Shown: piece after piece, positions 1-64,000 of the stretch
Layout: the number at the start of each line of letters is the position of its first letter
Position numbering within the stretch: the first letter of the stretch is position 1
Notes under the pieces: generated by a model
The model's database searches: none
What the model was told of the DNA's origin: nothing
What the model saw: the letters and a program-made list of their open reading frames with translations, nothing else
Made by a program: the position numbers and the translations under genes
From: Ovis canadensis
Lineage: Eukaryota; Chordata; Mammalia; Artiodactyla; Bovidae
Length of the DNA: 64,000 nt
Reading direction: 5' to 3'
NCBI RefSeq assembly: GCF_042477335.2
Contig: NC_091251.1
Coordinates: 84,397,501 to 84,461,500, forward strand

Positions 1-1002
1 TCAGCTTTCCTTATAGTCCAACTCTCACATCCATACATGACCAGTGGAAAAACCATAGCCTTGACTAGACGGACCTTTGTTGGCAAAGTAATGTCTCTGC
101 TTTTTAATATGCTGTCTATGTTGGTCATAGCTTTCCTTCCAAGGAGTAAGTGTCTTTTAGTTTAATGGCTGCAATCACCATCTGCAGTGATTCTGGAGCC
201 CCTCGAAATAAAGTCTGACACTGTTTCCACCATTTCCACATCTATTTCCCATGAAGTGATGGGACCAGATGCCATGATCTTAGTTTTCTGAATGTTGAGC
301 TTTAAGCCAGCTTTTTCACTCTCCTCTTTCACTTTAATCAAGAGGCTCTTCAGTTCTTCTTCACTTTCTGCCATAAGGGTGGTGTCATCTGCATATCTGA
401 GGTTATTGATATTTCTCCCGGCAATCTTGATTCCAGCTTGTGCTTCTTCCAGCCCAGCGTTTCTCATGATGTACTCTGCATAGAAGTTAAATAAGCAGGG
501 TGACAATATACAGCCTTGACGTACTCCTTTTCCTATTTGGAACCAGTCTATTGTTCTATGTCCAGTTCTAACTGTTGCTTCCTGGCCTGCATACAGGTTT
601 CTCAAGAGGCAGGTCAGGTGATTTGGCATTCCCATCTCTTGAAGAATTTTCCACAGTTTATTGTGATCCACACAGTCAAAGGCTTTGGCATAGTCAATAA
701 AACAGAAATAGATGTTTTTCTGGAACTCTTGCTTTTTCCATGATCCAGCAGATGTTGGCAATTTGATCTCTGGTTCCTCTGCCTTTTCTAAAACCAGCTT
801 GAACATCTGGAAGTTCATGGTTCATGTATAGCTGAAGCCTGGCTTGGAGAATTTTGAGCATTACTTTACTAGCGTGTGAGATGAGTGCAATTGTGCAGTA
901 GTTTGAGCACTCTTTGGCATTGCCTTTCTTAGGGATTGGAATGAAAACTGACCTTTTCCAGTCCTGTGGCCACTGCTGAGTTTTCCAAATTTGGTGACAT
1001 AC
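1..1002 (-). mobile_element. BovB LINE fragment (RTE type), antisense, reverse transcriptase part
   Basis: On the minus strand this encodes part of the BovB reverse transcriptase. Motifs seen are DYAKAFDCVDHNKLW (motif A), GVRQGCILSPCLFNFY (motif B) and LRYADDTTLMAESEEE (motif C, catalytic YADD intact). Further upstream in the element is RKGRGTRDQIANI. The frame is broken near 700-820, so two overlapping minus-strand frames are needed. The element runs off the left window edge, where its 3' end would lie. Its 5' truncation is at about 1002, where sequence changes to an old L1 piece. Confidence 0.9.
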
Positions 1003-1215
1003 TGGTGTATAGAAATGCAACAGATTTCTGTGTGTTAATGTTGTATCCTGCAGCTTTAAATAATTCATTGATGACCCTTAGTAGTTTTCTAATGGTATCT
1101 TTTAGGATTTTCTATGTATGGTATCAAGTAATCTGCAAACAGTGACTATTTTACTTCTTTTCCAATTTGGATTCCTTTTATTTCTTTTTCTTGTCTGATC
1201 TGATTCCAATCTTTT
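1003..1215 (-). mobile_element. Old L1 ORF2 fragment, antisense
   Basis: This aligns by eye with the L1 at 42950-43140: the stretch for the L1 LYIENP-to-INTQKS region is recognisable in both. It is short and diverged, and abuts the BovB piece with no gap. Confidence 0.65.
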
Positions 1216-1251
1216 TACTTCTCAAAGACATTGTTTTAGTTTCTTCTCACT

Positions 1252-1945
1252 TTTGTAATAGATTACCACAAAACTTGGTAGTTTAAACATACACAGATTT
1301 TTATTAATATCATGCAATATTGTGGTTTGGGAATTCCCTGGTGGCTCAGACAGTAAAGCGTCTGCCTACAATACAGGAGACCCGGGTTCAATCCCTGGGT
1401 TGGGAAGATCCCCTGGAGTAGGAAATGTCAACCCACTCCAGTACCCTTGCCTGGAAAATCGCATGGACGGAGGAGCGATTGGACTGTAATCTACAGTCCA
1501 TGGGGCTGCAAAGAGCTGGATAAGACTGAGCGACTTCACTTCACTCACTTTATTGTGGTTCAAAAGTCTGAAACATGTCTCACTTCTTTTTGGAGGCTTT
1601 AGAGGAGAATTTTCTTGCCTTTTGCAGTCTTTAGAGACAGCCCACATTCCTTGGCTCACGGTCCTCTTCCTCCATCATCAAGCCAACAATAGATAGTTAT
1701 GTTCGTCTCATGCTACCGTTTCTGTGGTTCTCTCTTTTGATTCCCCTTTCCATTTTTAAGGACCTATGATTACATTAGATCCATCTAGAAAACCTAGGAT
1801 ATTCTTTGTTTTATGGTTACATGATTAGCAACCTTAATTCCACCTGCAACCTTGATGCCTATTTGCCATCAACCTAACATATTCACGGGTCCTAGGGATT
1901 GAACATGGACATCTTTGGGGTCATTATTCTGCTTCCCATAGACAT
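1252..1945 (-). mobile_element. MaLR-type (MLT1-like) LTR, antisense, interrupted by a Bov-tA
   Basis: The start resembles the reverse complement of an MLT1 LTR 3' end (attaccacaaaacttggtag), and later parts match the family's typical order (CCCACATTCCTTGGCTCACGG, then GGACATCTTTGGGGTCATTA near 1907). A Bov-tA SINE at 1328-1550 splits it. No internal retroviral genes are present. Family assignment is from memory of the consensus. Confidence 0.6.
1318..1560 (+). mobile_element. Bov-tA SINE with 10-bp target duplication
   Basis: The body is 1328-1550, in sense orientation. The head is tRNA-Glu-derived (TTCCCTGGTGGCTCAGACAG, then GGGTTCAATCCC, a B-box-like motif), followed by the BovB-related body (ACTCCAGTACCCTTGCCTGG). 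Perfect direct repeats TATTGTGGTT lie at 1318-1327 and 1551-1560 and mark the insertion into the older LTR. Confidence 0.92.
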
Positions 1946-2049
1946 CATTCACATAGCTCCCAGAATAAGTCTTCTAGTATGCACACCTGGGTAGAACTCT
2001 ATCCTGATTAAAATCCCTTCGAGCCTCTTAATCATCCAAAGTCATACAA

Positions 2050-2260
2050 GGTTTGTCATCCTCTGGCTTTACTTTTATCTCAGTCTTTGTCTCCCCCTTG
2101 CCTCTCAGTTTGTGCACAGATAGTACTAACCTTACAGTAATTTCTCCCCCCACCTTGCACACACACAGTGCTGTTTCATACCCCTTTGCCTTTGCTGATA
2201 CTGATCCTTTTCCTCTTTATTCATCTGGTTCCTATGCATTAGATTTTCCTCCTATCTTCC
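2050..2260 (+). repeat. Possible L2 relic, weak
   Basis: A pyrimidine-rich stretch with CCCCTTTGCCTTTGCTGATACT resembles part of the L2 3' region. Similarity is low and the rest of 1946-2600 is unrecognised. Confidence 0.3.
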
Positions 2261-2609
2261 TACTTTTCCTTTGCTGGTTTCCCTTCCCCTCCTAATTTCT
2301 AAATGTTTGAGCTTTCAAAACTTGTTCATAACCTTCATCTCTGTCCTCTCTCTCCCTTCTTAGATGATCTCATCCTTCTCATGACTTCAAACACCTGATG
2401 ATTCTCAAATTTATACCTCTAGCATTAGATCTGTCCTTGACTTGCATATATAATTGCCCACTAGAAAACTTCACTTATGTGTCCCATAGACATGGTAGAC
2501 ATTTGACATTCAAGACAGGCTTCCCTCTTGATTTCCTGCCACCTCCAAACTGTTGAATTCATTCACTTATTTGTTGAATACATGTTTATTCTGTTTTGCA
2601 GTACAACCA

Positions 2610-2800
2610 GGAACTTTTATTGACTGACTATTGCAGGTGCCAGAAAAATTTAGAAAAGTATTCATCTTCAGAATATCCTCACAATGTAGTTATTATTCTT
2701 ATTTCCATTTTTACAGTTGGAGAAGTTGAAGCCCCCAAAGGCTTAGTCATCTGCCTCATTTATAGAGGAGGGAATGGTAGGATTTGAACCTTGACCATCT
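2610..2800 (-). repeat. MIR SINE relic, antisense
   Basis: The order of a reverse-complemented MIR is visible: ATTATTCTTATTTCCATTTTTACAG, GGAGAAGTTGAAGCCC, then AGGATTTGAACC. It is heavily diverged, as expected for an ancient mammalian element. Confidence 0.7.
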
Positions 2801-2829
2801 GTGGATTTCCTGCTGTCAATAACTAGGTT

Positions 2830-3560
2830 AGACAGCTAACCAGTCTCAGACTTGTTTCTAGTAAACTGTCCTCAAACCTCCAGGCTGACTTAGGAGCACC
2901 TCCTCCGGGTTCCCTCAGTCCTCTGTGCTCACTTCCAGCTTGGTAGTTAACACATGATAGCTAAATCTGTGTCTTTTATCTCCCTCTGGAGAATGCACAT
3001 GGACTTCCTCATCTTTGTTCCCTCAGCATCCAGCGCAGACCTGGGTATAGTAAGCACCAAAACATTTGTTGTTGGACCAAACAAATGCTCCTATTTTGCT
3101 TCATTCTTTTCATAACCCATGTTCCTGTAATAGTCGGCTCTCTTAGACTCTTGTCCCTCACAAGGGTGTCACTTTTCCCTTTGATCAGGCCCAACACCAT
3201 TGCTCTTTATTGCAGAGGTCACTAGCAACATCCTCATTCTGACAGCACCTGAAATTTTCCTCTGAGAAGCCATCTGTAATTAATCACAGAAAGCGAGGGG
3301 ACCATTTCCCTAGTTCCATATCGCTAACAGGAAACTTCTGGGCTTCTGTTGCATTCATAACCTTTGCTCTGTAGGCAGTGTCAATATTGAATTTCGTGTC
3401 TGCCCTGTTTGTATATTCATTCTCGGTTTTCTCCTTAGCTGTCTGTGTTGCATACTGAGCAGTGTCACCTTAGGTTGTGAGCTGCTTCTCTGAGTCCTGG
3501 CAGCTTTGTTGTTTAGAAGAAGGGGCTTAAAGCCACAGAAGGAACATTTTGCTTGGCCTC
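2830..3560. other. No gene or confident repeat recognised
   Basis: This is unique-looking, moderately AT-rich sequence. Short open frames exist but have no recognisable family, splice context or codon signal. Confidence 0.5.
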
Positions 3561-3572
3561 ATCTGTTTCAGG

Positions 3573-3778
3573 GCTTCCCTCGTGGCTCAGAGGGTAAAGC
3601 GACTGCCTGCAATGTGGGACATCTGGGTTTGATCCCCAGGTTGAGAATATCCCCTGGAAAAGGAAATGGCAACCCACTTCAGTACTCTTGCCTGGAAAAT
3701 GCTATGGATGGAGGAGCCTGGTAGGCTAGAGTCAATGGGATCGCAGAGAATCGTACATGACTGAGCAACTTCACTTCT
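3573..3778 (+). mobile_element. Bov-tA SINE, sense
   Basis: The tRNA-like head (CTTCCCTCGTGGCTCAGAGG, GGTTTGATCCCC) is followed by the body (ACCCACTTCAGTACTCTTGC). It ends GACTGAGCAACTTCACTTC. A short direct repeat TCTGTTT at 3562-3568 and 3779-3785 may be its target duplication. Confidence 0.9.
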
Positions 3779-3904
3779 TCTGTTTTAACATTGTCTGACC
3801 CAAACCAGCTACTCTGCAAGTTATTAGTTACATGGGGACTCAGCAGGAGAGAAATAACAGTTTTTCCCCTGTGGGGTGACAACCTCAAAGTACAAGTCCC
3901 ATTG

Positions 3905-4084
3905 GAAGTGAGATGAAAGAGTTAGTAGAGTGGTCATGAGAAAGGACTTTGGAAGAGGCAGGCCTGGTTTCAAGTCTCAGCTTCAATAAAATACTAGCTG
4001 CTTTTCTCAAGACAAGTCCTTCTATGAGTTCTTCCCCTTGGCTTTACAGCTGGCCTAGGGTTCTTATGTGTAAAATGGAACTAT
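3905..4084 (+). repeat. MIR SINE relic, sense
   Basis: Order is GGACTTTGGAAGAGGCAGGCCTGG, TTTCAAGTCTCAGCTTC, CTAGCTGCTTTTCTCAAG and GTGTAAAATGGAAC, matching a decayed sense MIR. Confidence 0.65.
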
Positions 4085-4104
4085 GTAGTACATACTGAAT
4101 AGTC

Positions 4105-4303
4105 AGGACTTCCCAGGTGGCTCAGTGGTAAAGAATCCACCTGCCGATGCAGGTTCGATCCTTGGGTCTGGAAGATCCCCTGGAGTAGGAAATAGAAGCC
4201 CACTCCAGTATTGTTGCCTGGAAAATCCTGTGGACAGAGGAGCCTGGAAGGCTGCAGTCCATGGGGTTGCAGAGAGTTGAACACAACTGAGTGACTAAGC
4301 ATA
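4105..4303 (+). mobile_element. Bov-tA SINE, sense
   Basis: Head GACTTCCCAGGTGGCTCAGTGG, B-box-like AGGTTCGATCC, body CCCACTCCAGTATTGTTGCC. The tail ends near GTGACTAAGC. A 6-bp TAGTCA occurs just before and about 11 bases after it, which is too weak to call a target duplication. Confidence 0.9.
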
Positions 4304-4309
4304 TATGCC

Positions 4310-5840
4310 TTGAGTAGTCAAAGCACAGTTTCAAAAGAAAGAGCTCACTGACGGCCTTTCCTAGTACCATGTGTAAAGAAGTAAAGAAATGCTTTATACA
4401 TTCTAATTGGTGGTGATTAAACTACTGTTAGAAAAAAGCAGACTGATTATTTGTGTACCATTCTTTCTGTTCACTCTGGCATACTGGAAGAGAATGGGCC
4501 TTGAGAATTTTTAATTATGTAGAAAGTGATTAGGACAACAAGGGAATATTCCAAGAGGTTGGTCTACAAATTATGGCAACTGTGGTACCAAACTCAATCA
4601 AGCCATTTAATTTATATTGATAAAATCAAACAGTTATCTCTTTACCTTTTTCTTTTTTTAAATGCCATATGCTAAGTTGTACAGATTTTTACTGCTCTGG
4701 TTGATTGCGCAGAGTCAAGCAACCATTCCAGGGACCCAAAAATCTCTCTTCCTCAAATCTCTTACTTCCTGACCTCACCACTGGAGAACAATCTTTGTGT
4801 GTGTGTGTTTTGGCTAATGAGTGAGGGTAACACTTTGAGTTAATTGTGCAGTTATATCTTTCTAGATGACTGGGTAAGATCAGGAGCAAAACATTATTTA
4901 TAACCTCTGAGCACCCTATTGCAATTATTGGGATGCAGTACAGTTAAATGCCTGTGCCAAACAAATGGAAAAGAAATTTCACCTCTAGTATTTATTATAA
5001 TACTCAGAGTTTAATTATCTGGTATTTGGTGTGTTTTCTAAAGTTCTTGAAAATCATGCTGTCAGTTCTTTATAATGATTCAAAATTAACACCTTACTCA
5101 TAGAAATTTGACCTTTCTTCAAAACCATCTTGATGAAAATGATTTTAAGACTATATTCTTTATTAAGACCATAATTAATAAATTGCAGAACAGCTGTCAG
5201 TCTTTTTGTTTGGATAAATGAATAGTCTCTCTTAAAAGTTAAGCTTCACTCAAGCAAAGTTAATACTTAGTGCTGTCTATGAAATACCACTGTCCTTGCT
5301 GGATCAGGATGGATGGGAAAGGGGTATGAAGACACTGAAGTTATTTTGACATAAAAGTTGAGGTGGTGATTCTTATACATTAGACAGTTGCTTCAAATAG
5401 CCTTTTTTATGACCTTAGATATACCTGTCACTGTGCTAGGGCCATGGAGAGACACAGAAGAGGAATATAGGGAAGAGAGGGGGCAAAGAGTAGGGGCTAT
5501 TTGGGTGAAGCTTATTTATTGAGATGATGAAATTTCAAGCACCACAGGACTCATAATAATTTGTGGGTTTTTGAGAATATTCAAAATAATTTGAGACATT
5601 TAAGCCAAGGTAATGCCCAGACCTCATCATTTATGGAATATTTGACTGTGATATATAAGGCTTAGAGTGTCATTTGGATGAAATTGTGGAGCAAGACCTG
5701 AAAACTGCGTTGCAGTTTAACCTAAGAATAGCAGGAGCAGCAATTTGGTGTGTCAGCAACTAGTATGTTATGCATTCAGAACTGAGGTGTGTTTCCTTTT
5801 TAGTATAAAATCAAGTACTTGAATTAACTCTTGGCTTGGA
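4310..5840. other. AT-rich sequence without recognised feature
   Basis: No open frame of interest and no confident repeat. A short TG run near 4797-4809 is the only simple repeat. A MIR- or L2-like stretch around 5400-5450 is too decayed to call. Confidence 0.5.
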
Positions 5841-5845
5841 TATTG

Positions 5846-6043
5846 AAAGTGTTAGTCACTCAGTAGTGACTGATTCCTTGTGACCCCATGGACTGAGCCC
5901 ACCAGGCTTCTCTGTCAATGGGGTTTCCCAGATAAGAATACTGGAGTGGGTCTTCTCCAGGGGATCTTCCCCACCCAGGTATTGAACCCAGGTCTTCTGC
6001 ATTGCAGGCAGATTCTTTACCAACTGAGCCACCAGGGAAGCCT
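5846..6043 (-). mobile_element. Bov-tA SINE, antisense
   Basis: It reads as the reverse complement of the SINE: GTGACCCCATGGACTG, TACTGGAGTGGGTC, TTCTCCAGGGGATCTTCC, then TTGAACCCAGGTCTTC and GAGCCACCAGGGAAGCC at the tRNA-like end. Confidence 0.9.
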
Positions 6044-6264
6044 TGGTTTGGCTTCAAAATTCCATATAAAATATATAAAATTCTCTGTATAATTCTCTAT
6101 AAAATTCTATATAAATTCTCAAAATTCTATACAAAAACTTCAGTGATCTAGTTCGTGCGCTTGGCTGCGTCCTGCACTAAGCTGCCTGCTTCTCATGCCG
6201 TCACGCTTTCTTTTTCATGTGTGTGACTCTCTTGCTTATGAGGGGCTGAGCAGATACGTTCTTC

Positions 6265-6345
6265 AGTTCCTTATTGTGTAAAATGGTGATGATAATACCG
6301 ACCTGATAGAAGTAGTGTATGGATTAAATAAGTTTGCTGTGTTCC
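6265..6345 (+). repeat. MIR fragment, sense
   Basis: GTGTAAAATGGTGATGATAATACC followed by ATGGATTAAATAAG matches the 3' core of a sense MIR. Confidence 0.5.
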
Positions 6346-6445
6346 TAAATTCAGCTACAAGTGACAGAAAATCCCAAATTACTATGCCTTAAACAAGTCA
6401 GAAGTTTGTTTCTCCTTCCTCTGAGCAAAGTCCACAGGTAGTTTT

Positions 6446-6637
6446 GTTGTTGTTCAGTTGCTGTGGTATCCGGCTCTTTGTGACCCCATGGGCTGCAGGC
6501 CTCCCTGTCCTTCACCATCTCCCAGTTTGTTCAGACTCACGTCTGCTGAGTGGGTGATGCTATCCATCCATCTCATCCTGTGTCACACCCTTCTCCTCCT
6601 ACCCTCACTCTTTCCCAGCATCAGGGTCTTTTAGTTA
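6446..6637 (-). mobile_element. BovB 3'-end fragment, antisense
   Basis: The sequence is the reverse complement of the BovB terminal region: TTGTTCAGTTGC, TGACCCCATGGGCTGCAGG, CACCATCTCCCAG, then TTTCCCAGCATCAGGGTCTT. It is a 5'-truncated copy of about 190 bp. Confidence 0.82.
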
Positions 6638-6765
6638 GGGGCCGTTGTTCTGGCTTCTCCATCATCAGGGATTCAGGCTCCTTCTGTCTTGTTGTGTCAG
6701 AATCCTTAATGCAATTTCAAACTTTCTCGTAATGCTTGTACGTGTGTCTCCTTGGACAAGCTGCT

Positions 6766-6919
6766 CTTAATCATGTGCGTGCTGCTGCTGCTGCTAAGTC
6801 GCTTCAGTCGTGTCCAACTCTGTGACCTCATAGATGGCAGCCCACCAGGCTCCCCTGCCCCTGGGATTCTCCAGGCAAGAACACTGGAGTGGTTTGCCAT
6901 GGCTTTCCCCCTTAATCAT
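6766..6919 (-). mobile_element. Bov-A2-type SINE (monomer), antisense, with 9-bp target duplication
   Basis: The body is 6775-6910 and starts with the GCTGCTGCTGCTGCTAAGTC tail motif in reverse orientation. CTTAATCAT at 6766-6774 and 6911-6919 flanks it exactly. Confidence 0.88.
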
Positions 6920-7835
6920 ATGACCTCATCCATTTTAGGGGGATGCTGAGACGTGCCATCTTTGCTCTGGGATGGCCAACTGTTTGGCTAATAATCGGTT
7001 GGTTCTATTCCTAAGGAAGGAATAGATATTGGGGGCAGCCAGCAGTCTCTGGCCTAGCAGCCTAGGAGAGTTTCTGGCCTAACATGTTTTTCAATTGCTT
7101 GTTCCCTGCCCCTCCTTCCCCCTTTTTACTTTTCTCAGTTTTTCACACCTGGGATGAGTCTTCATGTTTAGATTGGAAAGTGTTAAGCCTGAGAAGAGAG
7201 ATTTTTGGCAGTATGGGAGGAATTCCTGTGGCCAGTTTCAGCTAATTTGTGATTGTGGAAGAAAATCTTGGCATAGATTAGTATCAAATCATGTGTTGTG
7301 CAAAGAGTGTTCTCTGTGGACATAAACTGATGTATTAGCATTTGTGTTTAAGTACCTAATTATATTCTCAGCATTTAAAAATGTGGAAAACAAACAGTTC
7401 CCAAAATTACTTCAGAGCTCTTTAGCACTGCATAGACCCATTGTAATTAATAAAAAGAAGGGATTCTTCTCCAGGATTTTAAAAGAATGTGTAATTACAG
7501 TTTTTCTTTACACTTATATTATGTATTCTCTTCTTAGGAAAATTTCAAGGTTAGGCTTTAATGTGGATGGCTTTCATGGTTTTACTTTATTTTCTTCTAA
7601 TATTCTGTGATGTAATTGTTGTATTCCTCTCTTCACTTTAAGTGAATGAGTCAGAATCTGTCATCTTGAAGGTGAAGTCCCAGAAGAATCATCTGAAAGC
7701 TCTGTAAGGCCTACACATGAACTTGTGTTTTATCTTTAATGAAAAGGAGGTGTTTTATCCTCTATTATTGTGGATATTTCACAAGAATGACAAATCAGGA
7801 GAAAACTTGGACATTCAACAGCCAGAATCACAGTG
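6920..7835. other. No gene or confident repeat recognised
   Basis: Unique-looking, AT-rich in the second half. The open frame at 7344-7610 has low-complexity composition and no family signal. Confidence 0.45.
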
Positions 7836-7837
7836 CA

Positions 7838-7962
7838 GATCGTGTAAGGTGCTGTGGATACTCTATGAGAGCAGGAACTTTCTGCCTCAGTCCTGGCTGT
7901 GGCTCTAGGATGTGCTAGGCACATGGTCCACTTTTAATAAAAATATATTGTCTAAGTGAACC
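7838..7962 (+). repeat. L2 LINE 3'-end relic, sense
   Basis: CTATGAGAGCAGGAACTTTCTGCC, GATGTGCTAGGCACATGGTCC, then TTTTAATAAAAATATATTG follow the order of the L2 3' end (GAGGGCAGGGACTTTGTC, CTGGCACATAG, CAATAAATATT). Confidence 0.6.
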
Positions 7963-8149
7963 AGTTGAATGCATGCATTGCCAACAATGGTGGGTGATGT
8001 GACTTAACAGTGCTTATGTAAATGATACGGGGGTTTTGATCTACTTAGAACTTAACAGAAGTTAAGTTGTGACTTCCAAACAATTAATGAGGCAGTAGAT
8101 ATAGGAGCAATATATTTTGGAGGTAACATGAGTTTGAGGTTGATTAGGC

Positions 8150-8282
8150 ATTGGAGAAGGAAATGGCAACCCACTCCAGTATTCTTGCCTGGAGAATCCC
8201 AGGGACAGAGGAGCCTGGTGGGCTGCCGTCCTTAGGGTCACACAGAGTCAGACACGACTGCCATGACTTAGCAGCAGCAGCA
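8150..8282 (+). mobile_element. Bov-A2-type SINE (monomer), sense
   Basis: TTGGAGAAGGAAATGGCAAC at the start, GAGAATCCCAGGGACAGAGG in the middle and GACTTAGCAGCAGCAGCATG at the end are the Bov-A2 hallmarks. No clear target duplication was found. Confidence 0.9.
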
Positions 8283-8385
8283 TGCCCAAATTAATGTACA
8301 GAACCAAAGTAGGGTATGTACTCAGCCTGGTTGAATCTCATGGTGGGAAGCACAGTATTTAGTTCTTCATACCACCCCTGTGCTT

Positions 8386-8592
8386 CCAAGGAGGTGCTAT
8401 GGTAAAGAATCTGCCTGCCAATGCAGGAGACACAAGAGATTAGGGTTTGATGCCTGGGTTGAGAAGATCTCCTGGGGTAGGAAATGGGAATCCACTCCAG
8501 TAGTCTTGCCTGGAAAATCCCATGGACAGAGGTGCCTGGTGAGCTACAGTCCATGGGGTTACAGAGTCGGATTCGAATGAGCACAGCACAAA
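8386..8592 (+). mobile_element. Bov-tA SINE, sense, decayed head
   Basis: The tRNA-like head is eroded and lacks the usual GGCTTCCCTGG start. AAAGAATCTGCCTGCCAATG and the body (CCACTCCAGTAGTCTTGCC, CATGGACAGAGGTGCCTGG) are clear. Confidence 0.82.
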
Positions 8593-10160
8593 GCATCACC
8601 CCTGTGAAGGAAGGGCATAGACACAAAGGCATCCGAGTATATGAATCTCATATTGGAGTGGACTGGAGAGGCTGTGTATTCCAGTTTCTTTCCTGATTCT
8701 TGGATCTTTTCAGCAATACCGCTAACAAGTGAGGGCCCAGTCTCACTGGATGAGTGATGAGTGACTCAATTTAGTTAGAGACATACCCTTCCATTTACCA
8801 GAGTGTTCTGCCTCTATGCTTTGGGAAAAAAAGAATGTGAACAAGAGTAAAAATGAGTGCAAATATAATGTCTAATAAGGCTCAGTTGGAAGGAGAGCAC
8901 CTTCTATTATTTTGAAGAGAGGAACTGTTTTTTGTGTTGGCTTGATGGGAGAATTGGACTTCAGAATGGGCCAGATATCACCTCTGAAGCAGAAATTCTT
9001 GACCTGGAGTCTGAGGAACCAAAGGGCTTTGGGGGTAGATTTTAAGGGAGTATCAGTGCATTCTATAAATGTATTTATAAGACATTGTTTTTCCTTTTTC
9101 CCTACCCGCTGGGAGAGGATTCAAAGTTTTTATCAGTTTAAATGGGAGTTCTTAGTTCCAAGGATATGAAGGTCTTCTATAACTCTGAGTTTCTATGCTT
9201 ATGAAAAATAAGTATGCATGAAAATAAAATACCAGTTCTCTTTCTTTTATACATAGGGGAAATAGACTAATTAGACATTCTATAATAATATCTCTGCTGT
9301 AACTATGTGACTTCTCTTATATGAAGAAGTAGTATTTTAAAACCTGTTACAACTCATCAGCAATGGTCCTTCATGCCATATAACTTCACATTTTTAGTTT
9401 TCAAAAAGTACAAGCTTGGCGATTGCCTCTATCTTTACAGTTTTACCTATGACCTCTGTGACCCACCAGATTTTAAATCCAGGAAGTGAATTTTATCCAT
9501 TTCATCTCAGTCTGAAGCTCTATAAAGCTATGCAGTGAAAAAGTAAGTGATTAATGCTTGGAAAATACTGTATGTTTATTCCGGGTTACAGTATTCATAG
9601 GAGACAAGGCACTTTGTCTTCATCAGAATCCCAGCTGTGATCTTGTACTTACTTTTTATTGTAGGAGCTGTAGCTACAAATAAGAAAAACAAAGCACTTT
9701 TATGACAAACCAAAATATTTATAATCGGAGTCTGAGTTTAGTCAGGGCAGCGAATTACATTTGTCCCCCAAAGGGAATAATTACAGTTTGATAGCAAATG
9801 AATAATAATTTGTAGTAAATTTATCAGGAAGATAATTCTGTCCATAGAAAACTAATAGTGCCACTGAACAGGTGGTTATATATTTGTAAAATACTTAGGT
9901 TATTAAGGCAGAAGGTTCTAATAGCTATGTGCTGAGTCAGACCGGTTTCTCTACCTCCTTTTTAGCAAACATTCCTTTGGGTGGTTCTCACCCTCGTGTG
10001 CTTTCCTTTACCTCTTTTAGATGGGAACTGTGATCTTCTGTAGTTTTGGAGAGCGTATTAGTAACTCCAAGAAGGGCAAAAAGTCATTATGACTTAGAGA
10101 AAAATTAATAATAAGAATTCAGAGAGGAAGTGGAAGTGCTTTTTCAGGAAGTATTTAAGT
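8593..10160. other. No gene or confident repeat recognised
   Basis: AT-rich intronic-looking DNA. The frame at 8912-9169 has no recognisable family or splice context. Confidence 0.45.
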
Positions 10161-10165
10161 AGCCA

Positions 10166-10267
10166 TGAAGCAGTCCTGGTGATGGACAGGGAGGCCTGGT
10201 GTGCTGTAGTCCATGGGGTCGCAAAGAGTCGGACATGACTGAACGAATTAATTGAACTGAAGCAGTC
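10166..10267 (+). mobile_element. 82-bp BovB 3'-terminal stub with 10-bp target duplication
   Basis: The body 10176-10257 contains only the last part of BovB (TGATGGACAGGGAGGCCTGG, TCGCAAAGAGTCGGACATGA, GACTGAACGAATTAATTGAAC). TGAAGCAGTC flanks it perfectly at 10166-10175 and 10258-10267, so this is a complete, extremely 5'-truncated insertion. Confidence 0.88.
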
Positions 10268-11960
10268 AGTGAAACAACTTTATCAAGGAAATACCGTGAT
10301 TTAATTTGCTTTGCAGTCCTGAATATCACAAAGCCAGGTATGTTTGGTTTTGAGGATTTCTTGGGCTCACTTGGTGTTCTGAGGGAGGGCATGGTTTTTG
10401 AAAATAGAGGAAGAACCACAAAAGATGCAAATTTGATATTTAACCTATTAAAGCTTTGTTTTATTTGAAATTAATTTGAGCATCTTTTGTGCTATGGACT
10501 TTTAAACTCCTTATGGATCTGAGTCTTATGAGTTCATCTGACCATGTCTAGAAATGAAGGGAGTTGAAAGTTGGAGGTGGACAGAGATTGGAGGCGGTAC
10601 AAATGCCTGGAAAGGAGGGGAGGGATGTTCACCAGTGCTGCCATGGAACTGCTTTGTTTTCAACTCCCATCACCAGAGATAGGAATGGATATTTAGGGCC
10701 CTAAGGGAAGTAAGTGATAGCTGTTCTCTGAGTAGCCATTGGCAGGAAGAAAGGACATAAACAAAGTCTGCTCCCCTGTGCTGTGTCCATTTTAAAACTA
10801 GTTTTGACCTTGACACAGAACCGTGAGCCTAACGAGCCTGTGTATAGCTTCCCCATCTGTTTGTCTAAATACCTAGCTAGGAGACGTAGTATATGAGTTT
10901 CTGGAGTCATCAGAAATCCAATGGCAACACAGTCTGGCATTTGTGGACCCCTGATTCCTTTGAGTCTAGGTGAGAAGCCCAGTCTGCTGGGAATTGTCAG
11001 GAGCAGGTGGTGGCAATGACATTCTGTTCTCATTCACAGAGCTTGTTTCTTTGCTGTAAGATTGGCTGATGTCTGTAGATACTGGCTATTTCTCTCTTCA
11101 AAGGCACATGGAGGCATTTGGTTATTTCTTTTTTTGAATAACCTGGGTTAAGAACTGAGCATTGCTTCCTTCAAGGGCTGGAGCATAGTATACAGCTTGT
11201 TATCCGGAACATGATAATGAGGATAAGTACATAAATAAGCGTGAAAGCACATCCTAGAGCCCTGGAGGAAAAAAAGGTGATTTAATACACGTAAGCCTGA
11301 CACTTCCTGCGTACATAGTCATTAGTGACAACCTGTAAGGGTGAGGGGAAATTGACTCTGTCCTGTGGAGAAAGAACATTGCTAAATGTCTATGAAAATT
11401 TTTCATGCTCAACAAATTTTGCTTCTTTGCCTCTTCAATATTGGCTTAGCTCTGCTTTTCTATCCATTCTGAGGCCCGAAGGGACAGTGATAAAGGGACT
11501 TCTGGAAAGAAACTTCTAGTTATTATTTATGTAGTCAGTTCTTCCAGCTCTGCTCCCTGCATCTCTGTAGGAACTGATGGAGCAGATTCTGTAAAGTTTG
11601 CTCATCAAGCCTCCTCTCTAACCTCTCTGGTTTGGCAGACTGGAAAAATGCTGCTGGAGTTGCTAGAGATTTGGATGGTGGGCATGAAGTGAAGAAGGAG
11701 AATTCTAGGCATGTATAACTTAACACAGAGAGAAGGACAGGAACAGATGAAAGCTGTAAGGTGTATGTAGGGGAGAATGTGTACTGGGCAGGTGAGGAAG
11801 ATATTTTGGAAAGGGTCTTGTGAGGAAGAATAGCCCGGGAGCTGGGCTCAGGATCCTGGATTGATGCTGCCATTGGTAAAGCAGCCTTGGGCACGCCACT
11901 AACTGCCTGTTTCTTAGCAGCCTCAGATGGAAGAGGTGGTTAAATTCACTAGATGATCTC
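10268..11960. other. No gene or confident repeat recognised
   Basis: Open frames at 10701-11033 and 11535-11894 (minus) lack splice context, known domains or family resemblance, and are treated as chance. Confidence 0.45.
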
Positions 11961-11965
11961 TTGTT

Positions 11966-12173
11966 CTTGTTGTTGTTTAGTTGCTAAGTCATGTCTGGCT
12001 CTTTGTGGTCCCATGGACTGTAGCCTGCCAGACTCCTTGGTCCATGGGATTCTCCAGGCAAGAACACTGGAGTGGATTCCCATTTACTTCTCCAGGGAAT
12101 CTTCCCAAATCAGGGACTGAAGTCATGCCTCCTGCATTGGCAGGCAGATTCTTTACCACTGAGCAGGGAAGCA
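11966..12173 (-). mobile_element. Bov-tA SINE, antisense
   Basis: The reverse-complement order is TTTAGTTGCTAAGTC, GTCCCATGGACTGTAGCC, ATTCTCCAGGCAAGAACACT, then GCAGGCAGATTCTTTACCAC at the tRNA-like end. Confidence 0.88.
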
Positions 12174-12234
12174 GATTATCTCTTAGGACTCTTCTGGATA
12201 TTGCTACTGCAGCTTTGCAAATGGAGGAAAGGGT

Positions 12235-12435
12235 CATGGAACCGGAAATCTGAGCTGCTACTAGAAGCAGGAAAAGGACTCCGGAAAGGAATGCAGCTCT
12301 GCTGACAGCTTGAGCTTAGTCTCAACAGACTCCTTTTGGACTTTGAACCTACAGAACTATAGGGTAATACATTTGTGTGGTTTTAGGTCTCTAAGTTCAT
12401 GACAATTTGTTGCAGAAGCAATAAAAAGTAACGCA
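12235..12435 (+). mobile_element. MaLR-type (MLT1-like) LTR 3' part, sense
   Basis: GGAATGCAGCTCTGCTGACAGC, GACTCCTTTTGGACTTTG, AACCTACAGAACTATAGG, TTAGGTCTCTAAGTTCATGA and GCAGAAGCAATAAAAAG follow the order of the MLT1 LTR 3' half, with the polyadenylation-region motif near the end. No internal viral genes are present. Confidence 0.68.
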
Positions 12436-12534
12436 CCGGCCTTTCTACTTGTGGTGTGCTGCTGTCCCAGTCCATATGCAGACCTCATGCTACTTCCTTG
12501 TTCTTTGAAAGCTTTTGGTAGGCCCCCCCACACT

Positions 12535-12615
12535 CACACTGTCTTTTTCTAACTCAGCACCTCAACACTTTATACATAGGGGTCAATTAACAGCTGTTGG
12601 ATGAATAAAGGAAAT
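12535..12615 (+). repeat. L2 3'-tail relic, sense
   Basis: CTCAGCACCTCAACACTTTATACATAGGGGTCAATTAACAGCTGTTGGATGAATAA matches the spacing of the L2 tail (CAGCACCTAG, CACATAGTAGG, TCAATAAATATTTGTTGAATGAAT). Confidence 0.5.
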
Positions 12616-12999
12616 AGCCCATTTTCCATGGTCCAATTCATGATTTTTAATTTGAGGAGATAAATTAAAAATTAGTTGGTTACCTTTTATATATCTCTTT
12701 CTGGGAACAGGGTGGAATAAAAATATATTCCATTCTTTCTTATTTTTCCCTTTTTAAAAAGCTTCTGTTGTTTTAAAATTATAAAATAGAAGATTTTGTA
12801 GCCAATTTGATAAGTAAAAAAAAAAAAGAAACTCAGTGAAGTCATTCGGGGATGACCATTGCCATTGTTTTGATGTGTAGCTTTCTAGTAACTTATTATA
12901 AAATATTAGTTAGCAAAATAGTATGTGAGAAATGATACTTGAAAAATACATATATAAAGTTTTACATACTATAGTATGAATGTTTTTCTATAGCACTTT

Positions 13000-13320
13000 T
13001 TTAGGCATTCAGAGTTCCTCTGGGTGGGCTGTACTAAAATTTATTTTGAACACCTTTCTCATGTTATTAAGCTTTCATATTGTTACCAATTTTTCTCTGT
13101 TGTGAACACTGCAATTAATATATTTGCAATATATTTGTGCATGTCTCTGATTATTTCCTTAGAATGAATTCTTTAAGTGTACTACCTGGGTCAAAGACTC
13201 TGGAATTTTTATAGCATCTGGTGTATATCACAAAACTGCCCTCCAGGAAAATTGTGCCAATTTGCACTCCCACCAGTCCTTTCATCCAGCTGACCTTCTT
13301 GCTCTTTCCATCTTTTGAAC
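13000..13320 (-). repeat. Old L1 (L1M-type) 3' region, antisense
   Basis: CTTTCATATTGTTACCAATT, GTGAACACTGCAATTAATAT, GTACTACCTGGGTCAAAGAC and TTTGCACTCCCACCAG occur in the order seen in reverse-complemented old mammalian L1 tails. Confidence 0.62.
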
Positions 13321-13324
13321 ACAT

Positions 13325-15065
13325 GGGAGGACTAGAGAGCATGACATCAAAGGTGAGGAGAAGGTTATTTTACAATGAAAGTGGGCACTGCTTTCACCAG
13401 TTGAACACAGACAGCTCCATGGTCAGAACCAGCACGTACAGCTCCAGCATAACTGAGACATCCTCCTATCATCCCTCCAAAGGGTTGGTACCACAACTAC
13501 TCAGAAAAGTCTGTGAACTGGCCTCCTCTTCCCACCTCACCAAATACCAGGAACCAAGCATAGACTCACAGCCCCCTCCAGTCTTTATAGACCTCCAGTC
13601 TCTGGCAGGAGTCTGTAAAGAAAACTTGGTATGGGGGCACACACACCTTCCTACCTCTCTGAGACCTGCCCCCCACCACCTTTACTCCAGAACTTATTTA
13701 TTCATGAAGTTGAGCAACTCATGACTCATGTATGCAGGTGCTACATTTTATGAAATGTAGACATCTCCTTAGGTGAGAGGGTTTTTGTTTTTTTGCGGGG
13801 GGGAGGTGGGGAATGTAGGTAGTTTTATTTAGAAACAGATAGGTACCTGTTTGCATTATAGAATATAAAACTTGGTTTATACTCTATAAAAAATTGAGTG
13901 TATTTTTGTATGGATGCTTAGAGTCCCATAAGCATCTACTGAGTGGACCAGCCTGATACCTCTGCTCACTCAAAGTTAACTGCCAGCACTTAATGCTGGA
14001 CCTCCAAGGCCAGGTCAGGTTTGGGATGGTTGGTAGTTAGACTTGGTTGTGGCTGTGTTAGAATCATTGATCTAGTGTGTGCAGAAGCATTCATAAAATG
14101 TCAGGCTTATTAGTTACATTCTCTTTTTGGTGGCAGAGTTTTCCCCTGTGAGTTTGGGAAAGCCAGGCTAGTTGCCATAGCAACACAAAAGCTTTCAGGC
14201 ACTTGTTTGTTTGTTCTATTCCTTTGTTGGTTTATGGAGTGGTCTGTGGAGCCTCTTGAAAGAAGATGTGCTGCCCAGTGTTTGACAGTTAAATCACCCT
14301 CTCGCCTGAGAGGAGTGAGAGCTGGGGGAAGGCAAAGGGACAGCCGCGAAGCCCTTTTCTCATTGTCTGCTTTCAAAAGAGTCTGGCTTTGGAGAGGAGG
14401 TACCTGAATCTGGAGCAAGAGCTATCTCTCAGTATCTCTAAAATGATAAAAGAAAACCATTGAGAGTTGAAACCGCCATACCTGTGTTTTTCATCCTGTT
14501 TTCCCACCCCTCCACTGCCATTACTCCGGGAACACAGAGTGCAGTTATATACTTCTTCTTGAAAGTCCAAGGGTACAAGCTTAGTGCTGGGCCATCTGTG
14601 GACTCTGAAACAGAAGAAGTTCTGGGAAAAACAAAATTGGCCCTTTCAGAGTAGGCGATCCCATCATTACCCTTCTTGCTGTGCTCTGAGGAGAACGTGT
14701 CCAGGAAGTGTGGTCCTTCCCCGGCTAACACAGCTGGTTGTGAGCAGCAGCCAGCATGGTTTCTCTAAGCCTGGGGGCCTTGTTTCTCTTCAGTACAGTG
14801 CGATTGTATGGATAGTGAGGCTTAGGTTATCTGACATGTCTAGGATTGCCTAAAGCAATCCTAGAAAAGTAAAATGTAGAAAATAAATTTATTTTCTATT
14901 TAAGGAAAAAATAAATTTTGATATGAAATACAAAATAAGGAGAAAAATTAAAAGGTCACCGGTATTTCACTGTGTATGCCTCCAATCAACATTTTGGTAC
15001 AAATTTTATACGTGTACATGTGTACATACGCTCACACATGCATACATATATGTATGTTTTTATGT
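13325..15065. other. No gene or confident repeat recognised
   Basis: Several open frames exist on both strands, the longest starting in the preceding L1 relic and ending at 13724. None has a known domain or a convincing exon boundary. A G-rich run lies near 13795-13812. Confidence 0.4.
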
Positions 15066-15073
15066 ATGTGTTC

Positions 15074-15463
15074 ATGGTGCTGGAGAAGACTCTTGAGAGA
15101 CCCTTGGACAGCAAGGAGATCAAACCAGTCAATCCTAAACGAAATCAACCCTGAATATTCATTGGAAGGTCTGTTGGACATGACTGAGTGACTGAACTGA
15201 ACTGATGCTAAAGCTGAAGCCCCAATACTATGGCCCCCTGATGTGAAGAGCCAACTCACTGGAAAAGACCCTGATGCTAGGAAAGATTGAGGATAGGAGA
15301 AGAAGGGGGAAGCAGAGGCAGAGATGGTTGGATGGTATCACCGACTCAAAGACCTGAGTTTGAGCTAACTCTGGGACAGAGTGAAGGACAGGGAAGCCTG
15401 GTGTGCTGCAGTCCATGGGGTCACAAAGGGTTAGACACAACTTGGCGACTGAACAACAAGCAC
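15074..15463 (+). mobile_element. BovB 3' fragment, sense, with internal 31-nt insertion
   Basis: The BovB 3' order is present: GGAGAAGACTCTTGAGAGAC, GATGCTAAAGCTGAAGCC, TGATGGTATCACCGACTC-like block and CCATGGGGTCACAAAGGG. Relative to the other copies there is an extra 31 nt at about 15170-15200 that resembles the BovB terminal tail (GGACATGACTGAGTGACTGA). Confidence 0.85.
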
Positions 15464-15599
15464 AAAGACATATACACATGCGTAACTATACAGATATTCA
15501 TATATGTGCATTGCTATTGTTTTCACAGAAATATGGAATTTTGTTGCCGAAATTTTTCATTCAACTATGTATTACTATCATATTTCCATGCCTGTAACT

Positions 15600-15775
15600 T
15601 TAATAATCATGTAATCTTCTTTAATAGTATGGGTTGATTCAATCATTCCACCCTTTGACATTTAGGTTATTTTTGAGTTTCTGTTTTTTTCTTTGAACAG
15701 TTCTGGAATTACATTCTTTTGTACTTGTATGTAAATGTCTTAAAGAATGTACCCAGCAAATCAGCATCAAGAGCC
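15600..15775 (-). repeat. Old L1 3' fragment, antisense
   Basis: CATTCCACCCTTTGACATTTAGGTTATTTTTGAG and TTCTTTTGTACTTGTATGTA resemble the reverse complement of an old L1 tail. Weakly supported. Confidence 0.45.
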
Positions 15776-16089
15776 TATGAAACGTTAGTCATCTAAATTT
15801 TCTTTATTCTTTTTTTCCTAAACTGGTAAATACGCCTAGAAAAACTCTAATGACTGAAATAATAGAGTGGCTTTATGTACATTTGACATTCTAAAGCTGC
15901 CATATTAGCTCCAAAATAGAGGCATGGCTATGTAAAGGAAACTTCAGGAAGACATGGTATGATTTGGGACTATACTGGTGAGTAAATTGTGCTCTAGGAG
16001 ACATGAAATTTCATCACATCCAATGCCAAGTTGATAACCACATTTTTATACTGTGTGGAGACTCTATTGTGATGACATGTGGTACAGCA

Positions 16090-16262
16090 TAGTGGAGCCT
16101 GGCCTGGAGCTGGGCAGGCTCAGCTAGCCAGCCTTCTCCTGGTTCTGCCACTAACTAGCTTGTAGAACCTTGTACAAGTCCTTGGCTCCTTACTTACAAT
16201 GTGATAGAATTGTTCTATTTGAACTCTGAGGTTCCTTTTAGCTCTAAAACTCAGTGGTTTGA
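16090..16262 (+). repeat. MIR SINE relic, sense
   Basis: TCTGCCACTAACTAGCTTGTAGAACCTTGTACAAGTCCTTGGC is a decayed MIR core (CTCTGCCACTTACTAGCTGTGTGACCTTGG). Confidence 0.68.
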
Positions 16263-16984
16263 AGCTGATTCTGCTTTATTTAATTCATCTGTAGTAATCT
16301 ATGGAGAACACAGCATGGAATTTTCACATACCTCTAAGAGTGTGAAACCTTATGGCCTGAGGAAATTACTGCAATTTTGTTGTAATGGGCTCAATACTAT
16401 TTAGAGAAAGAACATTTTTGCTTGCCCAGTATTCATTTCTTCTTCCCTGCTAATTTTGCCTGGGACAGCCACCAGTCCTGATGGTCGGCATTTGGGGTTG
16501 TACTGTCAATCAAGTGGCTCCACCCTTCCAGCTGGGAGATCTGCATGTCTCTTCAGCAAGACTCACAGCCCTGCAATTATCAAAACTGAATCATGTTGAT
16601 AGTGACTACCATTCATTCACCACATCCAGTTTCCCAAACAGCCCTCATTCTGACTCTTTTCTAGTCTTACTTGTTCTTTTTTCTCTCTAATCTGTGAACA
16701 CTGGCATATCTTTTCATCAAATTATGGTTTTACTTTTTAGCCAGAGTTGGATTTTGTTGTCTGCTACAGAAAAATCCTAACTCTCATTGCTGGTGCTGGT
16801 TCTCCAGCTAGCCGGGGCTTTGGAACCAACAGGCAGGTCACTCCATTTCTCTAAGCCTGTGTGCCCTGATCTGTATTAGTGAGCTCATCCCACCTGAGGG
16901 AAACTTCTGGTTCAACAAAATTAGCATCCTCAATTCATTGTCCCAAGACAGAGTGGTCTGTGACCATTTCTAGGCCTCTGGTCC

Positions 16985-17290
16985 TGTTCTCCAACCCCTT
17001 CGCCCAGAATGCCTCCCTTGTCAGATGCTATTCCATTCAAGTCCCTTCTTACATGATTCCTTTCCAGTCCACTCTGAAGGTGAACTCTACGGCATTTCCA
17101 CACCACTTACCTGGTACACATATGAGGGCAAGCTCAGCAGTTTTTGTAGCTAGTTTTCTTGTGTTGTGAAATCCTTAAAGGTAAATGTCAAATATTCCTG
17201 TACCCTGCCTCACCCTCAGTCTCAAACAGCATCTGTCATGGAGTTTGGCAATAGAAATGTTCACTAAATGCCAGGGAAGGAGTGAAGGGG
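16985..17290 (+). repeat. Probable L2 LINE 3' relic, sense
   Basis: CCCAGAATGCCTCCCTTGTC, CATTCAAGTCCCTTCTTACATG and AGAAATGTTCACTAAATGCC follow the L2 3' order. Divergence is high. Confidence 0.45.
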
Positions 17291-17429
17291 GAAAATCCAT
17301 GAAGAGATAGCCTGAGAGTCTCTGCCCTGTTTTAGCATCTCATTTCATAAAAGTTTCTTTATCCTTAGAGAATTAAAACTTATAGCCTAGATGTGTGTGA
17401 TCTCTTCCCTTAAAGTTTCCTCTCTGAAA

Positions 17430-17432
<3 letters not shown>

Positions 17433-17470
<38 letters not shown>
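17433..17470. repeat. (TG)19 microsatellite
   Basis: An uninterrupted run of 19 TG units, likely polymorphic in length. Confidence 0.97.
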
Positions 17471-17473
<3 letters not shown>

Positions 17474-17524
17474 CCATGTACAGGGAGAGTTCAAAAGAGG
17501 CATCAGGTGAAATTTAGAGTGAGT

Positions 17525-17655
17525 ATTCCTCACTGGACCACCAGCTCTGTGAAGTCAGGACACTTGTGTGCCATGCTTACCTCCCTATTTCCTGTGCAAG
17601 TAGGAATTCCTTCAATATATGATGGATAGATGCCTGGGTGAATGAATAGATTCTA
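17525..17655 (+). repeat. Possible L2 tail relic, sense
   Basis: CCAGCTCTGTGAAGTCAGGACACTTGTG and a GATGGATAGATGCCTGGGTGAATGAATAG tail suggest the L2 terminus. Weak. Confidence 0.4.
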
Positions 17656-17659
17656 AGCA

Positions 17660-18640
17660 ATCATGCTATTCTCTGGGGCTTCACACTGTCACAGCAGGGA
17701 GATGTTCCCATTCTTTTTCTTTCCTCCAAGTCTCTGACCCACCAAATCCCCTAACTATTTCATATCTGGGGAGTCTGGAATCTCAGATGGGTCCTCATTT
17801 CTGCCATAGAAACAACAGTGTCAACAGTTCTGCTCTTACTGGAAACTGTCTCAATATTCCCCACCTCTACATGAAAAGGAGGGGGAGGGATTCCTGCCAA
17901 TCTGAAGTTGCCACATGTCAAGACAATTACCTTGACTGGTCTCAAGGTTGTCAGAGACTTTGTTAGCCTATACATCAGTGATTTTAACCAAAAGAGCAGA
18001 GAGAGGTGGCACATGGGTAGGAATTGATAACTGTTAAATAAATGTTAAAAGCTAAGTTAAACCTTGATCTCTTATGTACAGTGTCTTACTTTCAAGGGAC
18101 TTGCCTTCATGATGGGCAAGTTTAGGAAGTTAGTCTTCTGCTAAAGCCAGGGATCATCTTGAGTTTCCTAAAGTTCGCTAAATCACTTAGCTCTGTTGAA
18201 TAAGCAGAGAAAGCATTTTAAATGGCTAGGTATGGTTGCTATTAACAGTGTGCTTGCTCTAGCGATTATGAATAATAAGCAACTTTGAAAATCATGATGA
18301 AATACCATTTCAAAGTAAAATCAGTTTAAAGCAAATGCAGGCTTTGAAACTCTTGCAAGTGGAATCACAGAGACGTTGCCACCTGCTGAGAAGTCCCTTC
18401 CCGACCACCACCGAGGTGCATGGTAACAGCATTGTTGGAACAGTCCTTTCTGTGGCCTTGTTGTCTGTGAGTCCTCAGTTACAGTGGACAGCTGCTGGGA
18501 GGCTTTTTTAGTCCCTCTAAATTCACCAATGAGAACAGTTTGTTCAGATTTAACAAAGCAAGGATGTGCAGGTACACCTTGTGACATGAGGTAAAGAGAT
18601 ACTATTCTAAAAAACAAAAACCCTGAAAACAGGCTGAATT
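17660..18640. other. No gene or confident repeat recognised
   Basis: Mixed composition. Short open frames are not supported by family or splice signals. Confidence 0.45.
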
Positions 18641-18654
18641 GTTACAAGGAAGGG

Positions 18655-18965
18655 AATATGCCAGGCCCAGCAGCCCCAGGGTGACGAACAGACACCGGGG
18701 ACAGTACCTGGGAACGTGAGCCCCTCCCAGGGCAGGGGTTGGGGAGGTGAGGGGGCGTGCCTCACCAAGGTCCTAGACCACTCTCCTCTGCCTCCAGAAC
18801 AGCAGAGACCACAGCTGTGAGAGCAGACAGGAGCAGAGGAGAGGGGTGGGGCCAGGAGCAGAGAGGGAAGGGCCAGGGAGTGTGGGAAAGGAAAGAGAAG
18901 AGTGAGAGGGCGAGAGAGAGGGGAAAGGGAGTACGTGGAGGAGGCGCAGCCACACCAGTATTCCC
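18655..18965. other. GC-rich block with a long polypurine tract
   Basis: The block is GC-richer than its surroundings and contains several CpGs. From about 18805 to 18945 the + strand is almost entirely A and G (for example GGAGAGGGGTGGGGCCAGGA, GAGAGGGCGAGAGAGAGGGG). Apparent open frames on both strands here are produced by this skew. It could be a regulatory or structure-forming element; no promoter can be shown. Confidence 0.55.
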
Positions 18966-18969
18966 TTAA

Positions 18970-20480
18970 ATGCAAGCTCTCTCAAGAATTTTAGGGTCAC
19001 TACGGAGGGGACTTGTACCTTTCTCATGCCTGGTCAAAATGCCTAGGGTATCTTTGACATTGCCCCTGCAAGACCAGTAAATGCAGCTTTTGCGTCTTGT
19101 GTAGCTGGGAGTCAATCCCCTTCAGCTAATAGTATAATGCTCTATCCCACCCATCCCCCGACAGCCAGAAGAAATTTAGAATGATCTACTCTTGACTTTT
19201 TCATTTTTACTAAACCATGGCTCCCAATGCTCTTCTCTGTGCTGGGAAATTGTAGCAGAAAATAGTGACTCCTTATGCATTACTATGGAAACCCTAAAAC
19301 TTCCTTTAGAAACCATCAGGAAAAAAAAAAAAAAAAGGCAGCACATAACCCTACTCTAACTTTCAATCACGATTCTCTCCAAGGAAGAAAACTGAAAATT
19401 AGATGGATTCATTCCGAGTTCCCTTTTCCAATCAAACAGATGGGATTTAGATAAGCTCTTAAAGCAAATTGTGATTCATATAATAATATGTAAACTTATC
19501 TCAGATCTCAGAGGCTTTTTCTAAAGAAGATTCTGATAATTAAAATGTTCCTTTACAACTCAAATTCCATTAAAGCAATATAGTGTAAGTGAAAGCTCTC
19601 TCAGTGAGAATATTTCCAAGCCCTGGTCAAAGGGTTAGAGTATTTGTGTCCTTCGCTCAGTTTATTAAAGCCCTGATGATCATGAAAAGTGTAGTACTAA
19701 AAATCCAGATGACATTGATTTTCTTAAGTCCTTGTTGAGTGGTTTTAAAAAGTCATTCAAAAGAATTTGTATTTAGAAAGCACCTCCTTTGTGCATTCCA
19801 CAATGCAAAGAAAGGTCAAGAACAAACAAGATGCAATTATGATCAGAAACATCCTGCTAAGTCTGACTTAGAGTCAATAGGTGACTCATCCAGAAGAAGG
19901 TTCTAAATTCACAAGCCAAGCACTTTTCCAATGAAATGTGATGTGGAGGAGGAACTAGCATTCATCATACTTTTAGCATGTGCCAATTCTATGCTTAGTT
20001 CTTCCCAAACAACCTTGCTAGATTGGTTTTATTACCCTCCTTGGAGAGATTGCTAGGGGTTGTACCCTTTATAGTCTTATGAGACAAGTAAAGGAATTTG
20101 AACCATACCTTATAACTAGTGAGAAACCACTACCACCAGCTGAGGGGGAGTGACATGATAAAAATAGTACTCGAGGGGAAGATGAATTTGGTAGAGCGCT
20201 AAGGAGGATGAATTTAGGAAACAGCATAGAAACAGAATTCTACAGAGAATTTGTGGTCATTCATCATGGGTACAAAAAGGATATGAACTGAGGGGTGGTG
20301 ATGCTTGGAAAGTCAGCTGCAGAAGTCTGGAGGGACCTTAATTATTTTCTTCTCCATCCCCATAGGTATGTGATCCCCTCTAAGAACTGGTTGTCAGTCT
20401 CTTTCAGGGCAGGAAACATTCATGTTTATTCAGTGAGACAGCTGCTCATTCTCTGATGTACACGTGTAGTTCAAGGGAAG
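18970..20480. other. Mostly unrecognised sequence, with a possible old repeat at 19945-20345
   Basis: A poly(A) run lies at 19321-19336. Around 19945-20060 the order TTTTAGCATGTGCCAATTC, GGTTTTATTACCCTCC resembles an antisense MIR. Around 20145-20200 GGGGGAGTGACATGATAAAA resembles the older repeat seen at 53930-54550. Both are tentative. Confidence 0.4.
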
Positions 20481-20486
20481 ACACCT

Positions 20487-20858
20487 GTATTAATCCATTT
20501 GGGCTTCATAACAAACACCGCACACTTAAACAGAAATGTATTCTCTCACACTTCTGGAGACTGGAAGTCCCAGATCAAGGTGTGGGTAGGGTTGCTTTTA
20601 TTTGGAGGCCTCTTTTCTTGGCTTCTGGTCAACTGTGTTCCAACCTGGCCTTCAGGTGGTCTTTTCTTTGCGCCCACCTGTCCCTGTGTCTACGTGTCCT
20701 CTGCTTATAAAGGCACCAGTCCTATCCAGGTAGGTGCCACTCAAAAGAGTTCATTGTAATGTAACCACATTTTTAAAGACCAAATATGGTCACATTCTCA
20801 GGTACTGGGAGTCAGGACATCAACATCTGAATTTGTAGGAGACATAACTGTGTCCCTA
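20487..20858 (-). mobile_element. MaLR-type (MLT1/MST-like) LTR, antisense
   Basis: It begins TGTATTAATCCATTTGGGCT, as reverse-complemented MaLR LTRs do, followed by GTATTCTCTCACACTTCTGG, AGTCCCAGATCAAGGTGTGG, TGCTTATAAAGGCACCAGTC (the reversed promoter region) and GGTCACATTCTCAGGTACTG. It is a solo LTR relic with no internal viral genes. Confidence 0.75.
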
Positions 20859-20859
20859 A

Positions 20860-21535
20860 GAGCATCCAAAGGGAAAGAGGAAGAGAAGCTGCAGGAGGAC
20901 GTCGGTCAAGCATTTCACTTGCCTCTGGCCCCCTGCTCTCTCTCCTGGTGGAAAAACAGGCCATCCCCAGACAGAAAGCTCCCTGAGCTAGCCTTCTGTC
21001 ATTCTTTTCTCAGACAATTTAGGCTGATGTCATCTTTGGGGGCTTTTCAATTCCCAGTTTTAGGAGGAGCAGTCTTTCTCCTTTTTATTTTCTTTTAACT
21101 TCTCTGGCGGTGCTAGTCTCTTACCAAATTTTTTGCAGTCATCTGTTTATATGCATGATAATTTTATCACAATGGGAGGGGATCTTTGAAAATGAACAGA
21201 ATATGTACAATAAACAGATGCATGAAGTTACAGCTACATAGTGCTCATTATTGTCCTCCTTACGGGACTGGTACTGATTTTTCTTTTGACCTCTCTGACC
21301 TCAGTCTCTGAGCGGCATCCTCTTTTCTTCTCGTGTTCTCTGTTTCCATCAGCTGGCTCAGGCTGAGGCCCCAGATCCTCATGTCCTCACTTCTAAATTC
21401 TTATTCCACTCTGGACTTTAAGCTAGAATTGCTTTCCTCACAGTTGTATGAACCCCTACTGACAATGTCTGTTGCAGCCCAACCTCAAAAAAGCCCTGAA
21501 AAAGGCAGGATACCAGAGTAATTAAAACTGGAGAC
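20860..21535. other. No gene or confident repeat recognised
   Basis: Unique-looking sequence. Short open frames only. Confidence 0.45.
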
Positions 21536-21538
21536 TTC

Positions 21539-21716
21539 AGGGACTTCCCTGGTGATCCAGTGGTTGAGACTCCACCTTCCAATGCAGGGTATATGGGTTC
21601 GATCCCTGGTCAGGAAATTAAGATCCTACATACTGTGGGACAACAGAGCCCCAGCGCTGCAGTGAAGGCCCAGCATAGCCAAATACAATCAATTAATCAA
21701 TCAATAAATTTGAAAA
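21539..21716 (+). mobile_element. CHR-type SINE (cetartiodactyl tRNA-derived), sense
   Basis: GGGACTTCCCTGGTGATCCAGTGGTTGAGACTCC, a GGGTTCGATCCCTGG B-box-like motif and CAGGAAATTAAGATCCTACA distinguish it from Bov-tA and match the older CHR SINEs shared by whales, hippos and ruminants. It ends in an A-rich tail with AATCAATCAAT repeats. Confidence 0.82.
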
Positions 21717-21734
21717 AAACCCCAAACAACTGGG

Positions 21735-22252
21735 GACTCCAACCATCCTGTGGGGGTCAAATCCTGGCTCTGCCACTTCCTACCCTATAACTTTGTATAA
21801 GTTACTCTCCAAACCTCGTTTTTTTCTCATCTGTTAAATGATGATGATAATATTCTAACGTCAGAGGTTTACTGTGAAATTTAAATGAGTGCCTGTAATG
21901 AGCAGTGTAAATGAAATTAAATAGTGCCTGCTGCTACTGCTGCTAAGTCACTTCAGTTGTGTCTGACTCTGTGAGACCCCATAGATGGCAGCCCACCAGG
22001 TTCCCTTGTCCCTGGGATTCTCCAGGCAAGAATACCAGAGTGGGTTGCCATTTCCTTCTCCAATGCATGAAAGTGAAAAGTGAAAGTGAAGTTGCTCAGT
22101 CGTGTTCGGCTCTTAGGGACACCATGGACTGCAGCCTACCAGGCTCCTCCGTCCATGGGATTTTCTAGGCAGGAGTGCTGGAGTGGGTTGCCATTGCCTT
22201 CTCCGAAATAGTGCCTAGCACAGAGTAAATGCCATGTAAGTGTAAAATATAG
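21735..22252 (+). repeat. MIR SINE relic, sense, split by a Bov-A2
   Basis: TCAAATCCTGGCTCTGCCAC, CTCATCTGTTAAATGATGATG and ATTTAAATGAGTGCC form the 5' part. After the Bov-A2, TAGTGCCTAGCACAGAGTAA completes the 3' end. Confidence 0.8.
21919..22216 (-). mobile_element. Bov-A2 SINE dimer, antisense, with 11-bp target duplication
   Basis: The body 21930-22205 has two related units separated by a TGAAAGTGAAAAGTGAAAG linker. AAATAGTGCCT at 21919-21929 and 22206-22216 is a perfect target duplication inside the MIR. Confidence 0.93.
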
Positions 22253-22255
22253 TAA

Positions 22256-22820
22256 TTATTATTATACTTGCTTTTGTTCTGGGTGACTTCCCTGGAGAGT
22301 CAGATCTTGTTGGTTGCTTCTCCATTTCCCCCTTCCAGACTTCCCTTTTGTACCCACATAGGGGTGGGCAGCCTTTGCTACAATCCTCCTCTGATCAGCT
22401 GTCTATATATCTGACCAGTAATGGGAAGTAGCTGACAAGGTCTGTAAGTTATTCTGGCCTTGGAGGCTGTTGTATGCTGGCACAGTTACAAAAGGTTCTT
22501 CTGGGGTCTTTGCCTTCCCCTCAGGCTGGCGCCTGGAGAACAGGCCCCTACTCAGTCACCACGGGCCCTCAAAGGCTCCACAGAAGGGAGACATTTGTTC
22601 CTTTCCCTGGCAAGAAGTGCCACCATTTTGGAGCCAAGAACTTGTTATGATCTGAGGGAAATTTTGCACGGTCCCCACTGGGGAGGAAGGTACTCTTACC
22701 TTCTTATTATCCTTCTTCTTAGGATCTGCAGGACAAAGGCATCACTGTTGGTCTAGAAGGTAAATTTCTGTGTCTCTGTCTTGGGCTGGCAACTGCTGGG
22801 AACTTTACAAACCATTAACT
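22256..22820. other. No gene or confident repeat recognised
   Basis: Overlapping open frames at 22460-22756 have no recognised domain. Confidence 0.4.
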
Positions 22821-22825
22821 GGTCC

Positions 22826-23053
22826 CCTGTGTGTGTGTTAGCCTCTCAGTCGTGTCCAACTCTTTGTAATTCCGTGGATTCAAGCTTGCCAGGCTCCTCT
22901 GTCCATGGGATTCTCCAGGCAAAATACTACAGTGGGTAGCCATTTCCTCCTCCAGGGGATCTTCTTGAACCAGGGATTGAACCCAGGTCTCCTGTATTGT
23001 AGGCAGATTTTTTTTTTTTTTTTTTTTACCATTTGAGCTACCAGGGAAGCCCT
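22826..23053 (-). mobile_element. Bov-tA SINE, antisense, with expanded T run in the tRNA-like head
   Basis: The SINE is clear (GTCCATGGGATTCTCCAGGC, TCCAGGGGATCTTCTTGAAC, GAGCTACCAGGGAAGCCC). Where related copies read CAGATTCTTTACC, this copy has about 20 consecutive T at roughly 23008-23028. On the sense strand that is an A run within the tRNA-derived region. Confidence 0.9.
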
Positions 23054-23059
23054 AGAGAC

Positions 23060-24600
23060 CCCTAGTGAATTACTCGATTGTAACGGGACTCCAAGGGCTC
23101 TGAGAGTCACAGCTTTGCCATTAAGGTATGCATAGTAATTCAGATCTACACCAGTACCCTCACTCTTCAGGTTAGTCTTTGCCTTGGGCAAAGAGTGATG
23201 GTTTTTTTTTTTTTTTTAAATCTTAGAAATTTGCATTCTTAATTCTCCATTTCTTCCCTGCAATCTTGGATTCTTCTTGCAATTCTTGGTGATTTTGTGA
23301 GAAGTTCTTCATCCTTTCCTCTTTCTCCAGGATGCTCCTGTCCATAAGAGAGAGCCTCCTGCTCAGCACCTCTCAGTCTAACCTCTCTCTCCAGCCTGCA
23401 GCTTCCTCCTTACCTAGAAGCTAGAAGCTCCTGTCTTTCTTCTTCCGTCTCTATAGTTCCTCTAGATGGATAGATCCCATCACCCAGGCTGCAGACATGC
23501 CTATCTCTTCATAGCAACAGCAAACTCTCGTCTTTCTGCTTCAGTGAAGTGAATGAAGTGTGGGGGCAGGTCCTTAATTTCCAGTCTGTGGACAATTGAA
23601 ATGATTTATCTTAAAGATGGTATCTAAAGACAAGTCAACAAGCATTTCAGGAAAATATCTGGAGCCAGATTAAATTCATCCAAAGGCAAAAAGGTTGTTT
23701 GTTTTTGCGAGTTAAGGCTTCTTTGGCCATATATACCAAAATATTACTCATCAGTCACACTCATTTGTTTATCAGTATTAAAAATGTTCAAAAGTTTGGC
23801 AGACTGGGCTATCTTACTGCAATCTGATGAGGTATATTATATAAATTACAAGTTTCAGATATTGGTTGTGTTTTTATTAATAAGAAGGCATTGCTTATAG
23901 ACATGAATTATGGGATGTTTTAATTGTTGGAGCACTTCTTGCTAAGTCACTCAGCCTCCTTTAACATTTTTGTTATTTTACAACTGATTCTTAAATTCCC
24001 TTCTTCAATTCTTATTTTGTGTAGAATGACTTTTCTACCTATGAAGCCTTCCTTGAAAATCTTTTTTAAACTTCATGGAGTTAGGTATCAAGTCCAGTCA
24101 TGAGTGAGTGCTCAATAGCCAATTGAACTGTTGAAGGAATAACCTCAGGTTGATTTTCCATGTGGGAGAACAGGCTGTGTTCAATCTTTTTGCTCTTCAG
24201 TGGAGATACCAGTGATGATATCAATATGGGACTCCACCAGGTTTAAATATGAAAATTTAGCTGGAAGAGATGCTAGATAAGCCAAGAGAGAAATTTCTTC
24301 TTCTGTTTTTCTACTCACAGTGGGATTCTGAAACAGTTGCTGCGGGAGTTTAGATGGTTGTGATCTTATCAAAGATTATGTATAGAATATTTTTGGTTTG
24401 AATTGACATTTTTGTGAGTGCTTTCAAAAATTGGGATGGGGACTGAAAGGAGAAAAAATAGGAGAGACTGTTTTGAGATGTTTTAATTCATTCTGAAAAT
24501 TTTTAATTGGATTTGTTCATGTTCTGGGATGTTGTGGTCCTAAAATTTTTTTGTTTTTTGGTATTTGCATAATGCATGTAGTTTCTCCTCCTTGTGAACT
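23060..24600. other. No gene or confident repeat recognised
   Basis: Contains a T run at 23202-23217. The rest is AT-rich and without recognisable elements. Confidence 0.45.
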
Positions 24601-24603
24601 GAA

Positions 24604-24812
24604 CTATGCTGTGCTTAGTCATGTCTGACTCTTTGCAACCCAATGGATGGTAGCCTGCCAGGCTCCTCTGACGTGGAATTTGCCAGGCAGGAATACAGGA
24701 ATACTGGAGTGGGTTGCCATTTCCTACTATGAGGGATCTTCCTGATCCAGGGATTGAACCCATGTCCCTGGCAGACAGATTCTTTATCATTGCACCACCT
24801 GGGAGATCTGTA
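24604..24812 (-). mobile_element. Bov-tA SINE, antisense
   Basis: GTGCTTAGTCATGTCTGACTC, TACTGGAGTGGGTTGCCATT, GGATTGAACCCATGTCCCTG and CACCACCTGGGAG show the reversed SINE. A small local duplication (AGGAATACAGGAATACTGG) lies near 24690-24706. Confidence 0.87.
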
Positions 24813-24814
24813 CC

Positions 24815-25114
24815 AAATATAAACTGGTTCAAAACAACATTCTCCAGTAATGTTTTCTATCAGTGGGTCCTTCATATTACTGTTTGGATATCCTGTAGAG
24901 CTGATAGAGATGGTAATTTTGCATTGAACAATTAAAGAGGCCCTGAAGGACATTTCTTTCAAAGGCTTTATTTCTATTCCATTTTCAGTAGGGCTCGGTC
25001 ATATTCTATGGGGCACAAAAGGGAAACCAGTAAAATCGTGGATCATGATCGTGTCATGAGGAACAGTTGAAGAAACTTGCAGTTCTTTATGTGAGAGGAT
25101 AAATCTGGGAGGCC
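24815..25114. other. No feature recognised
   Basis: Flank of the BovB composite. Nothing recognisable. Confidence 0.5.
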
Positions 25115-25115
25115 T

Positions 25116-28102
25116 AATTGTTGTCTTCCACAGTTTATTGTGATCCACACAGTCAAAGGCTTTGGCATAGTCAATAAAGCAGAAATAGATATTTTTCTGG
25201 AACTCTCTTGCTGTTTCGATGATCCAGCAGATGTTGGCAATTTGATCTCTGGTTCCTCTGCCTTTTCTAAAACCAGCTTGAACATCTGGAAGTTCACGGT
25301 TCACATACTACTGAAGCCTGGCTTGGAGAATTTTGAGCATTACTTTACTAGCGTGTGAGATGAGCACAATTGTGCAGTAGTTTGAGCATTCTTTGGCATT
25401 GCCTTTCTTTGGGATTGGAATGAAAACTGACCTTTTCCAGTCCTGTGGCCACTGCTGAGTTTTCCAAATTCGCTGGCATAGTGAGTGCAGCACTTTCACA
25501 GCATCATCTTCCAGGATTTGAAATAGCTCAACTGGATTTCCATCACCTCCACTAGCTTTGTTCGTAGTGATGCTTTCTAAGGCCCACTTGACTTCACATT
25601 CCAGGATGTCGGGCTCTAGGTGAGTGATCACACCATCGTGATTATCTTGGTCATGAAGATTTTTTTTGTACAGTTCTTCTGTGTATTCTTGCCACCTCTT
25701 CTTAATATCTTCTGCTTCTGTTAGGTCCATACCATTTCTGCCCTTTATTGAGCCCATCTTTGCATGAAATGTTCCCTTGGTGTCTCTAATTTTCTTGAAG
25801 AGATCTCTAGTCTTTCCCATTCTGTTGTTTTCCTCTATTTCTTGGCATTGATTGCTGAGGAAGGCTTTCTTATCGCTCCTTGCTATTCTTTGGAACTCTG
25901 CACTCAGATGCTTATATCCTTCCTTTTTGCTTCTCTTCTTTTCACAGATATTTGTAAGGCATTCTCAGACAGCCATATTGCTTTTTTTGTATTTCTTTTC
26001 CATGAGGATGATCTTGATCCCTGTCTCCTGTACAGTGTCACGAATCTTCATCCATAGTTCATCAGGCACTCTGTCTATCAGATCTAGTCCCTTAAATCTA
26101 TTTCTCACTTCCACTGTATAATCATAAGGGATTTGACTTAGGTCATACCTGAATGGTCTAGTGGTTTTCCCTTCAATTTAAGCCTGGATTTGACAATATG
26201 GAGTTTATGATCTGAACCACAGTCAGCTCCCGGTCTTGTTTTTGCTGACTGTATAGAGCTTCTCCATCTTTGGCTGCAAAGAATATAATCAATCTGATTT
26301 TGGTGTTGACCATCTGGTGATGTCTATTTGTAGAGTCTTCTCTTGTGATGTTGGAAGAGGGTGTTTGCTATGACCAGTGCGTTCTCTTGGCAAAATTCTA
26401 TTAGCCTTTGCCCTGCTTCATTCCATACTCCAAGGCCAAATTTGCCTGTTACTCTAGTTGTTTCTTGACTTCCAACTTTTGCATTCCAGTCCCCTGTAAT
26501 GAAAAGGACATCTTTTTGGGGTGTTAGTTCTAAAAGGTCTTGTAAGTCTTCATAGACCGTTCAACATCAGCTTCTTCAGTGTTGCTGGTTGGGGCATAGG
26601 CTTGGATATGCAGGTCAGGAAGCAACAGTTAGAACTGGACATGGAACAACAGACTGTTTCCAAATAGGAAAAGGAGTACGTCAAGGCTGTATATTGTCAC
26701 CTTGCTTATTTAACTTATATGCAGAGTACATCATGCGAAACGCTGGGCTGGAAGAAGCACAAGCTGGAATCAAGATTGCTGGGAGAAATATCAATAACCT
26801 CAGATATGCGATGACACCACCCTTATGGCAGAAAGTGAAGAGGAGCTATAAAGCCTCTTGATGTAGGTGAAAGAGGAGATGAAAAAATTGGCTTAAAGCT
26901 CAACATTCAGAAAACGAGGATCATGGCATCTGGTCCCATCACTTCATGGGAAATAGATGGGGAAACAGTGGAAACAGTGGCAGACTTTACATTTTTGGGC
27001 TCCAAAATCACTGCAGATGGTGACTGCAGCCATGAATGTAAAAGACGCTTACTCCTTGGAAGAAAAGCTATGACCAACCTAGATAGCATATTCAAAAGCA
27101 GAGACATTACTTTGCCGACTAAGGAGCGTCTAGTCAAGGCTATGGTTTTTCCTGTGGTCATGTATGGATGTGAGGGTTGGACTGTGAAGAAAGCTGAGTG
27201 CCAAAGAATTGATGCTTTTGAACTGTGGTGTTGGAGAAGACTCTTGAGAGTCCCTTGGACTGCAAGGAGATCCAACCAGTCCATTCTGAAGGAGATCAAC
27301 CCTGGGATTTCTTTGGAAGGAATGATGCTAAAGCTGAAGCTCTGGTACTTTGGCCACCTCATGCGAAGAGTTGACTCATAGGAAAAGACTCTGATGCTGG
27401 GAGGGATTGGGGGCAGGAGGAGAAGGGGACGACCGAGGATGAGATGGCTGGATGGCATCACGGACTCGATGGATGTGAGTCTGAGTGAACTCCGGGAGAT
27501 GGTGATGAATAGGGAGGAGTGGCGTGCTGCGATTCATGGGGTCACAAAGAGTCGGACACGACTGAGCGACTGAACTGAACTGAACTGAGATAATATATTA
27601 AAAAGCAGAGACATTACTTTGCCAACAAAGGTCCATCTAGTGAAGGCTATGGTTTTTCCAGTTTTCATGTGTGGATGTGAGAGTTGGACTGTCAAGAATA
27701 CTAAGTGCCAAAGAACTGATGCTTTTGGACTGTGGTGTTGGAGAAGACTCTTGAGAGTCCCTTGGACTGCAAGGAGATCCAACCAGTCCATTCTAAAGGA
27801 GATCAGTCCTGGGTATTCATTGGAAGGACTGATGCTGAAGCTGAAACTCCTATACTTTGTCCACCTGATGTGAAGAGTTGACTCATTGGAGAAGACTCTG
27901 ATGCTGGGAGGGATTGGGGGCAGGAGGAGAAGGGGATGACAGAGGATGAGACGGGTGGATGGCATCACCAACTCGATGGACATGAGTTTGGGTAAACTCT
28001 GGGAGTTGGTGATGGACAGGGAGGCCTGGCATGCTGCAATTCATGGGGTCGCAAAGAGTCGGACATGACTGAGTGACTGAACTGAACTGAATTGTTGTCT
28101 TC
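25116..28102 (+). mobile_element. Composite BovB insertion: inverted 5' part, sense 3' part, second sense 3' part, single 13-bp target duplication
   Basis: AATTGTTGTCTTC at 25116-25128 and 28090-28102 bounds the whole unit. Segment 1 (25129 to about 26602) is BovB in reverse orientation, covering endonuclease (GDWNAKVGSQET, QIDYILCSQRW on the minus strand) and the first part of the reverse transcriptase. Segment 2 (about 26605-27588) is BovB in sense orientation from just past motif A to the 3' end. Segment 3 (27589-28089) is another sense BovB 3' end of a different sequence variant. The inverted and sense parts together lack about 58 nt of BovB, judged against the copy at 38880-41194. Segment 2 has one base missing inside the catalytic YADD codons (near 26808), so it is dead. 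Confidence 0.9.
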
Positions 28103-28104
28103 AG

Positions 28105-29318
28105 CTTTTGGCAGGGTTGAGACTGGCTTTCTCTGTGAAGAAGAAAGTATAGTCAGAAGATAGGAATCAAGAAGGAATGGGTTGCTTGGCAGAGTGGTGA
28201 GCTCCCCAGGTTCTAGAAATGTTCAGGTAGATGCTAATAGCTGTCAATCAGGGTAGCATATACTAGATTTGTTCATTTAGTGAGATGTTTGAAGTTCTTG
28301 GTGATGAGAAGCACCCTGATCCCATGATGCTGTGCTTCTATAAGGGGAGAAACATCACAGAGCGGTGAAATCAACACTGTTAGAATACATGGGCAAGCCT
28401 AGATGCTGACACTGTAATGGCAGGTATTTGGGGGCAGGTCTCTTGGCCTGTTTGTTCTTTAGCCTTTATTTTAACGAAGAGATTTGAATCAGTGTCATCC
28501 AGGGTTCTTTCTGGATCAACAGTTTAGGGTAATAGTTTTCCCAGCCAGCACTTTGGATAGTTGACAGTAGGCCCTAAAATATTAATGGACCAAAACCATA
28601 AGGCAGGAACAACAGAACCATATGCTTATTGAAGACAAAGACGTACTATATATGGGACTTGTATTTAAAAAGAACCTTCCTGAGACTTCTCTTGTTCCAT
28701 ACTCTAATATAGTAATGGTTTGTATGCAATAACCCATCAGTTAGCCCATTTAAAATAAAATATAATCTTGGAGGCTATGATTTTTAATTCAATTAAACTC
28801 ACCTGCATTATGGATCTATTATGAGCAAAGCATCAGGACTATAAAGATAAGTAAGAACACGCCATCTCTAGTTTCAATAAATTTAGTCTTGTGGGGATTA
28901 CAGCTGTATTAGACTAACAGTAATGCAATGTCCCAAGTTCAGTGTAAAGATACAGCATGGTTGTATACACTGATTGGTGGGATAGGGAGAGACTTGCAGA
29001 GGAGTTGGCATTCCAGTGGATTCTTAGAAGTTGAGGAGGACTTTGCCTGTTTGGAAAGGTCATTCCAGGGATAGGAATTCTTATGAGGATATACACAGAG
29101 GTTTGAAAGGCCATGGCATGCTTAGGAAATAATAGGTATCTGGTAAAGCTAAACACAAGGCCTGGGATGTGTGGTTAGTGACCAGACTGGAAAGGTGGTT
29201 TGGGACTAGTTTGGAAAGGGTCACAGATATTAAGGTACTAGTTTTAGCTTTAATCTTTAGGCCAGGGGGAGTCCTAGAAGCTTTTATGCATGACTTTGAG
29301 TCTACAGTATATAATTAT
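28105..29318. other. No gene recognised; possible old repeat
   Basis: Around 28980-29300, GGCATTCCAGTGGATTC, GGTTTGAAAGGCCATGGCATG and similar phrases resemble an ancient interspersed repeat also seen near 53700-54550. I cannot name it. Confidence 0.4.
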
Positions 29319-29321
29319 TGT

Positions 29322-29483
29322 TTATTCAGTCACTGAGTTGTGTCCAACTCTTTGTGACCCCATGGACTGCAGAATGCCAGGTTCCTCTGTCCTCCACTAT
29401 CTCCCAGAGTTTGCTAAAATTCATGTCCATCGAGTTGGTGATGCTATCTAACCATTTCATCCTCTGTGCCCTCTTCTCCTTTA
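29322..29483 (-). mobile_element. BovB 3'-end fragment, antisense
   Basis: ATTCAGTCACTGAGTTGTGTCC, CCACTATCTCCCAGAGTTTG, ATCGAGTTGGTGATGCTATC and CATTTCATCCTCTGTGCCC are the reversed BovB terminus, truncated at about 160 bp. Confidence 0.85.
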
Positions 29484-29897
29484 ATCAATTATTTTAAATT
29501 AAATTCATAATTTTAAAGAAATTGAACAGTTGAAAACTTGAGCTAGACTTTTTTAAAAAAAATCTTTAAAAATGGAGTAAAAGGGAAAGGAGATGCAAGA
29601 CAACATAAATTTGGAGGCTTTTGTAGCAATCTGGTCCCAGAATGGTAAGGGTCTGTCTTGAAGAGGATAATGAGTTTTAGGCTTGATAATCTAGGGAATG
29701 CCTGTAGGACATCCTGGTAGAGATACATGCATGAGCGTTTCCACTTGTAGACCTCAATGATGGCTGAAGCCATGCGAATACATAAAAAAAATAGAAGAAA
29801 TTGTTGTTAAAGGGGGAATGGACAAAACATGGAGTCCTTAAGAATATAAAAAGTGTGATAAGTGGGGCTTTGCCAGAGTTGTTAGAGTGGTAGAAAA

Positions 29898-30105
29898 AAG
29901 TGAAAGTGTTAGTTACTCAGTTGTGTCCTAATCTTTGCGACCCCATGGACTGTATCCCATCAGACTCCTGTCTACAGAATTCTGCAGGTAAGAATACTGG
30001 AGTGGGTTTCCATTCCCTTCTCCAGGGGTTCTTCCCAACCCAGGGATCAAACCCAGGTCTCCTGCATTTCAGGCAGATCCTCTACCATCTGAGCCACCAG
30101 GGGAG
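29898..30105 (-). mobile_element. Bov-tA SINE, antisense
   Basis: GTTACTCAGTTGTGTCC, CCCATGGACTGTATCCC, TTCTTCCCAACCCAGGGATC and GAGCCACCAGGGGAG are in reversed SINE order. Confidence 0.9.
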
Positions 30106-30398
30106 TGTGATAGGAAGAGAACCCTAAATAAAAAGATTCTGGTGATGTTTTAGGCATACAGAAAGAAAACTTGAAGATTAAAGTGTGTGATATGGGCTCT
30201 TGCTCTGTTCAGAGGGTTAGGTGTTTTGATTTTAAAGGACTCTTCTGAGATGTGACAGAGAGTTCTTGAAAGAAGACTGTTGAAACATCTATCCTGTACA
30301 TGGGTGGAAAGAGGCCTCAAGATCCAACTTTTCTTGCTTGTATTCACTGCTCACCAGGCAACCCGTGGAACTGTGATTTCATCTTAAAATGGAGCCAT

Positions 30399-30452
30399 CT
30401 GAGGTAGGTTGCAAAGAGTCGGACATGACTGAGCAACTGAACTGAACTGAGG
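30399..30452 (+). mobile_element. Very short BovB 3' stub, sense
   Basis: GCAAAGAGTCGGACATGACT followed by GAGCAACTGAACTGAACTGA is the BovB terminus. CTGAGG at 30399-30404 and 30447-30452 may be its target duplication, but it overlaps the tail motif. Confidence 0.6.
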
Positions 30453-30543
30453 CAACAGATTCATTGTGGTTCTGTGGATACAAGATTTGTTCTAGTTTTT
30501 GGACCAGGCATAACCATTATAAAATAAAAGTTGATGTCCTGAT

Positions 30544-31960
30544 TTTTGTTGTTCAGTCACTTAGTCATATCTGTGACCCCATGGACTGTAGAACACCAGG
30601 CCTCCCTGACCTTCGCCACTCCTGGAATTTACTCAAACTCATGTCCACTGAGTTGGTGATGCCATTCAACCATCTCGTCCTCTGTCATCCCTGTCTCCTC
30701 CCACCTTCAATCTTTCCTAGAATCATGGTCTTTTGCAAAGAGTCTGCTCTTCTTATCAGATAGCCAAAGTATTGAAGCTTCAGCTTCAACATCAGTCTTT
30801 CCAATGAATGTTCAGGATTGATTTCCTTTATGACTGACTGGTTTGATCTCCTTCCAGTCCATGGGACTCTTAAGAGTCTTCTCCAACACTACAGTTCAAA
30901 AGCATCAATTCTTTGGCATTTAGCCTTCTTTATGGTCACTTCTCACATCTCTACACGACTATTGGAAAAACCATAGCTTTGACTATACAGACCTTTGTTG
31001 GCAAAGTAATGTCTCTGCTTTTTAATACTCTGTCTAGGTTTGTCATAGCTTTTCTGCCAAGGAGCAAGTGTCTTTTAATTCTACGGCTGTGGTCACCATC
31101 TGCAGTGATTTTGGAACCCAAGAAAATAAAGTCTGTCACTATTTCTATTGTTTCCCCATCTATTTGCCATGAATTGATGGGACTAGATCCCATGATCTTA
31201 GTTTTTTGAATGTTGAGTTTTAAGCCAGCTTTTTCACTCTCCTCTTTAGTTCCTCTTCACTTTCTGCTGTAGGGTGGTGTCATCTGCATGAATGAGATTA
31301 TTGATATTTCTCCTGGCAGTCTTGGTTCCAGTTTGTGCTTCATCCAACCTGGCATTTCACATGAGGTACTATGCACAGAAATTAAATTAACAGGGTGACA
31401 ATATACAGCCTTGACGTACTCCTTTTCTAAGTTGGAACCAGTCCATTGTTCCATGTCCAGTTCTAACTGTTGCTTCTTGTCATGCATACAGGTTTCTCAG
31501 GAGGCAGGTAAGGTGATCTGGTAGTCCCATCTCTTTAAGAATTTTCCACAGTTTGTTGTGATCTACACAGTCAAAGGCTTTAGCATAATCTAGCATAATC
31601 AATAAAGCAGAGTGAGTGAAGTCGCTCAGTCGTGTCCGACTCTTTGTGACCCCATGGACTGTAGCCTACCAAGCTCCTCTGTCCGTGGGATTTTCCAAGC
31701 AATAGTACTGGAGTGGATTGCCATTTCCTTCTCCAGGGGATCTTCCTGACCCAGGGATCGAACCCGGGTCTCCCGCATTGTAGACAGATGCTTTACCGTC
31801 TGAGCCACCAGAAGTAGATGTTTTTCTAAAATTCTCTAGATTTTTCTATGATCTAGAGGATGTTGGCAATTTGATCTCTGGCTCCTCTGCCTTTTCTAAA
31901 TCCAGCTTGTATGTCTGGAAGTTTTTGTTCACCTACTGTTGAAGCCTAGCTTGAAGGATT
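30544..31960 (-). mobile_element. BovB LINE, antisense, split by a Bov-tA
   Basis: The element covers the 3' end back to the reverse transcriptase. On the minus strand the catalytic region reads HADD instead of YADD (near 31290), so it is inactivated. A Bov-tA at 31610-31811 interrupts it. A 10-nt tandem duplication (TAGCATAATC) lies near 31581-31600. A possible short target duplication TGATTT lies at 30540-30545 and 31962-31967. Confidence 0.88.
31610..31813 (-). mobile_element. Bov-tA SINE inside BovB, antisense
   Basis: GTCGCTCAGTCGTGTCCGAC, TACTGGAGTGGATTGCC, GATCGAACCCGGGTCTCC and GAGCCACCAG are well conserved, with CpGs retained, suggesting a fairly recent copy. It interrupts BovB between ATAAAGCAG and AAGTAGATG. 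Confidence 0.92.
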
Positions 31961-31969
31961 TTGATTTAT

Positions 31970-32750
31970 CATGTATATTATTGTTGGAAAAGCACATAGA
32001 TGTCATGCAGTCAAGACACAGCCCTGTCCCCAAGATTTCATATCACCCTGGGTTGTAGAGTTTGGTAGTACGGTGCTGGACCTGAACTCAGGGCCAAGTA
32101 CTCTTTTTGTATTTTCTATGCCTCTCTGCCTTTCAGCCTCTGGCTTAATTAGAGTGACTAGTCCTCAAGAATTTGAGCATGTCTAAGTAGAATTTGAATA
32201 TTGTATTCTTAAACTTCAAAGACCTGAAATAGTTTTTGGATTTTGGCGGCTACACTAGGATGCACCAGTAAGTAAGATTTCACTTGAAGCTGTCATCCTC
32301 TTTCATGTTTTAGAGCATTCGAATGATCCTGGTTAACGCAGGAAGGAAATCTAGCTCCCTGTGACTCTCATCTGATGAGAGTAGCTCTGTACCCTGAAAG
32401 GACCTGCCTGAAGTAGGCACAGGTGTCTCAAGAGGCACAGTTCTCTGGTGAAAGTGATCAGCACACAGCCTGCTCTGACATCAGGGCTTTGTTTCACCAG
32501 ACTTTGCAACATGGTGCCCACAAAGCGCGTGAATAAAAACATCATGTTCTGTGCCTCAAAATCCTGCTCTCATAGTCCTTGTTTGCTTTGCTAATTAAGA
32601 GACTTTCACAACTCCCTCTTGACCTAAATGTATAAAATATTGCATGTTGTTTTGGCTCTTCTAAATAGCTTTTGTTTGGCACATTTTGAATTTATAAGGT
32701 CAAATGTAATTATCTCCAGATACCGAAGTCTCCATTAGGAATAATTTCAA
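31970..32750. other. No gene or confident repeat recognised
   Basis: Short frames on both strands without family resemblance. Confidence 0.4.
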
Positions 32751-32753
32751 AGA

Positions 32754-32822
32754 CAGAGGAGCCTGGCAGGCGGCAGTCCATGGGCTTGCAAGAGTTGGAC
32801 ACAACTTATCAACTAAACTAGC
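32754..32822 (+). mobile_element. Bov-A-type SINE 3' fragment, sense
   Basis: AGACAGAGGAGCCTGGCAGG, GCAGTCCATGGGCTTGC and GAGTTGGACACAACTTATC represent only the 3' part of the SINE body. Confidence 0.72.
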
Positions 32823-32824
32823 AA

Positions 32825-33730
32825 AGAGCAGTACATCTCAAAATGCACTTACGTGTCTCCAGCCTCTGCAGCTTTCAAAAGTGCTTAGATTTCTAAATTG
32901 ACCTTGATTCTGGATGGATAAACGGGGGGAAGTTTGAGGGAGTAGTTGGGCTGGGTCGGCTACTTATGCTGAGGGCGAGGAGATTACAAAAAACAAAAAA
33001 TCAGCAAACCTTTTAGATGAACCTTTCATAGCTGTGTTTTAAGATTAGTATTCAGGTCTGCCATATGGAGCCAGATCTCTGGCTGTCATGAAGAAACAGT
33101 TTGGCCTTGTGTAATGTTGCCCTGATGTGTGATGCTAATCACCATGGGGAAGCCTAGTGCAGATGGCCTCCCAGCTTCAGCACACAGGCCCTCTGGGTAT
33201 GGATTCTGTGCAGCAGAGTTATGTAGGCATGTAAGTGGGTGGAAACTTTCTTAATGTGTCACAATAATAACAAAGCAGAATCCACTGCTGTTCAGTTTCC
33301 CCTAGAACTTCAGCCCACGCAGCAGCCTACTTGGTTCACAGTCCTATGTGAATGCTAGACAATTAGCAGCTGATAATGAAGAATGCCATGGGAACCAGTG
33401 GGAAAATAATAGCTTACTCCAAGGATATAATGAAATGAAATTAGCACAGACAGTAAAACAGACAATTTATGGTGGTTTTTTTTTCTCTTTGTAATTAAAA
33501 AGAACCAGTAAATACTTCTAGTAGAGAAATCTGAGAATCGATTAGAATCCCATCTGTTTTATTCAGAAATTAATTCCAAGGAGGCTTCTTAACATCCACT
33601 AAGGAACAAGAATAGGTAAAATGTGCCTAGTTTATTTGAATACGATGATAATTTTGTTCAAGTGTTGTTACTTAAATGGTTGTCAAGAGTGGTCTGAACT
33701 TTAAAAAAGGACACAAAGAGTAGATAAGTA
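32825..33730. other. No gene or confident repeat recognised
   Basis: Nothing recognisable beyond a short T run near 33478. Confidence 0.45.
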
Positions 33731-33732
33731 GG

Positions 33733-33938
33733 TTTTGTTTTACTTGCTAAGTCTTGTCCAGCTCACCTGTGATCCCATGGACTGTAGTCTCCTCTATCCA
33801 TGGGATTTCCCAGGCACAAATTACTGGAGTGGGTTGCTGTTTCCTTCTCCAGGGAATCTTACTGACCCAGGGATTGAACCTGTGTCTGCTGCATTGGCAG
33901 GCAGATGCTTCTCTGCTGAACTTCCAGGGAAGCACCAA
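33733..33938 (-). mobile_element. Bov-tA SINE, antisense
   Basis: TTGCTAAGTCTTGTCCAGC, TACTGGAGTGGGTTGCTG, GACCCAGGGATTGAACCTG and CTTCCAGGGAAGC are in reversed SINE order. Confidence 0.88.
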
Positions 33939-33939
33939 T

Positions 33940-35455
33940 TTTACTGTTATCCATTATGCTCTTAGCTAAACTGCCAGTAGACTTTGAGTGTTCCCAACAA
34001 ATTCTTAGTAACAGGGTGAACTTATATCTCTGTGGATGCATAATTTTCTAAACACAAGGCAATACTTATATCATCTGAGAAACTGGGGATTTAAATGGTC
34101 CTTAAATCTTCCTATTTTGAGATGTCCCATGTGCTGCTTGGCCCTTGAGCACAAAGATCTACATACTATTTTTTAGGGTCAAAATGTAAATTTGAAGACT
34201 CTTTAGAATAATCTTTTAAAAATATTTAATTGCTCGAGACTGCAAGAAAAAATTTGTTTTGAGGATATTGGATTAGTGAAAAAGAGTTCTGTTAAAATTC
34301 AGTCTCACTGTGTGGGCAGTTCTGTGAGTTAAAAAAAAAGTTATAAACAAATCAAAATTATATTTCACTCCAAATGCTCTCCAAATGGATTTGTTTTGGA
34401 GAGTTGAAGGAATTTGGGTATCTTTCTACTGAGACATTTTTCCTGTCTTAAGTAGACCTGTCTCTCAATTTCTCATTTATAAAATATTCTATTTTCACTT
34501 GAAAGATAAATTGCCACGTTGATTCAACAACCATCCCACCAAAGTCTTGTGTATGTTCTCTGATGTTTCTACATGACATGCTTTTACTGGGTGTGTGTTC
34601 CTAATTTGCCTATATAGTTAAGTTCAGTGTTGTTCAAGTTATATTGAACTATATCCATGCTAGCTGATAAATTTTTTTGGTGAATGACATATAAGTTGTA
34701 CAAGGCCCATATATCATTTATTTAAATTCAGCAATGCAAACATGCCACTAAAATCCAAAAATCCAAAAATGTTGATTGTAGCCTTATAAACCATCAACAT
34801 CCTCTCATTCCTTTTGCTTCTTTTTCTATCGTCCTCCCCACTGGGAAGATGTAGGGAAAGGGAGAGACTTGAGGATGGTGGAGAGGAGCTAGAGGGTTCG
34901 GGAAACTCAGATAAATGAACAAAGTCTCAGAGATCCTTTTGTGGACCTATTGGTACATTTCAACCATTTTCATCCTTAAATGCTGCTTCTGAGCTCACCC
35001 TCTGAGTATTAAAGAAAAGGAAAGCAAGCTAGCTGATAATTCTTGGCTTCTAGAGACGTGTGAGTGTGTGCATGCGTATGTGTGTTCATGTTCATGCTAA
35101 AGGGGGATTTACATTTTAAACATGTAAAGCAGACAGGTTAGATTACTTAATTCTCAGGAGAAGATGGACACATTTCAACACATATATATTACTGTATTAA
35201 AGACAGCACCCCATGTATACCCTCAAATGCTGAGTTCTCAAGTGTTTGAGAAATGATTGGTTGCTAGTGACTCCATATGTTGCTATGTTTTATTTTGGAA
35301 CATGTTAAAATCTCACTTAGGTTTCATTAAGCCAATTTTTTCCCCTATTTTTTGAAAGGTCTATTTTTCCCTTCCAAAGAATTCATTTGAATATGTAGTT
35401 AGCATATCCTTGTTAGCTACTACTAGGAAGAAAATTTAAGTAGCACTACCCATTT
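33940..35455. other. AT-rich sequence without recognised feature
   Basis: No supported gene. Simple AT-rich runs only. Confidence 0.45.
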
Positions 35456-35457
35456 TC

Positions 35458-35508
35458 ATATATATATATATATATATACACACATACATACACACACATA
35501 TATATGTA
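35458..35508. repeat. (TA)n/(CA)n compound microsatellite
   Basis: About 10 TA units are followed by irregular CACATACATACACACA and a second short TA run. Confidence 0.93.
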
Positions 35509-35771
35509 ATATTTTATATTTTGTAGTTCTAGAAATACTTAGAGAAGTGGTTGACTATCCATGATGGTTGTTTGAGGTTATAGTGCCTAACTAGCCCTAA
35601 ATTTAGTACACTGGCAAAATGATATGCTTCTAAGTATTTAAGGCTTTGTTCTTTTATTTTTTTGGTTCCAGAAGCATCACTGTAGGAAAAAGGAACATTA
35701 AAACTCTCAGTTTAACTTGTTCTTAATTTTTTTAATGACATTTAATTTCGTATTTGGTTGTAAAAGCATGG

Positions 35772-36488
35772 CTGATAGTATCAGCTCAGTTCAGTCGCTC
35801 AGTTGTGTCTGACTCTGTGACCCCATGGACTACAGCATGCCAGGCCTCCGTGTCCATCACCAACTTCTGGAGTTTACTCAAACTCATGTCCATTGAGTCT
35901 GTGATGCCATCCAACCATCTCGTCCTCTGTTGTCCCCTTCTCCTGCCTTTAATCTTTCCCAGCATCAGGGTCTTTTCAAATGAGTCAGCTCTTTGCATCA
36001 GGTGGACAAAGTATTGGAGTTTCAGCCTCAACATCAGTCCTTCCAATGAACACCCAGGACTGATCTTCTTTAGGATGGACCAGTTGGATCTCCTTGCAGT
36101 CCAAGGGACTCTCAAGATTCTTCTCCAACACCACAATTCAAAAGCATCAATTCTTTGGCGCTCAGCTTTCTTTATAGTCCAACTCTCACATCCATACATG
36201 ACTACTGGAAAAACCATAGCCTTGACTAGACAGATCTTTGTTGAAAAAGTAATGTCTCTGCTTTTTAACATGCTGTCTAGGTTGGTCATAACTTTCCTTC
36301 CAAGGAGTAAGCGTCTTTTTATTTCATGGCTGCAGTCACCATGCAGAATCACCATGCAGTGATTTTGGAGCCCAAGAAAATAAAGTCTGCCACTGTTTCC
36401 ACTGTTTCCCCATCTATTTGCCATGAAGTGATGGGACTGGATGCCATGATCTTTGTTTTCTGAATGTTGAGCTTTAAGCTAATAGTAT
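35772..36488 (-). mobile_element. BovB 3' part, antisense, with approx. 10-bp target duplication
   Basis: The body 35782-36478 runs from the BovB terminus (AGCTCAGTTCAGTCGCTCAG) to a 5' truncation at GAGCTTTAAGC. CTGATAGTAT (35772-35781) and CTAATAGTAT (36479-36488) flank it with one mismatch. A 12-nt partial repetition of the CACCATGCAG region lies near 36339-36360. Confidence 0.88.
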
Positions 36489-37546
36489 TTCTGTTCAGTT
36501 GCTCAGTCGTGTCCGACTCTTTGCGACCCCATGAATCACAGCACGCCAGGCCTCCCTGTTCATCACCAACTCCCGGAGTTCACTCAGACTCACATCCATC
36601 GAGTCAGTGATGCTATCTAGCCATCTCATCCTCTGTCATCCCCTTCTCCTCCTGCCCCCAATCCCTCCCAGCATCAGAGTCTTTTCCTATGAGTCAACTC
36701 TTCGCATGAGGTGGCCAAAGTACTGAAGCTTCAGCTTTAGCATCATTCCTTCCAAAGAAATCCCAGGGCTGATCTCCTTCAGAATGGACTGGACTGGTTG
36801 GATCTCCTTGCAGTCCAAGGGACTCTCAAGAGTCTTCTCCAACACCACAGTTCAACAGCATCAGTTCTTTGGTGCTCAGCCTTCTTCACAGTCCAACTCT
36901 CACATGCATACATGACCACAGGAAAAACCATAGCCTTGACTAGACGGATCTTAGTCAGCAAAGTAATGTCTCTGCTTTTGAATATGCTATCTAGATTGGT
37001 CATAACTTTTCTTCCAAGGAGTAAGTGTCTTTTAATTTCATGGCTGCAGTCACCATCTGCAGTGATTTTGGAGCCCCCCAAAAATAAAGTCTGCCACTGT
37101 TTCCACTGTTTCCCCATCTATTTCCCATGAGATGATGGAACTGGATGCCATGATCTTTGTTTTCTGAATGTTGAGCTTTAAGCCAACTTTTTCACTCTCT
37201 TCTTTCACTTTCATCAAGAGGCTTTTTAGTTCCTCTTCACTTTCTGCCATAAGGGTGCTGTTATCTGCATATCTGAGGTTATTGATATTTTTCCCGGCAA
37301 TCTTGATTCCAGCTTGTGTTTCTTCCAGTTCAGTGTTTCTCATGATGCACTCTGCATAGAAGTTAAATAAGCAAGGTAACACTATACAGCATTGATGTAC
37401 TCCTTTTCCTATTTGGAACCAGTCTATTTTCCATGTCCAGTTCTAACTGTTGCTTCCTGACCTGCATACAGATTTCTCAAGAGGCAGGTCAGGTGGTCTG
37501 GTATTCCCATCTATTTCAGAATTTTCCACAGTTTATTGTATAGTAT
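36482..37546 (-). mobile_element. BovB 3' half, antisense, adjoining the previous copy
   Basis: The body 36489-37539 is a separate BovB from the terminus (TTCAGTTGCTCAGTCGTGTC) to the reverse transcriptase. Its catalytic region reads YADN instead of YADD on the minus strand (near 37258-37270). ATAGTAT at 36482-36488 and 37540-37546 is its 7-bp target duplication. The same heptamer at 35775-35781 is the third copy of the site. Confidence 0.85.
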
Positions 37547-37934
37547 AAATGAGTCTAATTGTACAGATATTTTGAATTTGTGCACTGAATTAGCTGTATG
37601 TGGAGTTGTCACATTGGTGTTCAGCTCTTAAAAGTTTCTCATTTCTTAACTTCTTTTCTTTTTCAGAGAAGTTCTGAGCATAAACTATAGCTCAAGGACC
37701 TCAACTCTTATTGTGCCACCATTACTTTTGAAAACACCTCCTTGTTTTGAAAAAGCTGCTGATATCAAATTCTATAGCTTTTATTGTCACCTCCTTGCCC
37801 TGGGACCAAAGCTGTCTGGGCTTGGGCTAACCTTAGTGGTGGACATGCCTACTGCACTCAGGTCACCTCTTCTCTGACCCTGTTCACTATCCTTCCTGGG
37901 AGGATCCTTGGGTCCTGAGGTGGATGGATTCCTG

Positions 37935-38022
37935 GAGGAGGAGTCCCTTCTCCAGGAAATCGAACCCAGGTATCCCTTATTGCAGGCAGATTCTCTACCA
38001 GCTGAGCTACCAGGGAAGCCTG
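37935..38022 (-). mobile_element. Bov-tA SINE tRNA-like head, antisense, partial
   Basis: CTTCTCCAGGAAATCGAACCCAGG, GGCAGATTCTCTACCAGCTG and AGCTACCAGGGAAGCC are the reversed head; the body is missing or unrecognisable. Confidence 0.75.
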
Positions 38023-38057
38023 TCGACATGTCCAGGCAATCCTAAATTCTTTTTGAA

Positions 38058-38275
38058 AATGTATTAATTTGATATAAGTTGTGTTAGTTTAAGGTGTACA
38101 GTGTGTTGACTTCATAATTCATATATTGTCATATGATTACCATCATAGCGTTAGCTAACACCTCCATCTTGTCACATAATTGATTTTTTGGTCACATAAT
38201 TCACGTCATGAATTTGGTTTTGTGTGGCGGGAACAGTTAAGATCTATTCTCTTAGCAGCTTTGAGTACTGCTGTC
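38058..38275 (-). repeat. Old L1-related fragment
   Basis: TTAGTTTAAGGTGTACAGTG, ATATTGTCATATGATTACCA and AGCTAACACCTCCATC resemble a common old mammalian L1 terminal region. The orientation is tentative. Confidence 0.45.
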
Positions 38276-38870
38276 TGCAGCCATTGTGTTGAGCCTTAGA
38301 TGGAGCTGGAATTTTAAAGGTGAACAAGCTTATGCTTAAGTTAGGGACTTATGCTGTATGACCACGCTTGAACACTTCACAGAAACAAAGTCATGCTGTT
38401 TTTTATTTACTTATTTATTTTTTTTTTGTAGAAGGATGATTGCTTTACAAAATTTGTTGTTTTCTGTCAAACCTCAACATGAATCAGCCATAGGTATACA
38501 TATATCCCCTCACTTTTGAACTTGCCTCCCATCTCGCTCCCCATCCCACCTCTCTAGGTTGATAGAGAGCCCCTGTTTGAGTTTCTTAGCTATACAGCAA
38601 GTTCTGATTGGCTATCTATTTACATATGGTAATCTAAGTTTCCATGTTACTCTTTCCATACATCTCACCCTCTCCTCCCCTCTCCCCATGTTTACAAATC
38701 TATTCTTTATGTCTGTTTCTCCATTGCTGCCCTGTAAGTAAATTCTTCAGTTTTCTGGATTAGAATATGATATTTATCTTTCTCTTTCTGACTTACTTCA
38801 CTCTGTATAACAGGTTCTAGATTCATCCACCTCATTAGAACTTACTCAAAGGCCCTTTTTATGGCTGCGT

Positions 38871-41203
38871 AATATTCCAAGAGAATGCACTGGTCATAGA
38901 GACACCCTCTTCCAACAACACAAGAGAAGACTGTGCACATAGACATCATCAGATGGTCAACACCAAAATCAGATTGATTATATTCTTTGCAGCCAAAGAT
39001 GGAGAAGCTGTATACAGTCAGCAAAAACAAGACCGGGAGCTGACTGCGGCTCAGATCCTAAACTCCTTATTGCCAAATTCAGGCTTAAATTGAAGAAAGT
39101 AGGGAAAACTGCTAGACCATTCAGGTATGACCTAAATCAAATCCCTTATGATTATACAGTGGAAGTGACAAATAGATTTAAGGGACTAGATCTGCTAGAC
39201 AAAGTGCCTGATGAACTATGGATGGAGGTTCATGACATTGTACAGGAGACAGGAATCAAGACCATCCCCATGGAAAAGAAATGCAAAAAAGCAAAATGGC
39301 TGACTGGGGAGGCCTTACAAATAACTGTGAAAAGAAGAGAAGTGAAAAGCAAAGGAGAAAAGGAAAGATACAAGCATCTGAATGCAGATTTCCAAAGAAT
39401 AGCAAGGAGAGATAAGAAAGCCTTCCTCAGTGATCAATGCAAAGGAATAGAGGAAAAGAACAGAATGGGAAAGACTAGAGATCTCCTTAAGAAAATCAGA
39501 GATACCCAGGAAACATTTCATGCAAAGATGGGCTCAATAAAGGACAGATATGGTATGGATCTAACAGAAGCAGAAGATATTAAGAAGAGGTGGCAAGAAT
39601 ACACAGAAGAACTACACAAAAATGTCTTCACAACCAAGATAATCACAATGGTGTGATCACTCACCTAGAGCCTGACATCCTGGAATGTGAAGTCAGATGG
39701 GCCTTAGAAAGCATCACTATGAACAAAGCTAGTGGAGGTGATAGAATTCCAGTTGAGCTATTTCAAATCCTGGAAGATGACACTGTGAAAGTGCTGCACT
39801 CAATATGCCAGCAAGTTTGGAAAACTCAGCAGTGGCCACAAGACTGGAAAGGGTCTGTTTTCATTCCAATCCCAAAGAAAGGCAATGCCAAAGAATGCTC
39901 AAACTATCACACAATTGCACTCATCTCACATGCTAGTAAAGTAATGCTCAAAATTCTCCAAGCCAGGCTTCAGCAATACATGAACCATGAACTTCCAGAT
40001 GTTCAAGCTGGTTTTAGAAAAGGCAGAGGAACCAGAGATCAAATTGCCAAAATTGGCTGGATCATTGAAACAGCAAGAGAGTTCCAGAAAAACATCTATT
40101 CCTGCTTTATTGACTATGCCAAAGCCTTTGACTGTGTGGATCACAATAAACTGTGGAAAATTCTGAGAGAGATGGGAATACCTGACCACCTGACCTGCCT
40201 CTTGAGAAACCTCTATGCAGGTCAGGAAGCAACAGTTAGAACTGGACATGGAAAACAGACTGGTTCCAAATAGGAAAAGGAGTACATCAAGACTGTATAT
40301 TGTCACCCTGCTTATTTAACTTCTATGCAGAGTACATCATGAGAAACGCTGGACTGGAAGAAGCACAACCTGGAATCAAGACTGCCGGGAGAAATATCAA
40401 TAACCTCAGATATGCAGATGACACCACTCTTATGGCAGAAAGTGAAGAGGAACTAAAACGCCTCTTGATGAAAGTGAAAGAGGAGAGTGAAAAAGTTGGC
40501 ATAAAGCTCAACATTCAGGAAACTAACATCATGGCATCTGGTCTCATCACTTCATGGGAAATAGATGGGGAAACAATGGAAACAGTGTCAGACTTTATTT
40601 TTGGGGGCTCCAAAATCACTGGAGATGGTGATTGCAGCCATGAAATTAAAAGACGCTTACTCCTTGGAAGGAAAGTTATGACCAACCTAGATAGCATATT
40701 CAAAAGCCGAGACATTACTTTGTCAGCAAAGGTCCATCTAGTCAAGGTTATGGTTTTTCCTGTGGTCATGTATGGATGTGAGCATTGGACTGTGAAGAAA
40801 GCTGATCGCTGAAGAATTGATGCTTTTGAATTGTGGTGTTAGAAAACTCTTGAGAGTCCCTTGGACTGCAAGGAGATCCAACCAGTCCTTCCTAAAGGAG
40901 ATCAGTCCTGAGTGTTCATTGGAAGGACTGATGCTGAATCTGAAAGTCCAATACTTTTGGCCACCTCATGTGACGAGTTGACTCATTTGAAAAGACCCTG
41001 ATGCTGGGAGGGATTGAGGGCTGGAGGAGAAGGGGACGACAGAGGATGAGATGGCTGGATGGCATCACTGACTCGATGGACATGAGTTTGGGTAAACTCC
41101 GGGTGTCGGTGATGGACACAGAGGTCTGGTGTGCTGGGATTCATGGGATCGCAAAGAGTCGGACACAACTGGTCTACTGAACTGAACCGAACTGAATATT
41201 CCA
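38871..41203 (+). mobile_element. BovB LINE inserted into L1, sense, 9-bp target duplication
   Basis: The body 38880-41194 is 2.3 kb and 5'-truncated within the endonuclease. AATATTCCA at 38871-38879 and 41195-41203 is a perfect target duplication within L1 ORF2. Sense orientation is opposite to the host L1. The 3' end has the usual TCGCAAAGAGTCGGACACAA followed by ACTGAAC repeats. Confidence 0.95.
39000..41000 (+). pseudogene. BovB reverse transcriptase remnant with intact YADD but broken frame
   Basis: Three overlapping frames are needed: 39090-39656, 39590-40273 and 40300-40812. Motifs in order are KVPDELWMEVHD, NKASGGDRIPVELFQ, SVFIPIPKKGNAKECSNY, GFRKGRGTRDQ, DYAKAFDCVDHNK (motif A), and RYADDTTLMAESEEE (motif C, catalytic aspartates intact). 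Frameshifts lie near 39640 and 40250. An in-frame TGA at 40810-40812 replaces what is CGA in related copies, consistent with CpG decay. Confidence 0.9.
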
Positions 41204-41711
41204 TTGTGTATATGTACCACAACTTCTTTATCCGTTCATCTGTTGATGGACATCTCGGTTGCTTCTGTGTTCTAGCTATTGTAAATAGTGCTGCAGTGAA
41301 CAATAGGATATGTGTGTCTTTTTCAAGTTTGATCCCCTCAGGGTATATGCCTAGGAGTGGGATTGCTGGGTCATATGGTGGTTTTATTCCTAGATGCTAA
41401 GAAATCTCCATAGTGTCTTCCATAGAGGCTGTTTCAATTTACATTCCCACAACTGTGCAAGAGCATTCCCTTTTCTCCACACCCTCTCCAGCATATTGCT
41501 TGTAGACTTTTTGAAGATGGCCATCTGACCTGTGTGAGGTGATATCTCACTGTAGTTTTGATTTGCATTTCTCTAATAATGAGTGATGTTGAGAATGTTT
41601 CCATGTGTTTGTTGGCCATCTGTATGTCTTTGGAGAAATGTCTGTTTAGGTCTTTTCCCCACTTTTTGATTGTTGTTGTTTTTTGTTGTTTTTTGGTTTG
41701 TTTGTTTTTCT

Positions 41712-42013
41712 AGCATTGAGTTGTTGGAGAAGGCAATGGCACCCCACTCCAGTACTCTTGCCTGGAAAATCCCATGGATGGAGGAGCCTGGTAGGCTGCA
41801 GTCCTTGGGGTCGCGAAGAGTTGGACACGACTGAGTGACTTCACTTTCCCTTTTCACTTTCATGCGTTGGAGAAGGAAATGGCAACCCACTCCAGTGTTC
41901 TTGCTTGGAGAATCCCAGGGACAGGGGAGCCTGGTGGGCTGCCATCTATGGGGTCCCACAGAGTCAGACACGACTGAAGCGACTTAGCAGCAGCAGGAGC
42001 AGCATTGAGTTGT
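41712..42013 (+). mobile_element. Bov-A2 SINE dimer inserted into L1 ORF2, 13-bp target duplication
   Basis: The body 41725-42000 has two units and the CTTTCCCTTTTCACTTTCAT linker, ending in GCAGCAGCAGG. AGCATTGAGTTGT at 41712-41724 and 42001-42013 is a perfect duplication. Confidence 0.96.
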
Positions 42014-45000
42014 ATGAGCTGCTTGTATATTTTGGAAATTAATCCTTTGTCAGTTGTTTCATTTGGTATTATTTTCTCCCATTGTGAGGGTTATCTTTTC
42101 ACCTTGCTTATAGTTTCCTTTGCTGTGCAAAAGCTTTTAAGTTTAATCAGGTCCAAGTTGTTTACTTATGTTTTTATGTCCATTATTCTAGGAGGTGGGT
42201 CATAGAGGATCTTGCTTTGATTTATGTCATTGAGTGTTCTGCCTATGTTTTCCCCTAAGAGTATTATAGTTTCCTGTCTTACCTGTAGGTCTTTAATCCA
42301 TCTTGAGTTTATCTTTGTATATGGTGTTAGGAAGTATTCTAATTTCATTCTTTTACATGTAATTGTCCAGTTTTCCCAGCACCATTTATTAAAGAGGCTG
42401 TCTTTGCCCCATTGTATATTCTTGCCTCCTCTGTCAAATATAAGGTACCCATAGGTGCATGGGTTTATTCCTGGGCTTTCTATCTTATTCCATTGGTCTA
42501 TATTTTTGTTTTTGTGCCAGTACCATACTGTCTTGATGACTGTAGCTTTGTAGTATAATCTGAAGTCCGGAAGGTTGATTCTTCCAGCTCCATTCTTCTT
42601 TCAAGACTGCTTTAGCTATTCGGGATCTTTGGTGTTTCCATTTGTATTGTGAGTTTTTTTTTTATAGTTCTGTGTAAATTGTGATTCGTAATTTGTAAGG
42701 ATCTCATTGAATCTGTAGATTGCGTTTGGTAGTATAATCATTTTCAGTATATTGATTCTTCCTACCCAGGAGCATGGAACATCTCACCATCTCTTTATGT
42801 CGTCTTTGATTTCTTTCATTAGTGTCTTATAATTTTCTGTGTACAGTTCTTTTGTCTCCTTAGGTAAGTTTATTCCTAGATATTTAATTCTTTTTGTTGC
42901 AGTAGTGAATAGGATTGATTCCTTAATTTCTCTTTCTGGTTTTTCATTGTTAGTATATAGAAATGCAAGTGATTTCTGTGTATTTATTTTGTATCCTTCA
43001 ACTTTGCTATATTCACTGATAAGCTCTAGTAATTTTCTGATACTATCTTTAGGGTTTTCTATGTAGAGTATCATGTCATCTGCAAACAAAGAGAGCTTCT
43101 TTTCAATCTGGATTCCATTTATTTCTTTTTCTTCTTCGATTGCTGTAGCTAGGACTTTCAGAACTATGTTGAATAATAGTGGGGAAAGTGAGCACCCTTG
43201 TCTTGTTTCTGATCTTCGGAGGAAAGCTTTCAGTTTTTCACCTTTGAGAATAATGTTTGCTATTGGCTTATCATATATGGCCTTTACTATGTTGAGGTAG
43301 GTCCCGTCTATGCCCATTTTTTGAAGAGTTTTAATCATAAATGGGTGCTGAATTTTGTCAAAGGCTTTTCCTGCATCTATTGAGATGATCATATGGTTTT
43401 TATCTTTCAATTTGTTAATACGGTGTATCACATTGATTGATTTGTGTATATTGAAGAATCCTTGCATTCCTGGAATAAACCCAATTTGATCATGGTGTAT
43501 GAGCTTTTTGATGTATTGCTGAATTCTGTTTGCTAAAATTTTGTAGAGGATTTTTGTAGCCTTGTTCATCAGTGATATTGGCTTGTAGTTTTCTTTTTTT
43601 GTGTTGTCTTTGTCTGGTTTTGGTATCAGAGTGATGGTGACCTTGTAGAATGAGTTTGGAAGTGTTCCTTCCTCTGCAATTTTTTGAAAGAGTTTTAGAA
43701 GGATAGGCATTAGCTCTTCTTGAAATGTTTGATAGAATTCTCCTGTGAAGCCATCTGGTCCTGGGCTTTTGTTTTTTGGGAGAATTTTGATCACAGCTTC
43801 AATTTCAGTGCTTGTAATTGGGTTGTTCATAATTTCTATTTCTTCCTGGTTCAGTCTTGGAAGTTTGAACTTTTCTGAGGATCTGTCCATTTCTTCCAGG
43901 TTATCCATTTTATTTCCATGTAGTTGCTCATAATAGTCTGTTATAATCCTCTGTAATTCTGCATTGCCTGTTGTAACCTCTCCTTTTTCATTTCTAGTTT
44001 TGTAGATTTGATTCTTCTCTCTTTTCTTCTGTAAGAGTCTGGCCAAAGGTTAGTCAATTTTGTTTATGTTCTCAAAGAACCAGCTTTTAGTTTTATTAAT
44101 CTTTACTATTTTATCTTTCATTTCTTTTTCATTTATTTCTGCTTGGATCTTTATGATTTCTTTCCTTCTACTAATTTTGGCTATTTTTTGTTGTTGTTTT
44201 AGGTATAAAGTTAGGTTGTCTATTTGATGTTTTTCTTGTTTCTTGAGGTAGGATTGTATCACTATAAAGTTCCTTTTTAGAACTGCTTTTGCTGCATCCC
44301 ATAGGTTTTGAGTTGTCCTATTTTCATTGTCATTTGTTTCTAGAAATTTTTTGATTTCCCTTTTGACTTCTTCAGTGACCTGTTGGTTATTTAGAAATGT
44401 ATTGCTTAATCTCCATGTGTTTGTGTTTCTTACAGTTTTTTTTCTTGTAATTGATATCTAGTTTCATAGCATTGTGGTCAGAGAATATGCTTGATTTCAA
44501 CTTTCTTAAATTTACTGAGGTTTGATTTGTGACCCAAGATGTGGTCTATCCTGGAGAATGTTCCATGTGCACTTGAGAAGAAGGTATATTCTTCTGCATT
44601 TGGATGGAATGTCCTGAAGATATCAATGAGATCTATTTCATGTAATGTATTATTTAAAACTTGTGTTTCCTTATTAATTTTCTGTTTTGATGATATGTCC
44701 ATTGGTGTGAGTGGGATGTTAAAGTCTCCTACTATTATTGTGTTACTGTCAATTTCTCCTTTTATGTCTGTTAGTGTTTGTCTTATGTACTGAGGTGCTC
44801 TTATGTTGGGTGCACAGATATTTATAATTGTTATGTCTTCCTCTTGGATTGATCCCTTGATCATTATATATTGTCCTTCCTTATCTCTTGTAATCTTCTT
44901 TATTTTAAGGTCTATTTTGTCTAATATGAGGATCACTACTCCAGCTTTCTTTTGCTTCCCATATGCATGGAATATATTTTTCTATCCTCTCACTTTCAGT

Positions 45001-45199
45001 CTATATGTTTCTTTAGGTCTGAAGTGGGTTTCTTGTAGACAGCATATATGGGGGTCTTGGTTTTGTATCCATTCAGCCAGTCTATGTCTTTTGGTTGGGG
45101 CATTTAATCCATTTACATTTAAAGCAATTATTGATATATATGTTCCTATTGCCATTTTCTTAATTGTTTGGGGTTGATTTTGTAGATCTTTTTCCTTTT

Positions 45200-46082
45200 G
45201 TTGTATTTCTTGACTATATAAGTCCCTTCAACATTTGTTGTAAAGCTGGTTGGGGGTACTGAATTCTCTTAACTTTTGCTTGTCTGAAAAGCTTTTGATT
45301 TCTCCATCAATTTTGAATGAGATCCTTGCTGGATACAGTAATCTTGTTGTAGATTTTTCCCTTTCAGTACTTTAAATATATCCTGCCATTCCCTTCTGGC
45401 CTACAGAGTTTCTGCTGAAAGATCAACTGTCAAATGTATGGGGTTTCCCTTATATGTTACTTGTTGCTTCTCCCTTGCTGCTTTTAATATTTTTTCTTTG
45501 GGTTTAGACTGTGTCTTGGCATGTTTCTCCTTGGGTTTATCCTATATGGGACTCTTTGAGCCTCTCAGACTTGATTGACTATTTCCTTTTCCATGTTGAG
45601 GAAAATTTCAACTATAATCTCTTTGAAAATTTTCTCATACCCTTTCCTTTTCTCTTCTTCTTCTGGGACCCCTATAATTCGAATATTGGTGCATTTGATA
45701 TTGTTCAGAGGTCTCTGAGACTATCCTCAGTTCTTTTCATTCTTTTTACTTTGTTCTGCTCTTCAGAACTTATTTACACCATTTTATCTTCCAGCTCACT
45801 GATTCATTCTTCTGCTTCAGGTATTCTCCTATTGATTATTCCTTCCAGAATATTTTTAATTTCAATAATGGTGTTGTTTGTATGTTTATCCTTTAATTAT
45901 TCTAGGTCTTTGTTAATTGATTCCTGCATTTTCTTCATTTTGTTTTCAAGGTTTTTGATTATCTTTACTGTAATTATTCTGAATTCTTTTTCAGGTAGTT
46001 TGCCTATTTCCTCTTCATTTATTTGGACTTGTGTGTTTCTAATTTGTTCCTTCATTTGTGTAGTATTTCTCTGCCTTTTCAT
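45200..46082 (-). pseudogene. L1 ORF1 remnant (RNA-binding chaperone), disrupted
   Basis: The minus-strand frame opens MKRQRNTTQMKEQ at 46082, as in L1 ORF1 N-termini, followed by a charged coiled-coil-like segment (KNLENKMKKMQESINKDLE). Further in is RIIGVPEEE (near 45660-45690), the start of the RNA-recognition region, in a different frame. Several frame breaks make it non-functional. The hydrophobic open frame on the + strand at 45511-46098 is only its shadow. Confidence 0.85.
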
Positions 46083-46448
46083 TATATATATATTTTAACT
46101 TATTGTGTTTGAGGTCTCCTTTTTCCAGGCTTCAAGGTTGAATTCTTTCTTCCTCTTGGTTTCTGCCCTCCTAAGGTTGGTCTAGTGGTTTGTGTAAGCT
46201 TCATATAGGGTGAGATTTGTGCTGAGTTTTTGTTGTTGTTGTTCTTGTTTGTTTTTCCTCTGATGGGTAAGGCTGAGTGAGTTGGTAAATCTGTCTGCTG
46301 ATGATTGGGTTTGTATTTTTGTTTTGTTTGTTGTTTAGATGAGGCATCCTGCACAGTGTGCTACTGGTGGTTGTGTGATGCCAGGTCTTGCATTCAAGTG
46401 GTTTCCTTACTGTGAGTTCTCAATATTTGATACTCCCTACGGTTGGCA

Positions 46449-46707
46449 GCCCACTCCAGTATTCTTGCCTGGAAAATCCCATGGATGGAGGAGCCTGGTA
46501 GGCTGCAGTCCATGGGGTTGCTAAGAGTCAGACGTGACTGAGCATCTTCACTTTCACTTTTCACTTTCTTGCACTGGAGAAGGAAATGGCAACCCATTCC
46601 AGTGTTCTTGCCTGGAGAATCCCAGGGACGGGGAAGCCTGGTAGGCTGCCGTCTATGGGGTCACACAGAGTCGGACACGAGTGAAGCGACTTAGTAGCAG
46701 CAGCAGG
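46449..46707 (+). mobile_element. Bov-A2 SINE dimer in L1 5' region, sense, 5'-truncated
   Basis: It starts at CCCACTCCAGTATTCTTGCC, missing the GGAGAAGGCAATGGCA beginning, and includes both units, the linker and the AGTAGCAGCAGCAGG end. No clear target duplication. Confidence 0.92.
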
Positions 46708-46913
46708 GTTAGTTCTCTGGTAGTCTAGGGTCTTAGAGTCCGTGCTCCCACTCCAAAGGATCAGGGCTTAATCTCTGGTCAGGAATGAAGATTCCAAAAG
46801 TGGTTTGTTATGGCATTAAGTGAGATGAAAACAAATAGCCGAAAATGAGAAACCAAAGATGAACCCCAGACAAATGGCAATTACAAAATCAAGCAAATAC
46901 TAATTAAAATAAT

Positions 46914-47870
46914 GGAATATACACAAATACATATACACCCATCAGCAAAATCAAAACAGTCCAACTAAAAGTACAGTAGATTGACCTGGTAAACAAAGTA
47001 AATAAAAAATTATATTTACCAGTTGAACAAAATTAACTAAAGCACAAACCAGAAAACAAAACTAAAGCAAGGTGCCAAGTGGGGAGTAAAGCAATGAAAA
47101 CAAACCTAACAAATATGTTTAGAGGAAAGGAAAGAAAGAAAAGAAAGAATAGATATGCAAGGTTAAATAGAGGTAGATGAAGAACATTTATATACATTAA
47201 AGATTTAACTGCAAGGGGAAAAGAACAGGAAAGGCAAACAAAGGAATAAATGTAGAAAAATATAATTTTTTTTAAAAAATTAAAATTATAAAAAAGAGAA
47301 AAGCAATAAAAGGAAGAAGAAAGAAAAAAAGAAAAAAGGAAAGCTTCACAAAACTGGTAAAGCCCAACATAGAGGCAGAGGTTTATAACAATAAAAAGTG
47401 TAACTGAATATACACATATACATATATACCCATAAGCAAAATCAAAACAGTCCAGTAAAAATAAAGTATAACAGATTGGCGAACAAAGGAAACCAAAAAT
47501 TATATCTACCAGTAAGAACAAAACTACCTAAAGCACAAACTGGAAAACAAAACTAAAGCAAGGTACCAATTGGGGAATGAAGCAATGAAAATAAAACTAA
47601 CAAATATGTTGAGAGGAAGGAAAAGAAAGAAAGAATAGATATGCAATTTAAATAGAGGTAGATATAGACGATTTATATATATTAAAGATTAACTGCAAGG
47701 GGAAAAAACAGTAGGAAAAGCAAAAAAAGAGGAATGAATGTAGAAAAAATAATAATAGGTTTAAAAATTAAAATTAAAAAAAGAAAAAAGAAAGAAAGGA
47801 AAACTCCGCAGAACTGCAATAGCCCAACATAGAGGCAGAGGTTTATAACAGCAATAAGAAATGTGACTGA
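46914..47870 (-). repeat. 491-bp direct repeat (two copies) in the L1 5' UTR
   Basis: GAATATACACAAATACATAT (46915) recurs as GAATATACACATATACATAT (47406). Later pairs include CTAAAGCACAAACCAGAAAAC versus CTAAAGCACAAACTGGAAAAC, GAATAGATATGCAA and TAGAGGCAGAGGTTTATAAC in both. The offset is 491 bp, with small indels and substitutions. Confidence 0.92.
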
Positions 47871-48535
47871 GGAAAAATAAAAAGCTCAAAAGCTTAATTA
47901 AATTTCATAGTGCGAATAAAATCGTCAACTGCAACAGAGGTGGAAAAAAAAAAAAGGAAAAATAAATCCAAAAGCATCTACAGAACAAGTCAAAACATAA
48001 GCATAATAAATGTTTTTCTTAAGTCACTGCTGTTAGAGTCCTTCCCTTGCTGGGAGTCACAGTCTACCTCACCTCCCTGTGATGCCCTCCAACACTGTGC
48101 TCATCTCTGGACCTGTTGTGGGGGCAGCTCAGATTCTAATTTGGTCCTACTCCTGTGTTTCTTGCCTCCAATGCCCACAGGTCTCTGATCTAGTGCATTT
48201 TCTTTTGTAGGAGCTCTTGATGTGCTTTTATATATTCTATAGACACAGGGTCTGCCTAGTTGATCGTGTGGATTTAATCTGCAGCTTGTACAGCTGGTGG
48301 GAAGTTTTTGAGTCGTCTTCCTTAGTCACACTGTCCCTGGGTTTCAGTTGTGATTTTATTTCCACCTCTGCATTTGGGTCGTCCACTGGGGATTGCTCCT
48401 GAGGCTGCCCTGGAGGATTTGGGTTTGCCCCTGTGAGGGCTAGGTGTGGAAGTGATGTAGCTGCTTGGGTCGCAGGGGTTCTGGCAGCACCAGGAGGGGA
48501 GTTGGCAGCTAGGGCAGCAGGAAATATAGTGCTTT

Positions 48536-48680
48536 AGAAGGGTATGGCAACCAGTATTGGCCAATACACTCCAGTATTCTTGCCTGGAGAACCCCTCTGA
48601 CTGAGAAGCCTGGCAGGCCACAGTCTACAGGGTTGCAGAGTTGGACAAGACTGAAGTAACCCTGCACACATAGACACAAG
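48536..48680 (+). mobile_element. Bov-A-type SINE fragment in L1 5' UTR
   Basis: ACACTCCAGTATTCTTGCCTGG, GAGAAGCCTGGCAGGCC, GGTTGCAGAGTTGGACAAGAC form a decayed SINE body between L1 5' UTR segments. Confidence 0.8.
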
Positions 48681-49654
48681 ATTCCTTTTTCCTATGGCAG
48701 CTCTGCCTTCGAGGGAGTTGAGCGTGAAGATGGCACAGTGCAAAGTGTGCAGGGTCACAGACTGCTTCATCCCAGGAGTTATGGCCCTATCAGAGTCTTT
48801 TTTCAAGCCTCTTGTAGCTGGCGGTCAGAAGGCCTCTTTGGCCAGTCTTTCTCCATAGCTCCGCTGTTCAGGCACTTAGAGGGCTCCCTTGCGTGGGGTC
48901 CTTCTCTGTTGTTTGGTGCGTCAGGCACATAGAGGGGCCCCCTGACTGGGGTCCTACTCTGTAGTTCAGCGTGTCAGGCATTTGATGGGCCTGCCTCTCT
49001 ATTGTTCAGCTGCCAATGCTGGCCTGTGGGGAGAGAGAGGCTATGGTGATGGCTCCACGCCCTACGTGTGACTCAGCAGTATCGCCATGCTTCCATGGCT
49101 GCCTGGCTTTCTTCCACAGGGATTTCCCACCAAGTTTCCTCCCTCACATCCCCTCTATCAGCCTCTCCACAGTCAACAGCAGCCCTCACCCTGGGATTGC
49201 TCCACAATCCCTAAATTCGAGCTCCAGCTGCTGCCCCTTCCAGGGTACCGGCATCCCTGTCCGGGGTAAGTATGGCTGTGGCAAGGACTGTCTGATTCTC
49301 ATTCTGTTTAGGCTGCCACAGATCAGCTGTTTGACTCTCAGCCTTAAATGTTTCTCCTTTGACTCAGACAGTTGCCCCGATGTGGAGATCGGACCTGTGC
49401 TTCAGTTCCCCCACTTGCTGAGGGCAGGTCCAGTCCTACCAACACTCTTGTTTTTCTCCCTAGTTCCTTCCTCCTACCGAGTTTTGCGTGGTTCTGTATA
49501 TTCTGTTCTGCTGGTCAGGTACTCCTGTCTGCTCTCAGCTGGTGTTGTGCGTGCACTTCTGTGTCTGAAGGTGTATTTCTGATGTATCCGTGGACAGTCC
49601 ATGTCCGCCTACTCCTCCACCATCTTGTTCTCTTCCAATGCTGCTTTTTAAAGG

Positions 49655-50665
49655 GAGGAATGAAATCAAAATGGTGTGATGGAAAATAGGACTGTCAGGT
49701 TGATGGCTACTTGAGGATGGTAGAGGTGTTTAAGTGATTAGAGTTTTAGATTTACTTCAGACTTTCCTTTTTTAAAAAATGAGATTCCTCACAATCTTCA
49801 GAGCAGTGACAAGAAAGTTTATTCCTGAGAAATTATAACTTTACTCTTTAATTATTTCTATTATCATTACTCAGTTATTTCTGATTTCCCTGCCTTAGCA
49901 TTTTGTTAAGTAAAATTTCAGTTTCCTCTTATGTTATATCTAGTACTTGTGAGTCAGATGGCTGCAATTGGCTAGCCCCCCTTTTTTTTTTAACCTTTTC
50001 AACAGCTGTGGAATGAAATGTACAAACATCCATCGACCATGTGACATGCAGAGGCCTCTTTGTTCATATCTTTGCATGCTCTGTCTTCTCCTTGAGCCAC
50101 TGCTTCTGAACCAACAGATGGGGCTCTCCAGTGGAATGTGAGAGGTATATTTAACTTTGAGGAAGTTTTCAATATGAACTATGTGACCGAACTTCACAGT
50201 CATCTGATTTCCAATTTAGTAATTACTGGAATAATTAGATGAGTTACTCTGCAGATGGCAATGAAGTTTCTTGACATATGTGCCCTTGTCATCTATCGCA
50301 GATGATACATGTAATGCTTGTTCTTCATCATAGCATTTGTATATATGGAATGCAAGATGACTGTAGACTTTCCTGCCAAATTCCCTTATTTTGTTTAGAC
50401 TCAAACTCAGCGGCATCAAACTCTCTGGCTTTGACCAATAGAATTGTTGGCTTGCTGTGTTCGGTGTTACACGTTGATGTTAGAGCTCTGCTGATACAAT
50501 TCCCATACTCTACAGTATTCAGACTTTATTTTTAATTCTAAATTCTGAATAATAAAATTATACAATCTTTAAACATGAAGAAAATCACTTCCAAGCCAAA
50601 TCTCAGAAAACTCATTTTTCTCATGTTTCTTCCCAGTCTTTACTAGAAGACTGGAATTGAAACAT
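49655..50665. other. No gene or confident repeat recognised
   Basis: Flank of the L1 insertion; AT-rich. A short C/T-run lies near 49977-49991. Confidence 0.45.
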
Positions 50666-50669
50666 CTTT

Positions 50670-51290
50670 TTGAGATGAAATTCATATTCCTTAAAATTCA
50701 CACCTCGTAAAGTGTACTATTCGCTGGGTTTTAGTATATTCACAAAATTGTACAAGCATCAGCACCATCTCATTTCAGAATAGTTTCATTACCTCAAAAG
50801 ACAAAACCCATACCCATTTGCAGTCACTCCTCATTTCTCCCTATTCCTCCCACTATCCTGCTAGCTTCTGGAAATAATTCATATACCTTCTGTCACCTTG
50901 GATTTGTCCATTAGACATTTAATATAAGTGGAATCAATTACACAATTCTGTGGCCTTTTGTCAGATATTTTTCACTTAGTATAGTTTTTTTTTTTTTAAG
51001 TTTCATCCATACTGTAGCATGTATCAGTACTTCATTTTTTGGTGGAATAATATTCCATTGTATGGATATGCCACATTTTATTTATCAGTGCCTGGACACT
51101 TGGTCTATTTCCACTTTTTTGGCTATTATGAATAATGCTATGCACACTCATTCACAGGTTTTTTTGTGAATGTGTGTATTTTCAATTCCACTGGATATAT
51201 ACCTAGAAAAGTGGAATTGCTAGGTTATATTTGTCATTTTAAACAATTTTTAGAGAGGTTTGTTTGTCTGCAACTCTGGTTAAGCAATTC
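50670..51290 (-). repeat. Old L1 (L1M-type) 3' region, antisense
   Basis: AAATTCACACCTCGTAAAGT, ACCCATTTGCAGTCACTCC, ATAATATTCCATTGTATGGA, GGCTATTATGAATAATGCTA and CTAGAAAAGTGGAATTGCT are in the order of a reversed old mammalian L1 tail. Confidence 0.75.
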
Positions 51291-51356
51291 TTACAAGTCT
51301 GAGGTCACTGCTAACTTCTCAGTCATTTCCATGATACTCTACTCATATAGAAAGTA

Positions 51357-51435
51357 TTGGGTTGGCCAAAAATTTTGATCAAGTTTTTCATAAGATGTAA
51401 CAAATAAACCTGAACACATTTTTTGGCCAACCAGA
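51357..51435. mobile_element. Mariner-derived MITE, about 79 bp
   Basis: TTGGGTTGGCCAAAAATTT at the left and ACATTTTTTGGCCAACC at the right are near-perfect inverted repeats, with GTTTTTCATAAGATG in the middle, typical of the bovine mariner family. TA dinucleotides flank it (51355-51356 and 51436-51437), as expected for mariner insertion. There is no transposase gene. Confidence 0.82.
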
Positions 51436-51512
51436 TACATACACTAAACTATAGTTTAATGTAGCATTTGGCTCCCAGTCTCTCATGCACCTCTTCAGAC
51501 TTCCAATTAAGT

Positions 51513-52079
51513 ACCCATAAATATGCTTACTCCTTGGAAGAAAAGTTATGACCAACCTAGATAGCATATTCAAAAGCAGGGACATTACTTTGCCGACTAA
51601 GGTCCGTCTAGTCAAGGCTATGGTTTTTTCTGTGGTCATGTATGGATGTGAGAGTTGGACTGTGAAGAAGGCTGAGCGCTGAAGAATTGATGCTTTTGAA
51701 CTGTGGTGTTGGAGGAGACTCTTGAGAGTCCCTTGGACTGCAAGGAGATCCAACCAGTCCATTCTGAAGGAGATCAGCCCTGGGATTTCTTTGGAGGGAG
51801 TGATGCTGAAGCTGAAACTCCAGTACTTTGGCCACCTCATGCGAAGAGTTGACTCATAGGAAAAGACTCTGATGCTGGGAGGGATTGGGGGCAGGAGGAG
51901 AAAGGGATGACAGAGGATGAGATGGCTGGATGGCATCACGGACTCGATGGACGTGAGTCTGAGTGAACTCCGGGAGATGGTGATGGACAGGGAGGCTTGG
52001 CATGCTGCGACTCATGGGGTCACAAAGAGTCAGACACGACTGAGCGACTGAACTGACTGTCTGAACTGACCCATAAATA
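51513..52079 (+). mobile_element. BovB 3' part, sense, 11-bp target duplication
   Basis: The body 51524-52068 starts at TGCTTACTCCTTGGAAGAAA and ends after the GACTGAGCGACTGAACTGAC tail. ACCCATAAATA at 51513-51523 and 52069-52079 is a perfect duplication. An in-frame TGA (GCGCTGA near 51675) interrupts the reading frame at the same codon as in the 38880-41194 copy. Confidence 0.94.
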
Positions 52080-52081
52080 CA

Positions 52082-52890
52082 CAGAAAAAGATGAAATTAA
52101 AATTGATACATTATGAGAGGAATATGAAGTCTCATGAAATAACCACACTCCTTGAACTAAGTTGTCCCTCTGCTTTAGCTACATTTGTGCTTATTTCTAG
52201 TGTTCTTCACCATCCAACTCAAAAGACTTTATCTTCTCCCACTGTCTGCCATGGACTCAGATATACAGAGTTTACAGTAGTGAAGTGGGTAACAGCACAC
52301 TTTCACCTATTTAGTTAAATGAAAAGTGTAGGCCATATTTGAGGCCTGCTAGGATGCAGAAAAAAGAACATAAAAATTGGTAACTAAAGAAATAGTACCC
52401 TAGTTTAAGACAGAAAGAAGAACAGTTGGCACAAATTATCAGACATCATTGAAGAAAATTCTTCCAAGCTTTAAAAAAGTCATGGATATCGAAAAGACTA
52501 GGTTCTAGGGAAAATCAACAAAAGATTCCATAAAATGTCACATTCTGATAATCTTTGGTATTAAAAGAAAATTAAATTAAAATTTTGTTTTGAAAAGATT
52601 CTAGACCAAAAAATTCTGTTGTCCATACAGTAATAAAAAGTAGCTGCAGTGTCACATTCATTTATGAAACATTAAACATTAAAAGTTAATGCGCTGATAT
52701 CTAGATAATTTTGAGGAGAAAAACGTTTTGGTACCTACCTAGGAATTTTGTACCTACTCATAGTTTAGTCACTGCTACAAGAATGATTACTAACAAAAAT
52801 ATTTTCATCTACAAAGAGCAGAGTTATTTTGAATAATACAAGAGCTTTCTCCCAATTCTTTCTTTCATCTTTGGAGATTTATATCGAAAC
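52082..52890. other. AT-rich sequence without recognised feature
   Basis: No gene supported. Confidence 0.45.
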
Positions 52891-52894
52891 TCCT

Positions 52895-52901
<7 letters not shown>

Positions 52902-52946
<45 letters not shown>
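52902..52946. repeat. (AT)22 microsatellite
   Basis: An uninterrupted alternating AT run of about 45 nt preceded by a short TATATACA stretch. Confidence 0.97.
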
Positions 52947-52949
<3 letters not shown>

Positions 52950-52950
<1 letters not shown>

Positions 52951-53585
52951 TCAATCTGGAATTTGTGAATGTTTTTATATTAAATGCATTAATATAAGAT
53001 AGTATCTCAGCGCTGGTAAAAATAGTTAAGAAAATATAACAGAAAACAATGATAGGTGGTGAGTTTCAACATGAACTTTAAAAAAAAATTTCCAATATTT
53101 TAAAAACATTTTTCTAAATGCATGAATCATTTTTTCTTTAAATCTCTCTCTCTAAAAAAAGAAGTTTTTATCTAGAAAATTTTTTTACAAGACAGTAAAG
53201 GTAAAATCAATACAGACAATTAGTATTTGCCCAAATATCAAAATGACTGGAAGGAAGTACAAAAAACTTAACTGTGGTTGTCGTCATCTTTTTCTATATT
53301 TTGTAGATTTTATGTAATATGCATCATGTTGTTTTATAATGGAAAAATACAGTGTATTAAAAAATCAAGATTTAGTTTCACTAATGAATGGCATTATTAG
53401 GTGCAAATGTTTCTGCTTATAGACAATAGATGAACCTTTTTTTCCCTAAGCCTGGATCTGATATAAATCATATCTTATGTTGTTAGTGTTACTGACCTAC
53501 TTGAGGTATATATTTTCTTTCCATGTATCAACATATCATAGCACAGAAGAATTCAATATTTATTTAAGCATCAAATATGTATCAT
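52950..53585. other. AT-rich sequence without recognised feature
   Basis: Contains A- and T-runs only. Confidence 0.45.
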
Positions 53586-53599
53586 GCATCTCCTAGGCT

Positions 53600-54560
53600 A
53601 GCTGCTGAGAGCACATTGGGTAACTGAGGCAAAGTCCTTGTTCTTATGAAGTTGAAAATTTAGCATTTGAAAACACTTGAAAAAGCTGTTGAAGTCTCAG
53701 TGGGTGGGAACTCATAGTAGAAGCATCCAGCCTGGTCAAGAGGAACAAAAAAGGCTTTCAGAGGAAGTCTAGTATCAGTGTTAGACAGTAGAGAGTGCAC
53801 AGTCATTCCATGGATTTGAAATAGTCTCTCCAAAGGTCTGGAGGTGAGCTATGTTTGGGGAACCAGAAATAGATGAATATGATGGCAACAAAGAGTTTGA
53901 TGCTGGGGAGTGATGAGTGATAAAGGCTAGAATCAGCAGCTAGGTCATGAAAAGTCTTGCAAACCAAGTTGAGGACTTCGAGTTTTTTCCTATGGGTGAT
54001 GGGAAGCTGTTGGAGGGTAAATTAGTTTCTGAGGGTTACCATGACATATTGCCAAATGCTTGACAGCTTAAGACAACAAATTTGTTCTCTCACAATTTTG
54101 GAGGCCAGAAGTCCAAATTTAGAATATCAGCAAAATTGATTCCTCTGGAATCTCTGAGAGAGTACTTCTTCCAGGGCTCTCTCCTAGCTCTTGGTGGCTG
54201 CTGGCAAGCCTTGGCATTCCTCAGTTGGCTTCATAACTTCAGTCTTTTCTCCCATCTTCACATGGTCATCTTCTCTCTGTGTTTTCTCCTTTTCAGTGTC
54301 TTTTAGGGATACTTATCACTGTATTTAGGGCCCACCCTGATCCTGGATAATTTCATCTGAAGATCCTACCCTAATTTATTTTAAATAAGGTCACATTCTG
54401 AGATTCTAGGTGGATGTCTCTTTTGGGGGTCACAATTAAACCCACTGCAGAGGGCTTTAGTGGGGCAATTGAACAAATCAGACTTACTTCAGAAGGATCA
54501 CTCTGGCTGCTTTGTGGAGAAGGGATTTGTTGAGGGGTAAGGCTGGGTACTTGGAGATCA
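53600..54560. repeat. Ancient interspersed repeat of uncertain family, split by an LTR
   Basis: GGTCATGAAAAGTCTTGCAAACC and GGGTGATGGGAAGCTGTTGG occur before the LTR. GATCACTCTGGCTGCTTTGTGG occurs after it. These phrases belong to one common mammalian repeat whose name I cannot fix. Confidence 0.5.
54013..54454 (-). mobile_element. MaLR-type (MLT1-like) solo LTR, antisense, 5-bp target duplication
   Basis: The body 54018-54449 begins TAAATTAGTTTCTGAGGG and contains TTGTTCTCTCACAATTTTGG, CAAGCCTTGGCATTCC and AAATAAGGTCACATTCTGAG, in reversed LTR order. GAGGG at 54013-54017 and 54450-54454 is a 5-bp duplication, the size expected for this class. No internal genes. Confidence 0.8.
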
Positions 54561-54665
54561 ATGGGAATCTGGGTAAAGGATCCTAGAGGCTTTGGAGGTA
54601 AGAAAGTGGAGATGAGTGTAGGGTACTCTGAAGATGGTCAGTTGTGACTGGGAAAAAGCAGGGCT

Positions 54666-54968
54666 ATGGTTGAAGAGCAGAGAAGGCAATGGCACCCCAC
54701 TCCAGTACTCTTGTCTGGAAAGTCCCATGGACAGAGGTGCCTGGTGGGCTGCAGTCCATGGGGTCACTAGGAGTCAGACACGACTGAGCGACTTCACTTT
54801 CACTTTTCACTTTCATACATTGGAGAAGGAAATGGCAACCCACTCCAGTGTTCTTGCCTGGAGAATCCCAGGGACGGGGGAGCCTGGTGGGCTGCCATCT
54901 CTGGGGTCGCACAGAGTCGGACACGACTGAAGTGACTTAGCAGCAGCAGCAGCAGCATGGTTGAAGAG
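54666..54968 (+). mobile_element. Bov-A2 SINE dimer, sense, 12-bp target duplication
   Basis: The body 54678-54956 has two units with the CTTTCACTTTTCACTTTCAT linker and a GCAGCAGCAGCAGCAGC end. ATGGTTGAAGAG at 54666-54677 and 54957-54968 is perfect. CpGs are largely retained, suggesting a young copy. Confidence 0.96.
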
Positions 54969-55094
54969 AGCATATGGTGACGAGGAGGGGCTCTTAGGAT
55001 GGGAGACAGTTAGTGACATTACTTTTAATGCAGGTGAAAACAATGTGGTCTCTACTAAGGGAAGTAGTTGAAAATACAAGAATTGGTGGGAGCG

Positions 55095-55345
55095 GGGAGA
55101 TAGAGATGATTTTAAGTGTAGTTGATTTACAGTGTTAGTTTCAGGTGTACCGTGAAATGTTTAAGCTATAAGTATACAGACATATTTTTTTTCATATCAT
55201 TTTCCATTATGGTTTATTATAGGTTATTGAATATATTTCCTGGTGCTATACAATAGGACCTTGTTTTTTTAAATCTATTTTATATGTAGTAGTTTGTTGC
55301 TGCTATTCTCAGGCTCCTACTTTATCCCTTCCCCATCCCTCTGGG
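55095..55345 (-). repeat. L1 3'-end fragment, antisense
   Basis: GTAGTTGATTTACAGTGTTAG, TTCAGGTGTACCGTGAAATG, CCTGGTGCTATACAATAGGACC and TTTATATGTAGTAGTTTG match the order of reversed ruminant L1 tails. Confidence 0.72.
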
Positions 55346-55477
55346 ATAATTAATGCAAGAGAGGGAAATGGGGTGTGGAGCACAGCCTGTGTACAAAGCA
55401 ACACATCCATCTCATATTTGACTGCTCCTAGGTATTTTAAAAGGTCTGCAAAGCTGATAATGATGCTACTGAGGGAG

Positions 55478-55692
55478 ATGTTAATTCCTGTTTGAGAATG
55501 CTCTATGTGCTTGGTGCCATACAGGTTATTTTCCATGTGTTAGCTCATTTAATCTAATGTAGCTATATTTATTGTCTTCTTTTATTACTTAGAAAACTGA
55601 AGCACAGAGAGGTTAAATAATTTGCTCAAGGCCACACAGATAACAAGTGGCAAATTGTGATTTCTTTCCAGGTGGTGTGACTGCTGAACCTA
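55478..55692 (-). repeat. MIR SINE relic, antisense
   Basis: TTAGCTCATTTAATCTAATG, GAAAACTGAAGCACAGAGAGGTTAAATAA and AAGGCCACACAGATAACAAGTGG are the reversed MIR order. Confidence 0.82.
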
Positions 55693-55694
55693 TG

Positions 55695-56885
55695 CCAGTA
55701 AACGTTGCTACCTGTGTTGCCTCTAGAGGCAGAGGGAATAATCAATACATGCATACTTTTTAAATTCACAATATATGTTGGTTTTGATAAGCAGGCACTA
55801 TTATCATTTTGCAGATTACAAAGCTATTTTTGTCTTGTTTGTTCTTTCTCTGGCTTGCCACTGGATTGTTTCAGTGAGGCAGTGCCATTTATTTTCTTTT
55901 CATAGGGTTGGGACTGGTTTGATTCATCCTTTCTCTCTTTATCTGGAAGGTAGCACGAGCTGTATATTATCTCTTCATATTATTAATCCACATATTAAAC
56001 CTGCTCAAGAATTAAAACTACTCTCAGGAGAGTAATTTTCATAAGCTTTCACATATACCCAATTGCCTTGAATAACTCTTCCTGACACCTGCTTTGTGAT
56101 TGATTCCTTTATACAACTTGATTTTTGGATTTCTTTATGAAATGTTGTCTTTACTCAAACGACATTTCTTTGAAGGAATCTTCTCTCAACCTGGAACTAG
56201 CTCTGACCTTTCTGTTCTATGTACCTCAGAGCTGAACTCAATAGCTGGGACTATGGACCTGGGCAGCACAGAGTCATTTATAGCTCGGGAATTTTTTGAT
56301 GAGGAGGGGACAGGGGAAGATGAAAATTCATCTTCTAAAATTCTAAAATATTAGCATTCAAAATATAATTCTAATTTATAATATGGATGCACAGATTAGG
56401 AATTTTCTTGTCATTGGTTTCTTACCATCGGTAATCATCACCATCACGTGTTGCTTAGTTGAATTAGAAAGACCATATCCAGGAAATGACTTTCCTCCAG
56501 TTGCTAATTTGACGGATGTATGTCTGAAACTTTGTCTTGTATAATTAGTTTTTCTAAGTTTTAAGCAGTTGTATTTTTAAAAGACTTGCTTTTATAACAC
56601 TGGTCAGCCATTTCAAACGCAACTCATTTGACTGATATCTAATAGCTGGCATGCTTGATGTTGAATATTAAGTGAAGGAGAGGGGCCAGAGGAGTTATAT
56701 TATAGGCAGAAGAAGCCATATGTGTAAAGGAATGGAGGTCTGTCATCTAGGAGCCAGCCTAGCCTGATGGACCTGGCAATAGTCCTTTCCTTTCCCCTGT
56801 ACACAGTGCTGGGGATGCCAGCAGGTCAGGACTTGCAGAGTATCTGGCATTCTCATAATTGTGAAGATTCCAGATAACTTTGATC
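55695..56885. other. Intron-like sequence upstream of the SYT exon
   Basis: The frames at 55705-56035 and 56100-56354 are not supported by exon signals. No confident repeat was recognised. Confidence 0.45.
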
Positions 56886-56947
56886 AGTTGTTAGAACTAA
56901 AAGATGGTTCACTTGGTGATATTTTTTCCTTTGTGTTCTCTTGCTAG
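56886..56947 (+). promoter_or_regulatory. 3' splice site (acceptor) of the SYT exon, with possible branch point
   Basis: The 27 bases before the exon are almost all pyrimidine (attttttccttt, gttctcttgc) and end in TAG at 56945-56947. A GAACTAAAA motif near 56894-56902, about 45-50 nt upstream, is a plausible branch point. Only the acceptor is well supported. Confidence 0.65.
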
Positions 56948-57127
56948 TCCCTCCCGAGGCCATCGGCTTCTTGTCTGCAGCTGGGGTCTTTCTTGTTCTT
57001 CTGGTTGTCCTCTTCCTCTTCATCAACAAGAAGCTGAGTTTTGAGACCACAGGAGGCCTTCCATGCCTGGAGCAACGCGGGAAGAGAAAGCACTCTAAAG
57101 ACAAGACTGGAATCTGCAAAGGACCAG
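56948..57127 (+). CDS. SYT16: Internal coding exon of a synaptotagmin 14/16-family gene, probably SYT16 (transmembrane exon)
   Basis: A 180-nt exon sits between a pyrimidine-rich acceptor ending in TTGCTAG (56941-56947) and a strong donor, CAG followed by GTAAGC, at 57128. It carries two bases of a split codon, 59 full codons and one base of the next codon, so it is phase 1 at both ends. The peptide starts PPEAIGFLSAAGVF, continues with about 20 hydrophobic residues to LFLFINKK, then has a positively charged stretch with KRKHSKDK. One membrane span followed by lysines is the expected N-terminal anchor of a synaptotagmin-like protein, whose C2 domains (not in this window) would face the cytosol. 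SYT14 has a closely related segment (EAVGFLSAVGVF, INKK, FE, GG), but the GGLPCLEQ region departs from SYT14, so the paralogue SYT16 is preferred. SYT14 and SYT16 lack the calcium-coordinating residues of classical synaptotagmins and are thought to act in calcium-independent membrane trafficking. No stop interrupts it. The reading frame past the donor is intron. Family assignment is firm; paralogue choice is inference. Confidence 0.78.
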
Positions 57128-57133
57128 GTAAGC
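57128..57133 (+). promoter_or_regulatory. 5' splice site (donor) of the SYT exon
   Basis: The exon ends CCAG and is followed by GTAAGC, close to the vertebrate donor consensus. This fixes the exon end although the open frame runs on to 57234. Confidence 0.75.
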
Positions 57134-58070
57134 ATTATGCTTTGCAGTCTCCTGAGCTTGGCGTTGGCTGTGGTTTTGATCGGGGAAGGAATGTCACTGT
57201 TCTTGGATGGACCCCATTAAGAAGTCACACATGAGCAGTTTAGCAGCTGCTGTGGTGGCATGATGAATGGACATTACCAAAGAATACATTAGCTTTAGGA
57301 AAGTAATGCTCTCTTTAGGGTCCAAAGAGCAGATGGGAAAAGGCTGACCACTGCTTCCCGTCTTCTTAGCTTTTTAGATGTCTGTGTTGAGTTTCCCTCT
57401 GACTAATGCTTGAAGGAAAAGGAAAAAAAAAAAAAAGGGATTTTGATTGACAAGAGCCTTGATGTGTTTTGGTTTCATTATTTTGGAATGATATTGACAC
57501 TTCACTTTGGTTAGATGTTTCTGAGATTTTCAGTGCTTAGGGCCATCCCCCACCTTGTATGGCAACAGTCACTTTTCTAAAGGGAGGCTTTAAGTTCATT
57601 GAATCTACCACTTCATTTACTAACTTCCTTCCTTCAATTTAATGGGGAAAATAACACACTAAAAGAAATAATTGGCTTCTGGCTCTTAAAGAACATATTC
57701 TATTTTCAATTACTGAAGGATAGAACTTTGTGATACAGGATGTTATCACAAAGTGATTATAATCACACAAAAGCTGGACGTTTAAAGACAGTATTCTTAT
57801 TTTATAGGTAACCACTTGGCTTTTAAAAAAATTTTGTTAGTTTGATTCTCACTCTTCTCCCCCATGGCCCATGGGTGGGGCATGACAGAACTGGTGGAGG
57901 GACAGTCTTACATTATGTGTTTGAGCTGGGGCAAGGCCTTGAGGAAAACACCCCTTAGCTATCCCACAGCTTGGACCAATGACAATATTTGATTTATTGG
58001 TATGGTACCTTATGTAGATATGGTTCAACTTGTTCACTTTGCTATAATAAAAGGCATAATTTAGGAATAA
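57134..58070. other. Intron-like sequence downstream of the SYT exon
   Basis: Contains an A run at 57423-57437. No other feature recognised. Confidence 0.5.
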
Positions 58071-58072
58071 TT

Positions 58073-58458
58073 ATGTATTAATTACCTATTACTTTAACAA
58101 ATTACCCCTCACAAAAATATTTATTATCTCACAGTTTTCAAAATTGATGAATACGGGCCTTCCCTTATGGCTCAGATGGTAAAGAATACACCTGCAATGT
58201 AAGAGACTGGGTTTGATCCCTGGATAAGGAAGATCCTCTGGAGGAGGAAATGGCAGCCCACTGTGGTTTTCTTGCCTAGAGAATTTCATAGACAGAGGAT
58301 CCTGGTGGGATACAGTCCCTGGAGTCACAAAGAGTTGGACACGACTGAACAGCTAACACTTTCACTTCACTGTCATGTATTAATTACTTATTGCTTTAAC
58401 AAATTACCCCACAACAAATATTTATTATCTCACAGTTTTCAAAGTTGATGAATATGGG
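58073..58458. repeat. 85-bp direct repeats flanking a Bov-tA
   Basis: 58073-58157 and 58375-58458 are about 90 percent identical (ATGTATTAATTACCTATTAC versus ATGTATTAATTACTTATTGC, both ending in a TTGATGAATA phrase). They enclose a Bov-tA. This is far longer than a normal target duplication. Confidence 0.9.
58156..58372 (+). mobile_element. Bov-tA SINE, sense
   Basis: GGCCTTCCCTTATGGCTCAG, GGGTTTGATCCCTGG, CCCACTGTGGTTTTCTTGCC and GAGTTGGACACGACTGAAC show a whole, moderately diverged copy. Confidence 0.9.
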
Positions 58459-58865
58459 GTTAGCTTAGTTGAGTGGTTATTACAGATCAGAGTTTTTCAT
58501 GATGCTGCAATCAGAATGTCAGCTGCAGCCATCTAAAGGCTTGATTGGGGCTGATGACTTCACTTCCAGGCAGAAGGCTTTAGTTGCTATGTGAACCCTC
58601 CGCAGAGCTGCTTGAGTATATTTTTCACATGGCAGCTGGCTTCCCCCAGAGTGAATGATCCAAGAGAGGAGAGCAAGAGAAAGTCAGTTTTTTAATGACC
58701 TAGTCTAGGAAGGTCATTCAATATCTCCTCCACCACATTCTGGTCGTTTACTAAGTACAGTCCATCTTCAGGGAAGGGGGATTAAGGTCCACTTTTTAAG
58801 GAAACAGTATCAAAGAGTGTGCAATGTCTCTTAAAATCACCATAGGGGAGAATAATGGAAGGGTG
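58375..58865 (-). repeat. Ancient LTR-like interspersed repeat, family uncertain
   Basis: AACAAATTACCCCACAACAA, TTTATTATCTCACAGTTTTC, GGCAGCTGGCTTCCCCCAG and CCACCACATTCTGGTCGTTT occur in an order common to a family of old mammalian repeats. Its left end is the duplicated 85-bp unit. Confidence 0.5.
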
Positions 58866-58869
58866 TAAG

Positions 58870-59865
58870 GTGTAATTCTGACAGTTGATTTGGCATTCTT
58901 ACTGTTGCAATAGCCTTAGTTTTTGAACTCCACTTGAGCCATCTGGCTTGTCTTCTGAAAACAGAGTGGAATATTTAAAATAGAATTTTTCATGTGAAAT
59001 CTGGACTTACAAATGCTCTAGCCACTATTGTCTCAGCTGGGACATAGGTGAGACTTCTGCTTGGTCATGAGGTGATATGGAGTTAGGGTTCATAGTGATT
59101 CTTTCCTCTTTCAGCAACTCACCGTCACTAGTTGTATGACTGAGGCAAATTATGGAACCATTCTAAATGTTTTCCTTATCTGTATATCGGGGTCGTCAAC
59201 ACACCCCTTACAGGGTTGGTTTTGATTATTCGAATTAATTTTGTAAGGATACCAGCATGATGCCTATGGTAAAAGACCTAATAGAACTTTAACCATAGTT
59301 GTGTAGTATTAACACAATTCCAGTCATAGTAGTGGCTTCTAGGAGTGACATCACACGTGAATACATTGTATTCATTACTTAAATTGGGAGATTAAAAGTT
59401 GGTGATGTTTTCTCCTTTTCAGACTCTAGTAAGTACAAAGAACTAAGGTTAGAGCTATTTAAGATTATTTTCTTTTTGTCTTGTTTGACATGTTATCTGA
59501 GTAATTTAGAGACAATTATGAATTATACTTGCAAATAAGTTGAAGATAATATTGAAACAATAACAATAAAGCATGAACCAGAAGCTGTTAGCTCAAGTAA
59601 CACTCAGAGTGGGATCATCTGAAGGGAGCTTTAAAAATAGTTTAATCAGGAGAATCTACAAATTACAACTTAGAAACAAACACCTTCATTTTGACATTTC
59701 TCCTTTGAAAGTTTAATTATTATTGATCAAGAGTCTTTGAAAAATGTGCCTCTAGCCCAGATTTTATCTAACTTTTGATGTCTGCTTTAATTATCATCCG
59801 CAGAGCCCTGACTTCTCAGTGAAGATGGGATGTTCTTAACATATTTTGACAAATGTTAGGAAGGG
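58870..59865. other. No gene or confident repeat recognised
   Basis: AT-rich intron-like DNA; a MIR-like phrase near 59130-59215 is too short to call. Confidence 0.4.
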
Positions 59866-59871
59866 AGGAAG

Positions 59872-60018
59872 GCAGCCTGGTATGGTAGAAAGAGACACAG
59901 TGAAGACAGCCAGAGCTTAGTTTTGCCACTAATTGGCTGTAGTATTTTGGGAGGTTCACTTCACTTCTCTGGGTCTTAAGTCCTCACTTGCAAATTTGTG
60001 AGTCTGGGCTAGGTTTCT
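59872..60018 (+). repeat. MIR SINE relic, sense
   Basis: GCCTGGTATGGTAGAAAGAG, TTTTGCCACTAATTGGCTGTAG and TTCACTTCTCTGGGTC follow the sense MIR order. Confidence 0.75.
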
Positions 60019-60479
60019 CCCCATCGCTACAATGCAGTCCTATTCGATCCTTGGGGTTACCCTAGCAATTTCTTCCCTAGGTCTCAGTCTGCGAATGGAG
60101 GAGACCTAATGAAAATGATTAAAAACCAACAAGACCATCTTACTCTGAGGTTGAACCATATGAAATTTCCATTTTTATATATCAAAAAGGGCTGGATATT
60201 AGCAACCTAATCATTATAATCTAATATATGTGTGAGGTTCTGAAGAATAAAATAATTTTTTTTGTTTCTATGATAATATTAGAGAAGCAGACATGAGAGT
60301 TTATTTTCTGAGCCCATTGTACAAAATAATTTGCCCCACAAAAATGCCTTTTAGACTGTATATTGTTTTCAAAATTCAATGGATTTTCACATATCATTTA
60401 TCTGAATGTAGGTAAGGGATAAAGAACTGAAACAGTTTCTTCCTAATAACATAGGTAATAATAATAATTAGATAGTGAT

Positions 60480-60575
60480 AATTGATGGCTATCATTTATT
60501 TAGCATTTACTATTCACACACTTGCTAAGTCTGTTACATGGATTATTTGACTTCTTAATGCAAAGTACTTGTGTT
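60480..60575 (-). repeat. MIR fragment, antisense
   Basis: GGCTATCATTTATTTAGCAT, CACACACTTGCTAAGTCTGTTACATGG and ATTATTTGACTTCTTAATGC resemble the start of a reversed MIR. Confidence 0.55.
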
Positions 60576-60579
60576 ATTT

Positions 60580-61900
60580 ATTGGTAGTGATTGCTTTGGG
60601 GGAAGGGTAGATATGGGTTGTAACAAAGAAGCCATTGTTCAGTGTTTTAAAAAATTTTATTCATTTTTAATTGGTGGAAATGTTCAGTGCTGAGATAAAA
60701 GTTGATTAAAAATAAAAATCCCATGGTGAAATAATAGTTTTTAAAGAATCTTAGTTGGGAAAGAGAGATGAGATTTTGTTTTGTTTGTTTTTCCCTCAGA
60801 AGCTTTCTTTATGTATCAAAGGCAACATTTAGAAGTTGGAGCAGAGAGCTTAATTTCCAGAAGCACAGTATAGAAAGGATGGAGGATGTATAGGAGGGTG
60901 GTTCCTCCCAGGCAGGGAGGAGAAGAAGAAAGGCTTTCCACCACTGGGAAGGGCAGCCCATGGCTTGGAGGGACCACAGGAAAAGAGATTTGGAGGGCTT
61001 GAAAGTTGCCTGGACCCTGAGAAGGGTTAGGGTGTGGGGCCACCTGCCGTGGTCGTAGTGAGAAGATCGGAGTCCAGCATGGCCCGAGGAAGCGACGAAA
61101 AGCAGAGCGCCATGTGCATCCCCTTGGGGAGGGTGGCTGGAGACTGCCTCACATGGGTCCCACGTGTGCCCGGCATGGCTGCTGCAGAGGGGGAACATAC
61201 TGGTGGGGATGTGAGGAAAGAGACCTGGAGAAGATTTCTAGCACAGTTCCTCACTGAGTAGCTCATGTCACATAGGGTTTAGGAGTTTCTGCATGACCCT
61301 CTGGGGAGAAGACAGTAGTGGTCTAAGAGCACTGTCTTCCTGCTAGGGAGTAGTCGCACCTTGTGGTGGGTGGCCTGTGTCAGAGGCTGGGGAGCACACC
61401 GCCTGAGGCCTCCTAGAGCCAGGACTGGATTCAAGGGCACCTAAACGGTGCAGCTGCACAGGGCTCCATGCCAGAAAGGGATGCTTCTCTTGGGTTAGTG
61501 CTCTGCTGTTGCCCTCTTGAAATTCTTAATGGTTTTTGAACTAAAGGTCCTTCCATTTTTGCACTGGGTCTTCAAATAATGTACCTGTCTTGCCTGGAAG
61601 GATCCTAGGAGGTACTGCAGGTACACAGCCTTCCCTGGGAGGGCTGTAGAGGCAAAGGCTAACACTCCTCTGTGGGTCAGGGGAGCCAGCAGGGAGGAAT
61701 AGCACATCATAGCAAATGAGCACACATCTGTGCCCATTGCTCTCTGATGAACAAGAGCGTGGAGTGGGAGTGCAAATCCCCCAAACTGATTATTGATCCC
61801 AAATGAAACTGACTGACTGAGGAAGCAGGCTGAAGTTTAGTGTCTCACCATGGAGCATGGGAAGGCATGGGGGTGACAGGCAAGAGCCCCATGAGACAGA
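60580..61900. other. Unrecognised sequence with a GC- and CpG-richer block near 61030-61200
   Basis: Open frames on both strands in 60809-61266 include a 75-residue + frame at 61034-61261. No known domain, no clear acceptor or donor and no repeat was recognised. It could be an unrecognised exon or chance. Confidence 0.35.
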
Positions 61901-61904
61901 GTGT

Positions 61905-62133
61905 GTCTGCATGCTCAGTTGCTTCAGCTGGGTCCAACTCTTGGCGACGCTATGGACTGTAGCCCACCAGGCTCCTCTGTCCATGGGATTTTCCAGGCAA
62001 GAATACTGGAGTGGGTTGCCATGACCTCCTCCAGGGGATCTTCTTGACCCAGGGGTCAAACCTGTACCTCTTAAGTCTCCTGCACTGGAAGATTTTTTTT
62101 TTTTTAACAACTAGTGCCACCTGGGAAACCCAG
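61905..62133 (-). mobile_element. Bov-tA SINE, antisense, with expanded T run in the tRNA-like head
   Basis: GCTTCAGCTGGGTCCAACTC, TGGGATTTTCCAGGCAAGAA, TGACCCAGGGGTCAAACC and GCCACCTGGGAAACCC show the reversed SINE. A run of 12 T at about 62093-62105 lies at the site that reads GATTCTTTACC in related copies. Confidence 0.9.
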
Positions 62134-62429
62134 ACAGGGTGTTGACAGCTTTTGTACATTTAAGCAAAGCTGGTGCTCAGCCAGGGCTCAGCAGTCAGCT
62201 GTGCCAGCTGGAGCTCAGGAGTGAGGTGGTTCACATGTGACAGTGTCTCCCTACCTACCAGCTGGTTGGAAAGCCCAACTGGCCAGTTCCTCCTCAAGAC
62301 TACTCCCACCCCTTCACCTGCATTGGCATGATTAACTTCTGGTCTAGCAGGAGCTCCGACCAGCCCCACCTTTTTCTGCTTGGGTCATGATGGCTGTGGT
62401 TGTCAGATACTTTTGGTTTCAGTTCTGCA

Positions 62430-62640
62430 TTTAGGTCAGAGTATGTTCACATACAACCTTCTTACAGCATAATTCAGTAAGTAGATACTATTAAAATCTC
62501 CATATTATAGGTGAGGCAACAGAGGCTTTGAGAGATGAATTGTTTTCCAAGGTATTAAGTGGCAAAGTGGAGACTCATATCCAAAAACTGATTAACGTCA
62601 GACGCTAACATCTTAATTGCACTACTCTTTTGCCCACCTG
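62430..62640 (-). repeat. MIR SINE relic, antisense
   Basis: GTAGATACTATTAAAATCTCC, GGTGAGGCAACAGAGGCTTTGAGAG and AAGTGGCAAAGTGGAGACTC are in reversed MIR order. Confidence 0.72.
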
Positions 62641-62721
62641 TTCTTCTCAACGCAAGCCACTCTTTCATGCTTTTGAATTTCTGGGATGGGAGAAAGTAGG
62701 GGAAAGGGAGGATTTGGAGGA

Positions 62722-63108
62722 TGGTTTGGTTTCCCTGTGGCTGTCACACAAATGATCACAAACTTGGTGTTTTAAAAGAACATAAATTGATTTTCCACAC
62801 AGTTCTGGGGACCAGAGGTTTGAAATCAAGGTGTTCACACTCTCTCCCAGCTTCAAGTGGCTGCCAACTATCCTTGGCATTCTTGCACTTGTGCCTGCTT
62901 CATGCCCGTCTCCGCTTCCATCTTCACATTACTTCCTCCTATGTGTGTCTTCTCTCTGCCACTTGTCATTGGATTTAGGTCTCACCCTGATAATCTAGGA
63001 AGATCTGAAGATCCTTAACATAGTCACACCTGCAAATATCCTTCCACCATTCAAGGTTTCAGGGACTAGAACATGGATATATCTTTTTAGGGACCACCAT
63101 TTAGCATT
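62722..63108 (-). mobile_element. MaLR-type (MLT1-like) LTR, antisense
   Basis: CACAAATGATCACAAACTTGG, TTCCACACAGTTCTGGGGACC, AAATCAAGGTGTTCACACTC, CCTTGGCATTCTTGCACTTG and TCATTGGATTTAGGTCTCAC are in reversed LTR order. No internal genes. Confidence 0.75.
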
Positions 63109-63109
63109 A

Positions 63110-64000
63110 GGAGAGTTGATGAAGAATTGAATAGAAATTTTTTCTTTCTCCATTATCCTTGAACAGTGGTATTTCACATTCTCCATCTGGGTTAGAATGA
63201 TTCTTACAAAGAGAGATAACAAAAGCTGGTCAGATATTTTTGGTATAGACTATAATCAGCAGACAGAGTGCTTCCCAGCTGTGAGCCCAGTTGAACTACA
63301 CTGAGTCTCAATCCTGGGAGGCTTTTAAAAAACAACCAGTGATCAAATCCCATTGCACACTAATTATATCAGTATAGGGAGTGACAGTAGTGAGGCAAAC
63401 TGTACAGGTTTAAAAAGAATACCAGGTAATTTAAAGGTGTGGCTGTGGTGGAGTGCCATGGATGGAAGGGGTGTGTTCACTGCTAACATCCCCTTTCAGG
63501 CTGGAGAGGGTAGAGCTTGAGCAATGTTAATGCTGGCCCAATTCACATTTATTTTTGCCCACAAAGTATCCATCTGGTGGTTGCCCACCTATTTCTTTCC
63601 CTGACTGGTTTATTTCAGTTCTACGTTGGTCAGCAGGCAAGCTTTTCCTTTACGATGCTTCCCCTCCCTATCACCCCATGTATACCGTGGCACTCTCAGC
63701 AGATGACTTCTGCACAGGGATTTTAAAAAAGGAAAAATTATTTAGAAAAAGTGTCTATAAGATTATTCAAAGTTGTCAAATTATAACCATCTGTAATTTA
63801 TACTTAAGATTCTGAGTTTACAAAATTTTAGTAAATTGGACCCAGATAGAAGAATTTGGCTGTCCATCTTTGTAATGTTCCATTGTTTTCTGAATTATTG
63901 TGCCTATATTCCATTTTCCTTTTATGCCCAAATAAGAAAGGGCAATGACAAATTTTACAAATGGTATGAATCAGGATCTGAAACAGATGTAAATATATAT
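63110..64000. other. No gene or confident repeat recognised
   Basis: AT-rich towards the window end. The overlapping frames at 63517-63815 are unsupported. Confidence 0.45.

Follow-up and report, generated by a model that had tools for sequence, protein, structure and literature searches.

Two BovB 3′ ends within one target site duplication in Ovis canadensis: probable nesting of BovB in BovB

At positions 25116–28102 of a 64,000-nucleotide stretch of Ovis canadensis DNA (the window), a single direct repeat encloses an inverted BovB segment and two successive sense BovB 3′ ends. How did one insertion acquire two tails? The initial annotation proposed that reverse transcriptase began on one BovB RNA, jumped onto another at its 3′ end, and then underwent twin priming. 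Our analysis upholds the twin priming. It lends no support to a jump between RNAs, because the genome carries the same join at 61 places and this join lies at a T/A nick-type site (slashes within sequences mark the step between two nucleotides). The two BovB units were probably brought together in DNA, through the action of the BovB endonuclease, and not between RNAs by reverse transcriptase.

Structure of the insertion

The three annotated BovB segments are all present, and the repeat that bounds them is perfect, with 13/13 nt identical (Table 1). Positions within BovB are given relative to a reference copy at 38880–41197 of the same window. The repeat occurs only at the two ends of the insertion and not at the join between units A and B. 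When breakpoint pairs were drawn at random in the window, an exact repeat of 13–15 was found in 96 of 2,000,000 draws. To the left of 25129 lies the duplication, followed by sequence without a nearby BovB match.

Table 1. Features of the BovB insertion; positions are those of the window
Feature	Position	Strand	Remarks
Left target site duplication copy	25116..25128	+	AATTGTTGTCTTC; T before it (GCCT/AATTG)
Inverted 5′ part of younger BovB	25129..26608	-	Reference ~1276 to past the reference's 5′ end
Sense 3′ part of younger BovB (unit A)	26607..27587	+	Reference ~1335–2316; tail is CTGAACTGAACTG
Join of A tail and B	27587..27588	+	Intact BovB here is ACCT/AGATAG, T/A step
Unit B, second BovB 3′ end	27588..28089	+	Reference 1810–2315, different subfamily
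Right target site duplication copy	28090..28102	+	AATTGTTGTCTTC, 13/13 identical to left copy

The inversion of the younger element was produced by twin priming. This is well supported by the inversion itself, by the loss of sequence at the break and by the few nucleotides shared at each of the two joins. Between the antisense and sense parts, BovB lacks about 57 nt, as counted on the copies compared (∼58 nt in the initial annotation). The antisense/sense break at 26607/26608 has a 2-nt overlap (TA), and the left edge of the insertion shares TTC with the target. The locus thus has the features of a twin-primed LINE: an antisense 5′ part abutting a sense 3′ part, a single outer duplication and short overlaps. 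For L1, 5′ inversion is attributed to twin priming (PMC2912911), and the annotated likeness of the break to that signature holds. A limited literature search found no published account of either twin priming or template jumping by BovB.

Unit A runs into unit B with zero filler. The join can be placed at 27588/27589, as annotated, or equally at 27587/27588, one A being ambiguous. The two 3′ ends do belong to different subfamilies: at 22 subfamily sites, A carries 22 young-type states and B carries 8. The absence of a duplication at the inner join was also correctly noted, the 13-mer being present in two copies only, but the conclusion drawn from it, that the locus cannot be two ordinary insertions, does not follow.

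The join lies at an endonuclease-type site

Intact BovB reads AAGTTATGACCAACCT/AGATAGCATATT at the join, and the tail of A meets B precisely at the T/A step of ACCT/AGATAG. According to section 3.2 of a study of a blind snake, the first base in 108 of 123 Bov-B duplications is an A that follows a T, ∼10 nt below a run of Ts (PMC13295347); the same T-then-A pattern is also seen in cattle (PMC13295347). The join fits this published nick pattern, and a T likewise precedes the first A of the outer duplication.

This placement bears on the proposed jump, in which reverse transcriptase would copy one BovB RNA as far as reference 1810, switch end to end onto another BovB RNA at its 3′ terminus, and twin-prime afterwards. 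The single 13-bp duplication around the whole, with neither filler nor inner duplication, is what such a jump would leave. Yet the join is not away from endonuclease sites, as would befit a jump, but at a T/A step common to plain nested insertions. A jump free as to position would land there by chance alone, there being 19 TA steps in the 718 nt of reference 1601–2318.

The same join recurs across the genome

A 31-base pattern over the join was searched in the genome holding the window (2.97 Gb, 42 contigs). With up to 3 mismatches allowed, it matched at 61 places, including the window, where the match is exact; the reversed pattern gave 0 matches in the same genome. Letters were seen for all 61 matches, and 60 of them start with intact CTGAACTG.

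Control patterns were placed at other steps. At a non-TA step 15 nt away (A/A), there were 24 matches, with a BovB tail in only 1 of the 19 whose letters were seen. This argues against a template jump, although the sole tail joins 4 nt further, at G/A, itself a non-TA step, and the five unread matches might hold true joins. A second T/A site gave 22 pattern matches, counted without their letters, versus 24 at the non-TA control, so no general T/A excess is established. Another control pattern, with 17,319 matches, was set aside because ordinary BovB lies within 3 mismatches of it. BovB being abundant, one ordinary favoured site may gather dozens of joins genome-wide, and we claim no exceptional hot spot.

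We examined 14 other copies, a non-random choice consisting of 12 from the head of the 61-match list together with L010 and L011; L011 is one of the 61 matches, whereas L010 has more mismatches and lies outside them. In seven of the 14 (L010, L053, L054, L059, L061, L062 and L063), older host BovB extends up to the site, a younger copy follows, and the host then resumes. Judged from their sequences, these are plain nesting of BovB in older BovB. Three copies (L011, L056 and L057) resemble the window, with no host visible on the younger element's left side, and four (L052, L055, L058 and L060) were placed in neither class.

A clear inner duplication is found in only three of the seven plainly nested copies, namely L059 (∼11 nt, two mismatches), L061 (∼7 nt) and L063 (∼13 nt). 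That of L053 is ≤2 nt, and a few nucleotides are lost in L010, L054 and L062. In L063, the host at the left amounts to only ∼9 nt, as judged by eye, and an outer 10-nt host duplication surrounds both units. The outer repeat of L057 is weak, and none is visible in L056. The flanks of L011 align continuously to a related copy at 44345–44580 of the window (∼70% identity, with gaps of ∼8 nt at the join).

Recurrence also raises the question of a single chimeric, two-tailed BovB family that multiplies as such, and the 61 copies of the join would agree with one. In the initial annotation, many copies of the same two-tailed arrangement were to mean a chimeric source element and not a jump at this locus. 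The arrangement is indeed found at 61 places, but as what appear to be separate nested insertions. A tree of the second tails, which took the nine of sufficient length, scatters them over several positions ranging from old clades to young ones, albeit with many weak forks. Moreover, in the seven nested copies the younger unit begins at different places within the host, its start differing in BovB position in most of them. The scattered second tails largely refute a chimeric family, and we regard this explanation as highly improbable.

The left unit is of the younger type

Compared at the subfamily sites that both units cover, the left unit is richer in young-type states in 14/14 testable pairs, window included; the pairs share 1 to 22 sites, L060 was left out, and the differences are very small for L054, L062 and L063. 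This order is predicted by later insertion into older hosts. It is not predicted by a jump between RNAs present together.

Private divergence is less discriminating. It amounts to 29/499 in B versus 99/2227 in the rest of the insertion (57/1256 in the inverted part, 22/472 in the left half of A and 20/499 in its right half), and by this measure B does not appear clearly older than the rest. The similar values for A (20/499) and B (29/499) would suit a template jump. Taking the evidence together, we consider it unlikely that the locus is a single integration in which an RNA-to-RNA jump hit the T/A step by chance and twin priming followed.

Loss of CpGs was considered as proof of B's greater age and dropped. 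B keeps 3 of 11 CpGs and six copies of the same subfamily keep 3–5 of 11; set beside these copies, its loss is typical of its subfamily.

The subfamily states also suggested a mosaic. Here the original insertion would comprise the inverted part, the left half of A and B; a younger 3′ piece would have entered at the T/A site and had its 5′ end joined to the host at the same BovB position, where the target overhang would match the incoming cDNA. Such in-register joining seemed likely at first, since GG, the window's state left of the site at reference 1474/1484, is carried by 13/19 other-type versus 1/22 young-type copies in a sample. It lost ground with the genome-wide count: GG left of the site combined with young-type states right of it occurs in 1288 exact copies (versus 5786 with AA) and is thus a common haplotype. 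The window's C at reference 785, for its part, is also found in 5/14 copies with young states at 1846/1849. The alike private divergence of the inverted part and the two halves of A likewise speaks against a later replacement, and we give this mosaic very little credence.

Two routes by which nesting could yield the locus

Nesting of BovB in BovB is favoured because the join recurs at 61 places, because seven of the 14 copies are plainly nested, because the join falls at a T/A site, and because the left unit is the younger. A younger BovB would insert by target-primed reverse transcription at the T/A step of ACCT/AGATAG in an older BovB, its tail thereby coming to abut the host's final 507 nt, and twin priming would invert its 5′ part. 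The window itself has neither host BovB at the left nor an inner duplication of the younger copy's own. Since no host BovB lies left of 25129, either the two units arrived together or the host was truncated near the site.

In the first form, nesting would have occurred elsewhere. A transcript of the younger element would have read through into the 3′ remainder of its host, and the resulting A + B RNA would have been inserted here as a unit. In its favour, the insertion's left end coincides exactly with the end of the duplication, and the flanks of L011 are likewise contiguous; read-through of a nested source would account for both without coincidence. Counting against it, no source locus for A + B was found among the 40 scored of 4468 candidates, the best other match to B being 93%.

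In the second form, nesting would have taken place at this locus, in a host truncated within a few nucleotides of the site, and the host's duplication would now flank A + B. L063 favours it, because there the host is truncated ∼9 nt from the site and its own outer duplication lies around both units. So does the fact that four of the seven nested copies have an inner duplication of ≤2 nt or a small loss. With no host sequence on the left side, however, this form must invoke a coincidence. We tentatively rate the read-through form slightly above nesting in place, which we hold to be possible but rather doubtful.

Other BovB arrangements

Joins between a BovB tail and sense BovB were noticed three times in the window plus twenty 10-kb stretches. 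At L028:7200–7797, a BovB tail directly abuts sense BovB, from reference 716. L010:849–4389 has three BovB layers: an old copy received a second copy, which received a younger one at the same T/A site.

Two BovB copies lie head to tail on the minus strand at 35782–37539 (35775–37546 with repeats). ATACTAT occurs three times around this pair (plus-strand ATAGTAT at 35775, 36482 and 37540), which is a plain second insertion that reused the same target site. Unlike this pair, the 25116–28102 locus lacks a middle duplication copy. At 30551–31964, an old minus-strand BovB is interrupted at ∼31620–31809 by a stretch ending in a BovB-like tail, perhaps a BovB-dependent SINE.

Collections of viral, prokaryote, phage and plasmid sequences contained BovB in one viral contig only. 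This contig, IMGVR_UViG_3300023220_000993, carries a BovB 3′ end (L001:2063–2526), perhaps host DNA filed as virus.

Discussion

Insertion of BovB into BovB can mimic template jumping. In a BovB-rich genome, two-tailed copies should be compared with endonuclease sites, and the relative age of their units assessed, before they are taken as evidence of a jump. Should the read-through form be correct, the locus would represent BovB 3′ transduction with another BovB as cargo.

In end-to-end jumping by R2, the tail of one template is joined to the internal start of another without filler. The locus looks alike in this respect, with a tail joined to the internal start of another copy and zero filler. 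It differs from R2 jumps in that its join sits at an endonuclease-type site common to nesting in DNA. Such end-to-end template jumping is named for R2 in PMC2912911. Twin-primed L1 insertions match the locus in their antisense 5′ part beside a sense 3′ part, sequence loss at the break, overlaps at both joins and one duplication (PMC2912911). Unlike L1, the element here is a BovB, of the RTE clade, with an ACTGA-type tail and no poly(A).

The read-through form has its counterpart in LINE 3′ transduction. There, read-through carries a downstream stretch along, as it would here. The usual case differs from this one, in which the cargo would be the 3′ end of another BovB and no source locus was found among the 40 scored of 4468 candidates. 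Plain nested BovB-in-BovB copies differ from the locus on its left side, where it has no host, and in that one duplication flanks both its units. They share with it the arrangement that is plain in seven of the 14 copies: the tail of a younger BovB meets the 3′ remainder of an older one at a T/A step.
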